A stretch of 64,000 bases of DNA from Zoogloeaceae bacterium. Lineage in GTDB: Bacteria; Pseudomonadota; Gammaproteobacteria; Burkholderiales; Rhodocyclaceae. The notes beneath the pieces are model-generated. The model was not told the origin of the DNA. It worked only from the letters and a program-made list of their open reading frames with translations, and made no database searches. This document shows positions 1 to 64,000 of this stretch, in pieces. The position numbers and the translations under genes were made by a program. The stretch lies in NCBI GenBank assembly GCA_031287525.1, contig JAITSU010000002.1, positions 1-64,000 on the forward strand, read 5' to 3'. How positions within the stretch are numbered: the stretch's first letter is position 1; every line of letters starts with the position of its first letter.

Positions 1-131
<131 letters not shown>

Positions 132-166
132 GATTGATTCACCTGCGTGAATGAAAAGATTGGAAG

Positions 167-194
167 ATTCTATTCGCTCTGTATAAAAGCGCAA
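167..194 (-). promoter_or_regulatory. Sigma-70-like promoter of the repeat-tract gene
   Basis: On the minus strand TTGCGC (194-189) and TAGAAT (172-167) are separated by 16 nt. The -10 lies about 35 nt upstream of the ATG at 131. Motif match only. Confidence 0.45.
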
Positions 195-220
195 GACGCA
201 ATTCATCCACGCCCAAAGTG

Positions 221-412
221 GCGGGAGCATCCGGCTCCCGCAGGTAAGGTCACGAACGGGAGCAGGATGCTCCCGCTACTTTGATACGCAGGGTAGAAGG
301 GTAGGGCGCGTTCTCCGAACGCGCCGTTTGTTGACTGCGGCGGTTTCGGAGAAACCGCCCTACCTTAACGGGCGCAGGATGCGCCCACGACGGGCGAACG
401 CAGTTCGCCCCT
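221..412. repeat. Cluster of six short palindromes in a gene-free gap
   Basis: The gap from 132 to 601 holds no convincing gene apart from the leader of the leftward ORF. It contains six successive perfect or near-perfect hairpins: 221-241 (GGGAGC..GCTCCC type), 257-275 (same word in another orientation), 305-325 (GGCGCGTTC..GAACGCGCC), 341-358 (GGCGGTTTC..GAAACCGCC), 370-386 (GGGCGCAGGATGCGCCC) and 391-410 (GGGCGAACGCAGTTCGCCC). Several are edged by GTAGGG or CCCTAC. Related hairpins recur near 26.2, 39.5, 42.8-43.2 and 60.0 kb. Confidence 0.8.
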
Positions 413-601
413 ACGCCGCAGGGGTGGGGAGAAGGTGCGGTTCAGCGCGAAATGACGCTTTCACAGGATGAACCAGCCCCCTCTTCCACGAGGGGAAAGG
501 GGACATAAGCCCCTACCTTGACCATCATCAAGCCCACTCCCCGCATTCTGCGGCTATACTTGAAAATTCTGTTTTCCGGCGCGCCGAGAAATTCACTCCA
601 C

Positions 602-1648
602 ATGACCGCAGAAAAAAAGCCCACCCTGATTTGCCCCGCCGGTAGTCTGCCGGCGCTGAAGACCGCCATCGACCACGGCGCGGACGCGGTGTATGCCGGA
701 TTCAAAAATGCCACCAATGCCCGCAATTTCGCCGGACTGAATCTCGACGACAAGGCGCTGGCGACGGGCATCGACTACGCGCACGGGCGCGGCAAAAAAG
801 TCCTGATTGCCATCAACACCTACCCGCAGCCGGGGCGGGTGGCGGAATGGCAGCAAGCCGTCGACGCCGCCGCCCGTTTCGGCGTCGACGCCGTCATTCT
901 GGCGGATGTCGGCTTGCTCGCCTACGCCCGCGAACGCCATCCCGATTTGCCCCTGCATCTTTCCGTGCAAGGCTCTGCCACCAATTACGAAGCCATCAAT
1001 TTTTGTCGACGCGAATTCGGCATCCGCCGCGTCGTGCTGCCGCGCGTGCTCACGCTGGCGCAGGTCAAGGATTTGATTGCTCACACCGAAGTCGAAGTGG
1101 AAGTATTCGGTTTCGGCAGTCTTTGCGTGATGAACGAAGGTCGCTGCTGGCTGTCTTCCTACGCCACCGGCGAATCGCCCAACACCGTCGGCGCCTGTTC
1201 TCCCGCCAAATTCGTGCGCTGGGAAAAACGTCCCGCGCAGGCTGGCGAAACGCCCGGCGAACACATGGACGCCCGTCTGAACGGCATCCTCATCGACACC
1301 TTCGCGCCGCAGGAATCCGCCGGTTATCCCACCCTCTGCAAAGGTCGCTTTGAAGTGCGGGGCGACACCTACTACGCGCTGGAAGAACCCACCAGCCTGA
1401 ATGTGCTGGAAGTGCTGCCGGAAATCATCAAAATCGGCGTCGCCGCCATCAAGGTGGAAGGTCGCCAACGCAGCCCCGCCTACGTCGCGCAGGTCACGCG
1501 CGTTCTGCGCGCCGCGCTCGATGCTGCCATCGCCGCCGCGCAGAACGACAGCCGCTATCAGGTCGATGACGCGTGGCAGACGGAACTCGCCCGCGTCGCC
1601 GAGGGGCAACAGGCGACTCTGGGGGCTTACAACCGACCCTGGCGTTAG
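602..1648 (+). CDS. ubiU: Ubiquinone biosynthesis protein UbiU (U32 family)
   Basis: U32-family protein of 348 residues. With UbiV it forms the Fe-S complex that carries out the O2-independent hydroxylations of ubiquinone synthesis, using prephenate-derived hydroxyl in enterobacteria. The opening ICPAGSLPALKTAIDHGADA is typical of U32 proteins. Four cysteines, C175, C182, C199 and C246, have the order and approximate spacing of the [4Fe-4S] ligands of E. coli UbiU. I prefer the ATG at 602 over an upstream TTG at 518 because the protein then starts just before the conserved U32 core; the SD is weak. ubiV follows 65 nt downstream and ubiT lies 4.4 kb further on. Confidence 0.92.
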   Translation: MTAEKKPTLICPAGSLPALKTAIDHGADAVYAGFKNATNARNFAGLNLDDKALATGIDYAHGRGKKVLIAINTYPQPGRVAEWQQAVDAAARFGVDAVILADVGLLAYARERHPDLPLHLSVQGSATNYEAINFCRREFGIRRVVLPRVLTLAQVKDLIAHTEVEVEVFGFGSLCVMNEGRCWLSSYATGESPNTVGACSPAKFVRWEKRPAQAGETPGEHMDARLNGILIDTFAPQESAGYPTLCKGRFEVRGDTYYALEEPTSLNVLEVLPEIIKIGVAAIKVEGRQRSPAYVAQVTRVLRAALDAAIAAAQNDSRYQVDDAWQTELARVAEGQQATLGAYNRPWR

Positions 1649-1713
1649 TCAGGAATCGGATGTCAGGTGTCCGTCATTCGCGTCGCTTTGCGGCGCAGTT
1701 TTGAAAGACCAAC

Positions 1714-2643
1714 ATGCAACAAACCCATGTTCCAAAAATTGCCTTAGGCCCACTGCTCTGGTTCTGGTCACGCGACGACGTGTTGCGGTTTTACGCCGAC
1801 CTGTCCGCCAATCCCGCCATCGACACGTTTTATTTAGGCGAAGTCGTCTGCTCCCGCCGCCAGCAATTACGCACGGCCGACTGGCTGAATCTGGCGCGGG
1901 AATTGTTGGAAAAGGGCAAAAATGTCGTGCTCTCCGCGCAAGCCCTGCTGGAATCCGAAAGCGACCTGCGCGCCCTGCGTAAACTGGTCGAAGCGGATCG
2001 CCTGACGGTGGAAGTCAACGACCTGGGCGCGGTCGGCATCGCCACGGAACACGGTCTGCCCTTCGTCTGCGGGGCGCACCTGAATATCTACAACGAATCC
2101 ACCCTGAACTGGTTTCAGCGCGCCGGAGCCGTTGCCTGGACGCCGCCCTTGGAAGCCTCGCGCGAACTGGCAAGCGCCCTGCACCGCAGCCGCCCGCGCG
2201 GGATGCGTACCGAAATTTTCGTCTTCGGGAAACTCCCGCTTGCCTTCTCCGCCCGCTGTTTTACCGCCCGCCACTACGACCTCAACAAGGATAACTGCCA
2301 GTTTCGCTGTCTGGAACACCCGCAAGGTCTGCTGGTCAAAACCCGCGAAGGACAGCCCTTTCTCAACATCAACGGCATACAAACCATGTCGGCGCAAACC
2401 TGCAACCTGCTCGCGCAAATGCCGGAAATCATCCGCATGGGCATCGAATCCATCCGCGTCTCCCCGCAGTTTGAACACATGCCCGCCATCCTCGCCGCCT
2501 TCTCCGCCGCCTGCCACGGACAAACCGTAGAAGCCGACGCCCTGCAATCCACCGCCGACGAAGCCGGATTTTGCAACGGCTACTGGTTCGGCAAACCCGG
2601 TATTTTTCAGGAAGCGATTGACGCGGCACACACGCCGGAGTGA
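1714..2643 (+). CDS. ubiV: Ubiquinone biosynthesis protein UbiV (U32 family)
   Basis: Second U32 protein of the anaerobic ubiquinone pathway, 309 residues. C46, C182, C195 and C199 match the E. coli UbiV iron-sulfur ligand pattern: one cysteine near the N-terminus, then a C-x12-C-x3-C cluster in the middle. The context ILxxSxQALLES and the EVVCSRR stretch are family-like. The last 159 bp of the gene plus 50 bp of downstream sequence are repeated at 4275-4483, on the far side of the fic gene. The gene itself is complete and ends at 2643. Confidence 0.92.
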
Positions 2644-2693
2644 ACGCGCCATGTCTGCCAAATTTCCAGGCTGAAACAGAGCGAAGAAAAAAT
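2485..2693 (+). repeat. 209-bp direct repeat, copy 1 (ubiV 3' end)
   Basis: Bases 2485-2693 match 4275-4483 with 8 mismatches and no gaps (constant offset 1790, about 96% identity). Copy 1 covers the last 159 bp of ubiV and the following 50 bp up to GAAGAAAAAAT. Five of the six coding mismatches are synonymous. Confidence 0.95.
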
Positions 2694-2741
2694 TGTATAG
2701 TTTACACATTGCGATAAAAAACCTGTTTTGGCGAAGAAAAA

Positions 2742-4226
2742 ATGGATTATGTCGGGTATGAATGGCTACGAAACAAGTTTGGTCTGACCGCGTTTGCAGT
2801 GTCGCCGCCTGCTTGTGTCCGTCCGGTGGCGCGGATTTCGGAACAGAATGGCATTCTTGCGATTCCGGCGCAGTCTGCGCCTGAGCCGGATAACGTCCTG
2901 GGGCATATCCTGTTTGCTCTGAAACACGAAGGCACCCATCTTCAAATTCTGTCCCAGGCGTTGCGGCACGTTCCGGCAAACGAACTGCATAAAGCCGTGC
3001 GCGAAAATCCAAATGGACGCTATCTTCGGGTTACTGCATTCCTGTGGGAGCATTTCACGCATCAGGCGATGTCTGATCTACCCGCGCAAACCGGCGCGTA
3101 TGTGGATGTGTTCTCGCCTGACCTGTACATCACGGCTGACAAACCGCAGCGTAATTCGCGGTGGCGGGTCAATTTCAATGGACTGGGAAGTCTCGGTTAC
3201 TGCGCGACAGTGCGCCGCACCCCTGAAATTGAACGTGGGGTCGCGCTGGATATTCCGGGACGCTCCAGGGAATTCATGCAAACTCTGCCAGCGCATACGC
3301 GGGAACGAACATTGAGTTGGGCGTATTTGCACGAAACCGAATCATCGTTTGCCATTGAGCGCGAAAAGCCCACGGGCAACAGGGCGGAAGATTTTATGCG
3401 GCTGTTGCGCGTGGCGCACGATGGACATCAAATCACAGAAGGTTATCTTTGTGAATTACAGTCTTCGGCGGTCGCAAATCCCCTGGAACGGGCTGCTTCG
3501 TTTCGGCAACAGCAGAACTGGTTGAGTAACGGGGTGAAAGGCGCGGTGGGGGTAAGCTATGTCCCACCACCTCCGATGTTGCTGCATGAACTCATACCGG
3601 AGTGGATGGCGTTTGCCAACGAAGCGCCCCGCAAACTCGATCCAGTCATCGCTGCCAGCGTTACCTCGTTTGGTTTTGTGTACCTGCATCCCTTCATGGA
3701 TGGTAATGGGCGCATTTCGCGCTTCATGTTCCATCAGGCGTTATGCGCTTCCGGTGAACTGGACATGGGGGAACTGTTGCCGGTTTCCGCTGCCATGAAT
3801 CGGCATGAGCAGGATTATCTTGCGGTGCTGCAAACCTTCTCGAAACCGGCGCGTGAGACGGTAGCCGTTACCTGGATTGATGAAGGGCAATTCATTTTTC
3901 AGTTCAAGCCCGATGCCGATGCGATTTATCGGTACTGGGACGCGACCGCCTGCGCGGAATTTGGCTTCCAGATGACGGAAGCCGCGCTGGAAGTAGAACT
4001 GAAACAGGAAGCCGAATTCCTTGAACGCTACGATAAAATCATGAAGCAGGTTGGCGAACAGGTTGATATACGCGGAAGTGACTTAAGCCTCCTTGTGATT
4101 TCCTGCCTGGAAAACGATGGCGTTTTGTCCAACAACAAACGCAAAAAATACGGGCAGACCATCCCGAAAGAGGCGCTAGACCTCATCGAAGCGAGCGTTC
4201 AAAAGAGCCGCGCTCAACACATATAG
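2742..4226 (+). CDS. Fic-domain protein (probable AMPylase/nucleotidyl transferase)
   Basis: A 494-residue Fic protein. The core HPFMDGNGRISRF (H316) matches the Fic signature HPFx(D/E)GNGRxxR, so the catalytic His and the phosphate-binding Arg residues are present. About 115 residues earlier there is S-F-A-I-E-R, resembling the (S/T)xxxE(G/N) autoinhibitory motif of N-terminally inhibited Fic proteins, although the last position is R. These enzymes transfer AMP or another phosphate-containing group to a Ser/Thr/Tyr of a target; the target is unknown here. The gene is inserted between ubiV and a ubiV 3' duplicate, and its wording is less GC-rich than its neighbours. GAAGAAAAA just before the ATG repeats the motif found before the next gene. 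Its placement suggests acquisition by recombination. Confidence 0.88.
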   Translation: MDYVGYEWLRNKFGLTAFAVSPPACVRPVARISEQNGILAIPAQSAPEPDNVLGHILFALKHEGTHLQILSQALRHVPANELHKAVRENPNGRYLRVTAFLWEHFTHQAMSDLPAQTGAYVDVFSPDLYITADKPQRNSRWRVNFNGLGSLGYCATVRRTPEIERGVALDIPGRSREFMQTLPAHTRERTLSWAYLHETESSFAIEREKPTGNRAEDFMRLLRVAHDGHQITEGYLCELQSSAVANPLERAASFRQQQNWLSNGVKGAVGVSYVPPPPMLLHELIPEWMAFANEAPRKLDPVIAASVTSFGFVYLHPFMDGNGRISRFMFHQALCASGELDMGELLPVSAAMNRHEQDYLAVLQTFSKPARETVAVTWIDEGQFIFQFKPDADAIYRYWDATACAEFGFQMTEAALEVELKQEAEFLERYDKIMKQVGEQVDIRGSDLSLLVISCLENDGVLSNNKRKKYGQTIPKEALDLIEASVQKSRAQHI

Positions 4227-4274
4227 ACCGCTTCACCTCTCGCGCTGTTTGCTGCCATGACCTTCACCCCGACC

Positions 4275-4433
4275 GCCATCCTCGCCGCCTTTTCCGCCGC
4301 CTGCCACGGGCAAACCGTAGAAGCGGACGCCCTGCAATCCACCGCCGACGAAGCCGGATTTTGCAACGGCTACTGGTTTGGTAAACCCGGTATTTTTCAG
4401 GAAGCGATTGACGCGGCACACGCGCCGGAGTGA
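4275..4433 (+). pseudogene. ubiV: Duplicate 3' fragment of ubiV
   Basis: This stretch encodes the last ~52 residues and stop of UbiV again, in the same orientation, but has no 5' part. Against the intact gene it differs by five synonymous changes and one T-to-A residue change three codons before the stop. It is probably the remnant of the resident or incoming ubiV left when the fic segment was inserted. Confidence 0.85.
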
Positions 4434-4483
4434 ACGCGCCATGTCTGCCAAATTTCCGGGCTGAAACAGAGTGAAGAAAAAAT
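4275..4483 (+). repeat. 209-bp direct repeat, copy 2
   Basis: Second copy of 2485-2693. It includes the ubiV 3' fragment and 50 bp of trailer, ending in GAAGAAAAAAT, which overlaps the start codon of the next gene. The two copies bracket the fic gene exactly. Confidence 0.95.
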
Positions 4484-5975
4484 GGGATTCTATATTTTGC
4501 TGGGATTGTCGACGCTATTGTTGCTCTGGGGGATCGCGCGGGCTATCCGCAAAGGCCGATATTGGCAACCCGCCGTTTTCGGCTTTCTGCTCGGACCACT
4601 GGTCACGCTACCTGGCTGTGTTTTTATCGAATTGTGGAGCGCCGCCGGGACAGACCTTATGGCGCTCACCTTCTCTTTTTTGTCGGGAGCCATTTTCGGC
4701 GTCCTGAGCGCGAACGGGAAAACTATGCCGGACAGTTTCGGAAAACGTTACGGTTTTCCCTTGCACTTTATCTGGCTGGCGGCTCCGGTTTTCTTTGTAT
4801 TCATGTTGCTCATGGCTTTCGGTGGATGGTTGTCCTTACAACGTCTGATGCCGGATTTCTACCTTATCGGCCTGTTTTCCGGCTTTGCCCTCCGTGAGCG
4901 TTTGCGCGCCGACAAGGTTTCCGCGAGTTGGGTGAGTTGGAGCGCGTTCTGCTTCGTGCTTGCCTTGCCGCTCTGTCACGCCGCCTACGAAATTCTGGAA
5001 GAGGTCAATTATGCCCGACAACGCGGTCACGGATTCGAGTATGCCGGCGGCTTTTCCGATTCCGACCTGAAGCCGTATGACCCGCGCATTCCCGGCTCCA
5101 TCGTGGCGCGGCTGAACGCGCCCGCCACGTTCGTCATCAAAGGCGTGGACGAATTGCCCGTGCTGGACGGGGCGCAGGCGGCCTTTCCCGTCTACGCGGC
5201 CTTCGCCGGAGCCTGTTATTCCGATCTGCCGCCCTTGGGCGAGCGGGAAATGGCGCGTTACGACGATCGCGATCAGAAAAAAGACATCTTGAGCTTTACG
5301 AACACGATTCGCGGATTCGAGCGGCTTGTTGAGGGCAAGGTCGACATTTTTTTCGGCGCGCGCCTCTCGCCCGAACAGATGAAGCTGGCTGAAAAACAGG
5401 GCAAGGAACTCACGCTCACGCCGATTGGTCGGGAAGCCTTTGTATTTTTCGTAAACGAAGCGAATCCGGTCAATGCCCTGACCTCGGAGCAGATACGGCG
5501 TATTTACAGCGGCGCGGTCAAGCACTGGAACGAGGTCGGCGGAGAAAATCATCCGGTCATCGCCTTTCAGCGCCCGGAAAATTCCGGCAGCCAGACGGTC
5601 ATGAGATATTTCATGGGCAAGACGCCCCTGACGCCGCCCCTGCGGGATCGTTACGTCGGCGGCATGGGCGGCGTTATGGAAAGGGTCAGCGAATACCGCA
5701 ACGCGCCCTCTGCCCTCGGCTATTCCTTCCGCTTTTTCCTGACGGGCATGGGCGCGCATCAGGCTGCCTCGTCGCGCGTCAAGATGCTCGCCATTGACGG
5801 CATATCGCCGACAGCCGAAAACATCGCTTCGGGAAAATATCCCCTCGTCGTTAATCTTTACGCGGTGACGGTGAAGGACAATCCCAACCCGAACGTGATC
5901 CCCTTCGTCCAGTGGATGACCGGGGAACAGGGGCAGGAACTGGTCGAAAAAACGGGCTATAGCCGTCTGCGGTAA
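4482..5975 (+). CDS. Membrane-anchored PstS-like phosphate-binding protein
   Basis: A 497-residue protein with an unusual fusion. About 4-5 hydrophobic segments fill residues 1-180 (for example GFYILLGLSTLLLLWG, and stretches near 30-50, 62-75, 95-115 and 145-165). They are followed by a periplasmic-type PBP_like_2/PstS domain at about residues 205-497, which includes AFVFFVNEANPVNALTSEQI, a typical PstS-like stretch, and RPENSGSQTVMRYF, which resembles its ligand-binding loop. No ABC permease or ATPase gene is adjacent, so it may act as a sensor or anchored binder rather than as a transporter component. It sits between ubiV and ubiT. GAAGAAAAA precedes the ATG. A role in phosphate sensing is inferred from the fold only. 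Confidence 0.7.
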   Translation: MGFYILLGLSTLLLLWGIARAIRKGRYWQPAVFGFLLGPLVTLPGCVFIELWSAAGTDLMALTFSFLSGAIFGVLSANGKTMPDSFGKRYGFPLHFIWLAAPVFFVFMLLMAFGGWLSLQRLMPDFYLIGLFSGFALRERLRADKVSASWVSWSAFCFVLALPLCHAAYEILEEVNYARQRGHGFEYAGGFSDSDLKPYDPRIPGSIVARLNAPATFVIKGVDELPVLDGAQAAFPVYAAFAGACYSDLPPLGEREMARYDDRDQKKDILSFTNTIRGFERLVEGKVDIFFGARLSPEQMKLAEKQGKELTLTPIGREAFVFFVNEANPVNALTSEQIRRIYSGAVKHWNEVGGENHPVIAFQRPENSGSQTVMRYFMGKTPLTPPLRDRYVGGMGGVMERVSEYRNAPSALGYSFRFFLTGMGAHQAASSRVKMLAIDGISPTAENIASGKYPLVVNLYAVTVKDNPNPNVIPFVQWMTGEQGQELVEKTGYSRLR

Positions 5976-6053
5976 ACATGATAAAAACCTGATCCCCCGT
6001 TCTGCTTTGCCCAAGGGTTAAAATGAGCGCCTATCCACATCAGACACTTCATC

Positions 6054-6536
6054 ATGTCACTCACCCTGCCCGCCATCCCCGAATTTCATCTGCCCGGTTT
6101 GCTTCGCAAGGTAAACCGGCGTCTGCCGCAATGGCCGCACGCGGTTTCGCTCTGCGTCGCCCTGAACGGCGCCGCCCGTCTGGGGGTGTTGCCGACGGAG
6201 GCCGCCGAATTATGCGAAGGGCGCACCATTTGCGTTGCCGTTGAGGATGGCGGTACGGAAGCTTGTGTGACGTGTCGGGGCGGGCGGTTTTCTCCGGTCT
6301 GGCGCAGGGAAGCGGAGGGGTGGAATGCGGATGTCAGTTTTCGCGGCGAATTGCACGCCTACCTGAAACTCCTCACCCGTCAGGAAGACCCGGACACCCT
6401 GTTTTTCAACCGTCAATTAACCATTGAAGGCGACACCGAATTGGGGCTTGCCATCAAAAACCTGCTGGATGCCATCGAGCTACCGCCCGGACTGGAACGC
6501 TTCCGCGCCCGGTTTTTGGCGCAAAAGACGGCGTAA
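6054..6536 (+). CDS. ubiT: Ubiquinone biosynthesis accessory factor UbiT (SCP2 domain)
   Basis: A 160-residue sterol-carrier-protein-2 type protein. UbiT is the lipid-binding accessory factor that, with UbiU and UbiV, is needed for O2-independent ubiquinone synthesis. The C-terminal half, with FNRQLTIEGDTELGLAIKNLLD, is the characteristic SCP2/UbiT motif. In other proteobacteria ubiT sits beside ubiUV; here the fic gene and the PstS-like gene separate it from ubiV. The ATG at 6054 gives the usual family length. Confidence 0.88.
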   Translation: MSLTLPAIPEFHLPGLLRKVNRRLPQWPHAVSLCVALNGAARLGVLPTEAAELCEGRTICVAVEDGGTEACVTCRGGRFSPVWRREAEGWNADVSFRGELHAYLKLLTRQEDPDTLFFNRQLTIEGDTELGLAIKNLLDAIELPPGLERFRARFLAQKTA

Positions 6537-6589
6537 ACGTCCGTAATCGGCGGCTTTGCCGCCGCAAAATGACTGTCTTCTGTCTTCTG

Positions 6590-7276
6590 TCACCTGTCCC
6601 CTGACCTCTGATACCGTGTCGGGTCAGGAACCCCTGCGGCGACAAATCCTTCCCTACGCAGGCGGCAGGAGTCGCAGACGCCGCAGGCTTTGCCCTGTTC
6701 GTCGGCTTGGTAACAGGAAACGGTGAGTCCGTAATCGACGCCCAGACCTTGACCCATCTGGATGATTCTGGCTTTGGAGAGGGACATCAGCGGGGTGTGC
6801 AGGGTGAGTTTTGCGCCTTCGACGCCGGCTTTGGTCGCCAGATTCGCCATGACTTCAAAGGCGGCGATGTATTCGGGGCGACAGTCCGGGTAGCCGGAAT
6901 AATCGACGGCGTTGACGCCCACGAAGATGTCGCGGCTGCCCGATACTTCTGCCCACGCCAGCGCCAGCGAGAGCATGATGGTGTTGCGGGCGGGGACGTA
7001 GGTGATGGGGATGCCCGGTTTGACGCCCGCTACCGGCACATCGAGATGAGTGTCGGTAAGGGCGGAGCCGCCGAATTGGGCGAGGTCGAGTTTCAGGATG
7101 CGATGTTCGGTTGCGCCTAGCGCGGCGGCAACCCGTCGGGCGGCGTCGAGTTCGGCGCGGTGGCGCTGACCGTAATCGAATGAGAGGCAATATGCCGAAA
7201 AACCGCAATGTTTCGCTTCGGCAAGGCAGGTGGCGGAATCGAGTCCGCCGGATAGAAGAATGACGGCGTTTGGCAT
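6590..7276 (-). CDS. queC: 7-cyano-7-deazaguanine synthase QueC
   Basis: Converts 7-carboxy-7-deazaguanine to preQ0 with ATP and ammonia in queuosine synthesis. The PP-loop SGGLDS lies at residues 9-14, followed by FDYGQRH. The C-terminal zinc site is C-x8-C-x2-C-x2-C ([17 protein letters not shown]). The length of 228 residues is normal. It is last in the minus-strand run ybgC-tol-pal-queE-PilZ-queC. The 3' end runs into a CTGTCACCTG repeat word found at other gene ends in this window. Confidence 0.95.
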
Positions 7277-7297
7277 CAGGAATCAGGGAGCAAGGGC

Positions 7298-7690
7298 TTA
7301 TTCTCGTGTCAGATTTTCAAGTTCACGAGACAGCAGACTCTCGTCGCCAAGGTTGAGTTCGATGAGTCGGCGCAGTTGGGTGATGCTGTCAAGATCAATT
7401 TCGACGCAGCGAAGACCAATGTCCGAACCTTTCAGGTGCACGACTTCCGCGTTCATGTAGATATTGCTCTCCAGCGTGTCGCTGTTCGGGGCGTTCAGAC
7501 CGACTTCCAGCGCGCAGCGCGCGCCGAGGGCAAGTCCTGCTGCCTGAGCGTCGCGCTTGATGAGCGCGCCTTTCAGGGACAAATCAAGGATTTCGACCTC
7601 GCATTCCCGCTCTTCTTCGCCGACCTGAAAGGCGAGTCGCCCCGGCGTGTCGAAGTGGATGCGCGAAAAACGCCTGCGGTTGGTTTCCAT
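7298..7690 (-). CDS. PilZ-domain c-di-GMP-binding protein
   Basis: A 130-residue single PilZ domain. The RRRFSRI start provides the Arg cluster and DLSLKGALI the D-x-S-x-x-G motif used for c-di-GMP binding. It lies between queE and queC, which are normally adjacent, with short gaps on both sides, so it is probably co-transcribed. Its target is unknown; the chemosensory/pilus operon and the GGDEF-EAL protein in this window make a link to motility possible but unproven. Confidence 0.85.
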   Translation of the reverse strand: METNRRRFSRIHFDTPGRLAFQVGEEERECEVEILDLSLKGALIKRDAQAAGLALGARCALEVGLNAPNSDTLESNIYMNAEVVHLKGSDIGLRCVEIDLDSITQLRRLIELNLGDESLLSRELENLTRE

Positions 7691-7711
7691 GTGGCTTCTC
7701 CGTTGCCGTGT

Positions 7712-8404
7712 TCACTTACCCTGCATGTTACCCCAGAGCAGCTTGTGCAACTGCATCTGGAAGCGCGCGTCAAGCCCGTCGGCAAGTATCCATTCGGCGA
7801 GTTCGGTGGCGTCCTGTCTGCCCTGAACCGGAGAAAGCAGGACGCAAAAGCGCGTGGACAGGGCGTGTTCGCGGATGCGAGCGGTCGCCCAATCGTAATC
7901 GGCGCGGTCGGCGATGACGATTTTGATTTCGTCCTGTCGGGTGAGCAAGGCTAAATTTTCCCAACGATTTTTGTCGACTTCGCCGGAGCCTGGCGTCTTG
8001 AGGTCAAGGATGCGGGCGACGCGGGCATCGACGCCGCCGATGTCAAGCGCGCCGGAGGTTTCCAGCGCGACATCGTAGCCCGCGTCACAGAGCAGGGTGA
8101 GCAGGGTGAGGCAGTTTTTTTGCGCCAGCGGCTCGCCGCCGGTAACGCAGACATGGCGGACGCGGCTTGGTGAAGCGGCGCGTACCTTGTCCAGAATTTC
8201 TGCCAAAGTCAGCGTTTCGCCGCCGGTAAAAGCGTAGCGGGTGTCGCACCATGCACAGCGCAGCGGGCAGCCGGTCAGACGGATGAAGACCGTCGGCAAG
8301 CCGACGCGGGTGGCTTCGCCTTGCAGGGAGAAAAAAATTTCGCTGACGCGCAGGGTACTGGTCAGCGGGTTTGGAAAAATCGCGGCGTCTTGTTGCGCGG
8401 GCAT
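7712..8404 (-). CDS. queE: 7-carboxy-7-deazaguanine synthase QueE
   Basis: Radical-SAM enzyme that ring-contracts 6-carboxytetrahydropterin to 7-carboxy-7-deazaguanine. The cluster motif C-x3-C-x2-C is seen in GCPLRCAWCDTRYAF, and a GGEP-type SAM motif in VCVTGGEPLAQ. The 230-residue length fits the family. The start ATG overlaps the cpoB stop (TAATG), indicating translational coupling with the Tol-Pal operon. Confidence 0.94.
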   Translation of the reverse strand: MPAQQDAAIFPNPLTSTLRVSEIFFSLQGEATRVGLPTVFIRLTGCPLRCAWCDTRYAFTGGETLTLAEILDKVRAASPSRVRHVCVTGGEPLAQKNCLTLLTLLCDAGYDVALETSGALDIGGVDARVARILDLKTPGSGEVDKNRWENLALLTRQDEIKIVIADRADYDWATARIREHALSTRFCVLLSPVQGRQDATELAEWILADGLDARFQMQLHKLLWGNMQGK

Positions 8405-9123
8405 TATTTGAGGCGTTGTTTCGCTTGCGTTGCCGCTTGCGAAGTCGGGTATTTTTCGAGGATGCTGTTCAAGGTGCGGCGAGCGGCGGTGTTATTGCCG
8501 TCGTCGCGCTGGCAGTTGGCGATGGCGAGCAGAGCGTCCGGCGCGCGGGCGGAATCCGGCCAGTGGGTGGTGACGATGAGTTGCGCGTCAATCGCCTGTT
8601 TGCATTTCTGCTGCGCGTACCAGGCATTGCCCAGCCAGAATTGCGCGTTGGGCGCCATGTCGCTGTCGGGATAGTTCTGCACAAAGGCGGCAAACGCCGT
8701 CGCCGCCGCCGGATATTTGCCCGCCTTGAACTGGTTCAAAGCAGCTTCATAAGCATTGCTTTCGGCAGCCGGATCAACGGCGGCCGCCGCGCCATAACCT
8801 GTACTGCCGCGCGAAGATTCCAGCGGAGTCAGGCGGCTGTCCAGATCGAGATAGAGGTCTTGCAGGCGTTTTTTCGCCTGTTCGTTCTCGTAATGCAGGG
8901 TCTCGATTTCGCCGCGCAGACGGGAAATTTCCTCGCGCAAGCCCAGAAGCTGGGTGGAGAGTTCCAGTTGCGCCCTGGTCAGGGTTTCGACGCGGGCGTC
9001 GGTCGCTGCTTGCAGGTCGATAATCTGCTGGCGGGCGATGTCGTCATCGAACAAACCCGCTTGCGCGGCGGGCGCAATTAGCAACGCGCCCGCAGAGAGT
9101 AGAGGCAGAGCGAGGCGTCGCAT
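8404..9123 (-). CDS. cpoB: Cell division coordinator CpoB (YbgF)
   Basis: Periplasmic Tol-Pal partner that couples peptidoglycan synthesis with outer-membrane constriction. It starts MRRLALPLLSAGALLIAPAA, a Sec signal peptide ending AQA. A coiled-coil trimerisation segment occupies about residues 25-95, and C-terminal TPR-like repeats contain AYEAALNQFKAGKYPAAATA and QFWLGNAWYAQ. I chose the ATG at 9123 because the signal peptide starts there; it begins 2 nt after the pal stop. A longer frame to 9174 would overlap pal. Confidence 0.93.
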   Translation of the reverse strand: MRRLALPLLSAGALLIAPAAQAGLFDDDIARQQIIDLQAATDARVETLTRAQLELSTQLLGLREEISRLRGEIETLHYENEQAKKRLQDLYLDLDSRLTPLESSRGSTGYGAAAAVDPAAESNAYEAALNQFKAGKYPAAATAFAAFVQNYPDSDMAPNAQFWLGNAWYAQQKCKQAIDAQLIVTTHWPDSARAPDALLAIANCQRDDGNNTAARRTLNSILEKYPTSQAATQAKQRLK

Positions 9124-9125
9124 GA

Positions 9126-9650
9126 TCAGAACTCGCCGGAATAGAGAATGTCGGCGCGACGGTTTTGCGCCCACGCGCTTTCGTCATGCCCTTCGGCGCG
9201 GGGTTTTTCTTCACCCAGACTGACCGCTTCCACCTGCTCTTCGCGCGCGCCTAACAGCAACAGGATTTGCTTCACGGCTTCGGCGCGTTTTTGCCCCAGC
9301 GAGAGGTTGTATTCGTGGCTGCCGCGTTCATCGGTATTACCTTGAATCAACACCTTGAAATTGCGGTTTTCCACCAGAAATTTGGCGTGCGCGGTGAGCA
9401 GACCGCGATAGTCTTCCGCCACATCGTAGCGGTCGAGCGCGAAATAAATGCTGCGTTGGGCGAGCACGCCGCTGGTGAGGATGGCGGGCAGATTGGCGCC
9501 GTTGGGGTTGGGCACTTCAACGCGCGTGACATCGGCATTGGGATCGCGGGTTTCCACCGGCGCGCCACCGGTTTCCGGGTCGCCGGGGGTGACACAAGCG
9601 GTCAGGGCGAGCAACAGGCTCAAAACGACGAAAGAGGCAAATTTTTTCAT
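9126..9650 (-). CDS. pal: Peptidoglycan-associated lipoprotein Pal
   Basis: Outer-membrane lipoprotein of the Tol-Pal system. The signal peptide ends in the lipobox LTAC with acylated C19. The C-terminal OmpA-like peptidoglycan-binding domain includes IYFALDRYDV and NTDERGSHEYNLSLGQKRA. Its 174 residues match the family. It lies between tolB and cpoB in canonical order. Confidence 0.96.
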   Translation of the reverse strand: MKKFASFVVLSLLLALTACVTPGDPETGGAPVETRDPNADVTRVEVPNPNGANLPAILTSGVLAQRSIYFALDRYDVAEDYRGLLTAHAKFLVENRNFKVLIQGNTDERGSHEYNLSLGQKRAEAVKQILLLLGAREEQVEAVSLGEEKPRAEGHDESAWAQNRRADILYSGEF

Positions 9651-9740
9651 GTGACGACTCCAATGATTTGAATGCGGGAAAAGGGAAAAAGAACTTTGGC
9701 AGATTTTATACGTTTTGCAAATGTTGTCTTCAGTCTTTGC

Positions 9741-11030
9741 TTATTTCAGGAAGGGTCCCCACGCCGGTTCGCGGATGTCGCCCGCTGGCACGGAGAGGCG
9801 TTGGCGGATGCGTCCGTCGATGGAAACCGCCGATAATACGCCGCGCCCGCCCGCTTCCGTCGCCAGCACAATCATGCGACTGTTGGGCGCGAAACTGGGC
9901 GATTCGTCCCGCCCGGAGGAATCCGAGAGCGTCTGCACCTGACGGCTTTGCAAATCCATCACCGCCAGTTGAAAGCGTCCATCCCGACGGGTGATGAAGG
10001 CGAGGCTCCTGCCATCGGGCGAGGGGCGCGGCGAAACATTGTAGCTGCCTTCAAAAGTCACGCGCTCAACCGCGCCGCCGCGACTGGAAACCCGATAAAT
10101 CTGCGGGCTGCCGCCCCGGTCTGAGGTGAAATAGATCGTGCCGCCGTCAGCGGAAAACTGCGGCTCGGTGTCGATGCCCGCCGAAGTGGTGAGGCGGGTC
10201 AGCCCGCCGCCCGATGCCGCGAGGGTGTAAATCTGCGAACTGCCGTCCTTGGTGAGCACAATCGCCAGCCGCGAACCGTCGGGCGACCAGGCGGGCGCGG
10301 AATTGGAACCCTTGAAATTGGCGACGACCTGCCTACCGCCGCTTGCCAGCGAATGCACGAAGACGATGGGTTTTTTGTTCTCGAAGGAAACGTAGGCGAT
10401 GCGCGAGCCGTCCGGCGACCACGCCGGAGAAATAATGGGTTCGCGGGAAGCCAGCGCCGTCTGGGCGTTTTGCCCGTCGGAATCCGCAATCCGCAATTCG
10501 TAACGTCCGCCCGTTTTGTAGACATAGGCGATGCGGGTGGAAAACACGCCCTTTTCGCCGGTCAGCTTTTCGTAGATGTAATCGGCGATGCGATGTCCGG
10601 CGGCGCGCAATTGCGGCACAGCGGTGGTATAGATTGCGCCGCCCAGATTCCCTTGCCGGTTGATGTCATAGAGGCGAAACCGCGCTTCCAGACGACCATC
10701 GGCACTTCCGCCCAGACTGCCTGCCGCGAGCGCGTCCGCGCCAGTGCTTTTCCAGCCCGCGTAGTCGACGGCGGTTGTTTCGGTCATGGCGACGCCATTG
10801 GCGTTCACCAAACGAAAGAGACCGCTGCGCTCCAGATCGCTGCGGATGACGGAAGTCAGCGCCCGACTGGTGCCCGCATCGCCGCCGAATTCGGTGATGG
10901 CGACCGGAATCTGGTTTGCGCCCGCGCCGGTGATTTCGATGGCGAGTTGGGCATGGGCGGAAACCGCCGTACCCAGAAGGGCTGCGGCGAAAAGGCGGCG
11001 GGTGACGCGGGCAAGGGCAATTGGGTTCAT
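9741..11030 (-). CDS. tolB: Tol-Pal system protein TolB
   Basis: Periplasmic beta-propeller protein that binds Pal. It has a signal peptide (about residues 1-27, ending SAHA), an N-terminal domain, and then PD40-type propeller repeats recognisable by recurring SPAWSPDGSRIAYVS-like segments. At 429 residues it is normal. It sits between tolA and pal. Confidence 0.96.
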   Translation of the reverse strand: MNPIALARVTRRLFAAALLGTAVSAHAQLAIEITGAGANQIPVAITEFGGDAGTSRALTSVIRSDLERSGLFRLVNANGVAMTETTAVDYAGWKSTGADALAAGSLGGSADGRLEARFRLYDINRQGNLGGAIYTTAVPQLRAAGHRIADYIYEKLTGEKGVFSTRIAYVYKTGGRYELRIADSDGQNAQTALASREPIISPAWSPDGSRIAYVSFENKKPIVFVHSLASGGRQVVANFKGSNSAPAWSPDGSRLAIVLTKDGSSQIYTLAASGGGLTRLTTSAGIDTEPQFSADGGTIYFTSDRGGSPQIYRVSSRGGAVERVTFEGSYNVSPRPSPDGRSLAFITRRDGRFQLAVMDLQSRQVQTLSDSSGRDESPSFAPNSRMIVLATEAGGRGVLSAVSIDGRIRQRLSVPAGDIREPAWGPFLK

Positions 11031-11081
11031 GTGGAATTTGGCTCGTGACGTGTGCCGGGGAATTATACAGAGAGCGATTGG

Positions 11082-11807
11082 CTAATCGTAGGGGCGGTAA
11101 GTGATTTCCAGATTGCGGTCGAATACCGATGGGTCGTCGGGCTTGGGCAAGGGTGAGGATTTCAGGATGGCGCGCTCAATCGCGTCGTCCAGCGCGGGAT
11201 TGCCGCTGGAACGGAGTAAACGCGGCTGACCGACTATTCCGGCGTCAGGCAGCAGCCTGACCTCGAAAACGGCTTCCGGGTTGCCTTGCAAACCCGGTGG
11301 CAACACGATATTGCCGCGAATTTTGTCCTTGATTTTCCCAACCCAAGTCGCAGCAGCGCTTTTTTGAGCGGCTGCCTGTTGTTCGGCGGCTGCCATCTCT
11401 CGCAGCGCGGCTTCCCGATTGGCGCGTTCAGTTTGCTGCTTCCGCTGGTCTTCCTGTTTGAAGAACTCATTGAAATTTGGCTTTTCCGGTTGTTTGGGCG
11501 GAGGTGGTATCTCCCTCTTTGGTTTTTCCTCTTTCTTCTTCCCGTCCTTCACCACAATATCCGCCTTCTTCATCGGCGCGGGTTCAGGCGTGACTTCCGG
11601 TTTGGGCGTTGGTTTGGGCTGGGTGGCGGGGGGCGGCGGCGAAATCGCCGGGCGCGGAATGTCCGACCACAATTCCACTTCGACTGCCGCGTGCTCGGTT
11701 TTCCACTGCACGCCGAGGAACAGCGCCAGCACGAGCAGCAGGTGCACGCCGATGGAGAGTGCCAACGCCTGTTTTTTGCCGGGTTCCGGGGCGGTGTCCT
11801 GAATCAT
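11082..11807 (-). CDS. tolA: Cell envelope integrity protein TolA (short form)
   Basis: Inner-membrane protein linking TolQR to TolB/Pal. It has one N-terminal membrane helix (about residues 15-33, LALSIGVHLLLVLALFLGV), a Pro/Lys/Glu-rich linker, an Ala/Glu/Lys helical segment, and a TonB/TolA C-terminal domain (VRLLPDAGIVGQPRLLRSSGN). At 241 residues it is much shorter than enterobacterial TolA, mainly through a reduced helical domain II, as in many betaproteobacteria. Confidence 0.94.
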   Translation of the reverse strand: MIQDTAPEPGKKQALALSIGVHLLLVLALFLGVQWKTEHAAVEVELWSDIPRPAISPPPPATQPKPTPKPEVTPEPAPMKKADIVVKDGKKKEEKPKREIPPPPKQPEKPNFNEFFKQEDQRKQQTERANREAALREMAAAEQQAAAQKSAAATWVGKIKDKIRGNIVLPPGLQGNPEAVFEVRLLPDAGIVGQPRLLRSSGNPALDDAIERAILKSSPLPKPDDPSVFDRNLEITYRPYD

Positions 11808-11817
11808 GGCGAAATAC

Positions 11818-12213
11818 TCACTTGCGCGCCGTTTCCAGCCCTACGCGGTCGAAACCGAGTTTCTTGATTTCGTCCAGCACGGTCAGCACCGATTCGTAGC
11901 TGGCGGTCTTGTCGCCTGCCACCAGCACGGCGGGTTGGGGGATTTTTGCTTGCGCGGCGGCGAGGAAGGCGGTGAGTTCGGTTTTATCCACGGCGCGCGC
12001 GCCCGCTTCGTCCACCACTTTCAGTTCGCCGTTCGCGCCGACTTCAATCCGCAGCGGGTTTTCCGGCGTGACATTGGCTTTTTCGACGGCGGGCAGCTCG
12101 ATTGAGCCAGTCTGCATCATGGGCGTGGCGACCATGAAAATGACCAGCAGCACCAGCATCACGTCGATGTAGGGGACGACATTGATTTCGTTTTTCAGGC
12201 GACGGGGGCGCAT
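11818..12213 (-). CDS. tolR: Tol-Pal system protein TolR (ExbD family)
   Basis: Proton-channel subunit of TolQR. The single membrane helix VVPYIDVMLVLLVIFMV carries the essential Asp (D17). It is 131 residues long, begins 3 nt after tolQ and ends 10 nt before tolA. Confidence 0.95.
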   Translation of the reverse strand: MRPRRLKNEINVVPYIDVMLVLLVIFMVATPMMQTGSIELPAVEKANVTPENPLRIEVGANGELKVVDEAGARAVDKTELTAFLAAAQAKIPQPAVLVAGDKTASYESVLTVLDEIKKLGFDRVGLETARK

Positions 12214-12216
12214 GGC

Positions 12217-12894
12217 TTATCTCATCTGACGTTGGAGAATGTTGGAAAATTCTTCCATAAAGGATTCGTGGCGGGTCGCCAGCCGGTCAATGTCATGCGC
12301 GAAACGGTTGTAGGCGAGCACGGCGGGAATGGCGGCGAAAAGGCCGATCGCCGTCGCCACCAGCGCTTCGGCAATGCCGGGCGCGACGGAAGAAAGCGTG
12401 GCTTGCCCGACGTTACCCAGAGCGCGAAAGGCGTGCATGATGCCCCAGACCGTGCCGAACAGCCCGATGTAGGGCGACACGGAGCCGACGGAAGCGAGGA
12501 AGGAAAGGTGGGCTTCCAGCGCGTCCAGTTCGCGCTGGTAGGTGGCGCGCATGGCGCGGCGCGAGCCGTTGATGACATCGCTGGCTTCCAGCCCTTTCTG
12601 ACCTTTCAGCTTGGTGAATTCGCGGAAACCGGCTTCAAAGATGCGCTCCATGCTGCCCGCGTGGTGGCGGTCATTCACGGCGCTGTTGAACAGGTTGTTG
12701 AGGTCGCCGCCCGACCAGAAATCGCGCTCGAAACGCTCGGTTTTCAGACGCGAATCGCGCACGGCAAACCATTTCACGAAAATGTAGAACCATGACATAA
12801 AGGAGATGGCGATGAGAATCGCCATGACCACCTGCACGACGGCGCTGGCATTCAGAATCAGTTGCAGGATGGAGAGATCCTGGGTGACATTCAT
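12217..12894 (-). CDS. tolQ: Tol-Pal system protein TolQ (ExbB/MotA family)
   Basis: Proton-channel subunit with three predicted membrane helices, at about residues 18-38, 137-158 and 170-192. The last two, with [10 protein letters not shown] and [17 protein letters not shown], are typical of TolQ/ExbB. It is 225 residues long. The start overlaps the ybgC stop (ATGA). Confidence 0.95.
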
Positions 12895-13328
12895 AATGAG
12901 TAAGACTCCATTTGTTGCCGCAAATCTTTGGGGATGGGCGCGGCTTTCAGTTGGTTATCCGCGCCGATGGCGGCGCAGACGATGCGGACTTTGCCGACGA
13001 CGAGCGGCGTGTCGCCCCGGCAGACGGTCTGGACAAGCAAAATCTGGGCGCGCCCCAGTTCTTCCACCGTCAGCGTGACCGTGAGCAGGTCGTCCAGACG
13101 CGCCGGTTGCCGGTATTCCGCTTCGACGTTTCTGACCACGAAGACCATGCCGTGTTCGCGCAGCAGCATCGCCTGGTCACAGCCCAGATGACGCGCCCAT
13201 TCCGTGCGGCAGCGTTCAAAAAATTTCAGGTAATTGGCGTAATACACCACGCCGCCCGCATCGGTGTCTTCGTAATAGACGCGGACGGGCAGGGAGAACG
13301 CGGTAGCGGGGGCGAGGTCGTTTTGCAT
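12891..13328 (-). CDS. ybgC: Tol-Pal associated acyl-CoA thioesterase YbgC
   Basis: Hot-dog fold thioesterase of 145 residues. The 4-hydroxybenzoyl-CoA-thioesterase signature is [25 protein letters not shown], with the catalytic Asp in YEDTDAGG. It is the first gene of the tolQRAB-pal-cpoB operon; its stop overlaps the tolQ start. Confidence 0.94.
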
Positions 13329-13367
13329 GGGCGGGAATTTTACATGACGATGCGCGGGAAGCAGGAA

Positions 13368-14675
13368 TCAACGTCCGGTCGCGGCAAAATGCGCTTCGGC
13401 GGCGGCGATGGTGCTGGCGATGTCGGCTTCCGTGTGCGCGGCGGAAACGAAACCGGCTTCAAAAGCGGAAGGGGCGAAATAGTGTCCGGCGTTTAGCAGG
13501 GCGTGGAAGAAGCGTCCGAAGGCTTCCGTGTCGGCGGCGGTGACTTCGGCGAAATTCGTGGGGGGCGTTTGCGTGAAATACAGCCCGAACATACCGCCCA
13601 CGTTTTGGGCGCAGAAGGCGACGCCGTGTTTTTGCGCCGCCGCCGTCAGTCCGGCGCAGAGTTGGCGGGCGCGGGCGGTGAGATTTTCGTAAAAGCCTTT
13701 TGCCTGAATCAGTTTCAGGGTGGCAAGACCCGCTGCCACGGCGACCGGATTGCCGGAGAGTGTGCCCGCCTGATACACCGACCCCAGCGGGGCGATTTTT
13801 TCCATGATGTCGCGGCGACCACCGAAGGCTGCCAGCGGCATCCCGCCGCCGATGACTTTGCCGAAAGTGGACAGGTCGGGCGTGATGCCGTAAAGCCCTT
13901 GCGCGGAGTGCAAGCCGACGCGAAAGCCGGTCATCACTTCATCGAAAATCAACACCGCGCCGTGTTGGGCGGTGAGCGCGCGGGCGGCGGCGAGGAATGC
14001 CGGTTCAGGCGCAATCAGGTTCATGTTGCCCGCGACCGGCTCGATGATGATGGCGGCAATCTGCCCGCCCTGTCGGGCGAAGGCTTCGGTGAGCGCCGCC
14101 GCGTCGTTGTAGGGCAGCACCAGCGTGTGTTTGGCGATGTCCGCCGGAACGCCGCCGGAGGAAGGGCTGCCCTGGGCAAGTCCGGCGCGATCGCCAAAGG
14201 TGAGTAAACCGGAACCGGCCTTGACCAGCAGACTGTCGCTATGCCCGTGGTAGCAGCCCTCGAATTTGATGAGCAGGTCGCGTCCGGTGTAGCCACGCGC
14301 CAGCCGGATGGCGCTCATGGTGGCTTCGGTGCCGGAAGACACGAGGCGCGCCATGTCCAGCGAAGGCACGAGGCGGCAGAGCAATTCGGCAAGCTCGATT
14401 TCGGCTTCAATGGGCGCGCCGAAGGAAAGCCCGTCGGCAGCGGCGGCTTGTACGGCGGCGACGACTTCTGGATGCGCGTGTCCCAGAATCAGCGGCCCCC
14501 ATGAACCCACGTAATCCAGATATTCCTTGCCATCCGCGTCGATGAAACGCGCGCCTTGCCCCTTGACGAAGAAACAGGGCGCGCCGCCCACGGAGCGAAA
14601 GGCGCGTACCGGCGAATTCACGCCGCCGGGGATGTGGCGTTGGGCGCGTTCAAACAGGCTTTGGTTGCGGGTCAT
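13368..14675 (-). CDS. hemL: Glutamate-1-semialdehyde 2,1-aminomutase HemL
   Basis: PLP enzyme making 5-aminolevulinate for tetrapyrroles by the C5 pathway. It starts with [17 protein letters not shown], the family's N-terminal signature. The PLP lysine is in [12 protein letters not shown], preceded by [11 protein letters not shown]. Its 435 residues match the family. The start overlaps the thiE stop (ATGA). Confidence 0.96.
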
Positions 14676-15319
14676 GTTGGAAATTCTCCCTGAAAAAGTT
14701 TTTGATAGGCGGCGGCGCGTTGGGTCATCTGCGTCGGGGTTAATTGAAAAAGGTCGCTGATGACGGCGAGCAGGTTTGCCCCGGCAGCGACCAGTGGCGC
14801 GGCATTTGCCAGGGTAATGCCGCCGATGACGCAGACGGGCAGCGGCAGTTTCGCATGGGCGCGGGCAATGAGCGTATGCGGGGCAAGCGGCGCGCGCGGC
14901 TTGCTGGGCGAGGCATAAACCGCGCCGAAGGCGATGTAACTCGCGCCTGCGGCGGCGGCTCGCTCTGCGCGGGCAAAATCGTTGTAGCAGGACGCGCCGA
15001 TGATGGCGACTTTACCCAGCATTTTACGGGCAAAAGCCACTTCGCCGTCGTCCTGCCCCAAATGTACGCCCGCCGCGCCGACGGACTCTGCCAGCGTTAT
15101 ATCGTCGTTGATCATCAGACGCGCGCCATACGCCGTACAAATGGCTTGCAGCGCCGTTGCCTGCGCGTGGCGCAATGTGTCGTCCGCCGTTTTGTTGCGG
15201 TATTGCAGCAGACGGCAGCCGCCATCAAGTACGGCGGTGACGGCGCGAATCAAGGCTGGCGTGTCCGCAAAATCGGGGGTGATGGCGTAAAGACCGGAAA
15301 GCGTTGATTTACGCATCAT
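14672..15319 (-). CDS. thiE: Thiamine-phosphate synthase ThiE
   Basis: Joins HMP-PP and thiazole phosphate to make thiamine phosphate. It is a TIM-barrel protein of 215 residues, with [27 protein letters not shown] and an IGASCYN-like stretch for the phosphate/pyrimidine sites, and [10 protein letters not shown] near the end. It overlaps thiD by about 11 nt and hemL by 4 nt. The start may be 15319 or the next Met 3 nt in. Confidence 0.95.
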
Positions 15320-16112
15320 GAAACAGGCGATTGGGAATGCTTTGCCCCCGTCCGGGACGAAAGGCGCGCGCGAGGCTTTGCCAGGTGTATTGCTGGGCGG
15401 CGCGCGCGGCGCTCACGATGTCCTGCCCCTGCGCCAGACCAGCGGCACAGGCGGAAGCCAGCGTACAGCCGGAGCCGTGAAATTCACCCGCCAGACGTTG
15501 CCAGCCCTCTTCGCATAGCAGACCGTTCGCGCTGTAGAGGCGGTTACAGACGGTATCGCCGCTTTCATGCCCGCCGGTCAGGAGGACGTGCTGTACGCCG
15601 AAAGACAACAGGCGGGCGACAGCTTGTTCCGGTTTGTCCGCAGCGGTCAGGCGATACGCTTCCACGCTGTTGGGGGTCAGCAGGGTGGCGCGGGGAAAAA
15701 GATACGCAATCAGGGCGGCAATCAATTCGTCGTCAGCGAATTTGTCGCCGCGTCCCGATGCGAGCACCGGGTCGAGCGTCAGCGGAATGTGCGGGTAATC
15801 CGCCGCGATGGCGGCGACTACTCGCGCATTTTCCACGCTGCCCAACACGCCGATTTTGAAGGCGGCAACCGGCATGTCCGCGAGCACGGCGCGCGCCTGC
15901 CGGTCGACAAGCGCCGCCGCGACCGGATGTACGCTCGCCACGCCGACCGTATCCTGCACGGTCAACGCCGTGATTGCCGTTGCCGGATGGCAGCCCAAAG
16001 CGGCGAGGGTGAGCAAATCGGCTTGCATACCCGCGCCCGCCACAGGGTCGCTGGCGGCGAAAACAAGCACAGTGGGCAGGGGATTTTGAGGGTGAAAAGA
16101 GGAAGAATACAT
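15309..16112 (-). CDS. thiD: Hydroxymethylpyrimidine/phosphomethylpyrimidine kinase ThiD
   Basis: Ribokinase-fold kinase that phosphorylates HMP and HMP-P in thiamine synthesis. ASDPVAGAGMQADLLTLAALG is the substrate loop, and FHGSGCTLASACAAGLAQG is the ATP/anion-hole motif with catalytic Asp replaced in position by the usual GSGC turn. It is 267 residues long. It is the first gene of thiD-thiE-hemL, divergent from pilG across 246 bp that hold no other gene. Confidence 0.93.
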   Translation of the reverse strand: MYSSSFHPQNPLPTVLVFAASDPVAGAGMQADLLTLAALGCHPATAITALTVQDTVGVASVHPVAAALVDRQARAVLADMPVAAFKIGVLGSVENARVVAAIAADYPHIPLTLDPVLASGRGDKFADDELIAALIAYLFPRATLLTPNSVEAYRLTAADKPEQAVARLLSFGVQHVLLTGGHESGDTVCNRLYSANGLLCEEGWQRLAGEFHGSGCTLASACAAGLAQGQDIVSAARAAQQYTWQSLARAFRPGRGQSIPNRLFHDA

Positions 16113-16358
16113 GCGTTTTCCCGCCAGACGCGGAGCAAAAGCGGGGAAAGAAAATGTGGCGGATCAAAGAATGTTTGGGTAAGATTGTCACAATTTTACC
16201 CGAAAGCCTCCGCCTCGCTTGTCGAATGTGGCTTTCGGCGCACGGAAATAATGTGCAGCTTATGCGCGCATGGATAGTCGTTTTGACCGTTCTGGCGTAG
16301 ACTGCGCTTGTTGACTTGCCTACACACAACAATTACCCAGTATCCAAAGGGGGATGAA

Positions 16359-16754
16359 TTGACCGATATTGCAAGCCTGAGTGGCACTAAAGTCATGGTG
16401 ATCGACGACAGTCGTACCATACGGCGTAGCGCGGAAATATTCCTGCTTCAAGTTGGTTGTGAGGTGATTCTGGCGGAAGACGGCTTCGACGCGCTCTCCA
16501 AGATTGCCAGCCACCAACCGGATATTATTTTCTGCGACATCATGATGCCCCGTCTGGATGGCTATCAAACCTGCGCGCTGGTCAAGAAAAACGCCCGCTT
16601 CGGTAACACCCCCGTCATCATGCTTTCGTCCAAGGATGGACTTTTCGACCGCGCCAAGGGGCGTCTGGTCGGTTCCAATCAATATCTGACCAAGCCCTTC
16701 ACCAAGGACAGTCTGCTGCAAACCGTGGCGAGTTTCGTTCCCGGGCGCAAATAA
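16359..16754 (+). CDS. pilG: Twitching motility response regulator PilG
   Basis: A single REC domain of 131 residues with VMVIDDSRTIRRSAEIFL, phosphoacceptor D60 in FCDIMMPRLDG, and a KPF lysine. It is phosphorylated by ChpA to promote pilus extension in the Pil-Chp system. I prefer the TTG at 16359, which has a strong AAGGGGG SD 5-11 nt upstream, over an upstream TTG at 16308. It is the first gene of pilGHIJ-chpA. Confidence 0.92.
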   Translation: MTDIASLSGTKVMVIDDSRTIRRSAEIFLLQVGCEVILAEDGFDALSKIASHQPDIIFCDIMMPRLDGYQTCALVKKNARFGNTPVIMLSSKDGLFDRAKGRLVGSNQYLTKPFTKDSLLQTVASFVPGRK

Positions 16755-16778
16755 GAGCATTTCAAGGAGAGCTTACAT

Positions 16779-17144
16779 ATGCCCATTAAAAAAATCCTTG
16801 TGGTCGACGATTCCCCTACGGAACGCTACGTCGCCACCGAACTATTGACCAAGCATGGCTATCAGGTCATCACCGCCGAAAACGGCGAGGAGGGCATCGC
16901 CAGGGCAAAGGCGGAACTGCCTGACCTGGTATTGATGGATGTCATCATGCCGGGCACCAACGGCTATCAGGCAACCCGCAAGCTGGCGCGGGATGACACG
17001 ACGAAGAACATTCCGGTGATTGTCTGCACGTCCAAGAATCAGGAAACCGATAAAATCTGGGGCTTGCGTCAGGGCGCGATTGATTACCTGATCAAGCCGG
17101 TCAACCATGCCGAACTGCTGCAAAAAATAGCGGCTTTGCCCTGA
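16779..17144 (+). CDS. pilH: Twitching motility response regulator PilH
   Basis: Stand-alone REC domain of 121 residues: KKILVVDDSPTERYVA, phosphoacceptor D54 in VLMDVIMPG, and IKPV. In pseudomonads PilH acts in retraction or as a phosphate sink for ChpA. AAGGAGAG precedes the ATG, which lies 24 nt after pilG. Confidence 0.93.
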   Translation: MPIKKILVVDDSPTERYVATELLTKHGYQVITAENGEEGIARAKAELPDLVLMDVIMPGTNGYQATRKLARDDTTKNIPVIVCTSKNQETDKIWGLRQGAIDYLIKPVNHAELLQKIAALP

Positions 17145-17154
17145 GCGATTATCC

Positions 17155-17670
17155 ATGTCACGACGTATCAGTCTGCGCGAATTCCAGGAACACCTTTCCC
17201 GCCGCCTGTCTGGCGCGGCGCAGGGGGATGGCACCGTATCCCTGCTCGGTGTGCAGGCGGGCAAGAGTTTCTGGTTGCTGGATTTGTCCGCATCGGGAGA
17301 AATCGTGTCCGTGCCGCCGCTGACGCAAGTGCCGCTCACCACTTCGGCGTTTGCCGGACTTGCCAATATCCGGGGCAACCTGCACGCCGTCACCGATTTT
17401 CCCGCCTTTCTGGGCGACGAAGCGACTTCCCTGCAAGCGCCGGGCGTGCGCCTGTTGCTGGTGGGCACCAAGCATGGCAACAATGTCGCCATGTTGGTTT
17501 CGCGCCTGATGGGTTTGAAGAATCCGGCCGATTTTGAAATCGGTCCCGCACCTGAACAGGCTCCGGCCTGGAACGCCGCGACCTTCACCGACAAGGAAGG
17601 TCGCAAGTGGCAACGCCTTGATCTGCCAGCCCTGCTTGCAGATCCTAAATTTATGAACATCGTGGCCTGA
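17155..17670 (+). CDS. pilI: Chemotaxis adaptor PilI (CheW domain)
   Basis: CheW-like coupling protein of 171 residues linking PilJ to ChpA. The CheW fold is recognisable from [38 protein letters not shown] and [11 protein letters not shown]. It lies 10 nt after pilH and 14 nt before pilJ. Confidence 0.92.
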
Positions 17671-17684
17671 CCGCGGAGATTAAT

Positions 17685-19853
17685 ATGGCTTTCAAGCTGA
17701 ACTTTGGTAAACGGAAATCTTCTCTCGATAGCGAGCTGACCATTTCACCGGATTATCCCGCCCCAAGTCGCTCCCGTAAAAAGGGCAGCAAGGGCAAATC
17801 CGGCAAGAGCGAGGAAAAAACCATCCAGGCGCGTCTGCAAGGCTGGGCGGTTGTGCTGGTGGTATTGTTGATCAGCATTGTGTCCTTGGTGGTGTATGAC
17901 GCCATACAGTATTCCCAGAGTACGGCCTATGTTGCCGCCGCCGGGGATATGCGGATGCTGTCGCAGCGTTTGGCAAAGAGTTCTGCCCAGGCTTTGCAAG
18001 GCGATGCCGCTGCTTTCGATCAACTGAAGATCGCGCGCGATAACTTCTCGCAACTGCTTGAGCGGCTCCGCCAGGGGGGATATGTCCACGGCGTTAACGT
18101 GTCGGCTTCCCCGGATGCCGTGTCCCCTCAATTGAGCGCCCTGCAACAAAGCTGGGAGGGGAGCACCGCCAAGCCTTTGGGTTTGTCGCAGGCGATTGCG
18201 ACCGTGATTGACCAGAAAGACAATCTGGTCAACCTGGGCAAGAACGTCGCCATTATCGACGGGCGTAATATCGAATTGCTGGAACTGACCGAACAACTGG
18301 CGGCAATCAAGTTACAGGACAACGCTTCCAAAAGCGAGATTGGCGACACCGGCCGGATGGTGATGCTGACTCAACGGATCTCCAAGAACGCCAACGCGCT
18401 GCTGGGGAGCGAATCCATCAATCCAGCCGCGATGTTTACCTTGAGCAAGGACATCAACGAATTTCAGGAGCTGCTTGACAGCCTGAAGCAAGGCAATCAT
18501 TCGAGCGACGCGCGCAACAAGCTCGCCGGAATCACGGATGTTTTTGTGGATTACCGACAGGCCGTCGGCAGTCCTGAAGAAAGCGGCAGTATTCTTGCCA
18601 ACCTGAATCCGCTGAAACAGGCCAAGGAATCCGGCGCCAAAATTTTCAACGAGAGCGACGAACTGCTGAAAGAAGCCGACAATCTGACGGGGGCTTATCA
18701 GGCCGCGCAGTCGTCCCGTGTCTTGTTCCTCATCAGCATTCTGGTGCTCAGCGCCATGTTCGTCGGCATTCTGGTGCGTCTGGGTAAAATCTACCTTGAC
18801 GATGCCCGCAGTCGTACCGAAGAAGCCGAAGGTCAGAAACAGGCTTCGGAATCCACCAATCGCCAGAATCAGGAAGCCATCCTGCGCCTGATGAACGAAC
18901 TGGGCGATTTGGCGGATGGTGACTTGACCGTAACCGCCACCGTGTCGGAAGACATCACCGGCGCGATTGCCGACTCCATCAACTACACCATTGAAGAACT
19001 GCGCGTACTGGTCGGTCGGATCAACGACGCGGCGACCCGCGTGACCCAGGCGACGGAAATTGCCCGTACCACCACGAGCGAGCTGCTCTCCGCCGCTGAA
19101 AAGCAAGGCGTGGAAATCGGCGCGGCGGGCGAGTCGGCCTTGCAGATGGCGCAATCCATGAATGCTGTTTCCGGTCACGCCAGCCAGTCGGCGCAGGTGG
19201 CGCGCGCTTCTCTGGCGGCTGCCGACAAGGGCGCGACGGCCGTGGAAGATTCCATTCGCGGCATGAACGAAATTCGCGGTCAGATTCAGGAAACCTCCAA
19301 GCGCATCAAGCGACTGGGTGAATCTTCGCAGGAAATCGGCGAAATCGTGGAACTGATTTCCGACATTACCGAACAAACCAACGTGCTGGCGCTGAACGCC
19401 GCCATTCAGGCGGCTTCCGCTGGCGAAGCGGGGCGCGGCTTCACGGTGGTTGCGGAAGAAGTGCAACGACTGGCGGAACGCTCCGCCGAAGCCACCAAGC
19501 AGATTTCCGCGCTGGTCAAAACCATTCAGACCGATACCCAGGATGCCGTTTCCGCCATGGAACAATCCACCCAGGGCGTGGTTGAGGGCGCCAAACGTTC
19601 CGACGCCGCTGGTCAGGCGCTGTCCGAAATTGGTCAGGTGTCGCGCGATTTGGCTGCCCTGATTGAAAACATCTCGTCCGCAACGCAGAAACAATCCCAG
19701 TCAGCGACCCAGGTTGCCGGACTGATGCAGGACATCTTGCACATCACCAAGCAGACGACAGTCAGCACGGGTCGTACTGCCGAGGCTGTGGATGAACTTA
19801 CCGCTCTGGCTTCCGAATTGAAAGGCTCGGTCGCTGGCTTCAAGGTTAGCTGA
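17685..19853 (+). CDS. pilJ: Methyl-accepting chemotaxis protein PilJ
   Basis: Transducer of the Pil-Chp pathway, 722 residues. The N-terminal ~48 residues are basic and low complexity. The first membrane helix is at about 54-72 ([18 protein letters not shown]). A periplasmic region has two PilJ-type helical repeats; both contain a MLSQR/MLTQRI-like motif. The second membrane helix is at about 344-366, followed by HAMP and the MCP signalling domain with the conserved hairpin tip [20 protein letters not shown]. It is close to P. aeruginosa PilJ in length and design. Confidence 0.94.
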
Positions 19854-19867
19854 GAAAATTAAAGCCC

Positions 19868-22800
19868 ATGAATGCAGCCACGGATTTTGCAGATTTCGAC
19901 ATCGCCCCCCTGACCTGGGTCAAGGGGGAGATTGAGTTAGCCCTGAACCGGGCTGAAGAGGCGTTGCAGCAATTTCAGGCGCAAAAGGAAACGACACAGG
20001 TCAAGTTTGCCCGCACACACTTGCAACAGGTGCATGGCGCTTTGACCATGGTCGGGCTGGACGGCGTGACCCAGGTCATTGACGCGCTGAATCTGCTGCT
20101 CGTCGCGCTGGAGAACAAGTCGGGTGTAGCGGGCAATCCGGATCAGATCATCGCCGTGGTGGAAGAGGGTTTCAGTTCTTTGCGCCAATATCTGGATGAT
20201 TTGCTGGCGGGCGTGCCCAACCAGCCTCTGCGTCTGCTGCCCGTCTATCAAAAAATCTCTGCGGCGTTGGGCAAGCCCGCCAATCCCGTCGAACTGTTTT
20301 TCCCCAATCTCAATCTGCGTCCGCCCAGACGTGTCATCAAGAAACCTTTGGCTCAGGCAGAGCGTCACAAGTTTATTCAGCGCGAACGTACCCATTTTCA
20401 GAAAGGCTTGCTCGCCTGGCTCAAGCAACCGGCAGACAGTCCTGCCAGCCAGACCGGGCTTGAGCAGATGCAAAAAGCCTTGCAGCGTATTGAGGCGATT
20501 CAGTCCTCGTCTGCGGCGCGTTCATTCTGGTTGGCGGCGCTCGGTTTGGTCACGGCGCTGGCGCATGGCGCCAGCAGGGTGGGGGACGCCCGTTCCCTCT
20601 GCGCCCGCATTGACCAGCAAATCCGACGTTTGCAGCAAGGCAACCCCGGTATTGCCGAGCGTCTGCTGCGCGACTGCCTCTATTTTGTCGCCAGAACGCC
20701 GGGAGAAGCCGATCCTTTGCTGGCGGATATTCAATCCACCTATTGCCTGTCCGGGCTGATTCCGTCCGGCGCGCTCGTCAAGGCGGCGACCAACGCGGAA
20801 GAAACCGCGCTGCGCCGTCTGAAAGAAGCGATCACGACAGCGGAAGAACAATGGAACCGTTTCTGCGCCGGTAGCGCGACCTCGCTATCCACCTTTGCCG
20901 AACAGGTACGCAACGCTGCCCGGTTCACGGAAAATCTTGATGCCGACCTGAAATCTTTGGTGGGCATCCTCGCCGCCGCCGCCAGTTGGCTGACGCAAGA
21001 CCCAAGTCGCCAGTCTGACGGGCTGGCGATGGAAATCGCCACCTCGCTGCTGTTGGTTCAGGGCGCGCTGGAAAACTATGCCCGTTTGGGCAGCAGCGAT
21101 TTCAGACAACGCGCGCAGTTGATGATTGCCCGCCTGAAAGCTTGTGTGGCGGGGCGTTCCTTGAGTCATAGCGAAGTGCCGTTGTTAGATGAAATGTCCC
21201 GCCGCGCTCAGGAAAAGATGCTCATGGCGCAAGTCGCGCGGGAAATCCAGAATAATCTGGCGCAAATCGAGCAGGTGTTGGACGCCTATTTCCGCGAACC
21301 GACCAAACGCCCGGATGCTGCCAGCCTGGAAGGTTCGCTGAATCAGGTGGGCGGCGCGTTGTCCATTCTGGGGCAGGACGATGCGGTCACCTGGCTGAAC
21401 GATTGTGAAAAGAAGATTCTCAATTTTACCAAGCCAGACAGTGTTGCCAACGAAGAAGATTTTGAAAGCGTCGCCCAGCAGCTTTCCGCCCTCAGCCTGT
21501 TCATTGATACCCTGCAAAACAGCAAGGCGAATTTCCGCGATTACATGGAGCGTTACTTCCAGTCGCAAACGAAATCCGAGGTGGAAGAGGAAATCGTCGT
21601 AGAAGAAGCGGAAATACCGGAAGAGGAAGAAATTCCTGTCGCCAGCGTCGAAAGCCAGTTGGAGCGTCTGAAAAAAGAAACCCGGCAATTGTTGACGGAA
21701 ATTCAGGCGCATCCAGACGACGCGACTTTACGCGCCAGATTGCTCTCGCATCTGGATGAATTGCAGAAAGACGCCGATCTGGTCGCCGATCAGGAATTGC
21801 AGACCCAGATTAAAGCCGCGCTTGCCGCCCTGAAGAAACAGCAGGACGAAGCGTCGCAAAAATCGCAAATCGAAGCCGTGACAGCGGCTCTGGAGCCCGC
21901 CGCCGCGTCCGCTCCCGCGCCTTCCAGCGAAACCCTGCAACTGGCTCAGGCTGGAGCCGAAGAGCTGGATGCCGAACTGCTCGCCATTTTCCTCGAAGAA
22001 GCGCAGGAAGTGCTGGTCAGCATGAGCGACAATCTCGCCGTGTTGCGCCAACATCCGCACGACACCGAAACCCTGACCACCATCCGGCGCGGCGTGCATA
22101 CCCTGAAGGGCAGCGGTCGCATGGTGGGGCTGAAAGACCTGGGCGAAACCGCTTGGGCAGTGGAACAAACCCTGAATTTCTGGCTGCGTCAGGAAGCCTT
22201 GGCGTCGCCGGATTTGCTGGATTTGGTCAGCCAGACCCATCAGGTGTTCAGCACCTGGGTGAACGCGCTTTCCGCTGGTGAAACGCGGATGCCCGACCCG
22301 ACTGCCCTGATTGCCAAAGCGGAAGCCTTGCGTAGCGAAGAAAGCGCGGCAACGCCCGCGTCGAAAAAAGCCGCTGCCGAAAGCGAACCCGAACCGGAGC
22401 CTGAGCTAGAACCCGTATCCGACGAATTCGCCGTCGAGCCTGAATCCCAACCCGAATCCGAACCGGCGGCAACATCCATCGTCGATGACGACGACGAGAT
22501 TCCCGAAGAATTGCGGACTTCCCGTTTCGACCTCTCCCTGCTGGGCATGGATGAGGATGATCCGATAGAACCCGCGCAACCGGAAGCGCAGGAAGACCTG
22601 CTGCCCGCGCTGGACATGGATTTCGATGTGGACTCGCTGCCGGAAAAAGTTGCGCCGCCGGAAATCGAATCCGAACCGCTGTCCATCACGACCAGTCATG
22701 GCGTGACCATTTCGCCGCAGCTTTACGAGATTTTCCGCGACGAAGCGCGTGGGCATCTTGATACCCTGCAAAACTTCCTCTCCATGCTCGCCGAATCGCC

Positions 22801-25800
22801 CGACATGGAAACGCCTTACGAGGTGGGTCGCGCCGCGCATACGATGGCGGGCATCGCCGGTACGGTGGGCATCATCAGCGTCAACAGGCTCGCGCATGAA
22901 CTCGAATCGACCCTGTTGCGCCGCGATGAATCCGAACATCCCGATTCTCTGGAAGGGCAGGAAATCATCCGTCAAACCGTGGGGATGCTGGAAGACATGC
23001 AGGAAGCCCTGTCGGTAGGGCGTATGCCCGAAGCCCAGCCCGCGCTCATCGACGCGCTCTCGCAACTGTACCCGTCCGCGCAGCATGATGAAGAAGTTGC
23101 GGAAGAAGCGCCCGCCGCTGTCGAAGTCGCCGCTCCGGTCAAGCCCGCTGCCGAAAAAGCAGAAACTGCCGCAACGCCTGCGCCCGAACCTGTCACCGAA
23201 TCTGTTACTGTTGCCGCCAAATCTGCCGCCGAACCCGACGCCGCGCCCGAAACGCCAGAGCCAGAGGCGATCTCGCCCGCGCAGGAAATAGACGATCCCG
23301 ACGCGGAGTTGCTGGAGGTCTTTCTGGAAGAAGCCCAGGATTTGATATCCGGTTTCTACAATGAAGTCGCCGCCTGGCGCAATGATCGGGATGGCGACGA
23401 AGCGCCGAATGCGCTTGCCCGCATCCTGCACACCTTCAAGGGCAGTTCGCGCATGGCGGGCGCGCTGAATCTGGGCAATGCGACGCACAAGCTTGAAGAT
23501 CAGGTGCGCGCGCTGAAAAAACGCGGTCAGGTCAGTGACGACGAACTGGACAACATCGAAGCCGCGCTGGATGTGCTGGCGCAAAGCGTCGAGCGTTACA
23601 GCGTCGGGGATTACCAGATTCCCGTATTGCCGGAATTCGCGCCCGCGTCTGCCGAAACGGTTACATCGGTCGAACCTGCTGCCGAGCCTGTCGCCCAACC
23701 TGTTGTCGAACCCATTGTCGAACCCGTTGCAGACGCGCAAACCGATGACCGGCTGGCGAGCGCCATCAGCGATTTTTCCGCTGAACTGCCTGCCGACAAG
23801 CCGCAGGTCGTCTTGCCATCCGTGCCGCTTCCCCCCGTCGAAATGGTGGATGAATTAACCGTTCCCGACGGCGATGTCAAAGAGGCGCTGCCGCTGTTGC
23901 AGGACGAACTCGACGAACAGTTGTTCCCCATCTTTCTGGAAGAAGCCGAGGAACTGATTGAGGGGATCTCGACCCAGATTGCCGCCTGGCGCGAAGACCG
24001 CACGAATCTTGATGCGCCGCACGCCCTGGCGCGTCTGCTGCACACCTTCAAGGGCAGTTCGCGCATGGCAGGCGCGATGAATCTGGGCGAATTGACGCAC
24101 GCCATCGAAAGCCGCGTGGGTGAACTCGCCAAGAGCGATGAAATCCGCGAGGAAGACCTCGATGAAGTCGCTTCCGCCTGCGACACTGTGGCGCAGACCG
24201 TCGAGCATTACCGCAAGGGCGACCTGACCGCGCCATTGCCAGCCGCTGGCGCGTCCAAAGTAAAAACACCAGAGGTTTCGACACCCGCCGCTACGCCGGT
24301 TGCGCCTGCCGCCGATTCTACCGCTGCCGCCAAATCCGCCGCCCCCGCCCCACATGCGCGGGAAAGCGCCCAGTTGCGTGTGCGCGCCGATCTGGTGGAT
24401 ACACTGGTCAATGAAGCGGGCGAGCTTTCCATTGCGCGCGCCCGGATTGAAGGGGAAATGCGCGAAATCAAGACTTCGCTCCTTTACCTGACTGAAAACG
24501 TCATTCGTCTGCGTCGCCAGTTGCGGGAAATCGAAATTCAGGCAGAAACCCAGATTCAGGCGGATACCGGCAAGGAAGCCAAAGCCGATTTCGACCCGCT
24601 GGAACTTGACCGCTTCACCCGCTTCCAGGAATTGACCCGGATGATGGCGGAATCGGTGAACGACGTTGCCACAGTGCAACAAAACCTGCTGAAAAATCTG
24701 GATGACGCCAACGCCGCCATCATCGCCCAGGCGCGGCTGAATCGCGGGTTGCAACAATCGCTCATGAGCGTGCGGATGGTGCCGTTTGCCAGCCAGAGCG
24801 AACGGCTCTACCGGCTGGTGCGTCAGGCTGCCAAGGAACTCGGCAAACGCGCCACGCTGGACATTCACGGCGGGCAGGTGGAACTCGACCGTTCCGTGTT
24901 GGAAAAAATCCTTTCTCCGCTCGAACACATGCTGCGTAACTCCGTCGCGCATGGTCTGGAAGCGCGTGAGGGGCGTCTCGCCGCAGGCAAGCCGGAAATC
25001 GGTGAAATCAATCTGACGCTGGCGCAGGAAGGCAATGAAATCATCCTCTCCCTGTCCGACGATGGCAGCGGGCTGGACATCAACCGCATCCGCGCCAAGG
25101 CGGAAAGCGCCGGACTGATTACGCCGGAACAGGTGTTGTCGGATCAACAGCTGATCGACTTCATTTTCTCGTCCGGTTTCACCACCGCCGCCAGCGTTTC
25201 CCAGATTGCCGGTCGTGGCGTCGGGATGGACGTGGTGAAAACTGAAGTCACCGCTCTGGGCGGTCGTATCGAAATCCAGACCAAACAGGGTCAGGGTACA
25301 ACCTTCCGCCTCTACCTGCCGCTCACCCTCGCCGTGAGTCAGGTGGTGTTGATTCAAGCCGGCGGCAAACTGCTCGCCGTACCCTCCGCGATGGTCGAAC
25401 AGGTCATGGAGGTGCAGGAACGCATCATCAATGACATGCGCGACAAGGGCGAAGCCATCTGGCAGGGCAAACACTACCCGTTCCATTACCTGCCCCGTCT
25501 GTTGGGCGACGCGCAAAGCCTGACCGAACAGCGCCGCCTGTACTGGGTGATGCTGTTGCGTTCCGGTACGCAGCGGGTGGCAGTGCTGATTGACGAAATG
25601 TTCGGCAATCAGGAAATCGTGGTCAAGAACGTCGGCCCGCAAATGGCGCGCGTGGTCGGCATATCGGGCGCGACGGTGCTGGGCGACGGCAGGGTGGTGC
25701 TGATTCTGAATCCCGTCGCGCTGGCGAATCGTCTGGCGCTCTCCGCCACCGTCGCCGCCGCGCAGGAAGGTTCCGCGACCGCCACAGCGACGATTCCAGC

Positions 25801-26218
25801 GGGAACGCTCTCTCCGGTCGTGCTTGACGATGCGCCCGTTGTGCGTCACCAGCCGATTGTTCTGGTGGTCGACGATTCGCTGACCGTTCGCAAAATTACC
25901 AGCAAGCTGCTGGTGCGCGAAGGTTATCAGGTCGAGCTTGCCAAGGATGGCGTGGATGCGCTGGAACAGTTGATTGAGCTGATGCCCGACGTGATTCTGT
26001 CGGATATCGAAATGCCGCGCATGGACGGCTTCGATTTGGTACGCAACATTCGCTCCGATCACCGCCTGGACAAAGTTCCGGTCATCATGATTACTTCGCG
26101 GACAGCGGACAAACACCGCAATCTGGCGATGGAAATCGGCGCCAATCACTATCTGGGCAAACCGTACAACGAAGCCGAATTGCTGAAACTGCTGGCGGGC
26201 TACACGACGCGCGACTGA
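19868..26218 (+). CDS. chpA: Hybrid CheA-type histidine kinase ChpA/PilL
   Basis: Central kinase of the pilus chemosensory system, 2116 residues. Four canonical Hpt motifs carry the phosphorylatable His: H744 (HTLKGSGRMVG), H991 (HTMAGIAGTVG), H1188 and H1392 (both HTFKGSSRMAG). Two more Hpt-like regions lie upstream: VHGALTMVGLDG near residue 57, and QVGGALSILGQ near 495, which lacks His. Acidic Pro/Glu/Ala linkers separate the units. The kinase core follows: dimerisation (VNEAGELSIARARIE), N box near 1690 (HMLRNSVAHG), G boxes DDGSGLD and GRGVGMDVVK, a CheW-like domain, and a C-terminal REC with D2046 (SDIEMPRMDG). It ends the pilGHIJ operon. Confidence 0.95.
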   Translation: MNAATDFADFDIAPLTWVKGEIELALNRAEEALQQFQAQKETTQVKFARTHLQQVHGALTMVGLDGVTQVIDALNLLLVALENKSGVAGNPDQIIAVVEEGFSSLRQYLDDLLAGVPNQPLRLLPVYQKISAALGKPANPVELFFPNLNLRPPRRVIKKPLAQAERHKFIQRERTHFQKGLLAWLKQPADSPASQTGLEQMQKALQRIEAIQSSSAARSFWLAALGLVTALAHGASRVGDARSLCARIDQQIRRLQQGNPGIAERLLRDCLYFVARTPGEADPLLADIQSTYCLSGLIPSGALVKAATNAEETALRRLKEAITTAEEQWNRFCAGSATSLSTFAEQVRNAARFTENLDADLKSLVGILAAAASWLTQDPSRQSDGLAMEIATSLLLVQGALENYARLGSSDFRQRAQLMIARLKACVAGRSLSHSEVPLLDEMSRRAQEKMLMAQVAREIQNNLAQIEQVLDAYFREPTKRPDAASLEGSLNQVGGALSILGQDDAVTWLNDCEKKILNFTKPDSVANEEDFESVAQQLSALSLFIDTLQNSKANFRDYMERYFQSQTKSEVEEEIVVEEAEIPEEEEIPVASVESQLERLKKETRQLLTEIQAHPDDATLRARLLSHLDELQKDADLVADQELQTQIKAALAALKKQQDEASQKSQIEAVTAALEPAAASAPAPSSETLQLAQAGAEELDAELLAIFLEEAQEVLVSMSDNLAVLRQHPHDTETLTTIRRGVHTLKGSGRMVGLKDLGETAWAVEQTLNFWLRQEALASPDLLDLVSQTHQVFSTWVNALSAGETRMPDPTALIAKAEALRSEESAATPASKKAAAESEPEPEPELEPVSDEFAVEPESQPESEPAATSIVDDDDEIPEELRTSRFDLSLLGMDEDDPIEPAQPEAQEDLLPALDMDFDVDSLPEKVAPPEIESEPLSITTSHGVTISPQLYEIFRDEARGHLDTLQNFLSMLAESPDMETPYEVGRAAHTMAGIAGTVGIISVNRLAHELESTLLRRDESEHPDSLEGQEIIRQTVGMLEDMQEALSVGRMPEAQPALIDALSQLYPSAQHDEEVAEEAPAAVEVAAPVKPAAEKAETAATPAPEPVTESVTVAAKSAAEPDAAPETPEPEAISPAQEIDDPDAELLEVFLEEAQDLISGFYNEVAAWRNDRDGDEAPNALARILHTFKGSSRMAGALNLGNATHKLEDQVRALKKRGQVSDDELDNIEAALDVLAQSVERYSVGDYQIPVLPEFAPASAETVTSVEPAAEPVAQPVVEPIVEPVADAQTDDRLASAISDFSAELPADKPQVVLPSVPLPPVEMVDELTVPDGDVKEALPLLQDELDEQLFPIFLEEAEELIEGISTQIAAWREDRTNLDAPHALARLLHTFKGSSRMAGAMNLGELTHAIESRVGELAKSDEIREEDLDEVASACDTVAQTVEHYRKGDLTAPLPAAGASKVKTPEVSTPAATPVAPAADSTAAAKSAAPAPHARESAQLRVRADLVDTLVNEAGELSIARARIEGEMREIKTSLLYLTENVIRLRRQLREIEIQAETQIQADTGKEAKADFDPLELDRFTRFQELTRMMAESVNDVATVQQNLLKNLDDANAAIIAQARLNRGLQQSLMSVRMVPFASQSERLYRLVRQAAKELGKRATLDIHGGQVELDRSVLEKILSPLEHMLRNSVAHGLEAREGRLAAGKPEIGEINLTLAQEGNEIILSLSDDGSGLDINRIRAKAESAGLITPEQVLSDQQLIDFIFSSGFTTAASVSQIAGRGVGMDVVKTEVTALGGRIEIQTKQGQGTTFRLYLPLTLAVSQVVLIQAGGKLLAVPSAMVEQVMEVQERIINDMRDKGEAIWQGKHYPFHYLPRLLGDAQSLTEQRRLYWVMLLRSGTQRVAVLIDEMFGNQEIVVKNVGPQMARVVGISGATVLGDGRVVLILNPVALANRLALSATVAAAQEGSATATATIPAGTLSPVVLDDAPVVRHQPIVLVVDDSLTVRKITSKLLVREGYQVELAKDGVDALEQLIELMPDVILSDIEMPRMDGFDLVRNIRSDHRLDKVPVIMITSRTADKHRNLAMEIGANHYLGKPYNEAELLKLLAGYTTRD

Positions 26219-26221
26219 AAA

Positions 26222-26310
26222 GTAGGGGGAGCTTCCAGCTCCCCCAAAGTTGTGAGTAAGGGGAGCAGGATGCTCCCCCCACTTGAACGCCTCGCTTTGC
26301 GAGGCGTTCG
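26222..26310. repeat. Three consecutive palindromes after chpA
   Basis: The 100-bp gap after chpA holds GTAGGGGGAGCTTCCAGCTCCCCC (as a hairpin at 26223-26246), GGGGAGCAGGATGCTCCCC at about 26261-26279, and GAACGCCTCGCTTTGCGAGGCGTTC as a hairpin at 26285-26309. The middle one shares its word with hairpins at 257 and 43209. The last could act as a terminator stem but has no T run. Confidence 0.8.
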
Positions 26311-26320
26311 CATTCAAATC

Positions 26321-27484
26321 ATGATGAACCCTCTAACCCTGCCCTTCCTCGCTGAATTGACCGCTCTGCGCCGCGATCTCCACGCGCACCCGGAACTCGC
26401 TTTCAATGAAGCGCGTACCTCCGACATTGTGGCGCGGGAGTTGCGGGCTTACGGGCTGGAAGTGCGGCGCGGGCTGGCAAAAACCGGCGTGGTTGGCGTG
26501 TTGCGGGCGGGTACAGGCAAACGCATGATTGGTCTGCGCGCCGACATGGACGCGCTGCCCCTGGATGAGCAGAACGATTTTGCCCATCGCTCCACCCACG
26601 CGGGCTGTATGCACGCCTGCGGACATGACGGGCACACCGCCATGCTCCTGGGCGCGGCGCGTTATCTGGCGTCGCGTCCAGATTTCGATGGCAGCGTGGC
26701 GTTCATCTTCCAGCCCGCCGAAGAAGCCGAAGGCGGCGCGGCGGTGATGATTGAGGAAGGTCTGTTCGAGCGGTTTCCGGTCGAATCCGTCTATGGCTTG
26801 CACAACTGGCCGGGTCTGCCCGTGGGGACGATGGCCGTACACGCCGGGGCGGTGATGGCGAGCACCTGCCGCCTCGAAATCACCGTCAGCGCGCAGGGCA
26901 GTCATGCCGCCATGCCGCAACAGGGCGTCGACGCCATCGTCACCGCCAGCCATCTGGTCACGGCGCTGCAAACCGTGGCGGCGCGTAATCTTTCGCCGCT
27001 GGATGCCGCCGTAGTCAGCGTCACCCAGTTTCACGCCGGTTCGGCGTGGAATATCCTGCCTGACGAAGTGGTGCTGCGCGGCACCATCCGCACCTTCAAA
27101 CCGGAAATTCAGACGGCAGTCGAAACAGCCGTCAGTCGCCTGTGTCAAGGCATGGCAGCCAGTTTCGGGGCGCAGATTGAAGTCAGCTTCAACCGCCTCT
27201 ACCCGCCGACCGTCAACACGGCAGCGGAAGCCGCAACGTGCAGCCGTGTCGCGGAAAAGGTGCTGGGACACGAAAAAGTGCTGACCGACGCCGCCCCCGC
27301 GATGACGGCGGAAGATTTCTCCTTCATGCTGCAACAAAAACCCGGCTGCTATGTCTGGCTCGGCAATGGTTCCGGCGAGGGCGGTTGTACCCTGCACAAT
27401 CCGAATTACGATTTCAATGATGCCGCGTTGGGCGTGGGGATTGCCTATTGGGTGGCGTTGGCGCGCGAGATTTTGCGCCCATAA
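26321..27484 (+). CDS. M20-family amidohydrolase (hippurate hydrolase-like)
   Basis: Zinc amidohydrolase of the M20D/amidohydrolase group, which hydrolyses N-acyl amino acids or related amides; the natural substrate is not evident. Metal-site motifs are LRADMDALPL, HACGHDGHTAMLLGAA, FQPAEEAEGGA and the late H in GGCTLHNPNYDFND. A dimerisation-domain motif SAQGSHAAMPQQGVD is also present. I chose ATG at 26321 (or the adjacent 26324); the longer frame from 26252 would translate palindromic repeat sequence. It is 387 residues long, typical for the family. Confidence 0.88.
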   Translation: MMNPLTLPFLAELTALRRDLHAHPELAFNEARTSDIVARELRAYGLEVRRGLAKTGVVGVLRAGTGKRMIGLRADMDALPLDEQNDFAHRSTHAGCMHACGHDGHTAMLLGAARYLASRPDFDGSVAFIFQPAEEAEGGAAVMIEEGLFERFPVESVYGLHNWPGLPVGTMAVHAGAVMASTCRLEITVSAQGSHAAMPQQGVDAIVTASHLVTALQTVAARNLSPLDAAVVSVTQFHAGSAWNILPDEVVLRGTIRTFKPEIQTAVETAVSRLCQGMAASFGAQIEVSFNRLYPPTVNTAAEAATCSRVAEKVLGHEKVLTDAAPAMTAEDFSFMLQQKPGCYVWLGNGSGEGGCTLHNPNYDFNDAALGVGIAYWVALAREILRP

Positions 27485-27510
27485 AAAAACGCCCCAGGCA
27501 GGGGCGTTTG
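27483..27510 (-). terminator. Rho-independent terminator (minus strand)
   Basis: Stem ACGCCCC/GGGGCGT (27489-27507) is followed on the minus strand by seven T. It ends the Spy-like gene transcript and may also slow plus-strand transcription after the amidohydrolase. Confidence 0.85.
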
Positions 27511-27533
27511 TTGAATCAATCCGATCAACGTTT

Positions 27534-28004
27534 TTACCAGGGACGGTGGTGGTTATTGCGGCGGTCATTACGGTGGCGATGCCGTTCGTCAAAGGTTTTT
27601 TGCTGTTCGGGTGAAAGTTGCGCGTAAAAGATTTTCAGGTCAGCGAGACGCTGGCTTAAAAATTCCTGATGTTTTTTGGAAAGTTCCAGCATTTTTTCCA
27701 TGCGTTCCGGCGCGGTCAGTTTGTCAAATTCCTTCGGGTCGGGGCGACGCTGTTCCCAGCCTTCGGGCGCAGCATTGGCGATAAATGCCTGCCATGCCGG
27801 TTCTTGCGCTGCGGTCAGTTTCAACGCCTTGTGCAGACGCTCATGTCGCGCGGCAATGTCTTCTTTCGTGTTCTTGTGCCATGTTTTTCCGTCGCGCGCG
27901 CTGTCGTTGTAACGATCCTTGCCTTCCGCGCTGGCGGTGGTGACGCCCAGAGCAATGCTGGAAGTCGCCAGGAAGGCGATGATGATTTTATGCATGTTGT
28001 TCAT
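27534..28004 (-). CDS. Spy/CpxP-family periplasmic protein
   Basis: A 156-residue exported protein. The signal peptide covers about residues 1-26 (ending ASA). Two LTxxQ-type motifs are present: KLTAAQEPAWQAF and QLSPEQQKTFDE. The C-terminus is His/Arg-rich (HRHRNDRRNNHH), which may bind metal. Spy and CpxP are periplasmic chaperone or stress proteins induced by envelope stress; that role here is by family only. The gene has its own terminator. Confidence 0.82.
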   Translation of the reverse strand: MNNMHKIIIAFLATSSIALGVTTASAEGKDRYNDSARDGKTWHKNTKEDIAARHERLHKALKLTAAQEPAWQAFIANAAPEGWEQRRPDPKEFDKLTAPERMEKMLELSKKHQEFLSQRLADLKIFYAQLSPEQQKTFDERHRHRNDRRNNHHRPW

Positions 28005-28124
28005 TGCGAAACTCCTGATGGTTGATAAATGCTACAGGCGTGATTAAAGCCGAAAGTTGTAAGCCGCATGTTGCTTGCAGACGGTATTTTGTTTCAGTTT
28101 GTACATTGTCAGGGCTGAAAACGC

Positions 28125-28152
28125 AAAAAAGCCAGCTTTGGCGAAGCTGGCT
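28125..28152 (-). terminator. Terminator downstream of the split tRNA-Gly
   Basis: On the minus strand GCCAGCTTCGCCAAAGCTGGC forms a hairpin (28131-28152) followed by TTTTTT (28130-28125), 13 nt after the encoded CCA of the split tRNA. Confidence 0.88.
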
Positions 28153-28240
28153 TGCGCGAAAATCTGGAGCGGGCGATGGGAATCGAACCCACGGCTCTAG
28201 GCGGGTAAGGGGATGACCTCGCGGTCACCCCCTCCCCTAA

Positions 28241-28274
28241 GAACCGTACATGCAAGTTTCCCTGCATACGGCTC
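28241..28274 (-). other. Group II intron domain V
   Basis: A 34-nt hairpin on the minus strand with GAGCCGTATGC / GCATGTACGGTTC arms, an apical GGGAAAC-type loop and the two-nt bulge in the 3' strand. This is the hallmark catalytic element. It lies 19 nt after the maturase stop. Confidence 0.93.
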
Positions 28275-28293
28275 AAGCAACTCATAAGCACCT

Positions 28294-29961
28294 CTACTTG
28301 TACATCGAGATGCCGGCAGCGTCGAATGTCTCCAGGACGTGATGTTGCATATGACAATTCGGATGCAGCAGAACCAGATTGGTCAGCTTGTCCGAGCCTC
28401 GTTGTGATCGCTTGACGATGTGATGAAGATTCCATCCCGTATCTCGCGTGATTTTCTGGTTGTAGACAGGACATATCCCTTCTTGCAACCACCACAAATA
28501 CCGAAGCTTGTATCGCCCTTCGAGCGTCTTGTCCATGCGCCGTGCAAGCCGCTTGGAGAAATACTCGTCGAACTTCGGATCGTATGGATTCGCGTCCGCC
28601 ACTATCTTGGTATGGGGGCGTTTTAAGTACCCCGCCAAGACAGGTAGCAACTTGTCCTGATCCGCAAATTGCCAGTCACGTCCCTTGATGCTTTTGAAGT
28701 AGCGTCGTTTGATCCATCGTTTCCCCTTGTTCGGGTGGCGACGGGACGCCCAACGCCACAAAGCTTGCCAGATTTGGTGGTCGCATCTCGCAAATGTATG
28801 GGATGCCATTTGACTTCGGTGATAATTAGCCCATCCTCTGATGACAGGGGTTAGCTTTTCGATCACGTCAATCTGTCTGGCAGCCTTTCTCTCGCGCAGT
28901 AGTTCGCGGATTTTCCCCAAGAATGCTTTGACATTTTTCTTCGATGGCTGAGTAACCAGCATTCGATGGTCATGCCTGACATTCCACCCCAAAAAGTCGA
29001 ATCCTTCCGTCACATGCGTGATTTTGGTTTTCTTCTCCGCGAGGGTGAGTCCCCGTGTGGCAAGGAATTTCTCCACCAAGGGTTTGACCTTATCTGCCAG
29101 AAACTCCTGCGAGCTTCCGGTAATGATAAAGTCATCCGCGTACCGTACCAGATTGACTTTTGCCGCACGCGCTTCCCGCACCGTTCGGAACAACGTGGTT
29201 AGTTCGTGTTGCAGTCCATCCAGTGTCAGGTTCGCCAAAACAGGGGAAATGATACCTCCCTGCGGCGTACCTGCTTGCGTTGGGAAAAGCTTTCCCGTTT
29301 CGATAAAGCCTGCTTTCAACCACTTCCGAAGGATGCCTTTGTCCATGCAGACATTGGCAACCAGCCAGTCATGACTGATGTTGTCGAAACAACCTTTGAT
29401 GTCTCCTTCCAGCACCCATTTTGGCGATGCTTTCCGACCTAGCACGTTTCGCACTTGTTCGATCGCATCTGCCGTCGAGCGCTCACGTCTGAAACCGTAG
29501 GAATGAGGATCTGCTGTTGTTTCGGAGACAGGCTCCAGCGCCAGTAAATGCAGCGCTTGCATCGCTCGATCACGCATGGTGGGTATGCCCAGAGGACGTT
29601 TGTCACCATTTGCTTTCGGGATATAGATGCGACGTAATGGTAACGGTCTGTATTTCTTGTTGCCAAGATCAACTACCGCCTTCCATTTGTCATCCGGCGT
29701 ACCCCAGGTTTGTCCATCTACACCAGGAGTTTTCCGACCTTGATTCTCCGTGACCTTCCGTACTGCCAGCGTTTTCGCGCTGCTGGATTTGATCAGGAGT
29801 TTTTGCAGGGCGCGAACCTTACGCCATTCCCCTGCTTTTGCTGCCTTCGCTATACGTGTCTGTAGCCTCGCAATAACTTGATAAGCCTTGACCCAATAAA
29901 TCTCGTGCCAAGACTGCCAAGTCGTAGAGGCGACATCGCAATCGGACTGCATTGCGTCCAT
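28294..29961 (-). CDS. ltrA: Group II intron reverse transcriptase/maturase with HNH domain
   Basis: Intron-encoded protein of 555 residues. RT blocks are recognisable: LPLRRIYIPKANGDKRPLGIPT, SYGFRRERSTADAI, EGDIKGCFDNISH, GTPQGGIISPVLANLTL and the catalytic YADD at 274-277. A maturase X domain follows (LTPVIRGWANYHR). A C-terminal HNH endonuclease-type region (about 495-545) has NLHHIVKRSQRGSDKLTNLVLLHPNCH. Its first zinc knuckle reads CPVYNQ instead of the usual CPVC, so one Cys is missing. GGAGGT precedes the ATG by 6 nt, and the intact tRNA-Gly ends only 18 nt before it. The full-length frame suggests an active or recently active intron. Confidence 0.94.
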   Translation of the reverse strand: MDAMQSDCDVASTTWQSWHEIYWVKAYQVIARLQTRIAKAAKAGEWRKVRALQKLLIKSSSAKTLAVRKVTENQGRKTPGVDGQTWGTPDDKWKAVVDLGNKKYRPLPLRRIYIPKANGDKRPLGIPTMRDRAMQALHLLALEPVSETTADPHSYGFRRERSTADAIEQVRNVLGRKASPKWVLEGDIKGCFDNISHDWLVANVCMDKGILRKWLKAGFIETGKLFPTQAGTPQGGIISPVLANLTLDGLQHELTTLFRTVREARAAKVNLVRYADDFIITGSSQEFLADKVKPLVEKFLATRGLTLAEKKTKITHVTEGFDFLGWNVRHDHRMLVTQPSKKNVKAFLGKIRELLRERKAARQIDVIEKLTPVIRGWANYHRSQMASHTFARCDHQIWQALWRWASRRHPNKGKRWIKRRYFKSIKGRDWQFADQDKLLPVLAGYLKRPHTKIVADANPYDPKFDEYFSKRLARRMDKTLEGRYKLRYLWWLQEGICPVYNQKITRDTGWNLHHIVKRSQRGSDKLTNLVLLHPNCHMQHHVLETFDAAGISMYK

Positions 29962-29979
29962 ATCAACCTCCGGTTGTTA

Positions 29980-30054
29980 TGGAGCGGGTGAAGGGAGTCG
30001 AACCCTCGTCTCTTGCTTGGGAAGCAAGGGTAATAGCCGTTATACGACACCCGC
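29980..30054 (-). tRNA. tRNA-Gly(CCC), intact, inside the group II intron
   Basis: A complete 75-nt tRNA gene with encoded CCA: acceptor GCGGGTG/CACCCGC, anticodon stem CTTGC/GCAAG, loop TTCCCAA (anticodon CCC), and T arm GAGGG/CCCTT-type with TTCGACT. It resembles the split tRNA-Gly but is not identical, differing in the acceptor, D arm, anticodon stem and variable region. It lies within the intron, just before the maturase SD. TAGAAT followed by a GC-rich stretch is 42 nt upstream, so it probably has its own promoter. Confidence 0.95.
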
Positions 30055-30095
30055 TCTGAACCTTCGGAGGAAGACGCAATTATCCCCGGGCGGGG

Positions 30096-30101
30096 ATTCT
30101 A
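30096..30101 (-). promoter_or_regulatory. Probable -10 box for the intron-borne tRNA-Gly
   Basis: TAGAAT followed by CCCCGCCC is the arrangement usual for stable-RNA promoters with a GC-rich discriminator. It would give a 5' leader of about 35 nt. No good -35 is visible. Confidence 0.4.
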
Positions 30102-30997
30102 ACATCAACCCCCTCGGGTTTGCGATTAAACAGACCCTTCTTACGAAGAGTCACCAGATGGAAGTCTGCACGCTTTCGCGTCGGGGCGATCGTTTCATCC
30201 CCTATCCTCTCCATTACAGAGCGGCATTCGCTTTTTCCATCCTCCTCTACCTGCACAGGGACAACGACCCTTGCGAGGCGTCTTGTTCTGAAACACGTCT
30301 GCAATAGCGCCCCAATCAGTCGCAAAACTGACCGGAGTGTTATGGATTGCTTTCTGTTGTTAAAGAACGCCCATACAGGCTTACCGCGTTCCGTACAAGT
30401 AACGGAGTTGGGAAGGTCTCGCCTTTTCACCGGTGATACAAATGTCAGCGTATCCACACCAAGCAGGTGGACAACCGATCACATGCCTTTTGGCAAAGCC
30501 CGGTACTGCAAGTTGCTTTTGGCTTATCAAGCTTAACGGTGTTTAACAGCGATTCACTTACGTTGACCATCCAACCCAGCCTAGCGCCTCATCCGGATGC
30601 AACTTCCGAAATCACGCCAAGCCCCTCGCGGAGTATGGCGTACCCCTAAAGGTGGCTACATTGTCAGAGCGCTTAGTACCCCACCGTTGCCAGTGACGCA
30701 CTGCTCCTAGGCTACGAGGTGCTGAAACCCCGGTTCAACCTATTTTCCTACTACTGGACAGCAATGAGAAAATGCCATCCGAAAATAGCAGAACAATTAC
30801 TTGTACAGCTTTCGCCGTCAAGGTTACCCACTTGGAAAAGTGGATGAGAGCAGGTTTTCGCAGAATGAAGCGTCTGACAAGTAACCAGTAACCTTTGCGA
30901 CTCGCGTCGCACGCTTGGGAAGCTAGGGTATTACCATTATACGACGCCCGCATTGATCATCGTTCGGTCACATTCAGGGTGCGCGGAACGAGGCGCG

Positions 30998-31026
30998 ATT
31001 GTATGCCGCTTTGCCAGCGAATTCAA
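30998..31026 (-). promoter_or_regulatory. Promoter of the split tRNA-Gly gene
   Basis: On the minus strand TTGAAT (31026-31021), a 17-nt spacer and TACAAT (31003-30998) are followed by a GC-rich discriminator. The tRNA 5' end is 47 nt downstream. The promoter overlaps the end of the preceding gene's intergenic space, so the tRNA is independently transcribed. Confidence 0.7.
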
Positions 31027-31033
31027 TGGTGGC

Positions 31034-31690
31034 TTACGGCTTGTTGCCGGGACGGATGGTGCGGGTGCGGGGTAGCGAGCGTTCGATGTTGGCAAGTCCT
31101 TCCAGTTGAGTCTGCAATTCGCTGACCTGGCGTTTGGTCTCGCTCGCCTGTCGCTGGGTTTCCAGCAATTTTTGATATTGCCTTTCCATCTGTGTGTTTT
31201 GACGGCGCAGGGTGTTTTCCTGCCGCAGACGTTCGGTATAGACATCCGCCAGCAGACGGATGATGGGGCGCAGGTAATAGACATCGGCATTGATGGTGTT
31301 GGATTTCAGCAAATTTGCCAGCATACCGTTGGCGCGCGTCAGATCAGGATTGGGTTGGCGGGGATGCCCCAGTACCATCGCCTGACGTATCTGGGTGTCG
31401 GGCGCGGAACCGAGTTGGGCGAGCAATCGGCGTTCGCGCGCCAGGTCGTTGGCGGACATTGTGGATAGCGCCTGATAATAGGCGAGCAGGGCTTCCGGTG
31501 TTGAGCTTGATCTGTCCAGATTGACGACGACCGCGCTGCGGGTATTGTTATCCTTGTTTTTATTCTTGGCTTTTGCCGTGGATGGGCTGTCGGGCGTTGT
31601 AACGCAGCCTGCCGCGAGCAGACCGGCAGAGGCGACGAGCAGACAGGTTTTGAGCCGCGCTGCCACAGAGGAGAAGAAATCAGTTTTCAT
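31034..31690 (-). CDS. qseG: QseG-like outer-membrane lipoprotein
   Basis: Lipoprotein of 218 residues. The signal ends LLAAGC with a lipobox Cys near residue 29. A helical C-terminal half has a predicted coiled coil (RQENTLRRQNTQMERQYQKLL). QseG/YfhG-type lipoproteins interact with the QseE/GlrK sensor. The ATG at 31690 overlaps the kinase gene's end, so the two are translationally coupled. A longer frame to 31726 would remove the signal peptide from the N-terminus. The usual third gene, the sigma-54-dependent regulator glrR/qseF, is absent downstream; the split tRNA-Gly lies there. Confidence 0.75.
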   Translation of the reverse strand: MKTDFFSSVAARLKTCLLVASAGLLAAGCVTTPDSPSTAKAKNKNKDNNTRSAVVVNLDRSSSTPEALLAYYQALSTMSANDLARERRLLAQLGSAPDTQIRQAMVLGHPRQPNPDLTRANGMLANLLKSNTINADVYYLRPIIRLLADVYTERLRQENTLRRQNTQMERQYQKLLETQRQASETKRQVSELQTQLEGLANIERSLPRTRTIRPGNKP

Positions 31691-33083
31691 GGGGTAAGTC
31701 CACGCAGAAACAGGCGCCCGCGCCATTGTTTATGTATTGTACATTTCCGCCCATGATACACGTCAACTCGCGCACAATGGTCAGTCCGACGCCACTGCCC
31801 TGATGCTCATCCGCCGTCTGGAAGGCGCTTTGATAGAAGGGGTCGAAAATGTGTTCGGCGTCTTCGGGCGTGATGCCTGTTCCCTGATCCTGACATTCCA
31901 GACGCAGCTTGTCTTCGTCACTGGTTGCGGAGAGGGTGATTTCGCCGTCTTGCGGGCTGAAAGCGATGGCGTTTTGCAGCAGCGCCGCCAATATGGCGCC
32001 CACGTTTTCGGTATCCAGCGGCACATGCGCTTCCGGCGCTTCAATGCGGATTTTGATATTTTTGCTCTGGCTCTGTTCGGATTGGGCATCAACGGCAAGT
32101 CGCAGAAATTGCGACAGGGAAACCTGTTGGCGCTGTTGTCGGCGGGCTTCAAAAACCTGCGTGGTTATGCGCGTCAGTCCATCCAGTTGTTTCATCAGGA
32201 TGTCGGCATTGTGCCGCAGGATGTCGAGGATGCTTTCCTGATTTGCTGGCGTCGTGTTTTCGGCAAACAGGGTGCAGGCTTCCCGGACAGCGATGATGGG
32301 CATTTTCAGTTCCTGCGAGATATGGCGAAAAACGGTTTTCCGGTCATTTTCAAGACTGGCGAGGCGCTGACGCAACCATTCCAGTCGCGTCCCCAGACGC
32401 TGCATGTCGGCGGGACCATGCACGGAGACCTTGTTGTCGAGATAACCGCGTCCCATCAGGGTAATCGCCTGCTCCATCTGGCGCAGGGGACGAATCAGCC
32501 ACCAGCCCAGAATGATGGCGGCCACGGTGGATACCACGAGCGCGAACAGGAATTGCAGTTTCAGTCGCACCTGTTTGCCTTCCAGTTCCGTTAACTGGCG
32601 TTGGTTGTGGGCATCCGCCCACTGCTGGCAGGTTTGGCGGATACGATTGTAGAGATCCGTCAGCCTTGAAAATTGTGTCTGCATGATCAGCGGGGTTGAT
32701 TCCGCGCCGGAATTTTCCAGGTTTGTCACCAGTTCACGGGTGGCGCTGTGCCATTCTTCCAGCAAAGGGCGCAAGGGAATGTCCTCATAGGCTTCCAGTT
32801 GTCGCATCAAATCCGCGGATTGATTCAGGGTGGCGTCAAAGCTGGCGCGAAAAGCATCCTGGCGTACCAGCAGGTATTGGCGGGCGCTGCGTTCCAGATC
32901 GGTGTTGCGTTCGCCGAGTTCCTGCAAGGTGGTGGTCAGGCGCACAGATTGTTCGTTGCTGTTGCGGCTTTGCGTGACCAGCCATTCCAGCAGTTGCCAG
33001 CTTTGTATGACCGTGCCGCCCAACAGAATGAGAATCAGGGTAAACCAGATCACCATGACTTGACGGGATGATATCCGAATCAT
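31680..33083 (-). CDS. qseE: Sensor histidine kinase, QseE/GlrK-like
   Basis: Two-component sensor of 467 residues. Membrane helices lie at about 10-28 and 178-197 and flank a helical periplasmic domain, followed by HAMP and a HisKA domain with H254. The H box reads FRHISQELKMPI, with Q in place of the usual second H. HATPase motifs are LLQNAIAFSP (N box), DQGTGI and GSGVGLTIV. Its similarity to GlrK and the linked QseG lipoprotein suggest an envelope-stress sensor. No response-regulator gene is adjacent. Confidence 0.85.
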   Translation of the reverse strand: MIRISSRQVMVIWFTLILILLGGTVIQSWQLLEWLVTQSRNSNEQSVRLTTTLQELGERNTDLERSARQYLLVRQDAFRASFDATLNQSADLMRQLEAYEDIPLRPLLEEWHSATRELVTNLENSGAESTPLIMQTQFSRLTDLYNRIRQTCQQWADAHNQRQLTELEGKQVRLKLQFLFALVVSTVAAIILGWWLIRPLRQMEQAITLMGRGYLDNKVSVHGPADMQRLGTRLEWLRQRLASLENDRKTVFRHISQELKMPIIAVREACTLFAENTTPANQESILDILRHNADILMKQLDGLTRITTQVFEARRQQRQQVSLSQFLRLAVDAQSEQSQSKNIKIRIEAPEAHVPLDTENVGAILAALLQNAIAFSPQDGEITLSATSDEDKLRLECQDQGTGITPEDAEHIFDPFYQSAFQTADEHQGSGVGLTIVRELTCIMGGNVQYINNGAGACFCVDLPHEN

Positions 33084-33162
33084 GAGTTCTCCTGTTTTTA
33101 TGAAGTCTGTAAGTATAAACCGTATTTGTCATACCGCGATATTTACGCTGTCCATTATATCA

Positions 33163-34092
33163 TCAGTCGCGTAATTCCCGACCCGTCAAGCGGATGAACA
33201 CATCTTCCAGATTGGCGGCGCGATGCAGATAACGCAGGTTTTTGCGGGCAAGAATCGCCAGCAGCGCTTGCGCGTCCTGACAGTAAAAAAAGGTGGTTTC
33301 GCCGGTTTTTTCCATGCGAACTCCATGCAGTCTGGCGCTGTCCGCCCGTATTGCGTCGGCGTCTTCCAGCACTTCGATGACCTGCGGCTCGATGTGTTGG
33401 GCGATGAGTGCTCTTGGGCTTCCGGCGGCGATTTTTCGCCCGTTGTCGATGATGATCAACTGGTCGCAGAGGCGTTCGGCTTCGTCCATGAAATGCGTGG
33501 TCAGCAGCAGGGTCTTGCCCGCGTTTTTCAAGCTGTTCAGGCGATCCCAAATCAGGCGGCGGGCTTGCGGGTCAAGACCCGTGGTGGGTTCGTCGAGAAA
33601 CAGGATGTCTGGGTCATTGACCAGCGCGCGCGCCAGCGTGAGGCGGCGTTTCATGCCGCCAGAGAGGGTATTGATGCGGGCGTCGCGCTTGTTTTCCAGA
33701 CTGGAAAATTGCAGCAGCCAGGAGAGGCGCGGTTCGATGTCGGCTCGCGTCAGCCCGAAATAACGCCCGAACACAAACAGGTTTTCGCTGACGGTAAAAT
33801 CGGGGTCGAGATTGTCGAATTGCGGCACGACGCCGACACGCTGACGGGCGGTTTTCGCTTCGGCAGGAATGGGCAGCCCCGCCAGCGTGATGTGTCCGGC
33901 ATCGGGCGCGGTCAGTCCCAGACAGAGTTTCAGGGTGGTGGTCTTGCCCGCCCCGTTGGGACCGAGCAACCCGAAACATTGCCCCTTTTCCAGCGCGAAA
34001 GAGAGTTGATCCACAACGGGAACTTGCGCGTAAGTCTTGTGCAAATCCTGTACGGTCAATGGGCGTGGCGGCGCGGCGTCCATCAATGCCAT
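33163..34092 (-). CDS. ABC transporter ATP-binding protein, NodI-like
   Basis: ATPase subunit of 309 residues: Walker [11 protein letters not shown], signature LSGGMKRRL, Walker [13 protein letters not shown], and an H-loop in TTHFMDEAE. The whole protein resembles the NodI/drug-export family, including the C-terminal extension. The likely permease (NodJ-like) is 23 kb away at 57257-58027, so the two may form one exporter. The start may also be the ATG at 34083, which overlaps the preceding stop (TGATG). Confidence 0.88.
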
Positions 34093-34730
34093 GCCCGGAT
34101 GATGATGTCACGAATCAGGTGCAGTCGCCGGTGGAAAAAATGGTCTGCGCCGGGAATCACCACGACGGGCAGGTCTTGCGGCGCGGCCCAGGCGAGCACA
34201 TTGGCAAGCGGCACGGTGCTGTCGGCAGCGCCGTGAATAAGAATGGTGTCGGCGGGTACGGCTTCGGTATCGTAATGGCGCGTGCCTTCCACGAAACCGG
34301 CTGCCGTGCCGACCAGCACCAGCCGTTTTGCAGGTCGTCCGGCAACTGCCAGACGGCGGGCGAGATGGGTCTGGCAGTAAGCGCCGAAAGAAAAACCGGC
34401 GAGCGCCACGGGGAGTTTGTGTTGCGGGTCAAATCGCGCATGGGCGAAGTCGAGCGTCGCCATGAGGTCATCGACTTCGCCCACGCCTTCATCGTGTGTG
34501 CCTTCGCTGCGACCGACGCCGCGAAAATTGGGGCGCAGGGCGGCGTAACCCAGATGCAGAAAAGTTTTGGCCAAGGTATGGACGACCTTGTTGGTATTCG
34601 CGCCGCCGCCTGCGGGATGCGGATGCGCGACCAGCGCAATGCCCGTGAGCGGTTGTGGCGGAACTTCCAGGATGACTTCGATATTGCCGACTGCGCCAGC
34701 GACATCGACGTTTGTTGCGCTGACGCTCAT
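34083..34730 (-). CDS. Alpha/beta hydrolase (COG2945-like)
   Basis: Serine hydrolase fold of 215 residues. The nucleophile elbow is GFSFG, an HPHPAGGG oxyanion-hole region lies upstream, and D and H candidates occur in HGAADSTVP and [10 protein letters not shown]. The substrate is unknown. The start overlaps the preceding ferredoxin stop (ATGA) and the stop overlaps the ABC gene, giving a tight three-gene operon. Confidence 0.85.
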
Positions 34731-35035
34731 GTCACCAACAAACGTTCGACGCGCTCATCCTTGAATAAATGGCGCTGGATGATTTCTTCGAGGTCTTCTT
34801 CGTCGATGAAGGTGTACCAGACGGCTTCCGGGTAAATCACCAGCATCGGTGCCCTGTCGCAGCGACCCAGACAGCCCGCCTTGCTGACGCGGATTCCGGC
34901 GGCGTCCGCGCCCAGTTCTTTGGCGCGTTTTTTGATGAAGCCAAACAGTTCGTCGCCGCCGCGTGGATTACAACTGGGTTGACCTTCGGGACGTGGATTG
35001 GTGCAGATGAAAAGATGTTTTTTGAAGAAGCTCAT
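34727..35035 (-). CDS. Thioredoxin-like [2Fe-2S] ferredoxin
   Basis: A 102-residue protein of the Shethna/NuoE-like thioredoxin fold. Candidate cluster ligands are C11 (FICTN), C22 (PSCNP), and the pair in KAGCLGRCDRAP. The redox partner is unknown. It is first in the operon with the hydrolase and ABC ATPase and follows a terminator. Confidence 0.88.
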   Translation of the reverse strand: MSFFKKHLFICTNPRPEGQPSCNPRGGDELFGFIKKRAKELGADAAGIRVSKAGCLGRCDRAPMLVIYPEAVWYTFIDEEDLEEIIQRHLFKDERVERLLVT

Positions 35036-35053
35036 GGTGGGAAAATACCGATA

Positions 35054-35078
35054 AAAAAACCGACCGTCGCGGTCGGTT
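35054..35078 (-). terminator. Terminator between FHA gene and ferredoxin operon
   Basis: Stem AACCGACC/GGTCGGTT with a run of T on the minus strand (35059-35053). It separates the FHA gene transcript from the downstream operon. Confidence 0.85.
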
Positions 35079-35095
35079 GGCGGGTTGAAGGGCGC

Positions 35096-36001
35096 TCAGA
35101 TATATTCAAATTCCAGCCGCTTCGCGTCCTGATCGCGGGTGGAAGCGCCCAGAGAGACTACGCCCGTTTCGTGCAGGGGCAGACCGTCTTTACGCAAAAA
35201 GACCTCCGGCGCGTTGGTGTGTTTGAGGAAAGTGCCGTTGGTGCTCATATCCACCAGACAATAATGCCCGCCCCTGCGCTCGATGCGGGCGTGCTGGCGG
35301 GAAACGCGGCTGTCGTCAATCACGAAGTCATTGTGGTGTTCGCGCCCCAGGGTAATGAAGGGCGTTCTTTCATCGAGGATGATTTTTTTGTCGCCATAAT
35401 GCACGACCAATCGGGTTTGCGCGCCGCTGATACTCACGGGCGCAACATTTTCGCCCGACGCGAATTCCTGCGACAGCAGCATGGTGGAGGTCAGCGTGAC
35501 CGGCAGGTCTTCATCGTTTTCGTGCCAGATCAATTCCATGATCTGGGCGGCTTCCTTGTCGTTGCCAAGGTTGAGTTGCTGATGCAGGTCGCGTATTTTC
35601 AGCCCGACATTGGCGGCGACTTCGAGCAGGGTTTTCCGGTCACAGAGAATCTGGTTGGGCAGGGAGAGTTCCAGCAGTTTGCCGACGCCCTGCGCGGCTT
35701 GCTCTTCGGTGGGCGCTGACAGCAGGGCGAGGCGGATACTGAGCTTGACCCCGGCGACCGAAGGCACGTCCGCCGAGCGACGCTGCATTTCGATGGCGGC
35801 CAGACAGGCTTCTTCGGACGAGGGGAAAATGAAACCGATGCGTCCATTGGGAGATGAATCCAGGACACGACCACGGAATCCTTCGCCTGCGCGCTCAATT
35901 TTTTTGAGGCAACGGGTGACGGTATGTTCGGATTCCTGCTCGCCCAGCCGATTGACCAGACGTATACCTCCGACGACTTCGCCGCGAACTATGGTAATCA
36001 C
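35096..36001 (-). CDS. FHA-domain protein with cyclase-like N-terminal region
   Basis: About 301 residues. The C-terminal FHA domain has TLGREHHNDFVIDDSRVSRQHARIERR, then VDMSTNGTF, which keeps the phosphothreonine-binding Arg, Ser and Asn residues. The N-terminal ~150 residues resemble a class III nucleotide cyclase fold (RLALLSAPTEEQAAQGVGKLLE) but show no clear metal-binding Asp pair, so the domain is likely non-catalytic. I prefer the GTG at 36001 (GGGAA SD) over a TTG at 36034; this is uncertain. It is a single gene ended by a terminator. It probably reads Ser/Thr phosphorylation, but no kinase is in the window. Confidence 0.75.
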   Translation of the reverse strand: MITIVRGEVVGGIRLVNRLGEQESEHTVTRCLKKIERAGEGFRGRVLDSSPNGRIGFIFPSSEEACLAAIEMQRRSADVPSVAGVKLSIRLALLSAPTEEQAAQGVGKLLELSLPNQILCDRKTLLEVAANVGLKIRDLHQQLNLGNDKEAAQIMELIWHENDEDLPVTLTSTMLLSQEFASGENVAPVSISGAQTRLVVHYGDKKIILDERTPFITLGREHHNDFVIDDSRVSRQHARIERRGGHYCLVDMSTNGTFLKHTNAPEVFLRKDGLPLHETGVVSLGASTRDQDAKRLEFEYI

Positions 36002-36056
36002 TGTAATTTCCCAAGATGAGCCAATTAGTTCCAATCATACCAAAAGTCTGGCAAAT

Positions 36057-36941
36057 TCAATAATCTGCTTGTATTTCAAAACGGACAGGCAGCGGAAAAG
36101 AGCCGACGGGCGGTAGTTCCGGCGGATCGAACAAGGGGTCGCCCTCGTCGCCAATCTGCCCTTCCCGTTTTAACGCGCGGAAATCGAATAGGGCGTTGTC
36201 CGCCAGATGTGAAGGCACAACATTTTGCAGCGCGGTGAATACGGCTTCTGTGCGTCCCGGAAAGCGTCTGTCCCAATCCTGCATCATTTCGCGGATTTTT
36301 TGCCGTTGCAGGTTGTTCTGCGAACCGCAGAGATTGCAGGGAATGATGGGAAATTCCATACCCTTGGCGTAACGGGCGATGTCGTTTTCGGCGCAATAGG
36401 CGAGGGGGCGAATCACGATATGCGCGCCGTCATCGGTGACGAGCTTGGGCGGCATGGCTTTCAGCTTGCCGCCAAAAAGCAGGTTCAGAAACAGGGTGTG
36501 CACCATGTCGTCGCGGTGATGTCCCAGGGCGATTTTGTTCGCGCCCAGTTCCTTGGCCGTGCGATAAATGATGCCCCGCCGCAGACGCGAGCAGAGCGAA
36601 CAGGTGGTTTTGCCTTCGGGGATTTTTTCCTTCACCACCGAATAGGTATCGGCTTCGACGATGCGGAATTCGACGCCGTTTTGCGTAAACCACGCGGGCA
36701 GCGTCTCGGCGGGAAAGCCCGGCTGCTTCTGGTCGAGATTCATGGCGATCAGCCGGAATTTGACCGGCGCGCGCCGTTGCAGAAGGCGGAGCAGGGAGAG
36801 GAGCGTCTGCGAATCCTTGCCGCCGGAAACGCAGACCAGTACCGTGTCGCCGTCCGCAATCATGTTGTAATCGGCAATCGCCTTGCCGGTTTTACGCAAC
36901 AGCCATTTTTCAAGACGTTGCAGGGTTTGGGAAGCTTGCAC
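36057..36941 (-). CDS. ttcA: tRNA 2-thiocytidine synthetase TtcA
   Basis: Inserts s2C at position 32 of tRNA using an iron-sulfur cluster. The PP-loop is SGGKDS near residue 40. Cys motifs CSLCSR and CNLCGS are the conserved pairs for the cluster and active site. It is 294 residues long, a normal size. The long frame of the opposite strand is a shadow. Confidence 0.95.
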
Positions 36942-37035
36942 GAAAAAATCCGTTCAGGGGGAGAACGCGCATTTTACGGCATCCCTTGCCCGCAAAAGCT
37001 AAAATCCCGACCTTGCTTTGCTGGAATGACGCGCC

Positions 37036-38205
37036 ATGACCCTGCCGCCCCCCGATGCCGAAGCCCTCGCCCATAGCCAACGGCTGCACAAGGAAATTTC
37101 CCGCCGGATTGCGGCGGCGGGCGGCTGGCTGTCCTTTGCCGATTTCATGGCGGCGGCGCTCTACGCGCCCGGTCTGGGTTACTACACGGCGTGGATGCGG
37201 AAATTCGGCGCGGGCGGCGATTTCATCACCGCGCCGGAATTGACGCCGCTGTTTGCCCGCTCGCTCGCGCGTCAGGCGGCGCAAATCATGTCGGCGAGCG
37301 CCCCGCGTATTCTGGAAGCGGGCGCGGGTTCCGGTCGGCTGGCGGCGGATTTGCTGCTCGCGCTGGAAGCGGAGGACGCCTTGCCGGAGTCCTACAGCAT
37401 TCTGGAAATTTCCACTGACCTGCGCCAGCGTCAGCGCGCATGGCTGGCGCGACAAGCGCCGCATTTGCTGGATCGGGTCGTCTGGCTGGACGACTTGCCT
37501 GCCCGTTTTTCCGGCTTGGCGCTGGGCAATGAAGTGCTCGACGCCATGCCCGTGCATTGCGTGACCTGGCGGCATGGAGCGATTCTTGAGCGCGGCGTCA
37601 TTCTGGACGCTGACGGGCAATTCCAGTGGCAACCCCGCCCCGCTGTCGGCAGGCTCTTGCAAGCAGCAGAAGCGATTGCCGGGGCATGTCCGCTTCCCCC
37701 CGACTTTGAGAGTGAAATCGCGTTGGCCGCGCCCGCATGGGCGGCGGCGTGGGGCGAGCGACTGACGCGGGGCTGTCTGTTGCTGATTGACTACGGTTTT
37801 CCACGCCACGAGTTTTATCACCCTGACCGGCAGAGCGGCACGTTGATGTGCCACTACCGCCATTACGCGCACTCCGACCCGCTGATGCTGACGGGCTTGC
37901 AGGACATCACCGCGCACGTCGATTTCACCGCGCTGATTGAAGCGGCATATCCGGCAGGGCTGGAATTGTTGGGCTACACCCATCAGGCGCAATTTCTGTT
38001 GAATTGCGGCGTGCTGGACGACCTCGCGATGATGGCTGACCAATACGAACCCGCCAGCCCGCTCTACATCAAGGCCACTGCCGCCGTGCAAAAACTCATC
38101 GCGCCGCAGGAAATGGGCGAATTGTTCAAGGTCATGGCGATGGGTAAAAACATCGACGCGCCCCTCATCGGGTTTGCTCGCGGCGACAAAAGCCATACTT
38201 TATGA
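37036..38205 (+). CDS. MidA/NDUFAF7-family SAM-dependent methyltransferase
   Basis: A 389-residue protein of COG1565. SAM motif I is LEAGAGSGRLAADLL. Family stretches include GYYTAWMRKFGAGGDFITAPE at the N-terminus, GNEVLDAMPVHC and LLIDYGFPRHEFYHPDR. Mitochondrial NDUFAF7 methylates an Arg of complex I subunit NDUFS2; the bacterial substrate is not established. Its last 6 nt overlap the convergent unknown gene at 38200. Confidence 0.88.
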   Translation: MTLPPPDAEALAHSQRLHKEISRRIAAAGGWLSFADFMAAALYAPGLGYYTAWMRKFGAGGDFITAPELTPLFARSLARQAAQIMSASAPRILEAGAGSGRLAADLLLALEAEDALPESYSILEISTDLRQRQRAWLARQAPHLLDRVVWLDDLPARFSGLALGNEVLDAMPVHCVTWRHGAILERGVILDADGQFQWQPRPAVGRLLQAAEAIAGACPLPPDFESEIALAAPAWAAAWGERLTRGCLLLIDYGFPRHEFYHPDRQSGTLMCHYRHYAHSDPLMLTGLQDITAHVDFTALIEAAYPAGLELLGYTHQAQFLLNCGVLDDLAMMADQYEPASPLYIKATAAVQKLIAPQEMGELFKVMAMGKNIDAPLIGFARGDKSHTL

Positions 38206-39201
38206 AGGACGGCGGGCGATGTGCGGAAAATGGTGCGGCAAGCCCAGCACCATACGCACGAATTCTTCCAGCAGCGCCGGATTCATGGGCGCGTCGGCGG
38301 GCAGGCGGTAGGTGGTGTACCCCAGACGTTCCAGATTGCGGGCGTGTACCAGTAACGCGCCTGCCTCATAATCCGGCTCCCAGCGCACACTGACCCGGAC
38401 TTCGGGCTGAATGGTGATGCGTACCGATTCCAGAAGCTTGTGCTCGTCGCGGGTTTCCTGTACCTGCATGTTCAGGTTGAAGTCGAAAAGACGTTGCCGG
38501 AAAGCTTCCGCCATACGCGCGTCGCGTTCGAGCACAATGGGCGGTTCATGGCTGGTCAGGCGATAGCTCAACGTCACGATTTCCATGAATGCCTGGTCAC
38601 TCTTGGAAGACGTGCGGTAATCCGCATAACCCTGATGCCAGGCGAGCGCGCGCAGCGACTTGTCGCCGGAGAGCACATAGTCGCGGGGAATGTCCGGTTG
38701 CACCACGTTCAATTGCTGCACCATGTCGTGCAGATAGGCAAAGGCCTGCCGCAGCGAACGATCCAGTCGCGCCGCCTGCTCGTAACGCAGACGGGCGCGG
38801 GCGTCCCGCTGTTCGAGCAGACTTTGCGCCTGTTCGCGCAATTGCCCAAGCGTACCGCCGAAAAGCGGCGTTTGCGCGACGCCGGGGTGGGCGCGTCGCT
38901 CACCGATATAATCCGTAACCCGTGGTCGTGGCGCTTCGCCTTCTGCCAACAGGTCGGGAAACTGCAAGCCGCGATCATCCGATGCCAGTCCCCCGGCGCG
39001 TGAACGCGCTTCGTCGGCGAATGCCGCCCGCGCAATGGCTTCCAGATCGTCCACCTCTTCCAGAAAAAACTCATCTTCCGATGGGGGGGCGGAGTCGGGG
39101 GCGGGCGGCAAATTCAGACTGTCCGCATTTTTCAGCAACACACAATCTTCTCCTGATTGCGGGTTGGCTGCGGAGGACAGTGGCAAGTTTTGTTCGGACA
39201 T
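38200..39201 (-). CDS. Conserved-looking protein of unknown function
   Basis: A 333-residue protein I do not recognise. Residues 1-110 are acidic, low complexity and probably disordered. A helical, Arg/Gln-rich segment follows (about 110-165, LREQAQSLLEQRDARARLRYEQA), then an ordered alpha/beta region with aromatic and charged residues to the end. There are no membrane helices and no signal peptide, so it is presumably cytoplasmic. It converges on midA with a 6-bp overlap of ends and is divergent from the YjfB-like gene. Codon usage is like that of its neighbours. Confidence 0.7.
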   Translation of the reverse strand: MSEQNLPLSSAANPQSGEDCVLLKNADSLNLPPAPDSAPPSEDEFFLEEVDDLEAIARAAFADEARSRAGGLASDDRGLQFPDLLAEGEAPRPRVTDYIGERRAHPGVAQTPLFGGTLGQLREQAQSLLEQRDARARLRYEQAARLDRSLRQAFAYLHDMVQQLNVVQPDIPRDYVLSGDKSLRALAWHQGYADYRTSSKSDQAFMEIVTLSYRLTSHEPPIVLERDARMAEAFRQRLFDFNLNMQVQETRDEHKLLESVRITIQPEVRVSVRWEPDYEAGALLVHARNLERLGYTTYRLPADAPMNPALLEEFVRMVLGLPHHFPHIARRPS

Positions 39202-39278
39202 GGCGGAGCATCTCGGCGAGCGTCGGAAAGAAGCCTATACTTTAGCCATCGGGCGGTATAAAAGAAAGAGCGATCATC

Positions 39279-39479
39279 ATGGACATCCATAATACAAACA
39301 TCGGCAGTCTGGCGACCCAGGCTGGACAGACGGGGCAGACGGGGGATGTGGTCAATATCAGTGTGCTCAAAAAAGCCATCGACATGCAGGCGGAAGCCGC
39401 CGCGCAGTTGATTGAGGCGCTACCGCAAGTAACGGGCAACCCGCCCAATCTGGGTCAGAACGTCGACCAGCGCGCTTGA
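39279..39479 (+). CDS. YjfB-like small putative motility protein
   Basis: A 66-residue peptide with the YjfB-family pattern: an N-terminal MDIxxxxIGSLATQ and a core NISVLKKAIDMQAEAAAQLIEALP. The family is annotated as putative motility protein because of its neighbourhood in some genomes; its biochemical role is unknown. A Gln/Thr/Gly-rich linker carries the short repeat GQTGQTG. It stands alone, with a weak purine-rich SD (AAAGAAAGAG). Confidence 0.75.
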   Translation: MDIHNTNIGSLATQAGQTGQTGDVVNISVLKKAIDMQAEAAAQLIEALPQVTGNPPNLGQNVDQRA

Positions 39480-39538
39480 TTGATATTGCGTTGGCTTGAT
39501 TGGCATTGCGTTGTATGGGTTTGCAGAGGCCGTTGTTT

Positions 39539-39565
39539 GTAGGGGCTGTTCGCGAACAGCCCCTG
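39539..39565. repeat. Palindrome GTAGGGGCTGTTC..GAACAGCCCC
   Basis: A single perfect hairpin, GGGGCTGTTCGCGAACAGCCCC, preceded by GTA, in the 110-bp gap between the YjfB-like gene and the convergent hydrolase. It is the same class as hairpins near 0.3, 42.8 and 60.0 kb. Confidence 0.8.
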
Positions 39566-39590
39566 CGATTGACCATTGACCGCCACAACA

Positions 39591-40439
39591 TCAATCCAGG
39601 GTTTCATCCAGCCAGCCTTTCAGCAATTCAGCCACCTGCGTCCAGTCCTTTTCGTGCGTCACGGCGTGACCCATGCCTTTGAAAATGTGGGTTTCCACGC
39701 TGTAAGTGCGCGCCGTGGCTTCTACCAGAAAAGCGGGGACCAACACATCTTTTTCCGCGCCGATGACGAGTAGCGGCGGGCGCAGCATGGCGGGCAGCAG
39801 GGGCAGGTTGAAGACACTGCTCATGTCCCAGAGCGCCCGTTGTGATTCAAGCTGCATATGGCTGCGGAAATGTTCCAGCAGCGTGTTGTGCGTCGGCTGC
39901 GCGAAAAGCGCCTCGCGCACGGTGGAAAGCCGCACATCCTCGCCACTCAACAGCTTGTTGAGATCCATCAACAGCCCCGGTCGTTGCGCGAGCAGGTTGA
40001 ATTGCGAGAGCAGCAAGCCTTGCGGCGGCACGGCGCAGAGCAACGCCGCCGCCGGAGCGCGATGGCTTTCGAGATATTTCTGGATCACGAACCCCCCCAT
40101 CGAATGCCCGATCAGCGCGGGCGGACGGGTATGTTGACCGGACAGCCAGGCAACGGCGGCTTCGGTATCTTCCACATAATCGTTAATCGAGAGCGCGTCC
40201 AGATGGTCGCCGCCTTCGCTGGCGCCGTGTCCGCGCAGCGAAAGGGCGTAGCCGCAATAACCCTGACGCGCGAACCAGGGCAGAAAATTGTCCGTCCACA
40301 TCCACGCTCCCGCGAACGCGCCGTGCAAAAACAAGAGCGGCGTGGGATGTGGCGTGACGCCTTCCGGCGGCAGGGTAAAGAGAATTTCGCGCCCGGCGTG
40401 TGGGTGCGCGTGTAGCGGGATGTCGGTTTGTTCGGTCAT
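39591..40439 (-). CDS. Alpha/beta hydrolase
   Basis: Serine hydrolase of 282 residues with GHSMGG as nucleophile elbow, an early oxyanion motif FLHGAFAGAW, an Asp in GAEKDVLVP, and the final His in FKGMGHAVTHEK. The substrate is unknown; the layout is that of lipase/esterase-type carboxylic ester hydrolases. Its start overlaps the cca stop (ATGA). Confidence 0.87.
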   Translation of the reverse strand: MTEQTDIPLHAHPHAGREILFTLPPEGVTPHPTPLLFLHGAFAGAWMWTDNFLPWFARQGYCGYALSLRGHGASEGGDHLDALSINDYVEDTEAAVAWLSGQHTRPPALIGHSMGGFVIQKYLESHRAPAAALLCAVPPQGLLLSQFNLLAQRPGLLMDLNKLLSGEDVRLSTVREALFAQPTHNTLLEHFRSHMQLESQRALWDMSSVFNLPLLPAMLRPPLLVIGAEKDVLVPAFLVEATARTYSVETHIFKGMGHAVTHEKDWTQVAELLKGWLDETLD

Positions 40440-41692
40440 GAGTTTTCCAGAGTCAGTTCAGTTGCGGTAAAGGGAGCGAGCGCGGCGCGCACGGCGGCGA
40501 TTCTGGCGGCGTGCAGACGCTCCGGTATTTTGTCGGGATGGGCAACGGTTCGCGCAATCTCGCCGCCATCCACGGCGCAAAACGCCGCCGCCGCCGTCTG
40601 CCAGATTTCGCTTTGCGGATAGGGCGTCGCCGCCATCCCCAGACGCCCGCGACTGTCGGCGGCGCAGACGGCGAGCAAATCGGCGAAGCGTTCGGGACGC
40701 CGCTTGACATCGCAGCGTTCCAGAATTTTGACCATGCTGGCGGGCGTGAGGGCGTTTGCGCCACCGACATGACTGATGTTGCCGTGTTCCCGCACCGTCA
40801 TGCGGGCGAGTTCGCGGCAATCCACGGGGATTTTCAGGCGAGCGCACAGGCACAGCAAGGGTTTATCGCCAAGCAGGGTGTGTCCGTGGTGATGCGGCCA
40901 GTTTTCCTTCGGCGTCAGCGCCTTGCCCAGGTCGTGCGTCAGGGCGGCGAAGCGGGCGGGCAAGTTCAGGTTCATCTCCGCCGCCACGGTCAGTACCAGC
41001 AAAAGATGCGCGCCGGTGTTGCCTTCCGGGTGAAAATCGACGCGCTCCGGCACGTCGAACAGGGCGTCGACTTCCGGCAAAAGCCGCGCCAGCGCCCCGC
41101 ACTCGCGCAACACCGCCAACATGCGCGCCGGATGCGCTTCCATCAGCCCCGTGGAAATTTCCTGCCACACCCGTTCCGGCGTGAGATGGTCAGTTTCGCC
41201 ATTCGCCACCATTTCACGCATCAGCGCCAGCGTTTCCGGCGCGACGGAAAAATCCCCGAAACGGGCGGCGAAACGGGCGAGGCGCAACAGGCGCACCGGG
41301 TCTTCGACAAACGCCGCGCCCACATGCCGCAAAACCCTGGCTTCCAGATCGGCGCGACCATTGAAGGGGTCAATCAACACTCCGTCATCGCCTCTGGCCA
41401 TCGCGTTGATGGTCAGGTCACGGCGGGCGAGGTCATCTTCCAGACGCACATCCGGGTGGGCGTAAAAAGTAAACCCGTGGTAGCCCTTGCCGCTTTTGCG
41501 CTCGGTACGCGCCAGCGCGTATTCCTCGCGCGTTTCCGGGTGCAGAAAGACCGGGAAATCCTTGCCGATCGGCTTGAACCCCCGCGCGATCAACATTTCC
41601 GGCGTCGCGCCGACCACAACATAATCCCGGTCAGTGACCTGCCGTCCCAGAAGTTCATCCCGAATCGCGCCGCCAACAGCATAGATACGCAC
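40436..41692 (-). CDS. cca: Multifunctional CCA tRNA nucleotidyltransferase
   Basis: Adds or repairs the 3' CCA of tRNAs. It is a class II nucleotidyltransferase with VGGAIRDELLGRQVTDRDYVVVG (catalytic Asp pair in DRDYVV), RRDLTINAMA, an RLLRLARFAARFGDF head-to-body helix and ERVWQE. A C-terminal HD phosphohydrolase domain contains FAALTHDLGKALT. It is 418 residues long, as in the HD-containing form of proteobacteria. The downstream hydrolase is coupled through ATGA. Confidence 0.95.
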   Translation of the reverse strand: MRIYAVGGAIRDELLGRQVTDRDYVVVGATPEMLIARGFKPIGKDFPVFLHPETREEYALARTERKSGKGYHGFTFYAHPDVRLEDDLARRDLTINAMARGDDGVLIDPFNGRADLEARVLRHVGAAFVEDPVRLLRLARFAARFGDFSVAPETLALMREMVANGETDHLTPERVWQEISTGLMEAHPARMLAVLRECGALARLLPEVDALFDVPERVDFHPEGNTGAHLLLVLTVAAEMNLNLPARFAALTHDLGKALTPKENWPHHHGHTLLGDKPLLCLCARLKIPVDCRELARMTVREHGNISHVGGANALTPASMVKILERCDVKRRPERFADLLAVCAADSRGRLGMAATPYPQSEIWQTAAAAFCAVDGGEIARTVAHPDKIPERLHAARIAAVRAALAPFTATELTLENS

Positions 41693-41710
41693 TGGATGCC
41701 CTGTCTTCGT

Positions 41711-42685
41711 TCAGCTTCCCGCCAGCGCGCGCCGCGCGCGGGCACGATAAATATCGAGCCGCGCTCTGGGCGTATGGCGGGAGAGATAAGTCGGCGCGAT
41801 GGCTTCCAGCAGGGCGGGACGCCACGTCGCGGGCAGACAACTGTCCGCGTCCAGAATGGCGTTGGCTTGCAGGGTACGCAGGCTGTCCTGGGTGACTTCC
41901 GGCTTGGGCAGTAACCACCACAAACCCGCCTGCAAATAAGCCAGCCCTTCGGAAAGCGGCAGGATGCGGGTGCGCCGCTCCGTCAGGCGGGCGACATAAG
42001 CCAGCAATTCGGCAAAGGTATACACCTCTGAACCGGCAAGGTCATAAGCCCGCCCGAAAGTTGTCGCGTCGTTGAGACTCGCCGCGATCGCGTCGGCAAC
42101 ATCGGCAACCCACACCGGCTGCAACCGCGCCCCCAGCATACCCAGTGGCAGAAGCGGCAACGCCAGCCAGCGGGCGAACATGGCAAGAAAATGGTCGCCC
42201 GCGCCAAACATCACGGCAGGGCGGAACACCGTCACGTCCAGTTCATCCTGCGCCGCCAGCACAATGCGCTCACCCGCGCCCTTGGAACGCAAATACTCCG
42301 AAGCCCCGCGCTCATCCGCCTGCAAAGCGCTGACATGCAACAACCGCCGCACGCCGGTTGTTCGCATGGCATCGACAATTTTCTGCGGCAATTCAACATG
42401 CGCTCGCAAAAAATCCTTGCTGTAAGGCAACGCCACATCGCGGCTATGCAGAATGCCGACGAGATTGATCACCGCGTCCTGCCCCGCAACTAACGCCGCC
42501 AGTTGCGCCGGATCATGCGCATCCGCCTCGACCACGCTCACATTGGGCAAGGTCATCAGGCGTCGATGGCGTTCACGGCGGCGGGAAGGAATGGTAACGA
42601 CGTATCCCTGTTGGGCGAGGCGGGTGGCGAGATAAGAACCGAGAAACCCACTACCGCCCGGCAGCAGGATTTTTTGTTGAGACAT
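41711..42685 (-). CDS. NAD(P)-binding protein, NDUFA9/complex I-associated type
   Basis: Extended SDR-like epimerase fold of 324 residues. The Rossmann motif is LPGGSGFLGSYLATRLAQQG, followed by DAVINLVGILHS and VSALQADERGASEYLRSKGAGE. This form, with a partly degenerate Y-x3-K site, matches the atypical SDRs related to complex I subunit NDUFA9. No substrate can be assigned. It is first in an apparent operon with cca and the hydrolase. Confidence 0.83.
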   Translation of the reverse strand: MSQQKILLPGGSGFLGSYLATRLAQQGYVVTIPSRRRERHRRLMTLPNVSVVEADAHDPAQLAALVAGQDAVINLVGILHSRDVALPYSKDFLRAHVELPQKIVDAMRTTGVRRLLHVSALQADERGASEYLRSKGAGERIVLAAQDELDVTVFRPAVMFGAGDHFLAMFARWLALPLLPLGMLGARLQPVWVADVADAIAASLNDATTFGRAYDLAGSEVYTFAELLAYVARLTERRTRILPLSEGLAYLQAGLWWLLPKPEVTQDSLRTLQANAILDADSCLPATWRPALLEAIAPTYLSRHTPRARLDIYRARARRALAGS

Positions 42686-42802
42686 GGTGTTCGTGCGCGA
42701 GTGGAGAGGAAAGCGTGGATTTTAAGGCAAATCCGTTGCACGTGCCGCGAACAATCACGCAGAGCTTGTCGACCTGGAAAAGCCATCGCGTCTGCCAGAC
42801 GC

Positions 42803-43232
42803 AGGGGCGGTTCGCGAACCGCCCCTACAACCGCAAAACGCCCGCAGAAGGCGCGTTCGGCGATTGTCTCCCCACTCCCCTTGTGGGCGTACACTGTGGG
42901 TAAGGGGATATTTCGTAGGGGCAGGTTTCAAACCTGCCCGCCGTTGTATTGTCGGAGCGCAGGGCGGGTTTGAAACCCGCCCCTACAAGGGAGAAAATTA
43001 GGTAGAGCGCGTTCTCCGAACGCGCCGCAGGCTGCTGACAAAGTTGCACAGAGCGTTTTTTGAGTGAAGGTTTTCCTGGGAACGCCAGCGTCCACGCTGG
43101 CAGCGGTGTTTGCGCGGCAATCTGCGCTCAAAGTCGGCGTACCGCCGACGTGCCTTTGTTGCCGTCGGCGTTCCCAGAAAGCTACTTCGGAGGTTTGTTA
43201 ACAGTTTGAGCGGGAGCAGGATGCTCCCGCCA
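42803..43232. repeat. Array of palindromes in a 690-bp intergenic region
   Basis: No gene is convincing between 42686 and 43373. The space holds hairpins at about 42807-42831 (GGGGCGGTTCGCGAACCGCCCC), 42916-42940 (GGCAGGTTTCAAACCTGCC), 42960-42987 (GGCGGGTTTGAAACCCGCC), 43005-43025 (GCGCGTTCTCCGAACGCGC), a further type near 43074-43180 where GGGAACGC and GCGTTCCC flank stems such as CCAGCGTCCACGCTGG and GTCGGCGTACCGCCGAC, and 43212-43230 (CGGGAGCAGGATGCTCCCG). Most are edged by GTAGGG or CCCTAC. Confidence 0.8.
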
Positions 43233-43373
43233 CTTTGATTTCAATGGCATTCGTGCGATTGCCCTGCGAAATAAGCCCGATGGCGGATAACGCCGCGCTC
43301 GAACCGCTATAATGAACGCATGAACTTTCCCCGCCCGACAAGACGGGAAGAACATCAATCAGGGAGATTCACC

Positions 43374-43571
43374 ATGCAAGTCGCCACTACGCCGTCTGTT
43401 CCGGTAGGCAAAATCAAGAGCTTTGGTCCCTTCGGGCCGAAATACGAAGTCGGTCAGCCGCTACGCCAATTGGACGACGAAGACTGGATGGTGGAAGTCA
43501 CGATGGTGGAAACGGGCGAAAAGACCGAATACCGTTTGACGCGTCTCGTTGATGACCCGGAGGCGCACTGA
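43374..43571 (+). CDS. DUF5397-like small protein, presumed VapD partner
   Basis: A 65-residue protein with VGKIKSFGPFGPKYEVGQPL and DWMVEVTMVETGEKTEYRL. This type of small protein commonly sits just before vapD and is the likely antitoxin of the pair (family knowledge; not proven here). It has a good SD, AGGGAG, 8 nt before the ATG. Its stop overlaps a downstream ATG (TGATG), as expected for translational coupling to vapD. Confidence 0.75.
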   Translation: MQVATTPSVPVGKIKSFGPFGPKYEVGQPLRQLDDEDWMVEVTMVETGEKTEYRLTRLVDDPEAH

Positions 43572-43833
43572 TGTACGCTTTGTCGCCGATACTGAACAAC
43601 ACCATCCCAAGGGCGTAACGCAAGCCTATACGGAAATCGGCGCAGTCCTCGCCGAGAATGGTTTTCGCCGTGTGCAGGGCAGCCTGTACGTGACCGACAA
43701 CGAAGACATGGCAAACCTGTTTCTGGCAATTCAGCCGCTACGCGCCCGCCCGTGGTTCCCGAAATCCGTGCGTGACATTCGCGCCTTCCGCATCGAACAG
43801 TGGTCAGACTTCACCCCAGTTGTAAAGTCGTAA
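43571..43833 (+). pseudogene. vapD: vapD toxin gene with disrupted 5' end
   Basis: VapD is a small RNase toxin that normally begins MYAIAFDL with a catalytic Asp. Here the coupled ATG at 43571 reads MYALSPILNN and hits a stop 15 codons on. The rest of VapD is in another frame: FVADTEQHHPKGVTQAYTEI, GSLYVTDNEDMANLFLAIQ and FPKSVRDIRAFRIEQWSDF. The sequence is explained by loss of roughly 10-16 bp (not a multiple of three) just after MYA, removing the Asp-containing segment. An ATG at 43552 could still start the remaining frame but without the active-site start. Confidence 0.75.
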
Positions 43834-43880
43834 TGTCCAACCCGCAGGAGGCATGGGAAATGGCACGGCATCCTGCCGCG

Positions 43881-45842
43881 TCACGGCAAATCCGCCGGAA
43901 GCGTCGTCCCGTCTTTTGCCGGCGCCGTACCCAGACGCTCGCGCAAGGAGGCGGGTTCGCCGGTGAACAGGATGGCGTAATACACGGCGTTGCTCATGAC
44001 TTTTTTGACGTAATCCCGTGTTTCGTCAAAGGGGATGGTTTCGGCGTAAATCGCGCCTTCCAGCGGGGTTGCGCCGCACCAGCGTTTTGCCCGCCCCGGA
44101 CCGGCGTTATAGGCGGCGGAGGCTAATACCGGATGCTGGTGCAGGCTTTCCAGCACCATCCGCATGTAGGTGGTGCCGAGCAACAGGTTGATGTCGGTGT
44201 CGTTGACCGTGCGGTGGTCGTAGTCCTTGATGCCGATTTTCTTGGCGACCCATTTGGCGGTGGCGGGCATCAACTGCATCAGGCCGGAAGCGCCGGCGGA
44301 GGATTTTGCCTGGGTGACGAAGCGGCTTTCCTGACGCATCAAGCCATATACCCAGGCGTCGTCCAAACCCTGTTCGCGGGCGGCGGGGCGCACTTGTGCG
44401 TCGAAGGGGGCGAGAAAGCGTAACGCATAGTCGTGTTGGCTTCTGGTTTTGTCGGCGGCGTTGATGGCGCGGTCATAGAGCTGGTATTCACGCGCCAACG
44501 TAGCGGCGGCAAGCAGTTGGCGGTCGTCCATGTCGCGCAGCGTCCAGTTCCATTCGCGGATGGCGTCAATGCGTAAATCCAGTTGAAACAGTGCGAGGGA
44601 ACGCACGATGCCCGGCAGGATACGCACATCATAAAGCTCGTCGGCGTGCGGCGGCAGGGCGGGGGTGGGGATGGTAATGTGTTTGCCCAGTTCTTCATCC
44701 GCCAGATTGCCGTAAAACTCCGGCAGCCCGCGCAGCGAAGCGAATTGCGCCTTGGCGTCCTGCGCGCGACCTGCCGCCTTGTAGGCACGTCCCAACCAGT
44801 AAACCCATGTCGGACGCGATTGCAATTCCTCAGGCATCTGTTCGATGGCGAGGCGCACGGCGTTCCAGTTTTGCGCGCGCAGGGCGGCGCGCGCGCGCCA
44901 TTCGGCGGCGTCGGCGGTGAGCAATTCCGGCTTGCTGCGGGCAAACCATGTCGGGGCTTCCGGCAGATGACGGCGCGCGCCCTGCAAGCCAATTTGCCCC
45001 CAGCACCAGGCGGCAGTCTGCGCGCCCAGTTGGGGTTGCCATTGCGCCAGTTGTTCGGCGGCGAGGACGGGATCATTTTGCGCCAGACGGGTGATCGCCA
45101 GCGCCACGACTTCACGGCGCGCGCGGCGACTGCCCACGCTCTCCGGTTTTTGGCGCGCCAGCCAGATGCGCGGTTGGCTGATGATTTGGTCGAGTTGTCT
45201 GGCATCCGGCTGCTGTTCGCGCGGCAAAAAGCGCAAGACTCGCCGCGCCATGTCGTGCTTGCCCTGCTCGAACAGCATGTGTATGCGGCTCCAATACACA
45301 TCGTCGCTGACCGCTTCGCCCAGGCGCGAAAACAGGGGTTGGCAGCCTTCCGGTACGCTGATGATCGTCTGCCAGAGGGTTTCGGCTTCGGCTTGATTTT
45401 TTTGCCGCGCCGCCGCGTCGCCCAAGCGGGCAATCGCCTGAATTTGCAGACAGCGGGATTCCAGATCGGGGGCGCGGAGCGCCTTGTATTGCCGCGACAC
45501 TTCCGACCAACGCCCCTGTTTGCCCAGCGTTTTCAGCCAGTCGGCGCGTAGACGCTCGCTCAGATAGCTGCCTTCCTCGCGCCGGATGAAGTCCTGGATG
45601 ACCGCCTCATCCGGTCGCTCGATGCCCTGCCGCAGCAGGTAGTATTCGACGTAGGGGGCGAGCGCGGCATCATCCAGCCTCTGCGCGTTCAGGGTTTCCA
45701 GCCTGGCGCGGTCGCCCACCCGAAAGGCTTCGCGGGCGTCAAGAAACTGGCGCTCGCCCTCGGATTCCTGCGCGAAGACGAAGTTGGGAACGAGCAATAT
45801 GGCGGCAAGGCAGAGACGGGCGAAAAAAACAGACGGCTTCAT
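43881..45842 (-). CDS. slt: Soluble lytic murein transglycosylase
   Basis: Periplasmic peptidoglycan-cleaving enzyme of 653 residues. It has a signal peptide (about 1-24), a long alpha-helical superhelix (U and L domains), and a C-terminal goose-lysozyme-like catalytic domain. The catalytic Glu is E505 in MRQESRF, followed by SSAGASGLMQLMPATAKWVA and SAAYNAGPGRAKRW. It is divergent from the 5-FTHF cyclo-ligase gene, with 49 bp between. Confidence 0.94.
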   Translation of the reverse strand: MKPSVFFARLCLAAILLVPNFVFAQESEGERQFLDAREAFRVGDRARLETLNAQRLDDAALAPYVEYYLLRQGIERPDEAVIQDFIRREEGSYLSERLRADWLKTLGKQGRWSEVSRQYKALRAPDLESRCLQIQAIARLGDAAARQKNQAEAETLWQTIISVPEGCQPLFSRLGEAVSDDVYWSRIHMLFEQGKHDMARRVLRFLPREQQPDARQLDQIISQPRIWLARQKPESVGSRRARREVVALAITRLAQNDPVLAAEQLAQWQPQLGAQTAAWCWGQIGLQGARRHLPEAPTWFARSKPELLTADAAEWRARAALRAQNWNAVRLAIEQMPEELQSRPTWVYWLGRAYKAAGRAQDAKAQFASLRGLPEFYGNLADEELGKHITIPTPALPPHADELYDVRILPGIVRSLALFQLDLRIDAIREWNWTLRDMDDRQLLAAATLAREYQLYDRAINAADKTRSQHDYALRFLAPFDAQVRPAAREQGLDDAWVYGLMRQESRFVTQAKSSAGASGLMQLMPATAKWVAKKIGIKDYDHRTVNDTDINLLLGTTYMRMVLESLHQHPVLASAAYNAGPGRAKRWCGATPLEGAIYAETIPFDETRDYVKKVMSNAVYYAILFTGEPASLRERLGTAPAKDGTTLPADLP

Positions 45843-45891
45843 GGTTAAATCGGGGAATGGATATTGGAAGAGTTAAGCTTGGCAGCATAAC

Positions 45892-46497
45892 ATGAAGCCA
45901 CGAATTACACCGCAAACCCAAACGCAAACCCGCAAGGAATTACGCCAAACCCTGTTGACCGCGCGACGGGCGCTGACGGCCGAACAGGTCGCCGCGTGGT
46001 CGCAACGACTGGTCGAACATCTGCTGCGTGTTTTTCCGCAGCCGCCGGGGAAACGCATCGCCTTCTATTCGCCCATCCAGAACGAGCCGGACGCGCGTCC
46101 CGCCGCCGCCTTCTGGCGCGAACAGGGCGCGACAACCCTGCTGCCGGTCGTCGTCGCCCCGCGCGCGCCGCTCATCTTTCGCCCGTGGACGCCGGAAACC
46201 CCCCTCGTCCCTGACCGTTACGGCATTCCCACGCCGAGCGAGGGCGCGGAAATCATCCCCGACGTGATCATCATGGCGCTGAACGCCTTTGACGCGGCGG
46301 GCTACCGCCTGGGCTACGGCGGCGGTTTTTTCGACCGCACCCTCGCCGCCTTGCAACCGCGTCCCTTGGTGTTGGGCGTGGGTTTCGAGATAGGGCGCGT
46401 AAAAAACATCCAGCCGGAAGCGCATGATCAGGCGGTGGATTGGATATTTACGGAAGAAGGCGGTTGGAAGTCAGGACGAAATCAGGGGCAGGAATAA
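45892..46497 (+). CDS. 5-formyltetrahydrofolate cyclo-ligase
   Basis: Converts 5-formyl-THF to 5,10-methenyl-THF with ATP. Motifs include KRIAFYSPIQNEPD, LPVVVAPRAPLIF, and the phosphate/folate-binding GYRLGYGGGFFDRTLA. It is 201 residues long. Its last 27 nt overlap the end of the convergent GNAT toxin gene. Confidence 0.93.
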   Translation: MKPRITPQTQTQTRKELRQTLLTARRALTAEQVAAWSQRLVEHLLRVFPQPPGKRIAFYSPIQNEPDARPAAAFWREQGATTLLPVVVAPRAPLIFRPWTPETPLVPDRYGIPTPSEGAEIIPDVIIMALNAFDAAGYRLGYGGGFFDRTLAALQPRPLVLGVGFEIGRVKNIQPEAHDQAVDWIFTEEGGWKSGRNQGQE

Positions 46498-46959
46498 CAG
46501 GAACGGTTGGTCGGGCGAGGCTTCAAAACCAAAACGCAGGTAATAGGCTGCGGCTTGTTCATCCAGGGCATCGACGAACAAACCGATGCCGCCCGCTTCG
46601 ATGTCAATGCGCCGCGCTCGTTTCAAAGCATCCGCGAGCAATAACCCGCCGTATCCCTCTCCCTGCCATGCCCTGTCAACTGCCAGTCGTCCCAGGCGTA
46701 AGCCAGGGATGCGGCGCGGCATTTTTTTGCGCCAGACATCCGGCAAACAGCGGCTTTCAAGCTCGGCAAGGGTGAGCGCGTAATAGCCACAAATGCGCGT
46801 GGGTTCGGTTTCGTGAATGAGAACAAAGGTCTTTGAAAGACTTTTGCCCTGATGTTGGCGGGCAACGCGGGCAAGCCAGTCATTCAGTTCCGGTCGACCG
46901 CAATCAAAAGCGCGTCGGTCATGCGCTTCATTCAGCGGCACTATCTGCATTGTCAGCAT
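46471..46959 (-). CDS. GNAT acetyltransferase toxin (TacT-like)
   Basis: Gcn5-type acetyltransferase of about 162 residues, or 159 from the Met at 46950. The acetyl-CoA loop is in LAVDRAWQGEGYGGLLL (Q/RxxGxG/A type), and a C-terminal AAAYYLRFGFEAS supplies the catalytic Tyr region. It opens with LNEAHDRRAFDCGRPELNDWL, typical of DUF1778-linked GNAT toxins that acetylate aminoacyl-tRNA. It overlaps the upstream antitoxin gene by 23-32 nt, as type II TA pairs do. Confidence 0.88.
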   Translation of the reverse strand: MLTMQIVPLNEAHDRRAFDCGRPELNDWLARVARQHQGKSLSKTFVLIHETEPTRICGYYALTLAELESRCLPDVWRKKMPRRIPGLRLGRLAVDRAWQGEGYGGLLLADALKRARRIDIEAGGIGLFVDALDEQAAAYYLRFGFEASPDQPFLLFLPLISS

Positions 46960-47242
46960 TCCGTATGAGCATCTGGTGGCGTTTCATGGCGGTTCGCAAT
47001 GCTGCGTTTGGCGAGGGCGGGTTTTCCAGCCGGTCAAGGAGAAATGCCCAGTCGCGGGACGACAGGCGGATGATTTCTTCCCGTTCGATAACCATTTGCG
47101 CTTCCTTCAAGGCGGCTTGCACCAAAAACTGATTGACGGTCGCGCCCGTCAATTCGGCGGCACGACAAAGCGTTTCATAAACATGCTGCGGAATACGCGC
47201 GCCGATACGGTTTTGGTTTCCTTTGAGCGCGATGGCTTCCAT
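46928..47242 (-). CDS. DUF1778 antitoxin (TacA-like)
   Basis: A 104-residue antitoxin with an N-terminal ribbon-helix-helix region (NRIGARIPQHVYETLCRAAELTGATVNQFLVQAAL) that binds operator DNA, and a C-terminal toxin-binding tail. The ATG at 47242 with AGGAGA SD is preferred to an upstream codon at 47287. An AT-rich stretch just upstream is the probable autoregulated promoter. Confidence 0.88.
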   Translation of the reverse strand: MEAIALKGNQNRIGARIPQHVYETLCRAAELTGATVNQFLVQAALKEAQMVIEREEIIRLSSRDWAFLLDRLENPPSPNAALRTAMKRHQMLIRNADNADSAAE

Positions 47243-47331
47243 GACAATCTCCTGACTTGATAGATATAAGTATAGCGGTGTCGCCAAAATGACGCCACAT
47301 CATGATCCGCTCATTGATCAGGATTGGGTGT

Positions 47332-47664
47332 TCACCGAGGCGGGGGTTTCCTTGCCGAAAATCCGATAATCGCCAGCCATATAAAAAACGCGGCAATGAG
47401 CTGATTGCACACGGCGGCGACATCATAGACACCGGTAACGATGGAAAATTCCAGCGCCGACCAGCATTGGCGCAGCAGGAACAAAATGCCTAATCCCAGC
47501 GCCAGCCAAGGCGCGCGCCAGGGGGCGTGTTTGAGAATGGCGGCAGAGCGCCATTGTTGCCAGATGAGGAAGACGCACACCACCTGTATGCTCATCGCCA
47601 GTCCCAGCCCCAACAGGCAGAGGGAGTAGGGCGAGCCGTCAAGCGCGGGGGGTGAGCGCAACAT
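47332..47664 (-). CDS. Small membrane protein of unknown function
   Basis: Up to 110 residues with three predicted membrane helices (about 15-35, 51-67 and 82-100). I do not recognise a family. The frame starts inside the end of patB (26-nt overlap) and may instead start at the ATG at 47595. Codon-position composition is not clearly different from background, so it is a moderate call. Confidence 0.5.
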   Translation of the reverse strand: MLRSPPALDGSPYSLCLLGLGLAMSIQVVCVFLIWQQWRSAAILKHAPWRAPWLALGLGILFLLRQCWSALEFSIVTGVYDVAAVCNQLIAAFFIWLAIIGFSARKPPPR

Positions 47665-48811
47665 TTTTGATGGCCTGTTGAAGACGGGCGAGCGCGTGGT
47701 CGAGCAATGCGGGCGCGCAGCCGAAATTCAGGCGCACCCAACCCGCCGCGCCGAAATCCGCGCCATTGGAAAGCCCCAAGCCCTGCGATTCAAAATATGC
47801 GACGGGATCGGCGAGGTTCAGTTGCCGCGCGTCCAGCCATGCCAGATAGGTGGCCTCAATGTGCGTCATGCTGACGCCGGGCAGACGGGCGACCGTCGCT
47901 TCCAGATTGTCGCGGTTTTGTCGCAGGATGGCGAGCAAGGCCTGCCGCCAGTCCTCGCCATCGCGGAAGGCGGCTTCGCAGGCGACGAGTCCGAAGACAT
48001 TGACATGCGGCACGATGCCCGACATGGCGCGGACAAAACGCTGGCGCAGGCTGGCGTCGGGAATCACCGCGAAGGCGCAGGCAAGTCCGGGGATATTGTA
48101 GGTTTTGGAGGGCGACATCAGGGTGATGCTGCGTTTTGCCGCCTCCTCATCCAACAGCGCGAAGGGCAGATGGCGTTTGTCATCGTCCAGAATCAGGTCG
48201 CAATGAATTTCGTCGGAGCAGACGATTAAATCGTGACGGGCGGCGAATTCGGCGATCCATTCCAGTTCCGAGCGCTGCCAGCAACGTCCGACCGGATTGT
48301 GCGGGTGGCAGAAAAGCAGCAGTTTCGTGTCGGGGTTTTGCAACATAGCGGCTTCCAGCGCGTCGGTATCCATCTCCCAATGTCCAGCGCGGCACACGAG
48401 CGACACGCATCGCAACGCCTGATCAGAGCGGCGCGGCGCGGCTAAAAAGGGCGGATACACCGGCGTATTGGTCAGTACGCCGCCGCCCCCGCCAACGCAA
48501 ACACTGCGGCAGGCAACATGGATGCCCGTCACCAGCCCCGGCAGCCAGACGAGCCACTCCGCCGCGATGCGCCAGTCATACCGACGTTGCAGATAATCCA
48601 GAACCGCGTCGATTTGCGATGGCTGCGGCACGCCGTAGCCCAACACGCCATGCGCCAGCCGCTCCCGCACGGCATCCAGCACGGCGGGCGGCGCGGCGAA
48701 ATCCATGTCCGCCACCCAGAGCGGCAGAATGTCCTGCCCGGCGTATTTGCCCCATTTCATCGAATCGCTCATGCGTCGATCGGGCGTGTGCGCCAAATCA
48801 AATGCCATCAC
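47639..48811 (-). CDS. patB: PLP-dependent C-S lyase, PatB/MalY type
   Basis: Aminotransferase class I/II fold, 390 residues, related to MalY/PatB cystathionine beta-lyases that release homocysteine or thiols. The N-terminal MKWGKYAGQDILPLWVADMDFA is typical. Others are NPHNPVGR-like CHPHNPVGR, the CSDEIHCDLI Asp, and the PLP lysine in SPSKTYNIPGL. Starts at 48811 and 48808 are both possible. Confidence 0.88.
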   Translation of the reverse strand: MMAFDLAHTPDRRMSDSMKWGKYAGQDILPLWVADMDFAAPPAVLDAVRERLAHGVLGYGVPQPSQIDAVLDYLQRRYDWRIAAEWLVWLPGLVTGIHVACRSVCVGGGGGVLTNTPVYPPFLAAPRRSDQALRCVSLVCRAGHWEMDTDALEAAMLQNPDTKLLLFCHPHNPVGRCWQRSELEWIAEFAARHDLIVCSDEIHCDLILDDDKRHLPFALLDEEAAKRSITLMSPSKTYNIPGLACAFAVIPDASLRQRFVRAMSGIVPHVNVFGLVACEAAFRDGEDWRQALLAILRQNRDNLEATVARLPGVSMTHIEATYLAWLDARQLNLADPVAYFESQGLGLSNGADFGAAGWVRLNFGCAPALLDHALARLQQAIKNVALTPRA

Positions 48812-48813
48812 AT

Positions 48814-50352
48814 TCAGCCCAGAAACAGCCGATACGCCGGGTTTTCGCTTTCGTCCCAGTAACGGTAGCCGAGTTTTTCCAGAAAGGCGTGAAATTCGGC
48901 GGCATCGGCGGGGGGGACTTGCATTCCGACCAGCACCCGCCCCGTGTCCGCGCCGTGGTTTCTGTAGTGGAACAGGCTGATGTTCCAGCCGGCGCTCATC
49001 TGGTTCAAGAAATTCATCAACGCGCCGGGGCGTTCGGGGAACTCGAAGCGGTAGACCCGTTCGCTCATGCCGCCGTCGCGCACTTGCGGCGCGTGTCCGC
49101 CGACCATGTGGCGGACGTGCAGTTTGGCGGTTTCGTCTTCCGAAAGGTCAAGCGTCGGGTAGCCGTGCCGGGTCAACGCCTCGACCAGTTTCAGGGATTC
49201 GGTGCGGCTGGCGACCTGGATGCCGACGTAAACATGCGCTTCCTTCCTTTTGTGGTAGCGATAATTGAATTCCGTGATGTTGTGGCGACCAATCAGGGAG
49301 ACGAATTTTTTGTACGCGCCGGGTTGTTCGGGCAGGGTCACGGAGAGCACCGCCTCGCGCTGTTCGCCGATTTCGGCGCGTTCGGCGACGAAGCGCAGGC
49401 GGTCAAAATTGGTGTTCGCGCCGGACGCCACGGCGATCAAGGTCTTGTCTTTCAGCTTGTGCTGGCGGGCGTATTCCTTCGCGCCCGCGATGGCGAGCGC
49501 GCCGGAAGGTTCGAGAATCGAGCGGGTATCCTCAAACACATCCTTGATGGCGGCGCAGATGGCGTCGGTATCGACTAACACAATGTCGTCCAGCAACTCC
49601 CGGCAGAGGCGGAAGGTTTCTTCCCCGACGAATTGCACCGCCGTGCCGTCGGCGAACAGCCCGACCTGGGCTAACCGTACCCGCTTGCCCGCGTTGATGG
49701 ATTGTTTCATGGCGTCGGCATCGAAGGTTTCCACGCCAATCACCTTGATTTCCGGGCGCACAGCCTTGATGTAGGCGGCGACGCCCGCCGCCAGACCGCC
49801 GCCGCCGATGGCGACGAAAACGGCGTGGATTTTGCCCGCGTGCGACCCCTGCTGGCGCAGGATTTCCATGCCGATGGTGCCTTGTCCGGCGATGACTTCC
49901 GGGTCGTCAAAGGGATGGATGAAGGTGAGTTTTTCCGCTTTTTCCAGTTCCAGCGCGCGGGCGTAAGCGCCGTCGTAGGAATCCCCCGCCAGCGCCACCT
50001 CGCCCCCGCGTTTTTTGACGGCATCCACCTTGATGGCGGGCGTGGTGACGGGCATGACGATAACCGCCCGACAGCCGAGATGCGCCGCTGACATGGCAAC
50101 ACCCTGCGCGTGATTACCGGCGGAAGCGCAGATCACGCCGTGTTTTAACTTGTCGGCGGAAAGACTGGCGATTTTGTTATACGCCCCCCGCAGTTTGAAG
50201 GAAAACACCGGCTGCATGTCCTCGCGTTTCAGGTAAACGCGGTTGCCGACGCGGGCGGAAAGATTGGGGGCGAAATCCAGCGCGGTTTCTTCGGCGAGGT
50301 CGTAGACCCGGGCGGTCAGTATTTTTTGCAGGTAATCCGGTTGCATGTTCAT
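48814..50352 (-). CDS. ilvA: Threonine deaminase IlvA (biosynthetic)
   Basis: PLP enzyme making 2-oxobutanoate for isoleucine synthesis. The PLP lysine is in FSFKLRGAYNK, the glycine-rich phosphate loop is SAGNHAQGVA, and two C-terminal ACT-like regulatory domains (about 330-512) carry feedback inhibition by isoleucine in the family. At 512 residues it is the full-length biosynthetic form. It ends 2 nt before patB, suggesting co-transcription. Confidence 0.95.
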   Translation of the reverse strand: MNMQPDYLQKILTARVYDLAEETALDFAPNLSARVGNRVYLKREDMQPVFSFKLRGAYNKIASLSADKLKHGVICASAGNHAQGVAMSAAHLGCRAVIVMPVTTPAIKVDAVKKRGGEVALAGDSYDGAYARALELEKAEKLTFIHPFDDPEVIAGQGTIGMEILRQQGSHAGKIHAVFVAIGGGGLAAGVAAYIKAVRPEIKVIGVETFDADAMKQSINAGKRVRLAQVGLFADGTAVQFVGEETFRLCRELLDDIVLVDTDAICAAIKDVFEDTRSILEPSGALAIAGAKEYARQHKLKDKTLIAVASGANTNFDRLRFVAERAEIGEQREAVLSVTLPEQPGAYKKFVSLIGRHNITEFNYRYHKRKEAHVYVGIQVASRTESLKLVEALTRHGYPTLDLSEDETAKLHVRHMVGGHAPQVRDGGMSERVYRFEFPERPGALMNFLNQMSAGWNISLFHYRNHGADTGRVLVGMQVPPADAAEFHAFLEKLGYRYWDESENPAYRLFLG

Positions 50353-50454
50353 TCTTTGAAGGCGAAAGGACGAATTCTAAGCCTTTCCGCGCGCAGGGTG
50401 GAATGCGCTTCGCTTTTTCAACCCGCGCGTTTTGGATGACCCGTCGCCTTGTCT

Positions 50455-52827
50455 CTACGAACCCGAATCCTGTTCTTCGCCTTCCGGTAGATTAGCCAGG
50501 GGTTCCGGGATGTGGCAGGCGTAGCCTTGCGCGTAATCTACGCCGAGTTCGTTGACCATATCGTAGATGGCTTCGCTGCATACGAATTCCGCGACGGTTT
50601 TCAGTCCGTGCGCTTGCGCCAGTTGCACGATTGCCCGCACCACGGCGTAGTCGGAGGTGTCGTGGTTGATATTTTTGACGAATTGACCGTCGATTTTGAG
50701 GTAATTGACCTTGAATTGTTTCAGGTAGCCGAAGGAAGACAGCCCGCTGCCGAAATCATCAAGCGACAGCGCCGCGCCGATACCGCGCATCTGGTCGATG
50801 AAACTCAATGCTTGCGTCAGTTGTCCGACGGCGCAGCTTTCCGTGATTTCAAAACACAGGGAGGCAGGGTCGATTTTGTAGAGATTGATTTGATTCCGCA
50901 CATAATCCGGGAATTCATGGTCGGAGAGGCTGGCGCCGGAAACATTGATGGCGTAACGCTCAATGCCGGTGGTCTTGCCCTGCACACGCCATTCCGCCAG
51001 TTGTTTGCAGACGTTTTCCACCACCCAGCGATCAATATAGGGCATCTGGTTGAAGCGTTCGGCGGCGGCGATGAAACGCGAAGGCGACTGGATGTTGCCC
51101 AGGAAATCGCGCAGGCGAATCAGGATTTCGATGTGACGCGGCGCGCCTTCGCGCAAGGGTTCAAGGCGTTGGAAGTAGAGGATGAAACGACCTTCAGAGA
51201 GCGCGGTGGTGATGTGACCGATGGAGCGGAAGTCTTCCTGACGCAGACGGAAGTATTCGTCGGTTTCGGTATACATCTCGACGCGATTGCGCCCGTGTTC
51301 CTTGGCGGCGTAGCAGGCGGTGTCCGCCGCCATCAGGATGTCGGTGAAATTGTTCATGCTGGCGTTGGCGCGCACCATGCCGATTGACGCGCCGATGCGG
51401 AAACTGCGCCCGCCGTAGGTGAAGGTATAGGCGCGGATTTCGTCGATGAGCAGTCTGGCGCGGCGCATGGCTTCGACTTCATCGCAATCTTGCATGAGGA
51501 TGCCGAATTCGTCGCCGCCCAGACGCGCCAGAAAAGCCTGTTCGACCTGATTTTGCAGCATCTTGGTCAGACCAATCAGAAGCTGGTCGCCCGCGCCATG
51601 CCCGCAGGTGTCGTTCACGACCTTGAACTGGTCGAGGTCAAGATAGAGAATGGAAACCGGCTGTTGCTCATGTTTGTACAGTTCCAGCGCCTGTTGCAAC
51701 TGGCGTTCAAAGGCGCGACGGTTGAAAAGACCGGTGAGCGGGTCGTGAATCGCCTGATAAGCCAGTTCTTCGGTGGCGTGATGTTGCAGGGTGATGTCGC
51801 GGATACTGGAACGATAGCCGAGCGAAAGCCCTTGCGCGTCACGGATGGCCTGCCAGGAGATGGCGCACCACAGGCTGCGTCCATCCTGACGCCGGAGGCG
51901 GAATTCCAGATTCTCCCCGCTATGTCCGTCCAACGCCTGCCGCATCTGGTGGCGCACCAGTTCCTTGTCGTCGTCATGCACCAGCGCGAGCGGAAAATCC
52001 GCCATCTTCATGCATTCTTCCGGGGTGTAGCCGGCGATGCGATGCACGGCGGGATTCACCCAGCGCAGCCTGCCTTCCGGGTCGAACCAGTTTTCCCAGT
52101 CGTGGGTGTAGTCGGCGATGGCGCGAAAACGCTGCCGACCGTCTTCCAGTTCGCACATGCGGGAATGCACGGCGTCGATCATGTGGTTGAAACTTTCCCC
52201 CAGCCGCGCGATTTCGTCGTGTCCGCTCACTTTGATCCGCAGATCAAAATTTTTCTTCGCCACCTGAAAGGCGGCGTCCGAGAGTTGCACCAGTCGGCGG
52301 GTCAGGTAGTAAATGACGAGCGACATGAAGAAGGCCAGCAATACGATGCCGCCGATGGCAATCATGATATTTTGCGCGAGCAGGGTTTGTTTCGCTTCGG
52401 TAATGAACGAATTGTGCAGCCCGATATACAACTGACCGTATTGCTGATCACTAATGCCGATCGGGAACAGCGCATTCGTCAGACCATCCGATTGACCGGG
52501 CAGGGGCAGGGGTTGGTTGTCTGGCCAGTTAACCGCGATGCGCGCGCCATCTCCCAGAACGACGGCGATATAGGCGATATGTTTCACTGTTTGCCATTCT
52601 TCCAGCGTTTCACGCAGGGCAGCGTAATCGCCGGTCAGCAGGTAGGGCAGAGTGGCTGAACTGAACGCCATGCCCATTGAATTAATGTTCTCGTTTTGCT
52701 GTTCATGCAGGTAACGGTTGGCGAGCGTGATGCTGTTCCCGATGAGCATGGAGACCATCAGCGCGCAGACTAAAAAGCTGCCCAGGAGCAGCCGCACGCG
52801 GAAAGAATTCGCCAGATAACGGATCAT
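50455..52827 (-). CDS. Membrane GGDEF/EAL protein with PAS domain
   Basis: Probable c-di-GMP turnover protein of 790 residues. Two membrane helices (about 11-31 and 154-175) flank a periplasmic sensor. HAMP follows, then PAS/PAC (GYTPEECMKMADFPLALV), GGDEF near residue 437 (ARLGGDEFGIL, intact) and an EAL domain. The EAL motif reads E-I-L, while metal-site DDFGSGLSSF and LKIDGQFVKNI are kept, so phosphodiesterase activity remains possible. The start overlaps the stop of the PhnD-like gene (ATGA). The binding protein may deliver a ligand signal to this sensor. Confidence 0.9.
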   Translation of the reverse strand: MIRYLANSFRVRLLLGSFLVCALMVSMLIGNSITLANRYLHEQQNENINSMGMAFSSATLPYLLTGDYAALRETLEEWQTVKHIAYIAVVLGDGARIAVNWPDNQPLPLPGQSDGLTNALFPIGISDQQYGQLYIGLHNSFITEAKQTLLAQNIMIAIGGIVLLAFFMSLVIYYLTRRLVQLSDAAFQVAKKNFDLRIKVSGHDEIARLGESFNHMIDAVHSRMCELEDGRQRFRAIADYTHDWENWFDPEGRLRWVNPAVHRIAGYTPEECMKMADFPLALVHDDDKELVRHQMRQALDGHSGENLEFRLRRQDGRSLWCAISWQAIRDAQGLSLGYRSSIRDITLQHHATEELAYQAIHDPLTGLFNRRAFERQLQQALELYKHEQQPVSILYLDLDQFKVVNDTCGHGAGDQLLIGLTKMLQNQVEQAFLARLGGDEFGILMQDCDEVEAMRRARLLIDEIRAYTFTYGGRSFRIGASIGMVRANASMNNFTDILMAADTACYAAKEHGRNRVEMYTETDEYFRLRQEDFRSIGHITTALSEGRFILYFQRLEPLREGAPRHIEILIRLRDFLGNIQSPSRFIAAAERFNQMPYIDRWVVENVCKQLAEWRVQGKTTGIERYAINVSGASLSDHEFPDYVRNQINLYKIDPASLCFEITESCAVGQLTQALSFIDQMRGIGAALSLDDFGSGLSSFGYLKQFKVNYLKIDGQFVKNINHDTSDYAVVRAIVQLAQAHGLKTVAEFVCSEAIYDMVNELGVDYAQGYACHIPEPLANLPEGEEQDSGS

Positions 52828-53669
52828 GGCGCACCGGGTTTGAGGGGCACAAACGATCGAATCAAGGCGGTATAAGGCAGCGCCGTCTTGATGTCCTTTT
52901 CCGTGACAGGCGCGTAGCCTTCATACCCGGTCGACAGGAAAAATACCTTGCCGGCATCGGTGGACGCAAAGCTGTTCAATGCGGCCTTGATTTTCGCGAT
53001 CAGGTCGGGACCCAGTTGCGCGCGCGCCAATGTCATTAAATGTGGCATCTCCTTCATGTTTTCAGTACGAATACCCGTGAGTTGGGCGCGTACATCGGCG
53101 GGCATCTGGTTCAATACGGCTTGCGTGCTGACGGCAGCCGCCGCTTCCGCCAGGGAGACGGCAATGATGGCCGCCGCGTGATTGGGGCGTTCCAGCAGCA
53201 AATAATCCCGCCCCGCGTACATGCCGTTTTCTTCCATCTGTCTGATTCCCGCCACGTAAAAGAAAGAGGCGCGTTCAGGGAAAGCGATGCGTTCGCCGCG
53301 CAAGTCGGCGAGGGTTTTGATGCCGCTGGCGGTACGCACGATAAAGGAGATGGACATGGGCGCCTGATAACGCGCCAGCGGCGTATAGCCATATTCCAGA
53401 AAAAGCGCGCCGAAGTGCGGCGGCGTGATGATGATGTCGAAACGGTCGTTCAGGCAATCCGCGAGAAAGGCCACATGATTCGCTGAGGTATGGAACTTGA
53501 CGGGGCGGTTCAGGCGTTGTTCCAGATGTTTTTGCAGGGCTTGATGGGTTTTGAACAGGGTGGTCGGCGCCGTGAACGGCGCGATGCCCAGACGCAAAAC
53601 GTCCTCTGCGCCGAAGACGGAGCCGGCGAACAACAGGCAAAACAATGTCAGAAGGACGCGACGCAGCAT
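52824..53669 (-). CDS. PhnD-like periplasmic ligand-binding protein
   Basis: A 281-residue substrate-binding protein. The signal peptide MLRRVLLTLFCLLFAGSVFG is followed by a PhnD/phosphonate-type fold with LRLGIAPF, FDIIITPPHFGALFLEYGYTPLARY and ADLRGERIAFPERASFF. There are no transporter genes nearby; it is coupled by overlap to a membrane GGDEF-EAL protein, so a sensory role is likelier than transport. The ATG at 53669 was chosen for the signal peptide over a codon at 53765. Confidence 0.85.
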   Translation of the reverse strand: MLRRVLLTLFCLLFAGSVFGAEDVLRLGIAPFTAPTTLFKTHQALQKHLEQRLNRPVKFHTSANHVAFLADCLNDRFDIIITPPHFGALFLEYGYTPLARYQAPMSISFIVRTASGIKTLADLRGERIAFPERASFFYVAGIRQMEENGMYAGRDYLLLERPNHAAAIIAVSLAEAAAAVSTQAVLNQMPADVRAQLTGIRTENMKEMPHLMTLARAQLGPDLIAKIKAALNSFASTDAGKVFFLSTGYEGYAPVTEKDIKTALPYTALIRSFVPLKPGAP

Positions 53670-53800
53670 GATGATGTAAATCCGGTTTCTCTGTTGACTC
53701 TGGACATGAAACACACAGGGAACAAAGCGGTTGTCAGTACGTGTGCGCTGGATTGTAACAAACAATTTGTATCATATAGATAACCTTGGACACAAACTAT

Positions 53801-53820
53801 ACTATAACTTTAGTTATAGT
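53801..53820. promoter_or_regulatory. Palindrome with 9-bp arms, possible operator
   Basis: ACTATAACT-TT-AGTTATAGT is a perfect inverted repeat in an AT-rich stretch (about 53760-53825) upstream of the PhnD-like gene. The 350-bp gap 53670-54019 holds no gene; it also contains the tRNA promoter. The palindrome resembles a repressor site; no regulator gene is adjacent. Confidence 0.4.
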
Positions 53821-53970
53821 GTCTCTCGCTCGTTTTGTCAGGCAGGGGCGCTGATGGAAAGAAGCGGGTCGTGGGCATGTACAGTACACGTCCGGGGCGT
53901 GACCGACAAGGCGTAATATCCGTGTAAATTGTAATTGTCTCGCGGGTTTGGGCGACGCGGGCGTCAATGA

Positions 53971-53999
53971 TTGACGCCCGCGCCGGGGATCCCTATAAT
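53971..53999 (+). promoter_or_regulatory. Sigma-70 promoter of the tRNA-Lys operon
   Basis: TTGACG (53971-53976), a 17-nt spacer and a consensus TATAAT (53994-53999) are followed by a GC-rich discriminator, 21 nt before the first tRNA-Lys. The -35 lies in the right arm of a GGGCGTCAAT/ATTGACGCCC palindrome (53959-53980). Confidence 0.88.
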
Positions 54000-54019
54000 C
54001 GCGGGTCTTTCTTGACCGG

Positions 54020-54095
54020 GGGTCGGTAGCTCAGTCGGTAGAGCAGCGGACTTTTAATCCGTTGGTCGCGAGTTCGAGTCTCGCCCGACCCACCA
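54020..54095 (+). tRNA. tRNA-Lys(TTT)
   Basis: A 76-nt tRNA with acceptor GGGTCGG/CCGACCC, D arm GCTC/GAGC, anticodon loop CTTTTAA (TTT), T arm GCGAG/CTCGC and encoded CCA. Confidence 0.96.
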
Positions 54096-54140
54096 GAAAT
54101 TGCCATCAGCGCGCGGCTTTTGTATCATGCGCGGGCGCTT

Positions 54141-54216
54141 GGGATGTTAGCTCAGTTGGTAGAGCAGCGGACTCTTAATCCGTAGGTCCACAGTTCGAAT
54201 CTGTGACATCCCACCA
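54141..54216 (+). tRNA. tRNA-Lys(CTT)
   Basis: A 76-nt tRNA with acceptor GGGATGT/ACATCCC, anticodon loop CTCTTAA (CTT), T arm CACAG/CTGTG and encoded CCA. It is 45 nt downstream of tRNA-Lys(TTT), probably in one transcript. Confidence 0.96.
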
Positions 54217-54288
54217 ATGAACATCCCGAAAGGTCGTCGTACAGTTTGCCGCGACCTTTTGTTTTCACCCAACCTTTTGGAGTATCAC

Positions 54289-54438
54289 ATGGCTATCAAT
54301 CGCACCCGCCGTTCGTCCATCGAACGCCGCTGTCTTTCCAAGACCGGCAAACGTGTTTTTCGTGGCAAAGGCTGCGCCATGATGCGGATCATCTACCAGG
54401 CCGAATGTCAGGCGCGTAACCGCAAGGCGCTGGGTTAA
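54289..54438 (+). CDS. Small basic protein of unknown function
   Basis: A 49-residue peptide, strongly basic (14-15 Arg/Lys), with three Cys; it starts MAINRTRRSSIERRCLSKTG. GGAG lies 7 nt before the ATG and a strong terminator follows, so it looks like a real gene co-transcribed after the two tRNA-Lys genes. I recognise no family. Its composition suggests RNA or DNA binding, but that is inference. Confidence 0.6.
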   Translation: MAINRTRRSSIERRCLSKTGKRVFRGKGCAMMRIIYQAECQARNRKALG

Positions 54439-54465
54439 GTTTTCCCCGTTCCGAGCATTTTTCTG

Positions 54466-54500
54466 AAAGCCCTGGCTGCCGCGCGCGCCGGGGCTTTTTT
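54466..54500 (+). terminator. Terminator after the tRNA-Lys/small protein unit
   Basis: Stem AAAGCCC/GGGCTTT with inner GC pairing, followed by TTTTTT. Confidence 0.9.
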
Positions 54501-54523
54501 GTTCGGGCGCATGGATTTCCAAC

Positions 54524-55768
54524 ATGACTGAACTGATTTTAGAGGCGGGCAAGGAGCGTTCCCTGTTTCGTCGCCATCCCTGGCTGTTCGACAGCGCCGT
54601 GCATCGCGTCAAGGGACGCGCGCGCGCCGGAGATACGGTGACGATACTCGCGCATGACGGGCGCGTGTTGGGCAAGGGCGCGTACAGCCCGCACTCGCGC
54701 ATTCGCTGCCGGGTGTGGAGTTTCGACGCCGACAGCATCATTGACGACGCTTTTTTCAAGCGGCGGGTCGCCACCGCCGTGGCGCGGCGTCAAGCTTTGC
54801 CGGAACTGGCGGGGCAGGAAGGCTTGCGCCTGATTCACGCCGAATCGGACGGCTTGCCCGGCGTCATTGCCGACCAGTACGGCGATACCGTGGTGCTGCA
54901 ATTAACCAGCGCGGGCGCGGAAAAATGGCGGCAGGCGTTGGTCGGCGCGTTGGTACAGGCAACTGGCTGCGCACGTATTTACGAGCGTTCCGATTCCGAA
55001 GTCCGCAAGCTGGAAGGGCTGACGGCGGCGACAGGCTGGCTGTATGGCGAAGCGCCCGCTTTTGCGGGCGGCGAAATCAGCATCATGGAAAACGGCGTAC
55101 GTCTGGGCGTGGATTACGCGGGCGGACACAAGACCGGCTTTTATCTCGACCAGCGCGACAATCGCGCCCGTCTCGCCGGGCTGACGGCGGGCAAGTCGGT
55201 GCTGAACTGTTTTTGCTACACCGGCGGTTTTTCGCTGCAAGCCCTGCGCGGCGGGGCGGCGTCGGTGCTCTCCATCGACTCCTCGGCTCCGGCGCTTGAC
55301 CGCGCCCGCGCCAATCTGGCGCTGAACCCGAACCTGCCCGCCGAACGCGCCGAATGGCTGGAAGCCGACGTGTTTCAAGCCTTGCGCGACTTGCGACAGG
55401 CAGGACGCGGTTTCGATCTGATTGTGCTCGACCCGCCCAAATTCGCGCCATCCGCCGCTCACGCCCAGCGCGCGGCGCGGGCGTACAAGGACATCAATCT
55501 GTTGGGCTTTCGCCTTTTGAATCCGGGCGGCTTGCTGATGACTTACTCCTGTTCCGGCGGCGTCGGTCTGGAACTGTTCCAGAAAATCGTCGCGGGCGCG
55601 GCGCTCGACGCCTGCCGCGACGCGCATATTGTGGCGCGTTTGTCCGGCGCGGCTGACCATCCCGTCGCCCTCAATTTTCCTGAAGGCGAATACCTGAAAG
55701 GCTTGCTTGTTCAGGTGTCGGGTGACTGTCAGGTGACGGGTGACAGGTGTCAGGGAGCAGTGGTATGA
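54524..55768 (+). CDS. rlmI: 23S rRNA m5C1962 methyltransferase RlmI
   Basis: Methylates C1962 of 23S rRNA. An N-terminal PUA domain (LILEAGKERSLFRRHPWLF, GDTVTILAHDGRVLGKGAYSP) precedes a class I methyltransferase with LNCFCYTGGFSLQALRGGA (motif I), DLIVLDPPKF (catalytic-region DPPKF) and YSCSGGV. It is 414 residues long. The family normally ends near KGLLVQV; the last ~16 residues here are encoded by a copy of the CAGGTGACGGGTGACAGG repeat word, so the C-terminal tail is probably repeat-derived. Confidence 0.94.
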   Translation: MTELILEAGKERSLFRRHPWLFDSAVHRVKGRARAGDTVTILAHDGRVLGKGAYSPHSRIRCRVWSFDADSIIDDAFFKRRVATAVARRQALPELAGQEGLRLIHAESDGLPGVIADQYGDTVVLQLTSAGAEKWRQALVGALVQATGCARIYERSDSEVRKLEGLTAATGWLYGEAPAFAGGEISIMENGVRLGVDYAGGHKTGFYLDQRDNRARLAGLTAGKSVLNCFCYTGGFSLQALRGGAASVLSIDSSAPALDRARANLALNPNLPAERAEWLEADVFQALRDLRQAGRGFDLIVLDPPKFAPSAAHAQRAARAYKDINLLGFRLLNPGGLLMTYSCSGGVGLELFQKIVAGAALDACRDAHIVARLSGAADHPVALNFPEGEYLKGLLVQVSGDCQVTGDRCQGAVV

Positions 55769-55826
55769 GTTACGCAACTCCTCCCCAATCCCGACGGGCT
55801 GACACCTGTCACCTGCTCCCTGAATC
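55729..55826. repeat. Inverted repeat GGTGACAGGTGTCAGGGAGCAG / reverse copy
   Basis: The end of rlmI (about 55738-55760) and 55799-55824 carry about 20-bp inverted copies of GGTGACAGGTGTCAGGGAG. Related CTGTCACCTGTC words occur at 6589-6600 and 60609-60620, also at gene ends. Confidence 0.75.
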
Positions 55827-55829
55827 GCA

Positions 55830-57254
55830 ATGAGCCTGCTTTCGCAACTGTTGCGCCGACGCAACGCCTATCTCAAAATCTGGCTGGGACGGCTGGTGTT
55901 TTGGGGCGGCGCGGTCAGCGTCGGGCTGCTTTCCGCGCTGTTTGTCGAATTGTCGGAAACCTTGAGCGGCGTCTTCATGCGCGGCGTGGCGCGTTACGGG
56001 TGGCTGCCCCTGCTGGTGACGCCCTTGGGCGGGGCGCTTTGCGTGTGGCTGACCCGCCGCTATTTCGCTGGCGCGGAAGGCAGCGGCATCCCGCAAACGC
56101 TGGCGGAGATGCGCCATCCCCATCAGGCGGAATCCGGCTGGCGTCCCCTGCTCTCGCTTCGCATCATCTGCGGCAAGATACTGGTGGGCGCTTCCGCCGT
56201 GGGCTGCGGTTTTTCTCTGGGGCGCGAAGGCCCGACCGTGCAGATTGGCGCGTCGCTGATGAACGCCATTCATCGCCTGTTGCCCGCCGGATTGCACATC
56301 CAGCGCAATCACCTGCTGGTGGCGGGCGGCGCGGCGGGAATCGCGGCGGCGTTCAACGCGCCGCTGGCGGGCATCATGTTCGCCATCGAAGAAATGAGCC
56401 GCGGCGTGGAAGCGCGCATGTCCGGTCTCATCATCACCGCCATCGTGCTGGCAGGCGTGACGGCGCAAGCCCTGAAAGGCAGCGGCGGCAATTATTTCGG
56501 GACGGTTCTGATGATTGCGGGCGATAGCGACCAACTCGCCGCCGTGGCGATTTCCGTGCTGGCTTGCGGGCTGTTGGGCGGGCTGTTTTCGCGCATGATG
56601 GTCTTGGGCGCGACGAGCTGGAAGGGGCGTCTGGCGGATTTGCGGGCGCGGCGTCCGGTGCTGTTCGCCGCCCTCTGCGGGCTGCTGGTCGCCGGATTGG
56701 GCATGGTCACGGGCGGCGCGGTATTCGGCGGCGGGCTGGAACAAACGCAAGCCCTGCTGGACGCCGATACGGTCGTACAAGCGCAAACGCAGGTCGGCGC
56801 GGCGCACTGGTATTTCGTCCCCGCCAAATTCATGGCAACCCTGATCGCCTATTTCTCCGGCTTGCCCGGCGGCATTTTCGCGCCCGCCCTGTCCATCGGC
56901 GCGGGCATCGGGCACGAACTCGCGCAACTCCTGCCCGCGCAGAATCTTTCTGACCTGCATGGATTGCTGTTGCAACAGGACATGCGGAACATGATGCTGG
57001 CGCTGTGCATGGCGGGCTTTCTCGCTGCCGCTACGCAAGCCCCGTTGACTTCCTTCCTGATTGTGATGGAAATGGTCAATGGTTATTCGCTGGTCATCAG
57101 CCTGATGGTGGTTTCGCTGATTTGCGCCGGTATCTCCCGCCTCATCAGCCCGCCGCTGTATTCCACGCTGGCGGCGGCGATTGTGGCGAAACAGATGGCG
57201 GCGCGGTTGCCCGCTACGGCGCAGTCGTCGCCACAGTCTTCGCAACCGCCCTGA
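55830..57254 (+). CDS. ClC-family chloride channel/transporter
   Basis: Membrane protein of 474 residues with about 10-12 hydrophobic segments. Chloride-binding motifs are present: GAEGSGIPQ (GSGIP), FSLGREGPTVQ with the gating Glu in GREGP, and GGIFAPALSIGAG in the later GxFxP region. Retention of the gating Glu fits either a channel or an exchanger. It lies between rlmI and the NodJ-like permease, with 2 nt before the latter. Confidence 0.93.
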   Translation: MSLLSQLLRRRNAYLKIWLGRLVFWGGAVSVGLLSALFVELSETLSGVFMRGVARYGWLPLLVTPLGGALCVWLTRRYFAGAEGSGIPQTLAEMRHPHQAESGWRPLLSLRIICGKILVGASAVGCGFSLGREGPTVQIGASLMNAIHRLLPAGLHIQRNHLLVAGGAAGIAAAFNAPLAGIMFAIEEMSRGVEARMSGLIITAIVLAGVTAQALKGSGGNYFGTVLMIAGDSDQLAAVAISVLACGLLGGLFSRMMVLGATSWKGRLADLRARRPVLFAALCGLLVAGLGMVTGGAVFGGGLEQTQALLDADTVVQAQTQVGAAHWYFVPAKFMATLIAYFSGLPGGIFAPALSIGAGIGHELAQLLPAQNLSDLHGLLLQQDMRNMMLALCMAGFLAAATQAPLTSFLIVMEMVNGYSLVISLMVVSLICAGISRLISPPLYSTLAAAIVAKQMAARLPATAQSSPQSSQPP

Positions 57255-57256
57255 CC

Positions 57257-58027
57257 ATGCGCGCCATCAAGTCTCCTTTGAGTTGGATTCCAGTCTGGCG
57301 GCGCAATTTTCTGGTCTGGAAAAAAATGGCGCTGCCGTCCCTGCTCGGCAATCTGGCTGACCCGATGATTTACATGTTCGGGCTGGGTTACGGCTTGGGC
57401 GCGTTGCTGCCCTCGCTGGATGGGCAACCTTACGTCGCTTTTCTTGCCGCGGGCATCATTTGCGCCTCCACCATGAACGCCGCCAGCTTTGAATCCCTGT
57501 ATTCCGCCTTCGCGCGGATGCAGGAACAGCGCACCTGGGAAGCCATTTTCAACACGCCTTTGGGCTTGCCTGATGTGTTGGCGGGCGAACTCTTCTGGGC
57601 GGCGACCAAAGCCCTGTTTTCCGGCGCCGCCATTCTGCTGGTCGTCAGTTGCATGGGATTGGCGCACGGCGCGCTGGCGCTGCTTGTGCTGCCGGTTATC
57701 CTGCTCACCGGACTGGCGTTCGCCGCCCTGGGGCTGATTTGCACCATGCTTGCCCCGTCCTACGATTTTTTCATGTACTACTTCACCCTGTTCATCACGC
57801 CGATGACCCTGATTTCCGGCGTCTTCTTCCCCACTGAACAACTCCCTGTCTGGCTGGCGACGGTGGGCGCGTGGTTGCCGCTGGCGCAAGGCGTGGCGCT
57901 GGCGCGTCCCCTCATGGCGGGGCAGTTGCCCGCCTGTGCGCTGACCCACATCGCCGCCCTGCTCGCCACTGTCCTGATCGCCTGGAATATCGCCCTCATC
58001 CTCGCCCGTCGCCGCTTGATGAAATAA
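57257..58027 (+). CDS. ABC-2 type permease, NodJ-like
   Basis: A 256-residue permease with six predicted membrane helices, matching the NodJ/drug-export permease family: YMFGLGYGLGALLP near the start, FLAAGIICASTMNAASFE, then YYFTLFITPMTLISGVFFP. It pairs in the family with a NodI-type ATPase; the only such ATPase in the window is at 33163-34092. The ATG at 57257 is 2 nt after the clc stop. Confidence 0.9.
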   Translation: MRAIKSPLSWIPVWRRNFLVWKKMALPSLLGNLADPMIYMFGLGYGLGALLPSLDGQPYVAFLAAGIICASTMNAASFESLYSAFARMQEQRTWEAIFNTPLGLPDVLAGELFWAATKALFSGAAILLVVSCMGLAHGALALLVLPVILLTGLAFAALGLICTMLAPSYDFFMYYFTLFITPMTLISGVFFPTEQLPVWLATVGAWLPLAQGVALARPLMAGQLPACALTHIAALLATVLIAWNIALILARRRLMK

Positions 58028-58030
58028 AAA

Positions 58031-58048
58031 AGGCGCCCGAAGGCGCCC
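58031..58048 (-). terminator. Terminator of the glnK-amtB operon
   Basis: On the minus strand GGGCGCCTTCGGGCGCC followed by TTTTTT (58031-58026), 37 nt after the amtB stop. It may also act weakly for the plus-strand permease gene. Confidence 0.85.
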
Positions 58049-58084
58049 AAGGAGAGAGAGAGGGATCAACCCGACCCGGAGGAA

Positions 58085-59497
58085 TCAGAGGTGGTAAGCC
58101 GTTTCGCCGTGGGCGGTGATGTCCAGCCCTTCGCGTTCTTCTTCTTCCGGCACACGCAGCCCCACGCTCAAGTCGGCAATCTTGTAGGCGATGAAGGCGA
58201 CGATGCCCGACCAGATGATGGTCACGCCCACGCTCTTGATTTGCACGATGACTTGCGAAACCATCGTGACGCCTTCGGCGTAGCCTTGACCGCCCAACCC
58301 GTCCGCCGCGAAGACGCCGGTCAGGATGGCGCCGATAATACCGCCGACGCCATGCACACCGAAGACATCGAAGGCGTCATCCGCGCCGAGGATTTTCTTC
58401 AAGCCATTGACCCCCCACAGGCAGACAAAGCCCGCGATGACGCCGAGGACGATGGAACCCATCGGTCCGACAAAGCCCGCTGCCGGTGTGACGGCCACCA
58501 GACCGGCTACCGCGCCGGAAGCCGCGCCCAGACTGGAAGGCTTGCCCTTGAAGATGGCTTCGCCAGTGAGCCATGCCAGCGTCGCCGCCGCAGTCGCCAG
58601 AATGGTATTCACGAAAGCCAGACCCGCTTGACCGTTGGCAGCGCCGGCAGAACCGGCGTTGAAACCGAACCAGCCCACCCACAGCAGGGCAGCGCCGACC
58701 ATCGTCAGGGTCAGGGAGTGCGGCGTCATGGCTTCACGCCCGAAACCAATCCGCTTGCCGAGCAGGTAAGCGCCCACCAGACCGGCGATACCGGCGTTGA
58801 TGTGCACCACCGTGCCGCCCGCGAAGTCCAGCGCGCCGTCCGCGCCCAGGAAACCGCCGCCCCAGACGATGTGCGCCATCGGCACATAGCTGAAGGTGTA
58901 CCAGATGATGGCGAAAATCACGACAGCGGAGAATTTGATGCGTTCAGCGAACGAGCCGACAATCAGCGCCGTGGTGATGGCGGCAAAAGTGGATTGGAAG
59001 GCGACGAAGACATATTCAGGAATGGTCGCCAGATTGGGGGACAAGCCATCCATCGTGATGCCTTTCAGGAAAATCTTGTCCAGATTGCCGATGAACAGCC
59101 CTTCGCCGGAAAACGCCAGACTGTACCCATACACGCACCACAACAGGGTCATCAGGCAGAAGATGACGAACACATGCAGGAGCACGGAAAGCATGTTTTT
59201 GCTGCGCGCCAGCCCGCCGTAAAACAGCGCCAGACCGGGAATAATCATCAGGATGACCAGCATGGTGGAGGTCAGCATCCAGGCGGTATCGCCCGTATCC
59301 AGCGTGGCAGCGGCTTCGACGACCGATTCTTCGACTGTCGGCGCGGCAAGTTCGGGGGCAGCTTCCTCAATCACCATGTCGACGATGGTCGTCGTTTCGG
59401 TGACAGCGGGTTCCGTCGCGGCAGCTTCCTGCGCCCAGACGGGAGCGGAGAGGCTGACAGCGCCCAACAGGGCAAGTAACGCAAATAATCGTTTCAT
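58085..59497 (-). CDS. amtB: Ammonium transporter AmtB
   Basis: Trimeric ammonium channel of 470 residues. The signal peptide is followed by an unusual acidic/Ala-rich spacer (residues ~20-65) before the first helix. About eleven membrane helices include DTAWMLTSTMLVILMIIPGLALFYGG, the Phe-gate and twin-His regions (VHINAGIAGLVGA and FGVHGVGGIIGAI). The C-terminus contains a conserved tail motif. It is 12 nt downstream of glnK. Confidence 0.95.
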   Translation of the reverse strand: MKRLFALLALLGAVSLSAPVWAQEAAATEPAVTETTTIVDMVIEEAAPELAAPTVEESVVEAAATLDTGDTAWMLTSTMLVILMIIPGLALFYGGLARSKNMLSVLLHVFVIFCLMTLLWCVYGYSLAFSGEGLFIGNLDKIFLKGITMDGLSPNLATIPEYVFVAFQSTFAAITTALIVGSFAERIKFSAVVIFAIIWYTFSYVPMAHIVWGGGFLGADGALDFAGGTVVHINAGIAGLVGAYLLGKRIGFGREAMTPHSLTLTMVGAALLWVGWFGFNAGSAGAANGQAGLAFVNTILATAAATLAWLTGEAIFKGKPSSLGAASGAVAGLVAVTPAAGFVGPMGSIVLGVIAGFVCLWGVNGLKKILGADDAFDVFGVHGVGGIIGAILTGVFAADGLGGQGYAEGVTMVSQVIVQIKSVGVTIIWSGIVAFIAYKIADLSVGLRVPEEEEREGLDITAHGETAYHL

Positions 59498-59509
59498 AAC
59501 GGAATCTCC

Positions 59510-59893
<384 letters not shown>

Positions 59894-59903
59894 TCAGACT
59901 GGT

Positions 59904-59919
59904 AGCAGCCTTTGTGCCA
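59904..59919 (-). promoter_or_regulatory. Sigma-54 promoter for glnK-amtB
   Basis: On the minus strand TGGCAC (59919-59914), a 5-nt spacer and CTGCT (59908-59904) closely match TGGCAC-N5-TTGCW with one mismatch. The predicted start is about 45 nt upstream of the glnK ATG. Confidence 0.7.
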
Positions 59920-59980
59920 GACGAATAAATCCTTTTGAATCATCGGGTTAAGCGAGATATGGCGTATCGGAACCTGCAAA

Positions 59981-59999
59981 TTGCACTAAATTGGTGCAA
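59981..59999. promoter_or_regulatory. NtrC-like enhancer site
   Basis: TTGCAC-N7-GTGCAA is a palindrome near the NtrC consensus TGCACC-N5-GGTGCA. It is 62 nt upstream of the sigma-54 promoter, a common activator distance. Confidence 0.55.
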
Positions 60000-60040
60000 T
60001 GCCGTTGCTGTGGCGCACCAGGATGGGATAAAGCACTAAG

Positions 60041-60110
60041 GTAGGGCGCGTTTTCCGAGCGCGCCGGATGTTTGGGTTTGACGTAGGGGTAGATGGAACA
60101 TCGCCCCTAC
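60041..60110. repeat. Palindromes upstream of nudB 3' end
   Basis: GTAGGGCGCGTTTTCCGAGCGCGCC (near-perfect hairpin at 60042-60064) and a GTAGGGG..CCCCTAC-edged element at about 60082-60111 lie in the spacer between glnK regulatory region and the nudB stop. They belong to the dispersed family described at 221-412. Confidence 0.75.
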
Positions 60111-60559
60111 GCCATTCCGCCATGCCGTATCGCCTCACCCATCTGTAAAATCGCGTCGCGGTTCGTTTCGGAAAAACAACGGGCGGCGGCTTCTGCTGTT
60201 GGCAGCCAGCAATAATCGCGGTGTTCGGCGGGCGTGAGGCGAATGTTCTGGCGGGTGGGGATTTGCAGGGAAAACAGGTGTTCGGTATTGCGCGTCACGC
60301 CGGGCGCGTAGCGATGCCGCCATTCGGGAAAAATCCCGAATACCCGGCTTTGCCGCCAATCCAGTAATTGCTGCGGCGGTACGACAATGCCGGTTTCCTC
60401 GGCAACTTCGCGCAAGGCGGTTTCCGCCAGCGTTTCGCCCTCTTCCTGACTGCCGGTGACCGATTGCCAGTAACCCGCATGCGCGGCGCGTTCCAGGAGC
60501 AGAAAGTCCAGACGTGGCGTGTGAATGACGACGAGGACGGAAACGGGTTTTTTGTACAT
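60107..60559 (-). CDS. nudB: Dihydroneopterin triphosphate pyrophosphatase NudB
   Basis: Nudix hydrolase of 150 residues in folate synthesis. The Nudix box is GSQEEGETLAETALREVAEETGI, with the REVAEETG core. MYKKPVSVLVVIH is the family start, so I chose the ATG at 60559; a TTG at 60586 is possible. It lies downstream of aspS, the usual order. Confidence 0.92.
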   Translation of the reverse strand: MYKKPVSVLVVIHTPRLDFLLLERAAHAGYWQSVTGSQEEGETLAETALREVAEETGIVVPPQQLLDWRQSRVFGIFPEWRHRYAPGVTRNTEHLFSLQIPTRQNIRLTPAEHRDYCWLPTAEAAARCFSETNRDAILQMGEAIRHGGMA

Positions 60560-60610
60560 CAGAAATGAACGGCGACGAGCCTGCAAGCGCGTCGCCGCAA
60601 ACTTTCTCTG

Positions 60611-62395
60611 TCACCTGTCTTCTGAGACCTGTTGCCGCAACCGGATATGCAATTCCCGCAACTGCTTTTCATCCACGCCGGAAGGGGCGTCAGTCAGGAG
60701 GCATTGGGCGCGTTGGGTCTTGGGGAAGGCGATGACGTCGCGGATGGATTCCGCGCCGGTCATCATGGTCACGATGCGGTCAAGACCAAACGCCAGCCCG
60801 CCGTGCGGGGGCGCGCCGTATTTCAGGGCGTCGAGCAGGAAGCCGAATTTGGCTTGTTGTTCTTCCGCGCCGATGTTCAACGCCTGAAAAACCTGTTCCT
60901 GCACTTCCGGTTTGTGGATACGGATGGAGCCGCCGCCGATTTCCCAACCGTTTAACGCCAAATCGTAGGCTTTGGCGAGGCATTGGCCGGGATCGGTTTG
61001 CAGCAGGGCGATGTGTTCGTCCTTGGGACTGGTGAAGGGGTGGTGGCAGGCGCTCCAGCGTTTGGCTTCTTCGTCGTATTCAAACATGGGGAAGTCGATG
61101 ACCCACAGGGGTTCCCATGCCTTGCCGTTCAAAAATCCCTTTTCGTGTCCGAGTTTGACGCGCAATGCGCCCAAGGCGTCGTTCACCACCTTGGTCTTGT
61201 CCGCGCCGAAGAAAATCAGGTCGCCGGATTGCGCGCCCGTGCGTTGCAGGATGGTTTTTAACGCGGTTTCGTGCAGGTTTTTGACAATGGGCGATTGCAG
61301 GCCGGTTTCGTTCGCCTGACTCGCGTCGTTGACCTTGATGTAGGCCAGTCCCTTGGCACCGTAGATGCCGACGAATTTGCCGTATTCGTCGATTTCGCCA
61401 CGGGTGAGGCTGGCACCGCCAGGAATCCGCAGGGCGGCGACGCGACCGCCGGTGGTGGCGGGGGTGGAGAAGACCTTGAAGGCGACATCTTGCACCGCGT
61501 CGGTGACATCGACGAGTTCAAGGGTCACGCGCAAGTCGGGTTTGTCAGAGCCGAAGCGCGACATGGCTTCGGCATAGCTCATGCGCGGAAAAGGGTCGGG
61601 CAGGTCGACGTCGATGGCGTCCTTGAAGACGTAGCGAATCAGTTGCTCAATCAGCCCGGTGATTTCGGCCTCGTTCATGAACGAGGTTTCGATATCGACC
61701 TGGGTGAATTCGGGCTGACGGTCGGCGCGCAAGTCTTCGTCGCGGAAGCATTTGACGATTTGGTAGTAGCGGTCAAAGCCCGCGACCATCAGGAGTTGTT
61801 TGAACAGTTGCGGCGATTGCGGCAGGGCGAAAAATTGTCCGGCATGGACGCGCGAGGGTACGAGGTAGTCGCGCGCGCCTTCGGGTGTGCTCTTGGTGAG
61901 CATGGGGGTTTCCACGTCGATGAAGCCGTGGTCGTCGAGAAAACGGCGGAAAGCGCGCGCGGTCTTGTAGCGCAGTTGCAGGTTTTTCTGCATTTCCGGG
62001 CGTCTGAGGTCGATGACGCGATGGGTGAGGCGCACAGTTTCCGTCAGGTTTTCGTCGTCAAGCTGAAAAGGCGGCGTGACGGAAGGATTCAGCACTTCAA
62101 TGTCATGGCAGAGCACTTCAATGTCGCCAGAAGCGAGGTTGGGATTCCTCGTGCCTTCGGGACGCATCCGCACTTTGCCGGTGATTTTCAGGCAAAACTC
62201 GTTTCGCACGGATTCGGCAATCTGGAACATGTCGGCACGGTCGGGGTCGCAGACGATTTGCGCCAGCCCTTCGCGGTCGCGCAGGTCGATGAAAATGACG
62301 CCGCCGTGGTCGCGGCGACGATGCGCCCATCCGGCAAGGGTGACCGTCTGGTCGCAGAGAGAGGCGTTCAATTCGCCGCAGTAATGAGTTCGCAT
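60611..62395 (-). CDS. aspS: Aspartyl-tRNA synthetase
   Basis: Class II synthetase of 594 residues. It has an OB-fold anticodon-binding domain at the N-terminus ([29 protein letters not shown]), a class II core with [20 protein letters not shown] (motif 2), a GAD insertion domain, and motif 3 [10 protein letters not shown]. Its size is normal for bacterial AspRS. Whether it is discriminating cannot be told from the window. Confidence 0.96.
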
Positions 62396-63099
62396 CAGGA
62401 ATTTCCAGGAGTTTGAGTTTGTGAAGAAGAAGCAGGCGAGGCTGCGTCGTGAGCTTTGGCGCTGGTTGTGGCGAGCCTGGTGGGTTTTGGTTTGGGCGGG
62501 ACGACGCCCATGGAAACGATGTATTTCAGGGCTTCATCCACGCTGATTTTGAGTTCCACCACTTCTTCGCTTTTCATCATCAGAAAAAAGCCGGAAGTGG
62601 GATTGGGCGTGGTGGGTACGTAAACGCTGACGTAACTGCCTTGCAGGTGGTTCGCCACGTCGCCGCCGGGTTTGCCCGTTAAAAAGGCAATCGTCCAGCT
62701 TCCCTTGCGCGGGTATTCCACCAGCAACGCCTTGCGGAAGGCGTTGCCGTTGGGCGACAGGAGGGTGTCGGAAACCTGCTTGACCGCGTTGTAGAGGGCA
62801 TTGACCACCGGAATACGGGCGAGAAGCTGTTCCCAGGAACGCCACAGCTTTTCTCCAATCAGGTTGGTCGCCAGCACGCCGGAGACGAAAATGGTCGCCA
62901 GCGTCAGCGCCGCCCCCACGCCGGGAATGTTGAAACCGATCAGGTTTTTGGGATGTATCGCCTGCGGCAGCAGCAGCAGGGATTGATCCATGACGTTGAT
63001 GATCATGGACAACACCCATACGGTAATGACCAGCGGCACCCAGATCAACAGACCGGTGATGAAGTAACGCTTGAAGGTGGGAGGTTTGAAGGCAAACAC
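62395..63099 (-). CDS. DUF502 membrane protein
   Basis: About 234 residues with two N-terminal membrane helices (about 15-37 and 61-83) and the DUF502 stretch [13 protein letters not shown]...[19 protein letters not shown]. Function is unknown. The C-terminus is Pro/Ala/Ser-rich. I prefer the GTG at 63099; a TTG at 63138 would overlap fmdB. Adjacent to aspS and fmdB, as in other betaproteobacteria. Confidence 0.85.
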
Positions 63100-63113
63100 G
63101 GCGGCGTAAAACT

Positions 63114-63365
63114 TTAACTCGCGGCAGCGCAGGCGCAAGCGCCGTCACCACCCTGACAGGGCGGCGGGCTGGATGGCTTGGCGGCTTGCTTGAAGTCGGT
63201 CGCGTACCAGCCGCTTCCCTTCAACTGGAATCCGGCGGCGGAAAGCAGCTTTTTGTAACGATCCGCGCCGCATTGCGGGCAGACGCGCAACACGGGGTCG
63301 CTCAGTTTTTGCAGATGTTCTTTTTGAAAGCCGCAATCGGCGCAACGATATTCGTAAATAGGCAT
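63114..63365 (-). CDS. FmdB-family zinc-ribbon regulatory protein
   Basis: An 83-residue protein that starts MPIYEYRCADCGFQKE, with a second CPQCGADRYKKLLS, giving the two CxxC knuckles of the FmdB zinc ribbon. The C-terminus adds further Cys (PPPCQGGDGACACAAAS). The role is unknown; the name derives from a regulator of formamidase expression. Confidence 0.92.
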   Translation of the reverse strand: MPIYEYRCADCGFQKEHLQKLSDPVLRVCPQCGADRYKKLLSAAGFQLKGSGWYATDFKQAAKPSSPPPCQGGDGACACAAAS

Positions 63366-63459
63366 GATGAATCTCCAGGAGGGCGAACATTATAACCAAA
63401 CCACAGGCGCGGGTTAAATACTCTGTTGCGGCGCAATATCGGGTTCAGTCAACCCGAAT

Positions 63460-64000
63460 TTACCCGATTGCTGACAGATAGAGGTGGTTGAGATTCTTGC
63501 CCCAGAACAGCGCGATGACTCCGGCGATGGCGAGATAGGGGCCGAAGGGGATAGGCACGTTGCGACCATGCCGGGTAAAGACAATCAGCCCAATGCCGAT
63601 TGCCGCCCCGACCAGCGAGGAAATCAGCACAATGACGGGCAACATGAGCCAGCCCATCCATGCGCCCAGGGCGGCGAGCAATTTGAAATCGCCATAACCC
63701 ATGCCTTCTTTGCCAGTTGCCAATTTGAACGCCCAATACACCGACCAGAGCGTGAGATAACCCGCTGCCGCGCCGATCACGGCATCCGACAGGGACACAA
63801 ACTGACCGGAAAGATTGAACAACAGCCCCAGCCAGACGAGTGGCAAGGTGATGCTGTCGGGCAGAAGCTGGGTATCCAGGTCGATCATCGCCAGCGCCAG
63901 CAAAGCCCACAGGAGCAAAGCGGCTCCCGCAGCTTGCCAGCCCGCGCCGAAATGACACGCCGCCGCCACACCCAGCGCCGCCGCCGCCAGTTCGATCAGC
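63460..64000 (-). CDS. pilD: Prepilin peptidase PilD, C-terminal part (partial)
   Basis: C-terminal ~180 residues of a type IV prepilin peptidase/methylase (A24 aspartyl family); the 5' part is beyond the right edge, and the frame stays open to 64000. The two catalytic aspartates are in MIDLDTQLLPD and GYGDFK, with five or so membrane helices. It processes pilins and pseudopilins, so it connects with the chemosensory operon in this window. Confidence 0.93.
   Translation of the reverse strand, partial: LIELAAAALGVAAACHFGAGWQAAGAALLLWALLALAMIDLDTQLLPDSITLPLVWLGLLFNLSGQFVSLSDAVIGAAAGYLTLWSVYWAFKLATGKEGMGYGDFKLLAALGAWMGWLMLPVIVLISSLVGAAIGIGLIVFTRHGRNVPIPFGPYLAIAGVIALFWGKNLNHLYLSAIG

Follow-up and report, generated by a model that had tools for sequence, protein, structure and literature searches.

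Bacterial tRNA genes are known hosts of group II introns. One such intron, TeI4h of Thermosynechococcus elongatus, resides in a putatively essential, single-copy tRNA-Ile(CAU) gene and is thought to splice out to leave a functional tRNA (PMC2882425). Other group II introns, known from Azotobacter and other gammaproteobacteria, sit at the stop codon of groEL (PMC4465626, citing Michel et al. 2007). In quite another setting, engineered home-and-rescue and cleave-and-rescue gene drives disrupt an important gene and carry with them a working copy that is not itself a target (PMC7968924, PMC7951863).

The locus described here lies in a 64,000-nucleotide stretch of Zoogloeaceae DNA (the window), where a group II intron splits a tRNA-Gly(CCC) gene and holds within itself a second, complete tRNA-Gly(CCC). 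The reading we favour, at a probability of roughly three in four, is that the intron belongs to a site-specific IIB-type retroelement lineage which has the single-copy tRNA-Gly(CCC) gene as its homing site and brings a functional rescue tRNA along, next to its maturase ORF, and so would be a natural case of home-and-rescue.

The split tRNA gene and its intron

The tRNA-Gly(CCC) gene of the window is interrupted on the minus strand between tRNA positions 40 and 41, that is within the anticodon stem (Table 1). A sequence-only reading of this DNA had proposed that the two exons join into a 74-nt tRNA-Gly(CCC), and this is borne out by an ARAGORN call and by the identity of the joined exons to the unsplit tRNA-Gly(CCC) of G453, a genome from the same genus. 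The neighbours of that unsplit gene differ from those in the window, and so G453 was ruled out as a syntenic empty site although the tRNA is identical. The same reading had placed a group II intron between the exons, which holds given the GTGCGAC 5' end, the Rfam matches to the ribozyme core and to domains V/VI, and a maturase ORF with four Pfam domains; the branch A is likely 28206, the 7th base from the 3' end, as placed by eye. The best solved relative of the maturase is the maturase reverse transcriptase of 6me0 (610 bits), which we take to be the TeI4h protein. By the defining features found in the window (ribozyme core, domains V/VI, an RT/GIIM/endonuclease protein and EBS-IBS pairing with the 5' exon) the element would be placed among the mobile group II introns of bacteria, probably in the IIB type, and the group II RT is the only protein it encodes.

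The tRNA inside the intron is intact (59.1 bits) and is unlike the split tRNA in sequence; it lies, as had also been read, past the ribozyme core and 18 nt upstream of the start codon of the maturase ORF. Across the intron family, differences between the inner and the split tRNA fall mainly at pairs 29:41 and 31:39, which are read by the intron. A twintron was ruled out, since there is a single D1-D4 and a single D5/D6 match and the nested feature is a complete tRNA, as was a tRNA-restoring integrative element, since the exons remain split, a separate tRNA is carried and the element has a group II RT and no tyrosine recombinase. The intron is present as one copy in the genome of the window, where no CCC tRNA other than the split and inner copies was found and where a tRNA-Gly(UCC) is present. 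An ordinary neighbour in the window, at 19868-26218, is a 2,116-aa ORF resembling a hybrid chemosensory kinase (CheA/ChpA-like, by eye).

Table 1. Features of the split tRNA-Gly(CCC) locus in window coordinates
Feature	Coordinates	Strand	Remarks
5' exon of split tRNA-Gly(CCC)	30913..30951	(-)	39 nt
3' exon of split tRNA-Gly(CCC)	28165..28199	(-)	35 nt; first base T28199 is +1 (IBS3) and tRNA position 41
Group II intron	28200..30912	(-)	2,713 nt
Ribozyme core	30585..30733	(-)	Rfam group-II-D1D4-7 (RF02012), 103.9 bits
Domains V/VI	28200..28276	(-)	Rfam Intron_gpII (RF00029), 65.4 bits
Maturase / reverse transcriptase ORF	28294..29961	(-)	555 aa; RVT_N, RVT_1, GIIM, HNH (Pfam)
Inner tRNA-Gly(CCC)	29980..30054	(-)	75 nt; anticodon stem CTTGC/GCAAG (T29:A41, non-target)
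Shine-Dalgarno GGAGG	29967..29971	(-)	between inner tRNA CCA end and maturase ATG; kept across the intron family
EBS1 GCTTGG	30459..30464	(-)	identical in displayed tRNA-lineage members; pairs with IBS1
IBS1 CCAAGC	30913..30918	(-)	end of 5' exon
Putative EBS2 AAGCT	30530..30534	(-)	pairs with IBS2 AGCTT
Putative IBS2 AGCTT	30920..30924	(-)	A30924 is tRNA position 29
Candidate EBS3 (tentative)	30425	(-)	A in all T+1 tRNA-lineage introns; T in 92% of the groEL lineage

An intron lineage with a tRNA cargo

A scan of a genome collection gave 80 relatives of the window intron. The window together with L003-L051 and L067 makes up what we call the tRNA lineage (n=51), whose members come from independent assemblies of many genera, with Duganella alba and Piscinibacter as examples of cultured carriers, and form one side of a branch with an SH-aLRT of 98 in the maturase tree, and so on that tree the 51 introns are monophyletic. 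Every member with a readable exon is inserted at the same position of tRNA-Gly(CCC), and the joined exon pairs are a tRNA-Gly(CCC) in all 42 members with both exons. An intact inner tRNA-Gly(CCC) is present in 45 of the 51; among the remaining six, two are cut by a contig end (L037, L047), one has Ns (L013) and three have an element in the inner tRNA (L028, L036, L050). Loss of the cargo in these last three was ruled out, as the elements were inserted in the inner tRNA and its 5' part lies on their far side. The cargo is therefore seen at the same place in 48/48 informative members, including the three since hit by an integrative element, and none of the 48 was found to have lost it by deletion. 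The sequence-only reading had asked whether every copy of the intron brings a tRNA, which these members answer, and the contrary case it named, the same intron without the tRNA beside tandem tRNA-Gly genes at this site, was not found among family members. Recurrence of the arrangement in 51 introns, in independent assemblies and many genera, rules out an assembly artefact, a local duplication or chance.

Two further introns found through the 5' junction (L248, L250) also carry an inner tRNA. The exact 5' junction occurs in 3/369 genomes of the class, and so prevalence is low; carriers of the maturase number at least 4/101 genomes of the taxonomic family, a lower bound because the test was confined to genomes with a non-standard tRNA. 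Occurrence scattered over many genera, at a single site, is consistent with mobility. Among the best matches listed on plasmids and phages identity was below 60% and the introns were of other lineages, and so a plasmid or phage residence was set aside. One member (L023, Massilia sp. Bi118, intron of 4,998 nt) has some 2.4 kb extra, at 6666-9140, between the maturase ORF and domain V.

Target recognition and the groEL sister lineage

The opposite side of the SH-aLRT 98 branch is occupied by 30 sister introns (L052-L082 without L067), most of which are inserted after ...ATGATGTA of groEL, the stop-codon site, and an inner tRNA was found in 0/30 of them. The EBS1 of the groEL lineage, TACATC, pairs with GATGTA and its EBS2 changes in step, and it is because EBS1 and IBS1 covary between the tRNA and groEL lineages that the exon bases read by the intron can be fixed. 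The search for EBS3 gave a single candidate column, which the members with A at +1 (L011, L046, L067) do not fit; the exonic sites of these three make it plain that T at +1 is not absolute. Covariation of the exons as proof of splicing was set aside, since for the most part it reflects how host genes vary naturally.

A cargo biased away from the target of its own intron

The target was defined as CCAAGC followed by T, that is IBS1 and the +1 base, and the natural set as intact tRNA-Gly(CCC) genes from genomes of the taxonomic family not seen to carry the intron (n=79). The target sequence is present in 39/42 exonic tRNAs, 74/79 natural genes and 4/45 inner tRNAs, and by distinct sequence in 22/24, 26/31 and 3/26 respectively (Fisher 3e-8, inner versus natural). 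Put the other way, 41/45 inner copies are non-target as against 5/79 natural genes; with the order added to the taxonomic family, the target occurs in 56/67 distinct natural genes. In six inner copies IBS1 is broken by a G31:C39 pair, a pair found in 0/67 distinct natural genes. The exceptions retaining the target are the inner copies of L006, L010, L027 and L038, and also L248 and the broken Thauera copy. No locus was found at which the inner and exonic tRNAs are identical, and the inner anticodon is CCC in 45/45.

At 29:41 the inner tRNA and the exon of the same locus disagree in 87% of loci, the figure for pairs of natural genes being 30%; at 31:39 they disagree in 13%, the natural figure being 0%. 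At most other stem positions the inner-exon difference is no larger than that between two natural genes, a further excess being seen at a UCC-type D-stem pair. Stems of the inner tRNAs have 98% of cells paired and changes on both sides at 7 pairs, and so have been kept intact. On the maturase tree the inner anticodon stem has undergone at least 23 changes, while its target state changed only 4 times; as a guide only, with the events treated as independent, 4 or fewer target states in 24 draws from the natural pool have P ~1e-12. Overall, on these comparisons, the recoded cargo is strongly biased away from the target of the intron that carries it.

Origin of the cargo

Maturases of the tRNA lineage diverge to about 59% identity to that of the window, which argues for an early acquisition of the inner tRNA, most simply once and at the base of the lineage. 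From its sequences the cargo is one that has since been changed or replaced many times. The inner copies of L010 and L027 are a natural tRNA-Gly(UCC) outside the anticodon loop and that of L006 is off by one base, that of L038 is a natural CCC gene, and 23/45 inner copies are closer to the UCC than to the CCC pool, as against 1/67 natural CCC genes. The inner copies of L016, L017, L023, L024 and L048 look like a UCC backbone given a CCC anticodon and with 29:41 swapped to G:C. The suggestion of the sequence-only reading that the intron had captured a spare copy of the very tRNA it interrupts thus gives way to a cargo acquired once at the base of the lineage and later changed or replaced, sometimes on a UCC backbone, with a bias off the target. 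A separate observation is that the exonic (split) tRNAs of L017 and L048 also combine a CCC anticodon with a tRNA-Gly(UCC) backbone, which those of most hosts do not.

The TCTGC type occurs as a standalone gene as well, in G408 and G249, both without a tRNA-lineage maturase; their own tRNA-Gly(CCC) genes (L199 and L197) have T29:A41 and are of the same type as the common cargo. Possibly these genomes are donors, or naturally resistant hosts. The idea that the non-target natural genes are relics of rescue tRNAs was rejected: G421 is a relic (see below), but the genes of G408 and G249 have the look of ordinary standalone ones.

Decayed and interrupted copies

Several copies serve as natural experiments. 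In the relic of G421 (L196 / L218, G421:C131:16070-16143) the 5' exon is mutated, the ribozyme core deleted and the maturase start lost; neither a tRNA-lineage maturase nor a 3' exon was found in this assembly, which is 96% complete in 200 contigs, and so their absence is not proof. The inner tRNA-Gly(CCC) there is perfectly preserved, and no other CCC tRNA was detected in the genome. In Solimonas fluminis (L050 / L252, G491:C30:302105 and 211015) the inner tRNA has become an integration site: the 5' exon and a rebuilt inner tRNA are at 303.0-302.1 kb with an integrase gene (Arm-DNA-bind_3) after them, and the maturase and 3' exon are near 213-211 kb. With the halves of the split tRNA about 92 kb apart, the intact inner copy is the only ready CCC tRNA seen. 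A similar case, spread across two contigs, is L036 / L253 (G493:C29:541 and C3:27861), where an integrative element with an Arm-DNA-bind_3 integrase has likewise taken the inner tRNA for its attachment site. Cases of this kind suggest that the copy inside the intron functions as a tRNA gene. In Thauera propionica (L028 / L251, G492:C23:618138-641740) the inner tRNA is disrupted by an insertion some 21 kb long, and a complete tRNA-Gly(CCC) without an encoded CCA lies just inside the inserted stretch; this insertion seems to bring a rescue copy of its own.

A proposed home-and-rescue explanation and its rivals

Of the features that characterise home-and-rescue, those seen in sequence are a single target gene and site, a complete copy of the gene product, and the lack of the target sequence from most of these copies. 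Insertion with imperfect splicing would lower the supply of tRNA-Gly(CCC). Most likely a single transcript would run from the promoter of the split tRNA and its splicing would yield the exonic tRNA, with RNase P and 3'-end processing able to free the inner tRNA from unspliced or excised intron RNA and so keep up the supply. The inner tRNA occupies a region, past the ribozyme core and ahead of the maturase ORF, in which inserts are tolerated by group II introns, and cutting it out would leave a maturase message beginning just before its Shine-Dalgarno site. Recoding of 29:41 or 31:39 would then prevent insertion into the rescue copy, or mis-splicing at it as a decoy 5' splice site. The fuller statement, that this is a natural bacterial home-and-rescue selfish element which keeps re-evolving a recoded, self-immune rescue tRNA, in some members on a UCC backbone, and on which hosts can end up dependent, we regard as probable, if a little less so than the rescue arrangement as such. 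The earlier proposal of a spare tRNA that reduces harm to the host stands as the best supported explanation (cargo in 48/48, always CCC, surviving the decay in G421), less its premise that the spare is a copy of the interrupted gene. Certain points weigh on the need for rescue. Cells might survive without the CCC tRNA, because the tRNA-Gly(UCC) in the genome of the window could read GGG by wobble, and splicing may already be efficient and rescue little needed, because the exons of most members look intact. Excising the inner tRNA would also break the intron RNA, at a cost to mobility.

The inner tRNA could instead serve the intron, either as a tRNA-punctuation signal that frees the maturase message or as a structure to which the maturase binds, standing in for the control element usually found in domain IV. 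The distance from the inner CCA to the maturase start is 14-18 nt in nearly all of the 45, with GGAGG between, a near constancy kept despite the changing tRNA sequence and one that such a role would account for. A processing signal, however, has no need of a CCC anticodon in 45/45 or of a glycine-like sequence, the tRNA is still perfect in G421, which is without a tRNA-lineage maturase, and the bias away from the target is not predicted; we consider this role unlikely as the explanation, while it may coexist with rescue.

Less likely again is that the cargo is for rescue but that its difference from the exons was selected against loss by homologous recombination, or against a decoy 5' splice site, rather than against re-insertion. 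The want of any locus with identical inner and exonic tRNAs sits well with this; avoidance of recombination would however act anywhere in the tRNA, and the excess lies at 29:41, 31:39 and the UCC-type D-stem pair, most stem positions differing less than two random natural genes do, while a decoy splice site acts at the same bases as re-insertion and the two are indistinguishable here. Least probable of all is a functionless cargo that was taken up a single time and owes its intactness only to recurrent gene conversion with tRNA genes of the host, since for all that several inner tRNAs resemble host tRNA-Gly genes (as in L038, L010 and L027), conversion from the natural pool predicts mostly target-type copies yet most are non-target, G31:C39 is in no sampled natural gene, the UCC-backbone copies all have a CCC anticodon and no informative member has the cargo deleted.

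Comparison with known systems

In the literature searched, to which Michel et al. 2007 did not belong, no report of a rescue-tRNA cargo in bacterial introns was found, and the passages searched of a review of group II intron evolution and of a large survey of prokaryotic introns (PMC4424553, PMC8919778) mention no tRNA cargo. To our knowledge a group II intron housed in a bacterial tRNA gene has its precedent in TeI4h, and it is the rescue-tRNA cargo that would be new. If the home-and-rescue reading is correct, the lineage would be the first known natural homing element to carry a working copy of the gene it breaks, altered to escape its own targeting. It would show how a retroelement can become established in a non-coding gene that is important to its haploid bacterial host, and G421 would mark a route by which a former parasite comes to supply the only tRNA gene of its host for an anticodon. 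Two questions become directly testable, namely what a group II intron costs the gene it occupies and whether the cargo of mobile elements evolves to be immune to them.

The window intron resembles TeI4h as a group II intron in a bacterial tRNA gene, and differs in the tRNA it occupies and in its cargo, none being described for TeI4h. The groEL introns, sister by the maturase tree, share the intron ends and the pairing logic with the tRNA lineage, whereas they sit at the groEL stop codon, have other EBS1 and EBS2 sequences and hold no tRNA. Tyrosine-recombinase islands at tRNA 3' ends likewise insert in a tRNA gene and bring tRNA sequence that limits the damage, but the gene they occupy is restored by a copied end, while the intron carries a whole separate tRNA of its own sequence; islands of this kind have themselves inserted in the inner tRNA. 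The engineered drives are alike in that an important gene is disrupted, by homing or cutting, and a working non-target copy is carried, a design which gene-drive engineers reached independently; those are Cas9 systems in insects, whereas here the element would be a natural bacterial retrohoming intron able to splice from the RNA of its target.

What the first reader, a model, noticed from the sequence alone, without database searches (positions are those of the whole stretch)
30459..30913. EBS1/EBS2 match the tRNA anticodon arm; the internal tRNA may be immune to homing
EBS1 GCUUGG (30464-30459) sits in an apparent hairpin loop and is complementary to the last six nt of the 5' exon (CCAAGC). 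EBS2 AAGCU (30534-30530) matches AGCUU at -12 to -8. Thus the intron targets the anticodon loop/stem of tRNA-Gly(CCC). The spare tRNA keeps the EBS1 match, but its IBS2 has T instead of A at -12, and its first 3' exon base is A, not T. Inference: the spare copy is not attacked because IBS2 and IBS3 differ.
Basis: partly seen in the sequence, partly recalled or inferred. Interest (0 to 1): 0.7.

Follow-up and report, generated by a model that had tools for sequence, protein, structure and literature searches.

The report
tRNA-invading intron carrying its own replacement
This mobile self-splicing intron cuts a bacterial tRNA-Gly gene in two and carries a complete spare copy of that tRNA, and across about 48 related introns the spare almost always differs from the target exactly where the intron's guide pairs, as if it rescues the host while escaping re-attack.

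Summary
EBS1 GCUUGG (30464-30459) lies in the loop of a covarying hairpin and pairs with the last six 5'-exon bases. EBS2 pairs with -8 to -12/-13. I found the EBS3 candidate, A30425. The spare tRNA-Gly(CCC) (30054-29980) keeps IBS1 but mismatches at -12 and +1.

The intron belongs to a lineage of about 48 distinct introns in Beta- and Gammaproteobacteria. All sit at CCAAGC|(T/A) of a tRNA-Gly gene, and every locus complete enough to read carries a spare tRNA-Gly just upstream of the IEP. One member moved to tRNA-Gly(UCC): its EBS2 changed to match and its spare is a UCC tRNA.

Uninterrupted tRNA-Gly(CCC) genes are of the targetable AGC..GCT type in 115/124 Rhodocyclaceae genes, but only 5/47 spares are. 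The spare pairs worse than the target with its own intron in 42/44 scored cases.

The stated mechanism is too strict. Position -12 often mismatches the real target, two introns sit in TGC..GCA tRNAs with both 'protective' differences, and five spares look targetable. 'Less susceptible' fits better than 'immune'. Splicing, mobility and spare expression are untested.

The parts
30913..30951 (-). 5' half of interrupted tRNA-Gly(CCC) (5' exon); IBS1 CCAAGC = 30918-30913, IBS2 AGCTT = 30924-30920
   Evidence: Sequence; joined exons give an intact tRNA-Gly(CCC) by ARAGORN
28165..28199 (-). 3' half of interrupted tRNA-Gly(CCC) (3' exon), first base T (IBS3), encoded CCA
   Evidence: Sequence; boundary consistent in relatives
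28200..30912 (-). Group II intron, 2713 nt, GTGCGAC..TTACCCGCC
   Evidence: Rfam RF02012 and RF00029 matches; ends shared by relatives
30451..30473 (-). EBS1 hairpin; EBS1 GCUUGG = 30464-30459 in its loop
   Evidence: Covariation; class-level switch to UACAUC in groEL introns
30529..30534 (-). EBS2 AAGCUU; pairs -8 to -12, last base opposite -13
   Evidence: Same register in groEL introns; A-to-G change opposite -9 in the UCC-targeting intron L118; -13 pairing 14/44 versus 7.5 shuffled, p 0.001
30425..30425 (-). EBS3 candidate, A, pairs +1 T
   Evidence: A in all tRNA-type introns (+1 T in all but two targets), T in groEL-type (+1 A), in an unpaired loop downstream of EBS1
29980..30054 (-). 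Spare complete tRNA-Gly(CCC) inside the intron, 18 nt upstream of the IEP start
   Evidence: ARAGORN and Rfam; same place in the relatives
28294..29961 (-). Intron-encoded protein, 555 aa: reverse transcriptase/maturase with HNH-like C-terminus
   Evidence: NCBIfam TIGR04416 378.9 bits; HNH inferred from sequence and a weak IscB HNH match at 505-542
28200..28276 (-). Domains V and VI
   Evidence: RF00029, 65.4 bits

Best explanation
A lineage of mobile group II introns homes into the anticodon arm of tRNA-Gly genes using EBS1/EBS2/EBS3, and brings a replacement tRNA of the same isoacceptor in domain IV. The replacement supplies the tRNA whether or not the interrupted copy is spliced. It persists because its anticodon arm usually mismatches the intron's EBS at the stem pairs that can vary without changing the anticodon (-12/+1, -10/-2, perhaps -13), so it is a poor target for the intron RNP. 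In effect this would be a natural 'home-and-rescue' element. Shown by sequence: site specificity, EBS pairing, the near-constant spare, isoacceptor match, skew of spares away from the target type, spares that outlive dead introns. Inferred: splicing, retrohoming, transcription of the spare, and that mismatch lowers attack.
For: Spare tRNA-Gly in every complete locus of the IEP clade. 47 CCC introns and one UCC intron all at CCAAGC|(T/A). G772 carries two introns, L115 in tRNA-Gly(CCC) with a CCC spare and L118 in tRNA-Gly(UCC) with a UCC spare; L118's EBS2 is AGGCTG instead of AAGCTG, pairing the UCC site perfectly. Spares are AGC..GCT in 5/47 versus 115/124 natural genes. Spare stem type changes at least 25 times on the IEP tree. 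Host pairs better than spare in 42/44, plus L099, L115, L116 and L118. Outside the anticodon arm, host and spare are more alike than shuffled pairs (0.872 vs 0.846), so the difference is specific to the arm. Fossils: L101 has a dead intron, no IEP and a mutated 5' tRNA half but an intact spare; L104 keeps about 90 nt of intron plus an intact spare. In the window genome the spare is the only complete tRNA-Gly(CCC) found.
Against: Two targets (L023, L058) are TGC..GCA, so the -12/+1 differences do not exclude insertion. Target usage (2/44 not AGC) does not differ from natural abundance (9/124), so discrimination is not visible there. Five spares (L018, L022, L039, L050, L116) have a target-type AGC..GCT arm; L018's spare pairs better than its host and L033 ties. 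Counting each distinct stem type once, the skew is only 3/16 vs 10/21 (p 0.09). tRNA-Gly(UCC) is present in the window genome and may read GGG, so the CCC rescue may not be essential. No RNA or mobility data.
Confidence: 0.66

Rival explanations
1. RNA-level evasion: the spare departs from the target not to escape DNA homing but to stop the ribozyme from using it as a false 5' exon or reopening it in the precursor RNA or mature tRNA.
For: Same EBS/IBS signature; the spare lies in the same transcript as the ribozyme.
Against: Most spares keep the full IBS1 CCAAGC, the element most expected to change; a folded tRNA hides it.
Confidence: 0.18
2. Ancestry only: a few resistant-looking founder spares were inherited and swapped between introns, without ongoing selection.
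For: Some stem types recur (CTTGC, TCTGC, GAGGC); by distinct types the skew is weak (p 0.09).
Against: At least 25 changes of spare stem type on the tree, about 13 distinct non-target types, including a UCC spare.
Confidence: 0.1
3. Avoidance of recombination between the two tRNA copies, which would delete the ribozyme half.
For: The copies are direct repeats about 900 nt apart.
Against: Outside the anticodon arm, host and spare are more similar than random pairs (0.872 vs 0.846).
Confidence: 0.03
4. The spare has a role in the intron itself, such as IEP binding in domain IV or cutting out of the tRNA to free the IEP mRNA, and rescue is secondary.
For: Almost constant position about 18 nt before the IEP start, next to its ribosome-binding site; the groEL-type relatives have no tRNA there.
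Against: Anticodon always matches the interrupted gene, including UCC in L118; spares outlive dead introns.
Confidence: 0.1

Closest known systems
groEL stop-codon group II intron of Azotobacter vinelandii and relatives (Ferat and Michel, from memory; reported in PMC4465626, which cites Michel et al. 2007)
   Same: Nearest IEPs, about 55-58% identical; same 5' end GTGCGAC, same EBS1/EBS2/EBS3 positions, insertion at one conserved site in a housekeeping gene.
   Different: Inserts in ..GATGTA|A of groEL, whose stop can be rebuilt by the intron's first base; carries no tRNA and has other EBS sequences.
Chloroplast group II introns in tRNA genes (trnG, trnK and others; from general knowledge)
   Same: Group II introns interrupting tRNA genes.
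   Different: Organellar, vertically inherited; not known to me to carry a spare copy of the host tRNA.
Engineered home-and-rescue and Cleave-and-Rescue drives (PMC7968924, PMC7951863)
   Same: Logic: disrupt the target gene and carry a recoded copy that resists the element.
   Different: CRISPR-based, designed, in animals; analogy only, no relation by descent.
Site-specific integrative elements that rebuild the tRNA they enter
   Same: Use tRNA genes as landing sites and preserve tRNA function.
   Different: Integrase-based; rebuild the 3' end of the same gene rather than carrying a separate resistant copy.

Membership tests
Bacterial group II intron with IEP (IIB / chloroplast-like type) | Catalytic intron domains (D1, D5) recognised by covariance models | tested here: met
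   RF02012 103.9 bits and RF00029 65.4 bits, both above gathering score
Bacterial group II intron with IEP (IIB / chloroplast-like type) | Reverse transcriptase/maturase encoded in the intron | tested here: met
   TIGR04416 378.9 bits, cut-off 300
Bacterial group II intron with IEP (IIB / chloroplast-like type) | EBS1 and EBS2 complementary to the 5' exon, EBS3 complementary to +1 | tested here: met
Bacterial group II intron with IEP (IIB / chloroplast-like type) | Self-splicing and retrohoming activity | not testable with these tools
   Needs in vitro and plasmid assays
groEL stop-codon intron lineage | Inserted within the groEL termination codon, EBS1 UACAUC | tested here: not met
   Window intron sits in tRNA-Gly with EBS1 GCUUGG; it is a sister clade
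Home-and-rescue-like element (functional analogy) | Carries a copy of the disrupted gene | tested here: met
   Spare tRNA of matching isoacceptor, including UCC in L118
Home-and-rescue-like element (functional analogy) | Carried copy resists the element | tested here: inconclusive
   Sequence skew strong; TGC..GCA hosts in L023 and L058, and target-type spares in five members, show it is not absolute
Home-and-rescue-like element (functional analogy) | Carried copy is expressed and functional | not testable with these tools
   Indirect only: spares stay intact when the intron is dead

The most novel reading that the evidence does not exclude
A natural home-and-rescue retroelement: a group II intron lineage that invades tRNA-Gly genes and stays tolerable by carrying isoacceptor-matched spare tRNAs repeatedly selected to mismatch its own guide sequences, with the spare sometimes becoming the host's only gene for that tRNA after the intron decays.
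Probability: 0.62. Interest if true: 0.88.

Novelty: new variant of a known kind. Interest (0 to 1): 0.8.

Why it matters
Mobile introns are usually thought to survive by splicing out. This lineage appears to add a second strategy: bring a replacement for the broken gene, altered so that the element does not hit it again. That is the logic of engineered rescue drives, here apparently evolved in bacteria. It gives about 48 natural pairs of target and spare, so the sequence rules of group II intron target recognition can be read from evolution and tested directly. It also raises a testable question: how a ribozyme works with a tRNA, and so RNase P sites, in its middle.

Tried and rejected
Recombination avoidance as the cause of host/spare difference: rejected, because copies are more alike than shuffled pairs outside the anticodon arm. 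EBS3 in the GCGCUAGG loop upstream of EBS2: rejected, as it is mostly the same in introns with +1 T and +1 A. Within-family covariation of -12 with EBS2: not found. Empty-site comparison in the same genus: only the tRNA halves matched, flanking genes did not, so no orthologous empty site was shown. Viral contigs: no exact tRNA/intron junction; six distant IEPs, up to 56% identity, their insertion sites not examined. Plasmids: best IEP hits about 57%. Literature: nine of ten searches of the open-access library looked for prior descriptions and found none of a bacterial group II intron carrying a spare tRNA (sought the rescue-drive analogy), but subscription papers such as Michel et al. 2007 could not be read. 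A sigma-70-like site upstream of the spare (30108-30079) is no more than chance. Early script errors gave no data on spares; one search replaces them. L051's EBS2 was misread by the pattern; corrected.

Full report
Observation. On the - strand the window holds a tRNA-Gly(CCC) gene split by a 2713-nt group II intron (30912-28200). Its 5' half is 30951-30913 and its 3' half 28199-28165, and joined they fold as tRNA-Gly(CCC). A complete second tRNA-Gly(CCC) lies inside the intron at 30054-29980, 18 nt before the start of the 555-aa RT/maturase.

EBS1. In an alignment of 36 relatives EBS1 is invariant in a 9-nt loop closed by seven pairs, six of which show changes on both sides. For this stem and the neighbouring one together, 99.0% of cells pair against 81.5% shuffled. 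The nearest relatives at other sites, inserted in the groEL stop codon (GATGTA|A), carry TACATC in the same columns: six of six bases switch with the target.

EBS2 and EBS3. EBS2 in both classes pairs in the same register, with the base opposite -9 in the same column. A member retargeted to tRNA-Gly(UCC), L118, has G instead of A opposite the changed -9 base. The last EBS2 base pairs -13 of the host in 14/44 against 7.5 expected (p 0.001). The EBS3 candidate A30425 sits in an unpaired loop after EBS1; it is A in tRNA-type introns and T in groEL-type introns, matching +1 T and +1 A. The class-level switches of EBS1 and EBS3 are one evolutionary comparison each.

The lineage. The IEP search found 80 loci. 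All IEPs above about 60% identity, from Rhodocyclaceae, Gallionellaceae, Burkholderiales, Massilia/Duganella, Lysobacterales, Solimonas, Methylocaldum and a few MAGs, sit at CCAAGC|T (A in two independent cases) of tRNA-Gly(CCC) wherever the junction could be read, and wherever the region was complete an intact spare tRNA-Gly(CCC) lies just upstream of the IEP. In L040, L048 and L062 the spare is interrupted by another element. IEPs near 57% sit mainly in groEL and have no tRNA. Aligned to those, the spare is an added piece in domain IV, before the ribosome-binding site.

Is the spare a real replacement? Four facts say so. In the window genome the spare is the only complete tRNA-Gly(CCC) found. 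In G772 two introns coexist, one in tRNA-Gly(CCC) with a CCC spare and one in tRNA-Gly(UCC) with a UCC spare. In L101 the intron is dead (IEP gone, most of D1 gone, 5' tRNA half mutated to anticodon CGC) while the spare is intact, and in L104 only about 90 nt of intron and an intact spare remain. Integrative elements have used the spare's 3' end as a landing site (L048, L062, probably L040). Expression was not tested. The window genome also has tRNA-Gly(UCC), so loss of CCC need not be lethal.

Does the spare escape attack? Natural uninterrupted tRNA-Gly(CCC) genes in Rhodocyclaceae, after removing spares and fossils, are AGC..GCT in 115/124 (my count from its listing; G117, G025 and G125 were reassigned). 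In Burkholderiales about 12 of some 150 listed are not. Spares are AGC..GCT in 5/47 (Fisher 2e-25). The spare stem type changes at least 25 times on the IEP tree; counting each distinct stem type once weakens the skew to p 0.09. Scored against its own EBS1, EBS2 and EBS3, the host beats the spare in 42 of 44 introns, ties in L033 and loses in L018 (L051 corrected); L099, L115, L116 and L118 agree. Host and spare are more alike than random pairs outside the anticodon arm, so the difference is local.

Limits of the immunity claim. EBS2 mismatches the actual target at -12 in L017, L018, L033, L057, L023 and L058. L023 and L058 occupy T/A sites with mismatches at both -12 and +1. Non-AGC targets are used about as often as they occur, so the target survey shows no discrimination. 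Of the five AGC-type spares, four mismatch EBS2 only at -13 where the host pairs (L022, L039, L050, L116); the fifth, L018, does not follow this. tRNA-Gly(UCC) in the window genome differs from a full match only at -9, and no CCC-type intron was found in it, but selection against breaking that gene could explain this. The likeliest reading is graded protection, not absolute immunity.

Mechanism. The intron RNP would reverse-splice into the anticodon arm of an uninterrupted tRNA-Gly gene. The spare would then provide the tRNA, with splicing of the interrupted copy as a second source; the joined halves remain intact wherever the IEP is intact and both halves could be read. Processing of the spare would cut the intron RNA in domain IV, the region where organellar trans-splicing introns are naturally split (general knowledge), so RNP formation and tRNA release may be alternative fates. 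These steps are inferred.

Noticed in passing
L048:1-510; L062:2200-5100: Integrative elements with a LysR-type gene at the junction sit in the 3' end of the spare tRNA (GTTCCC(T/A)TCACCCGCTCCA); they resemble ICEclc-type elements, which from memory target tRNA-Gly. L040 has another element at a slightly different junction.
   Followed up: partly
L101:2085-2680: Dead intron: IEP lost, most of D1 deleted, 5' tRNA half with anticodon CGC, but spare tRNA-Gly(CCC) intact.
   Followed up: yes
L104:2411-2577: About 90 nt of domain III/IV plus an intact spare remain next to IS-like sequence: the spare looks domesticated.
   Followed up: partly
L118:640-3223 and L115:646-3231: Two introns in one genome (G772), one in tRNA-Gly(UCC) and one in tRNA-Gly(CCC), each with a spare of matching anticodon.
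   Followed up: yes
L023 and L058 (host exons): Two introns occupy tRNA-Gly(CCC) genes of the TGC..GCA type with no compensating change in EBS1, EBS3 or the EBS2 base opposite -12.
   Followed up: partly
L102:2277-2612: A second tRNA-Gly(CCC) in a tRNA array Gly-Thr-Leu-Ser on a short contig, perhaps phage or plasmid.
   Followed up: no
window 30115-30056: A conserved small hairpin (often a UUCG loop) directly precedes the spare tRNA in most relatives; function unknown.
   Followed up: no
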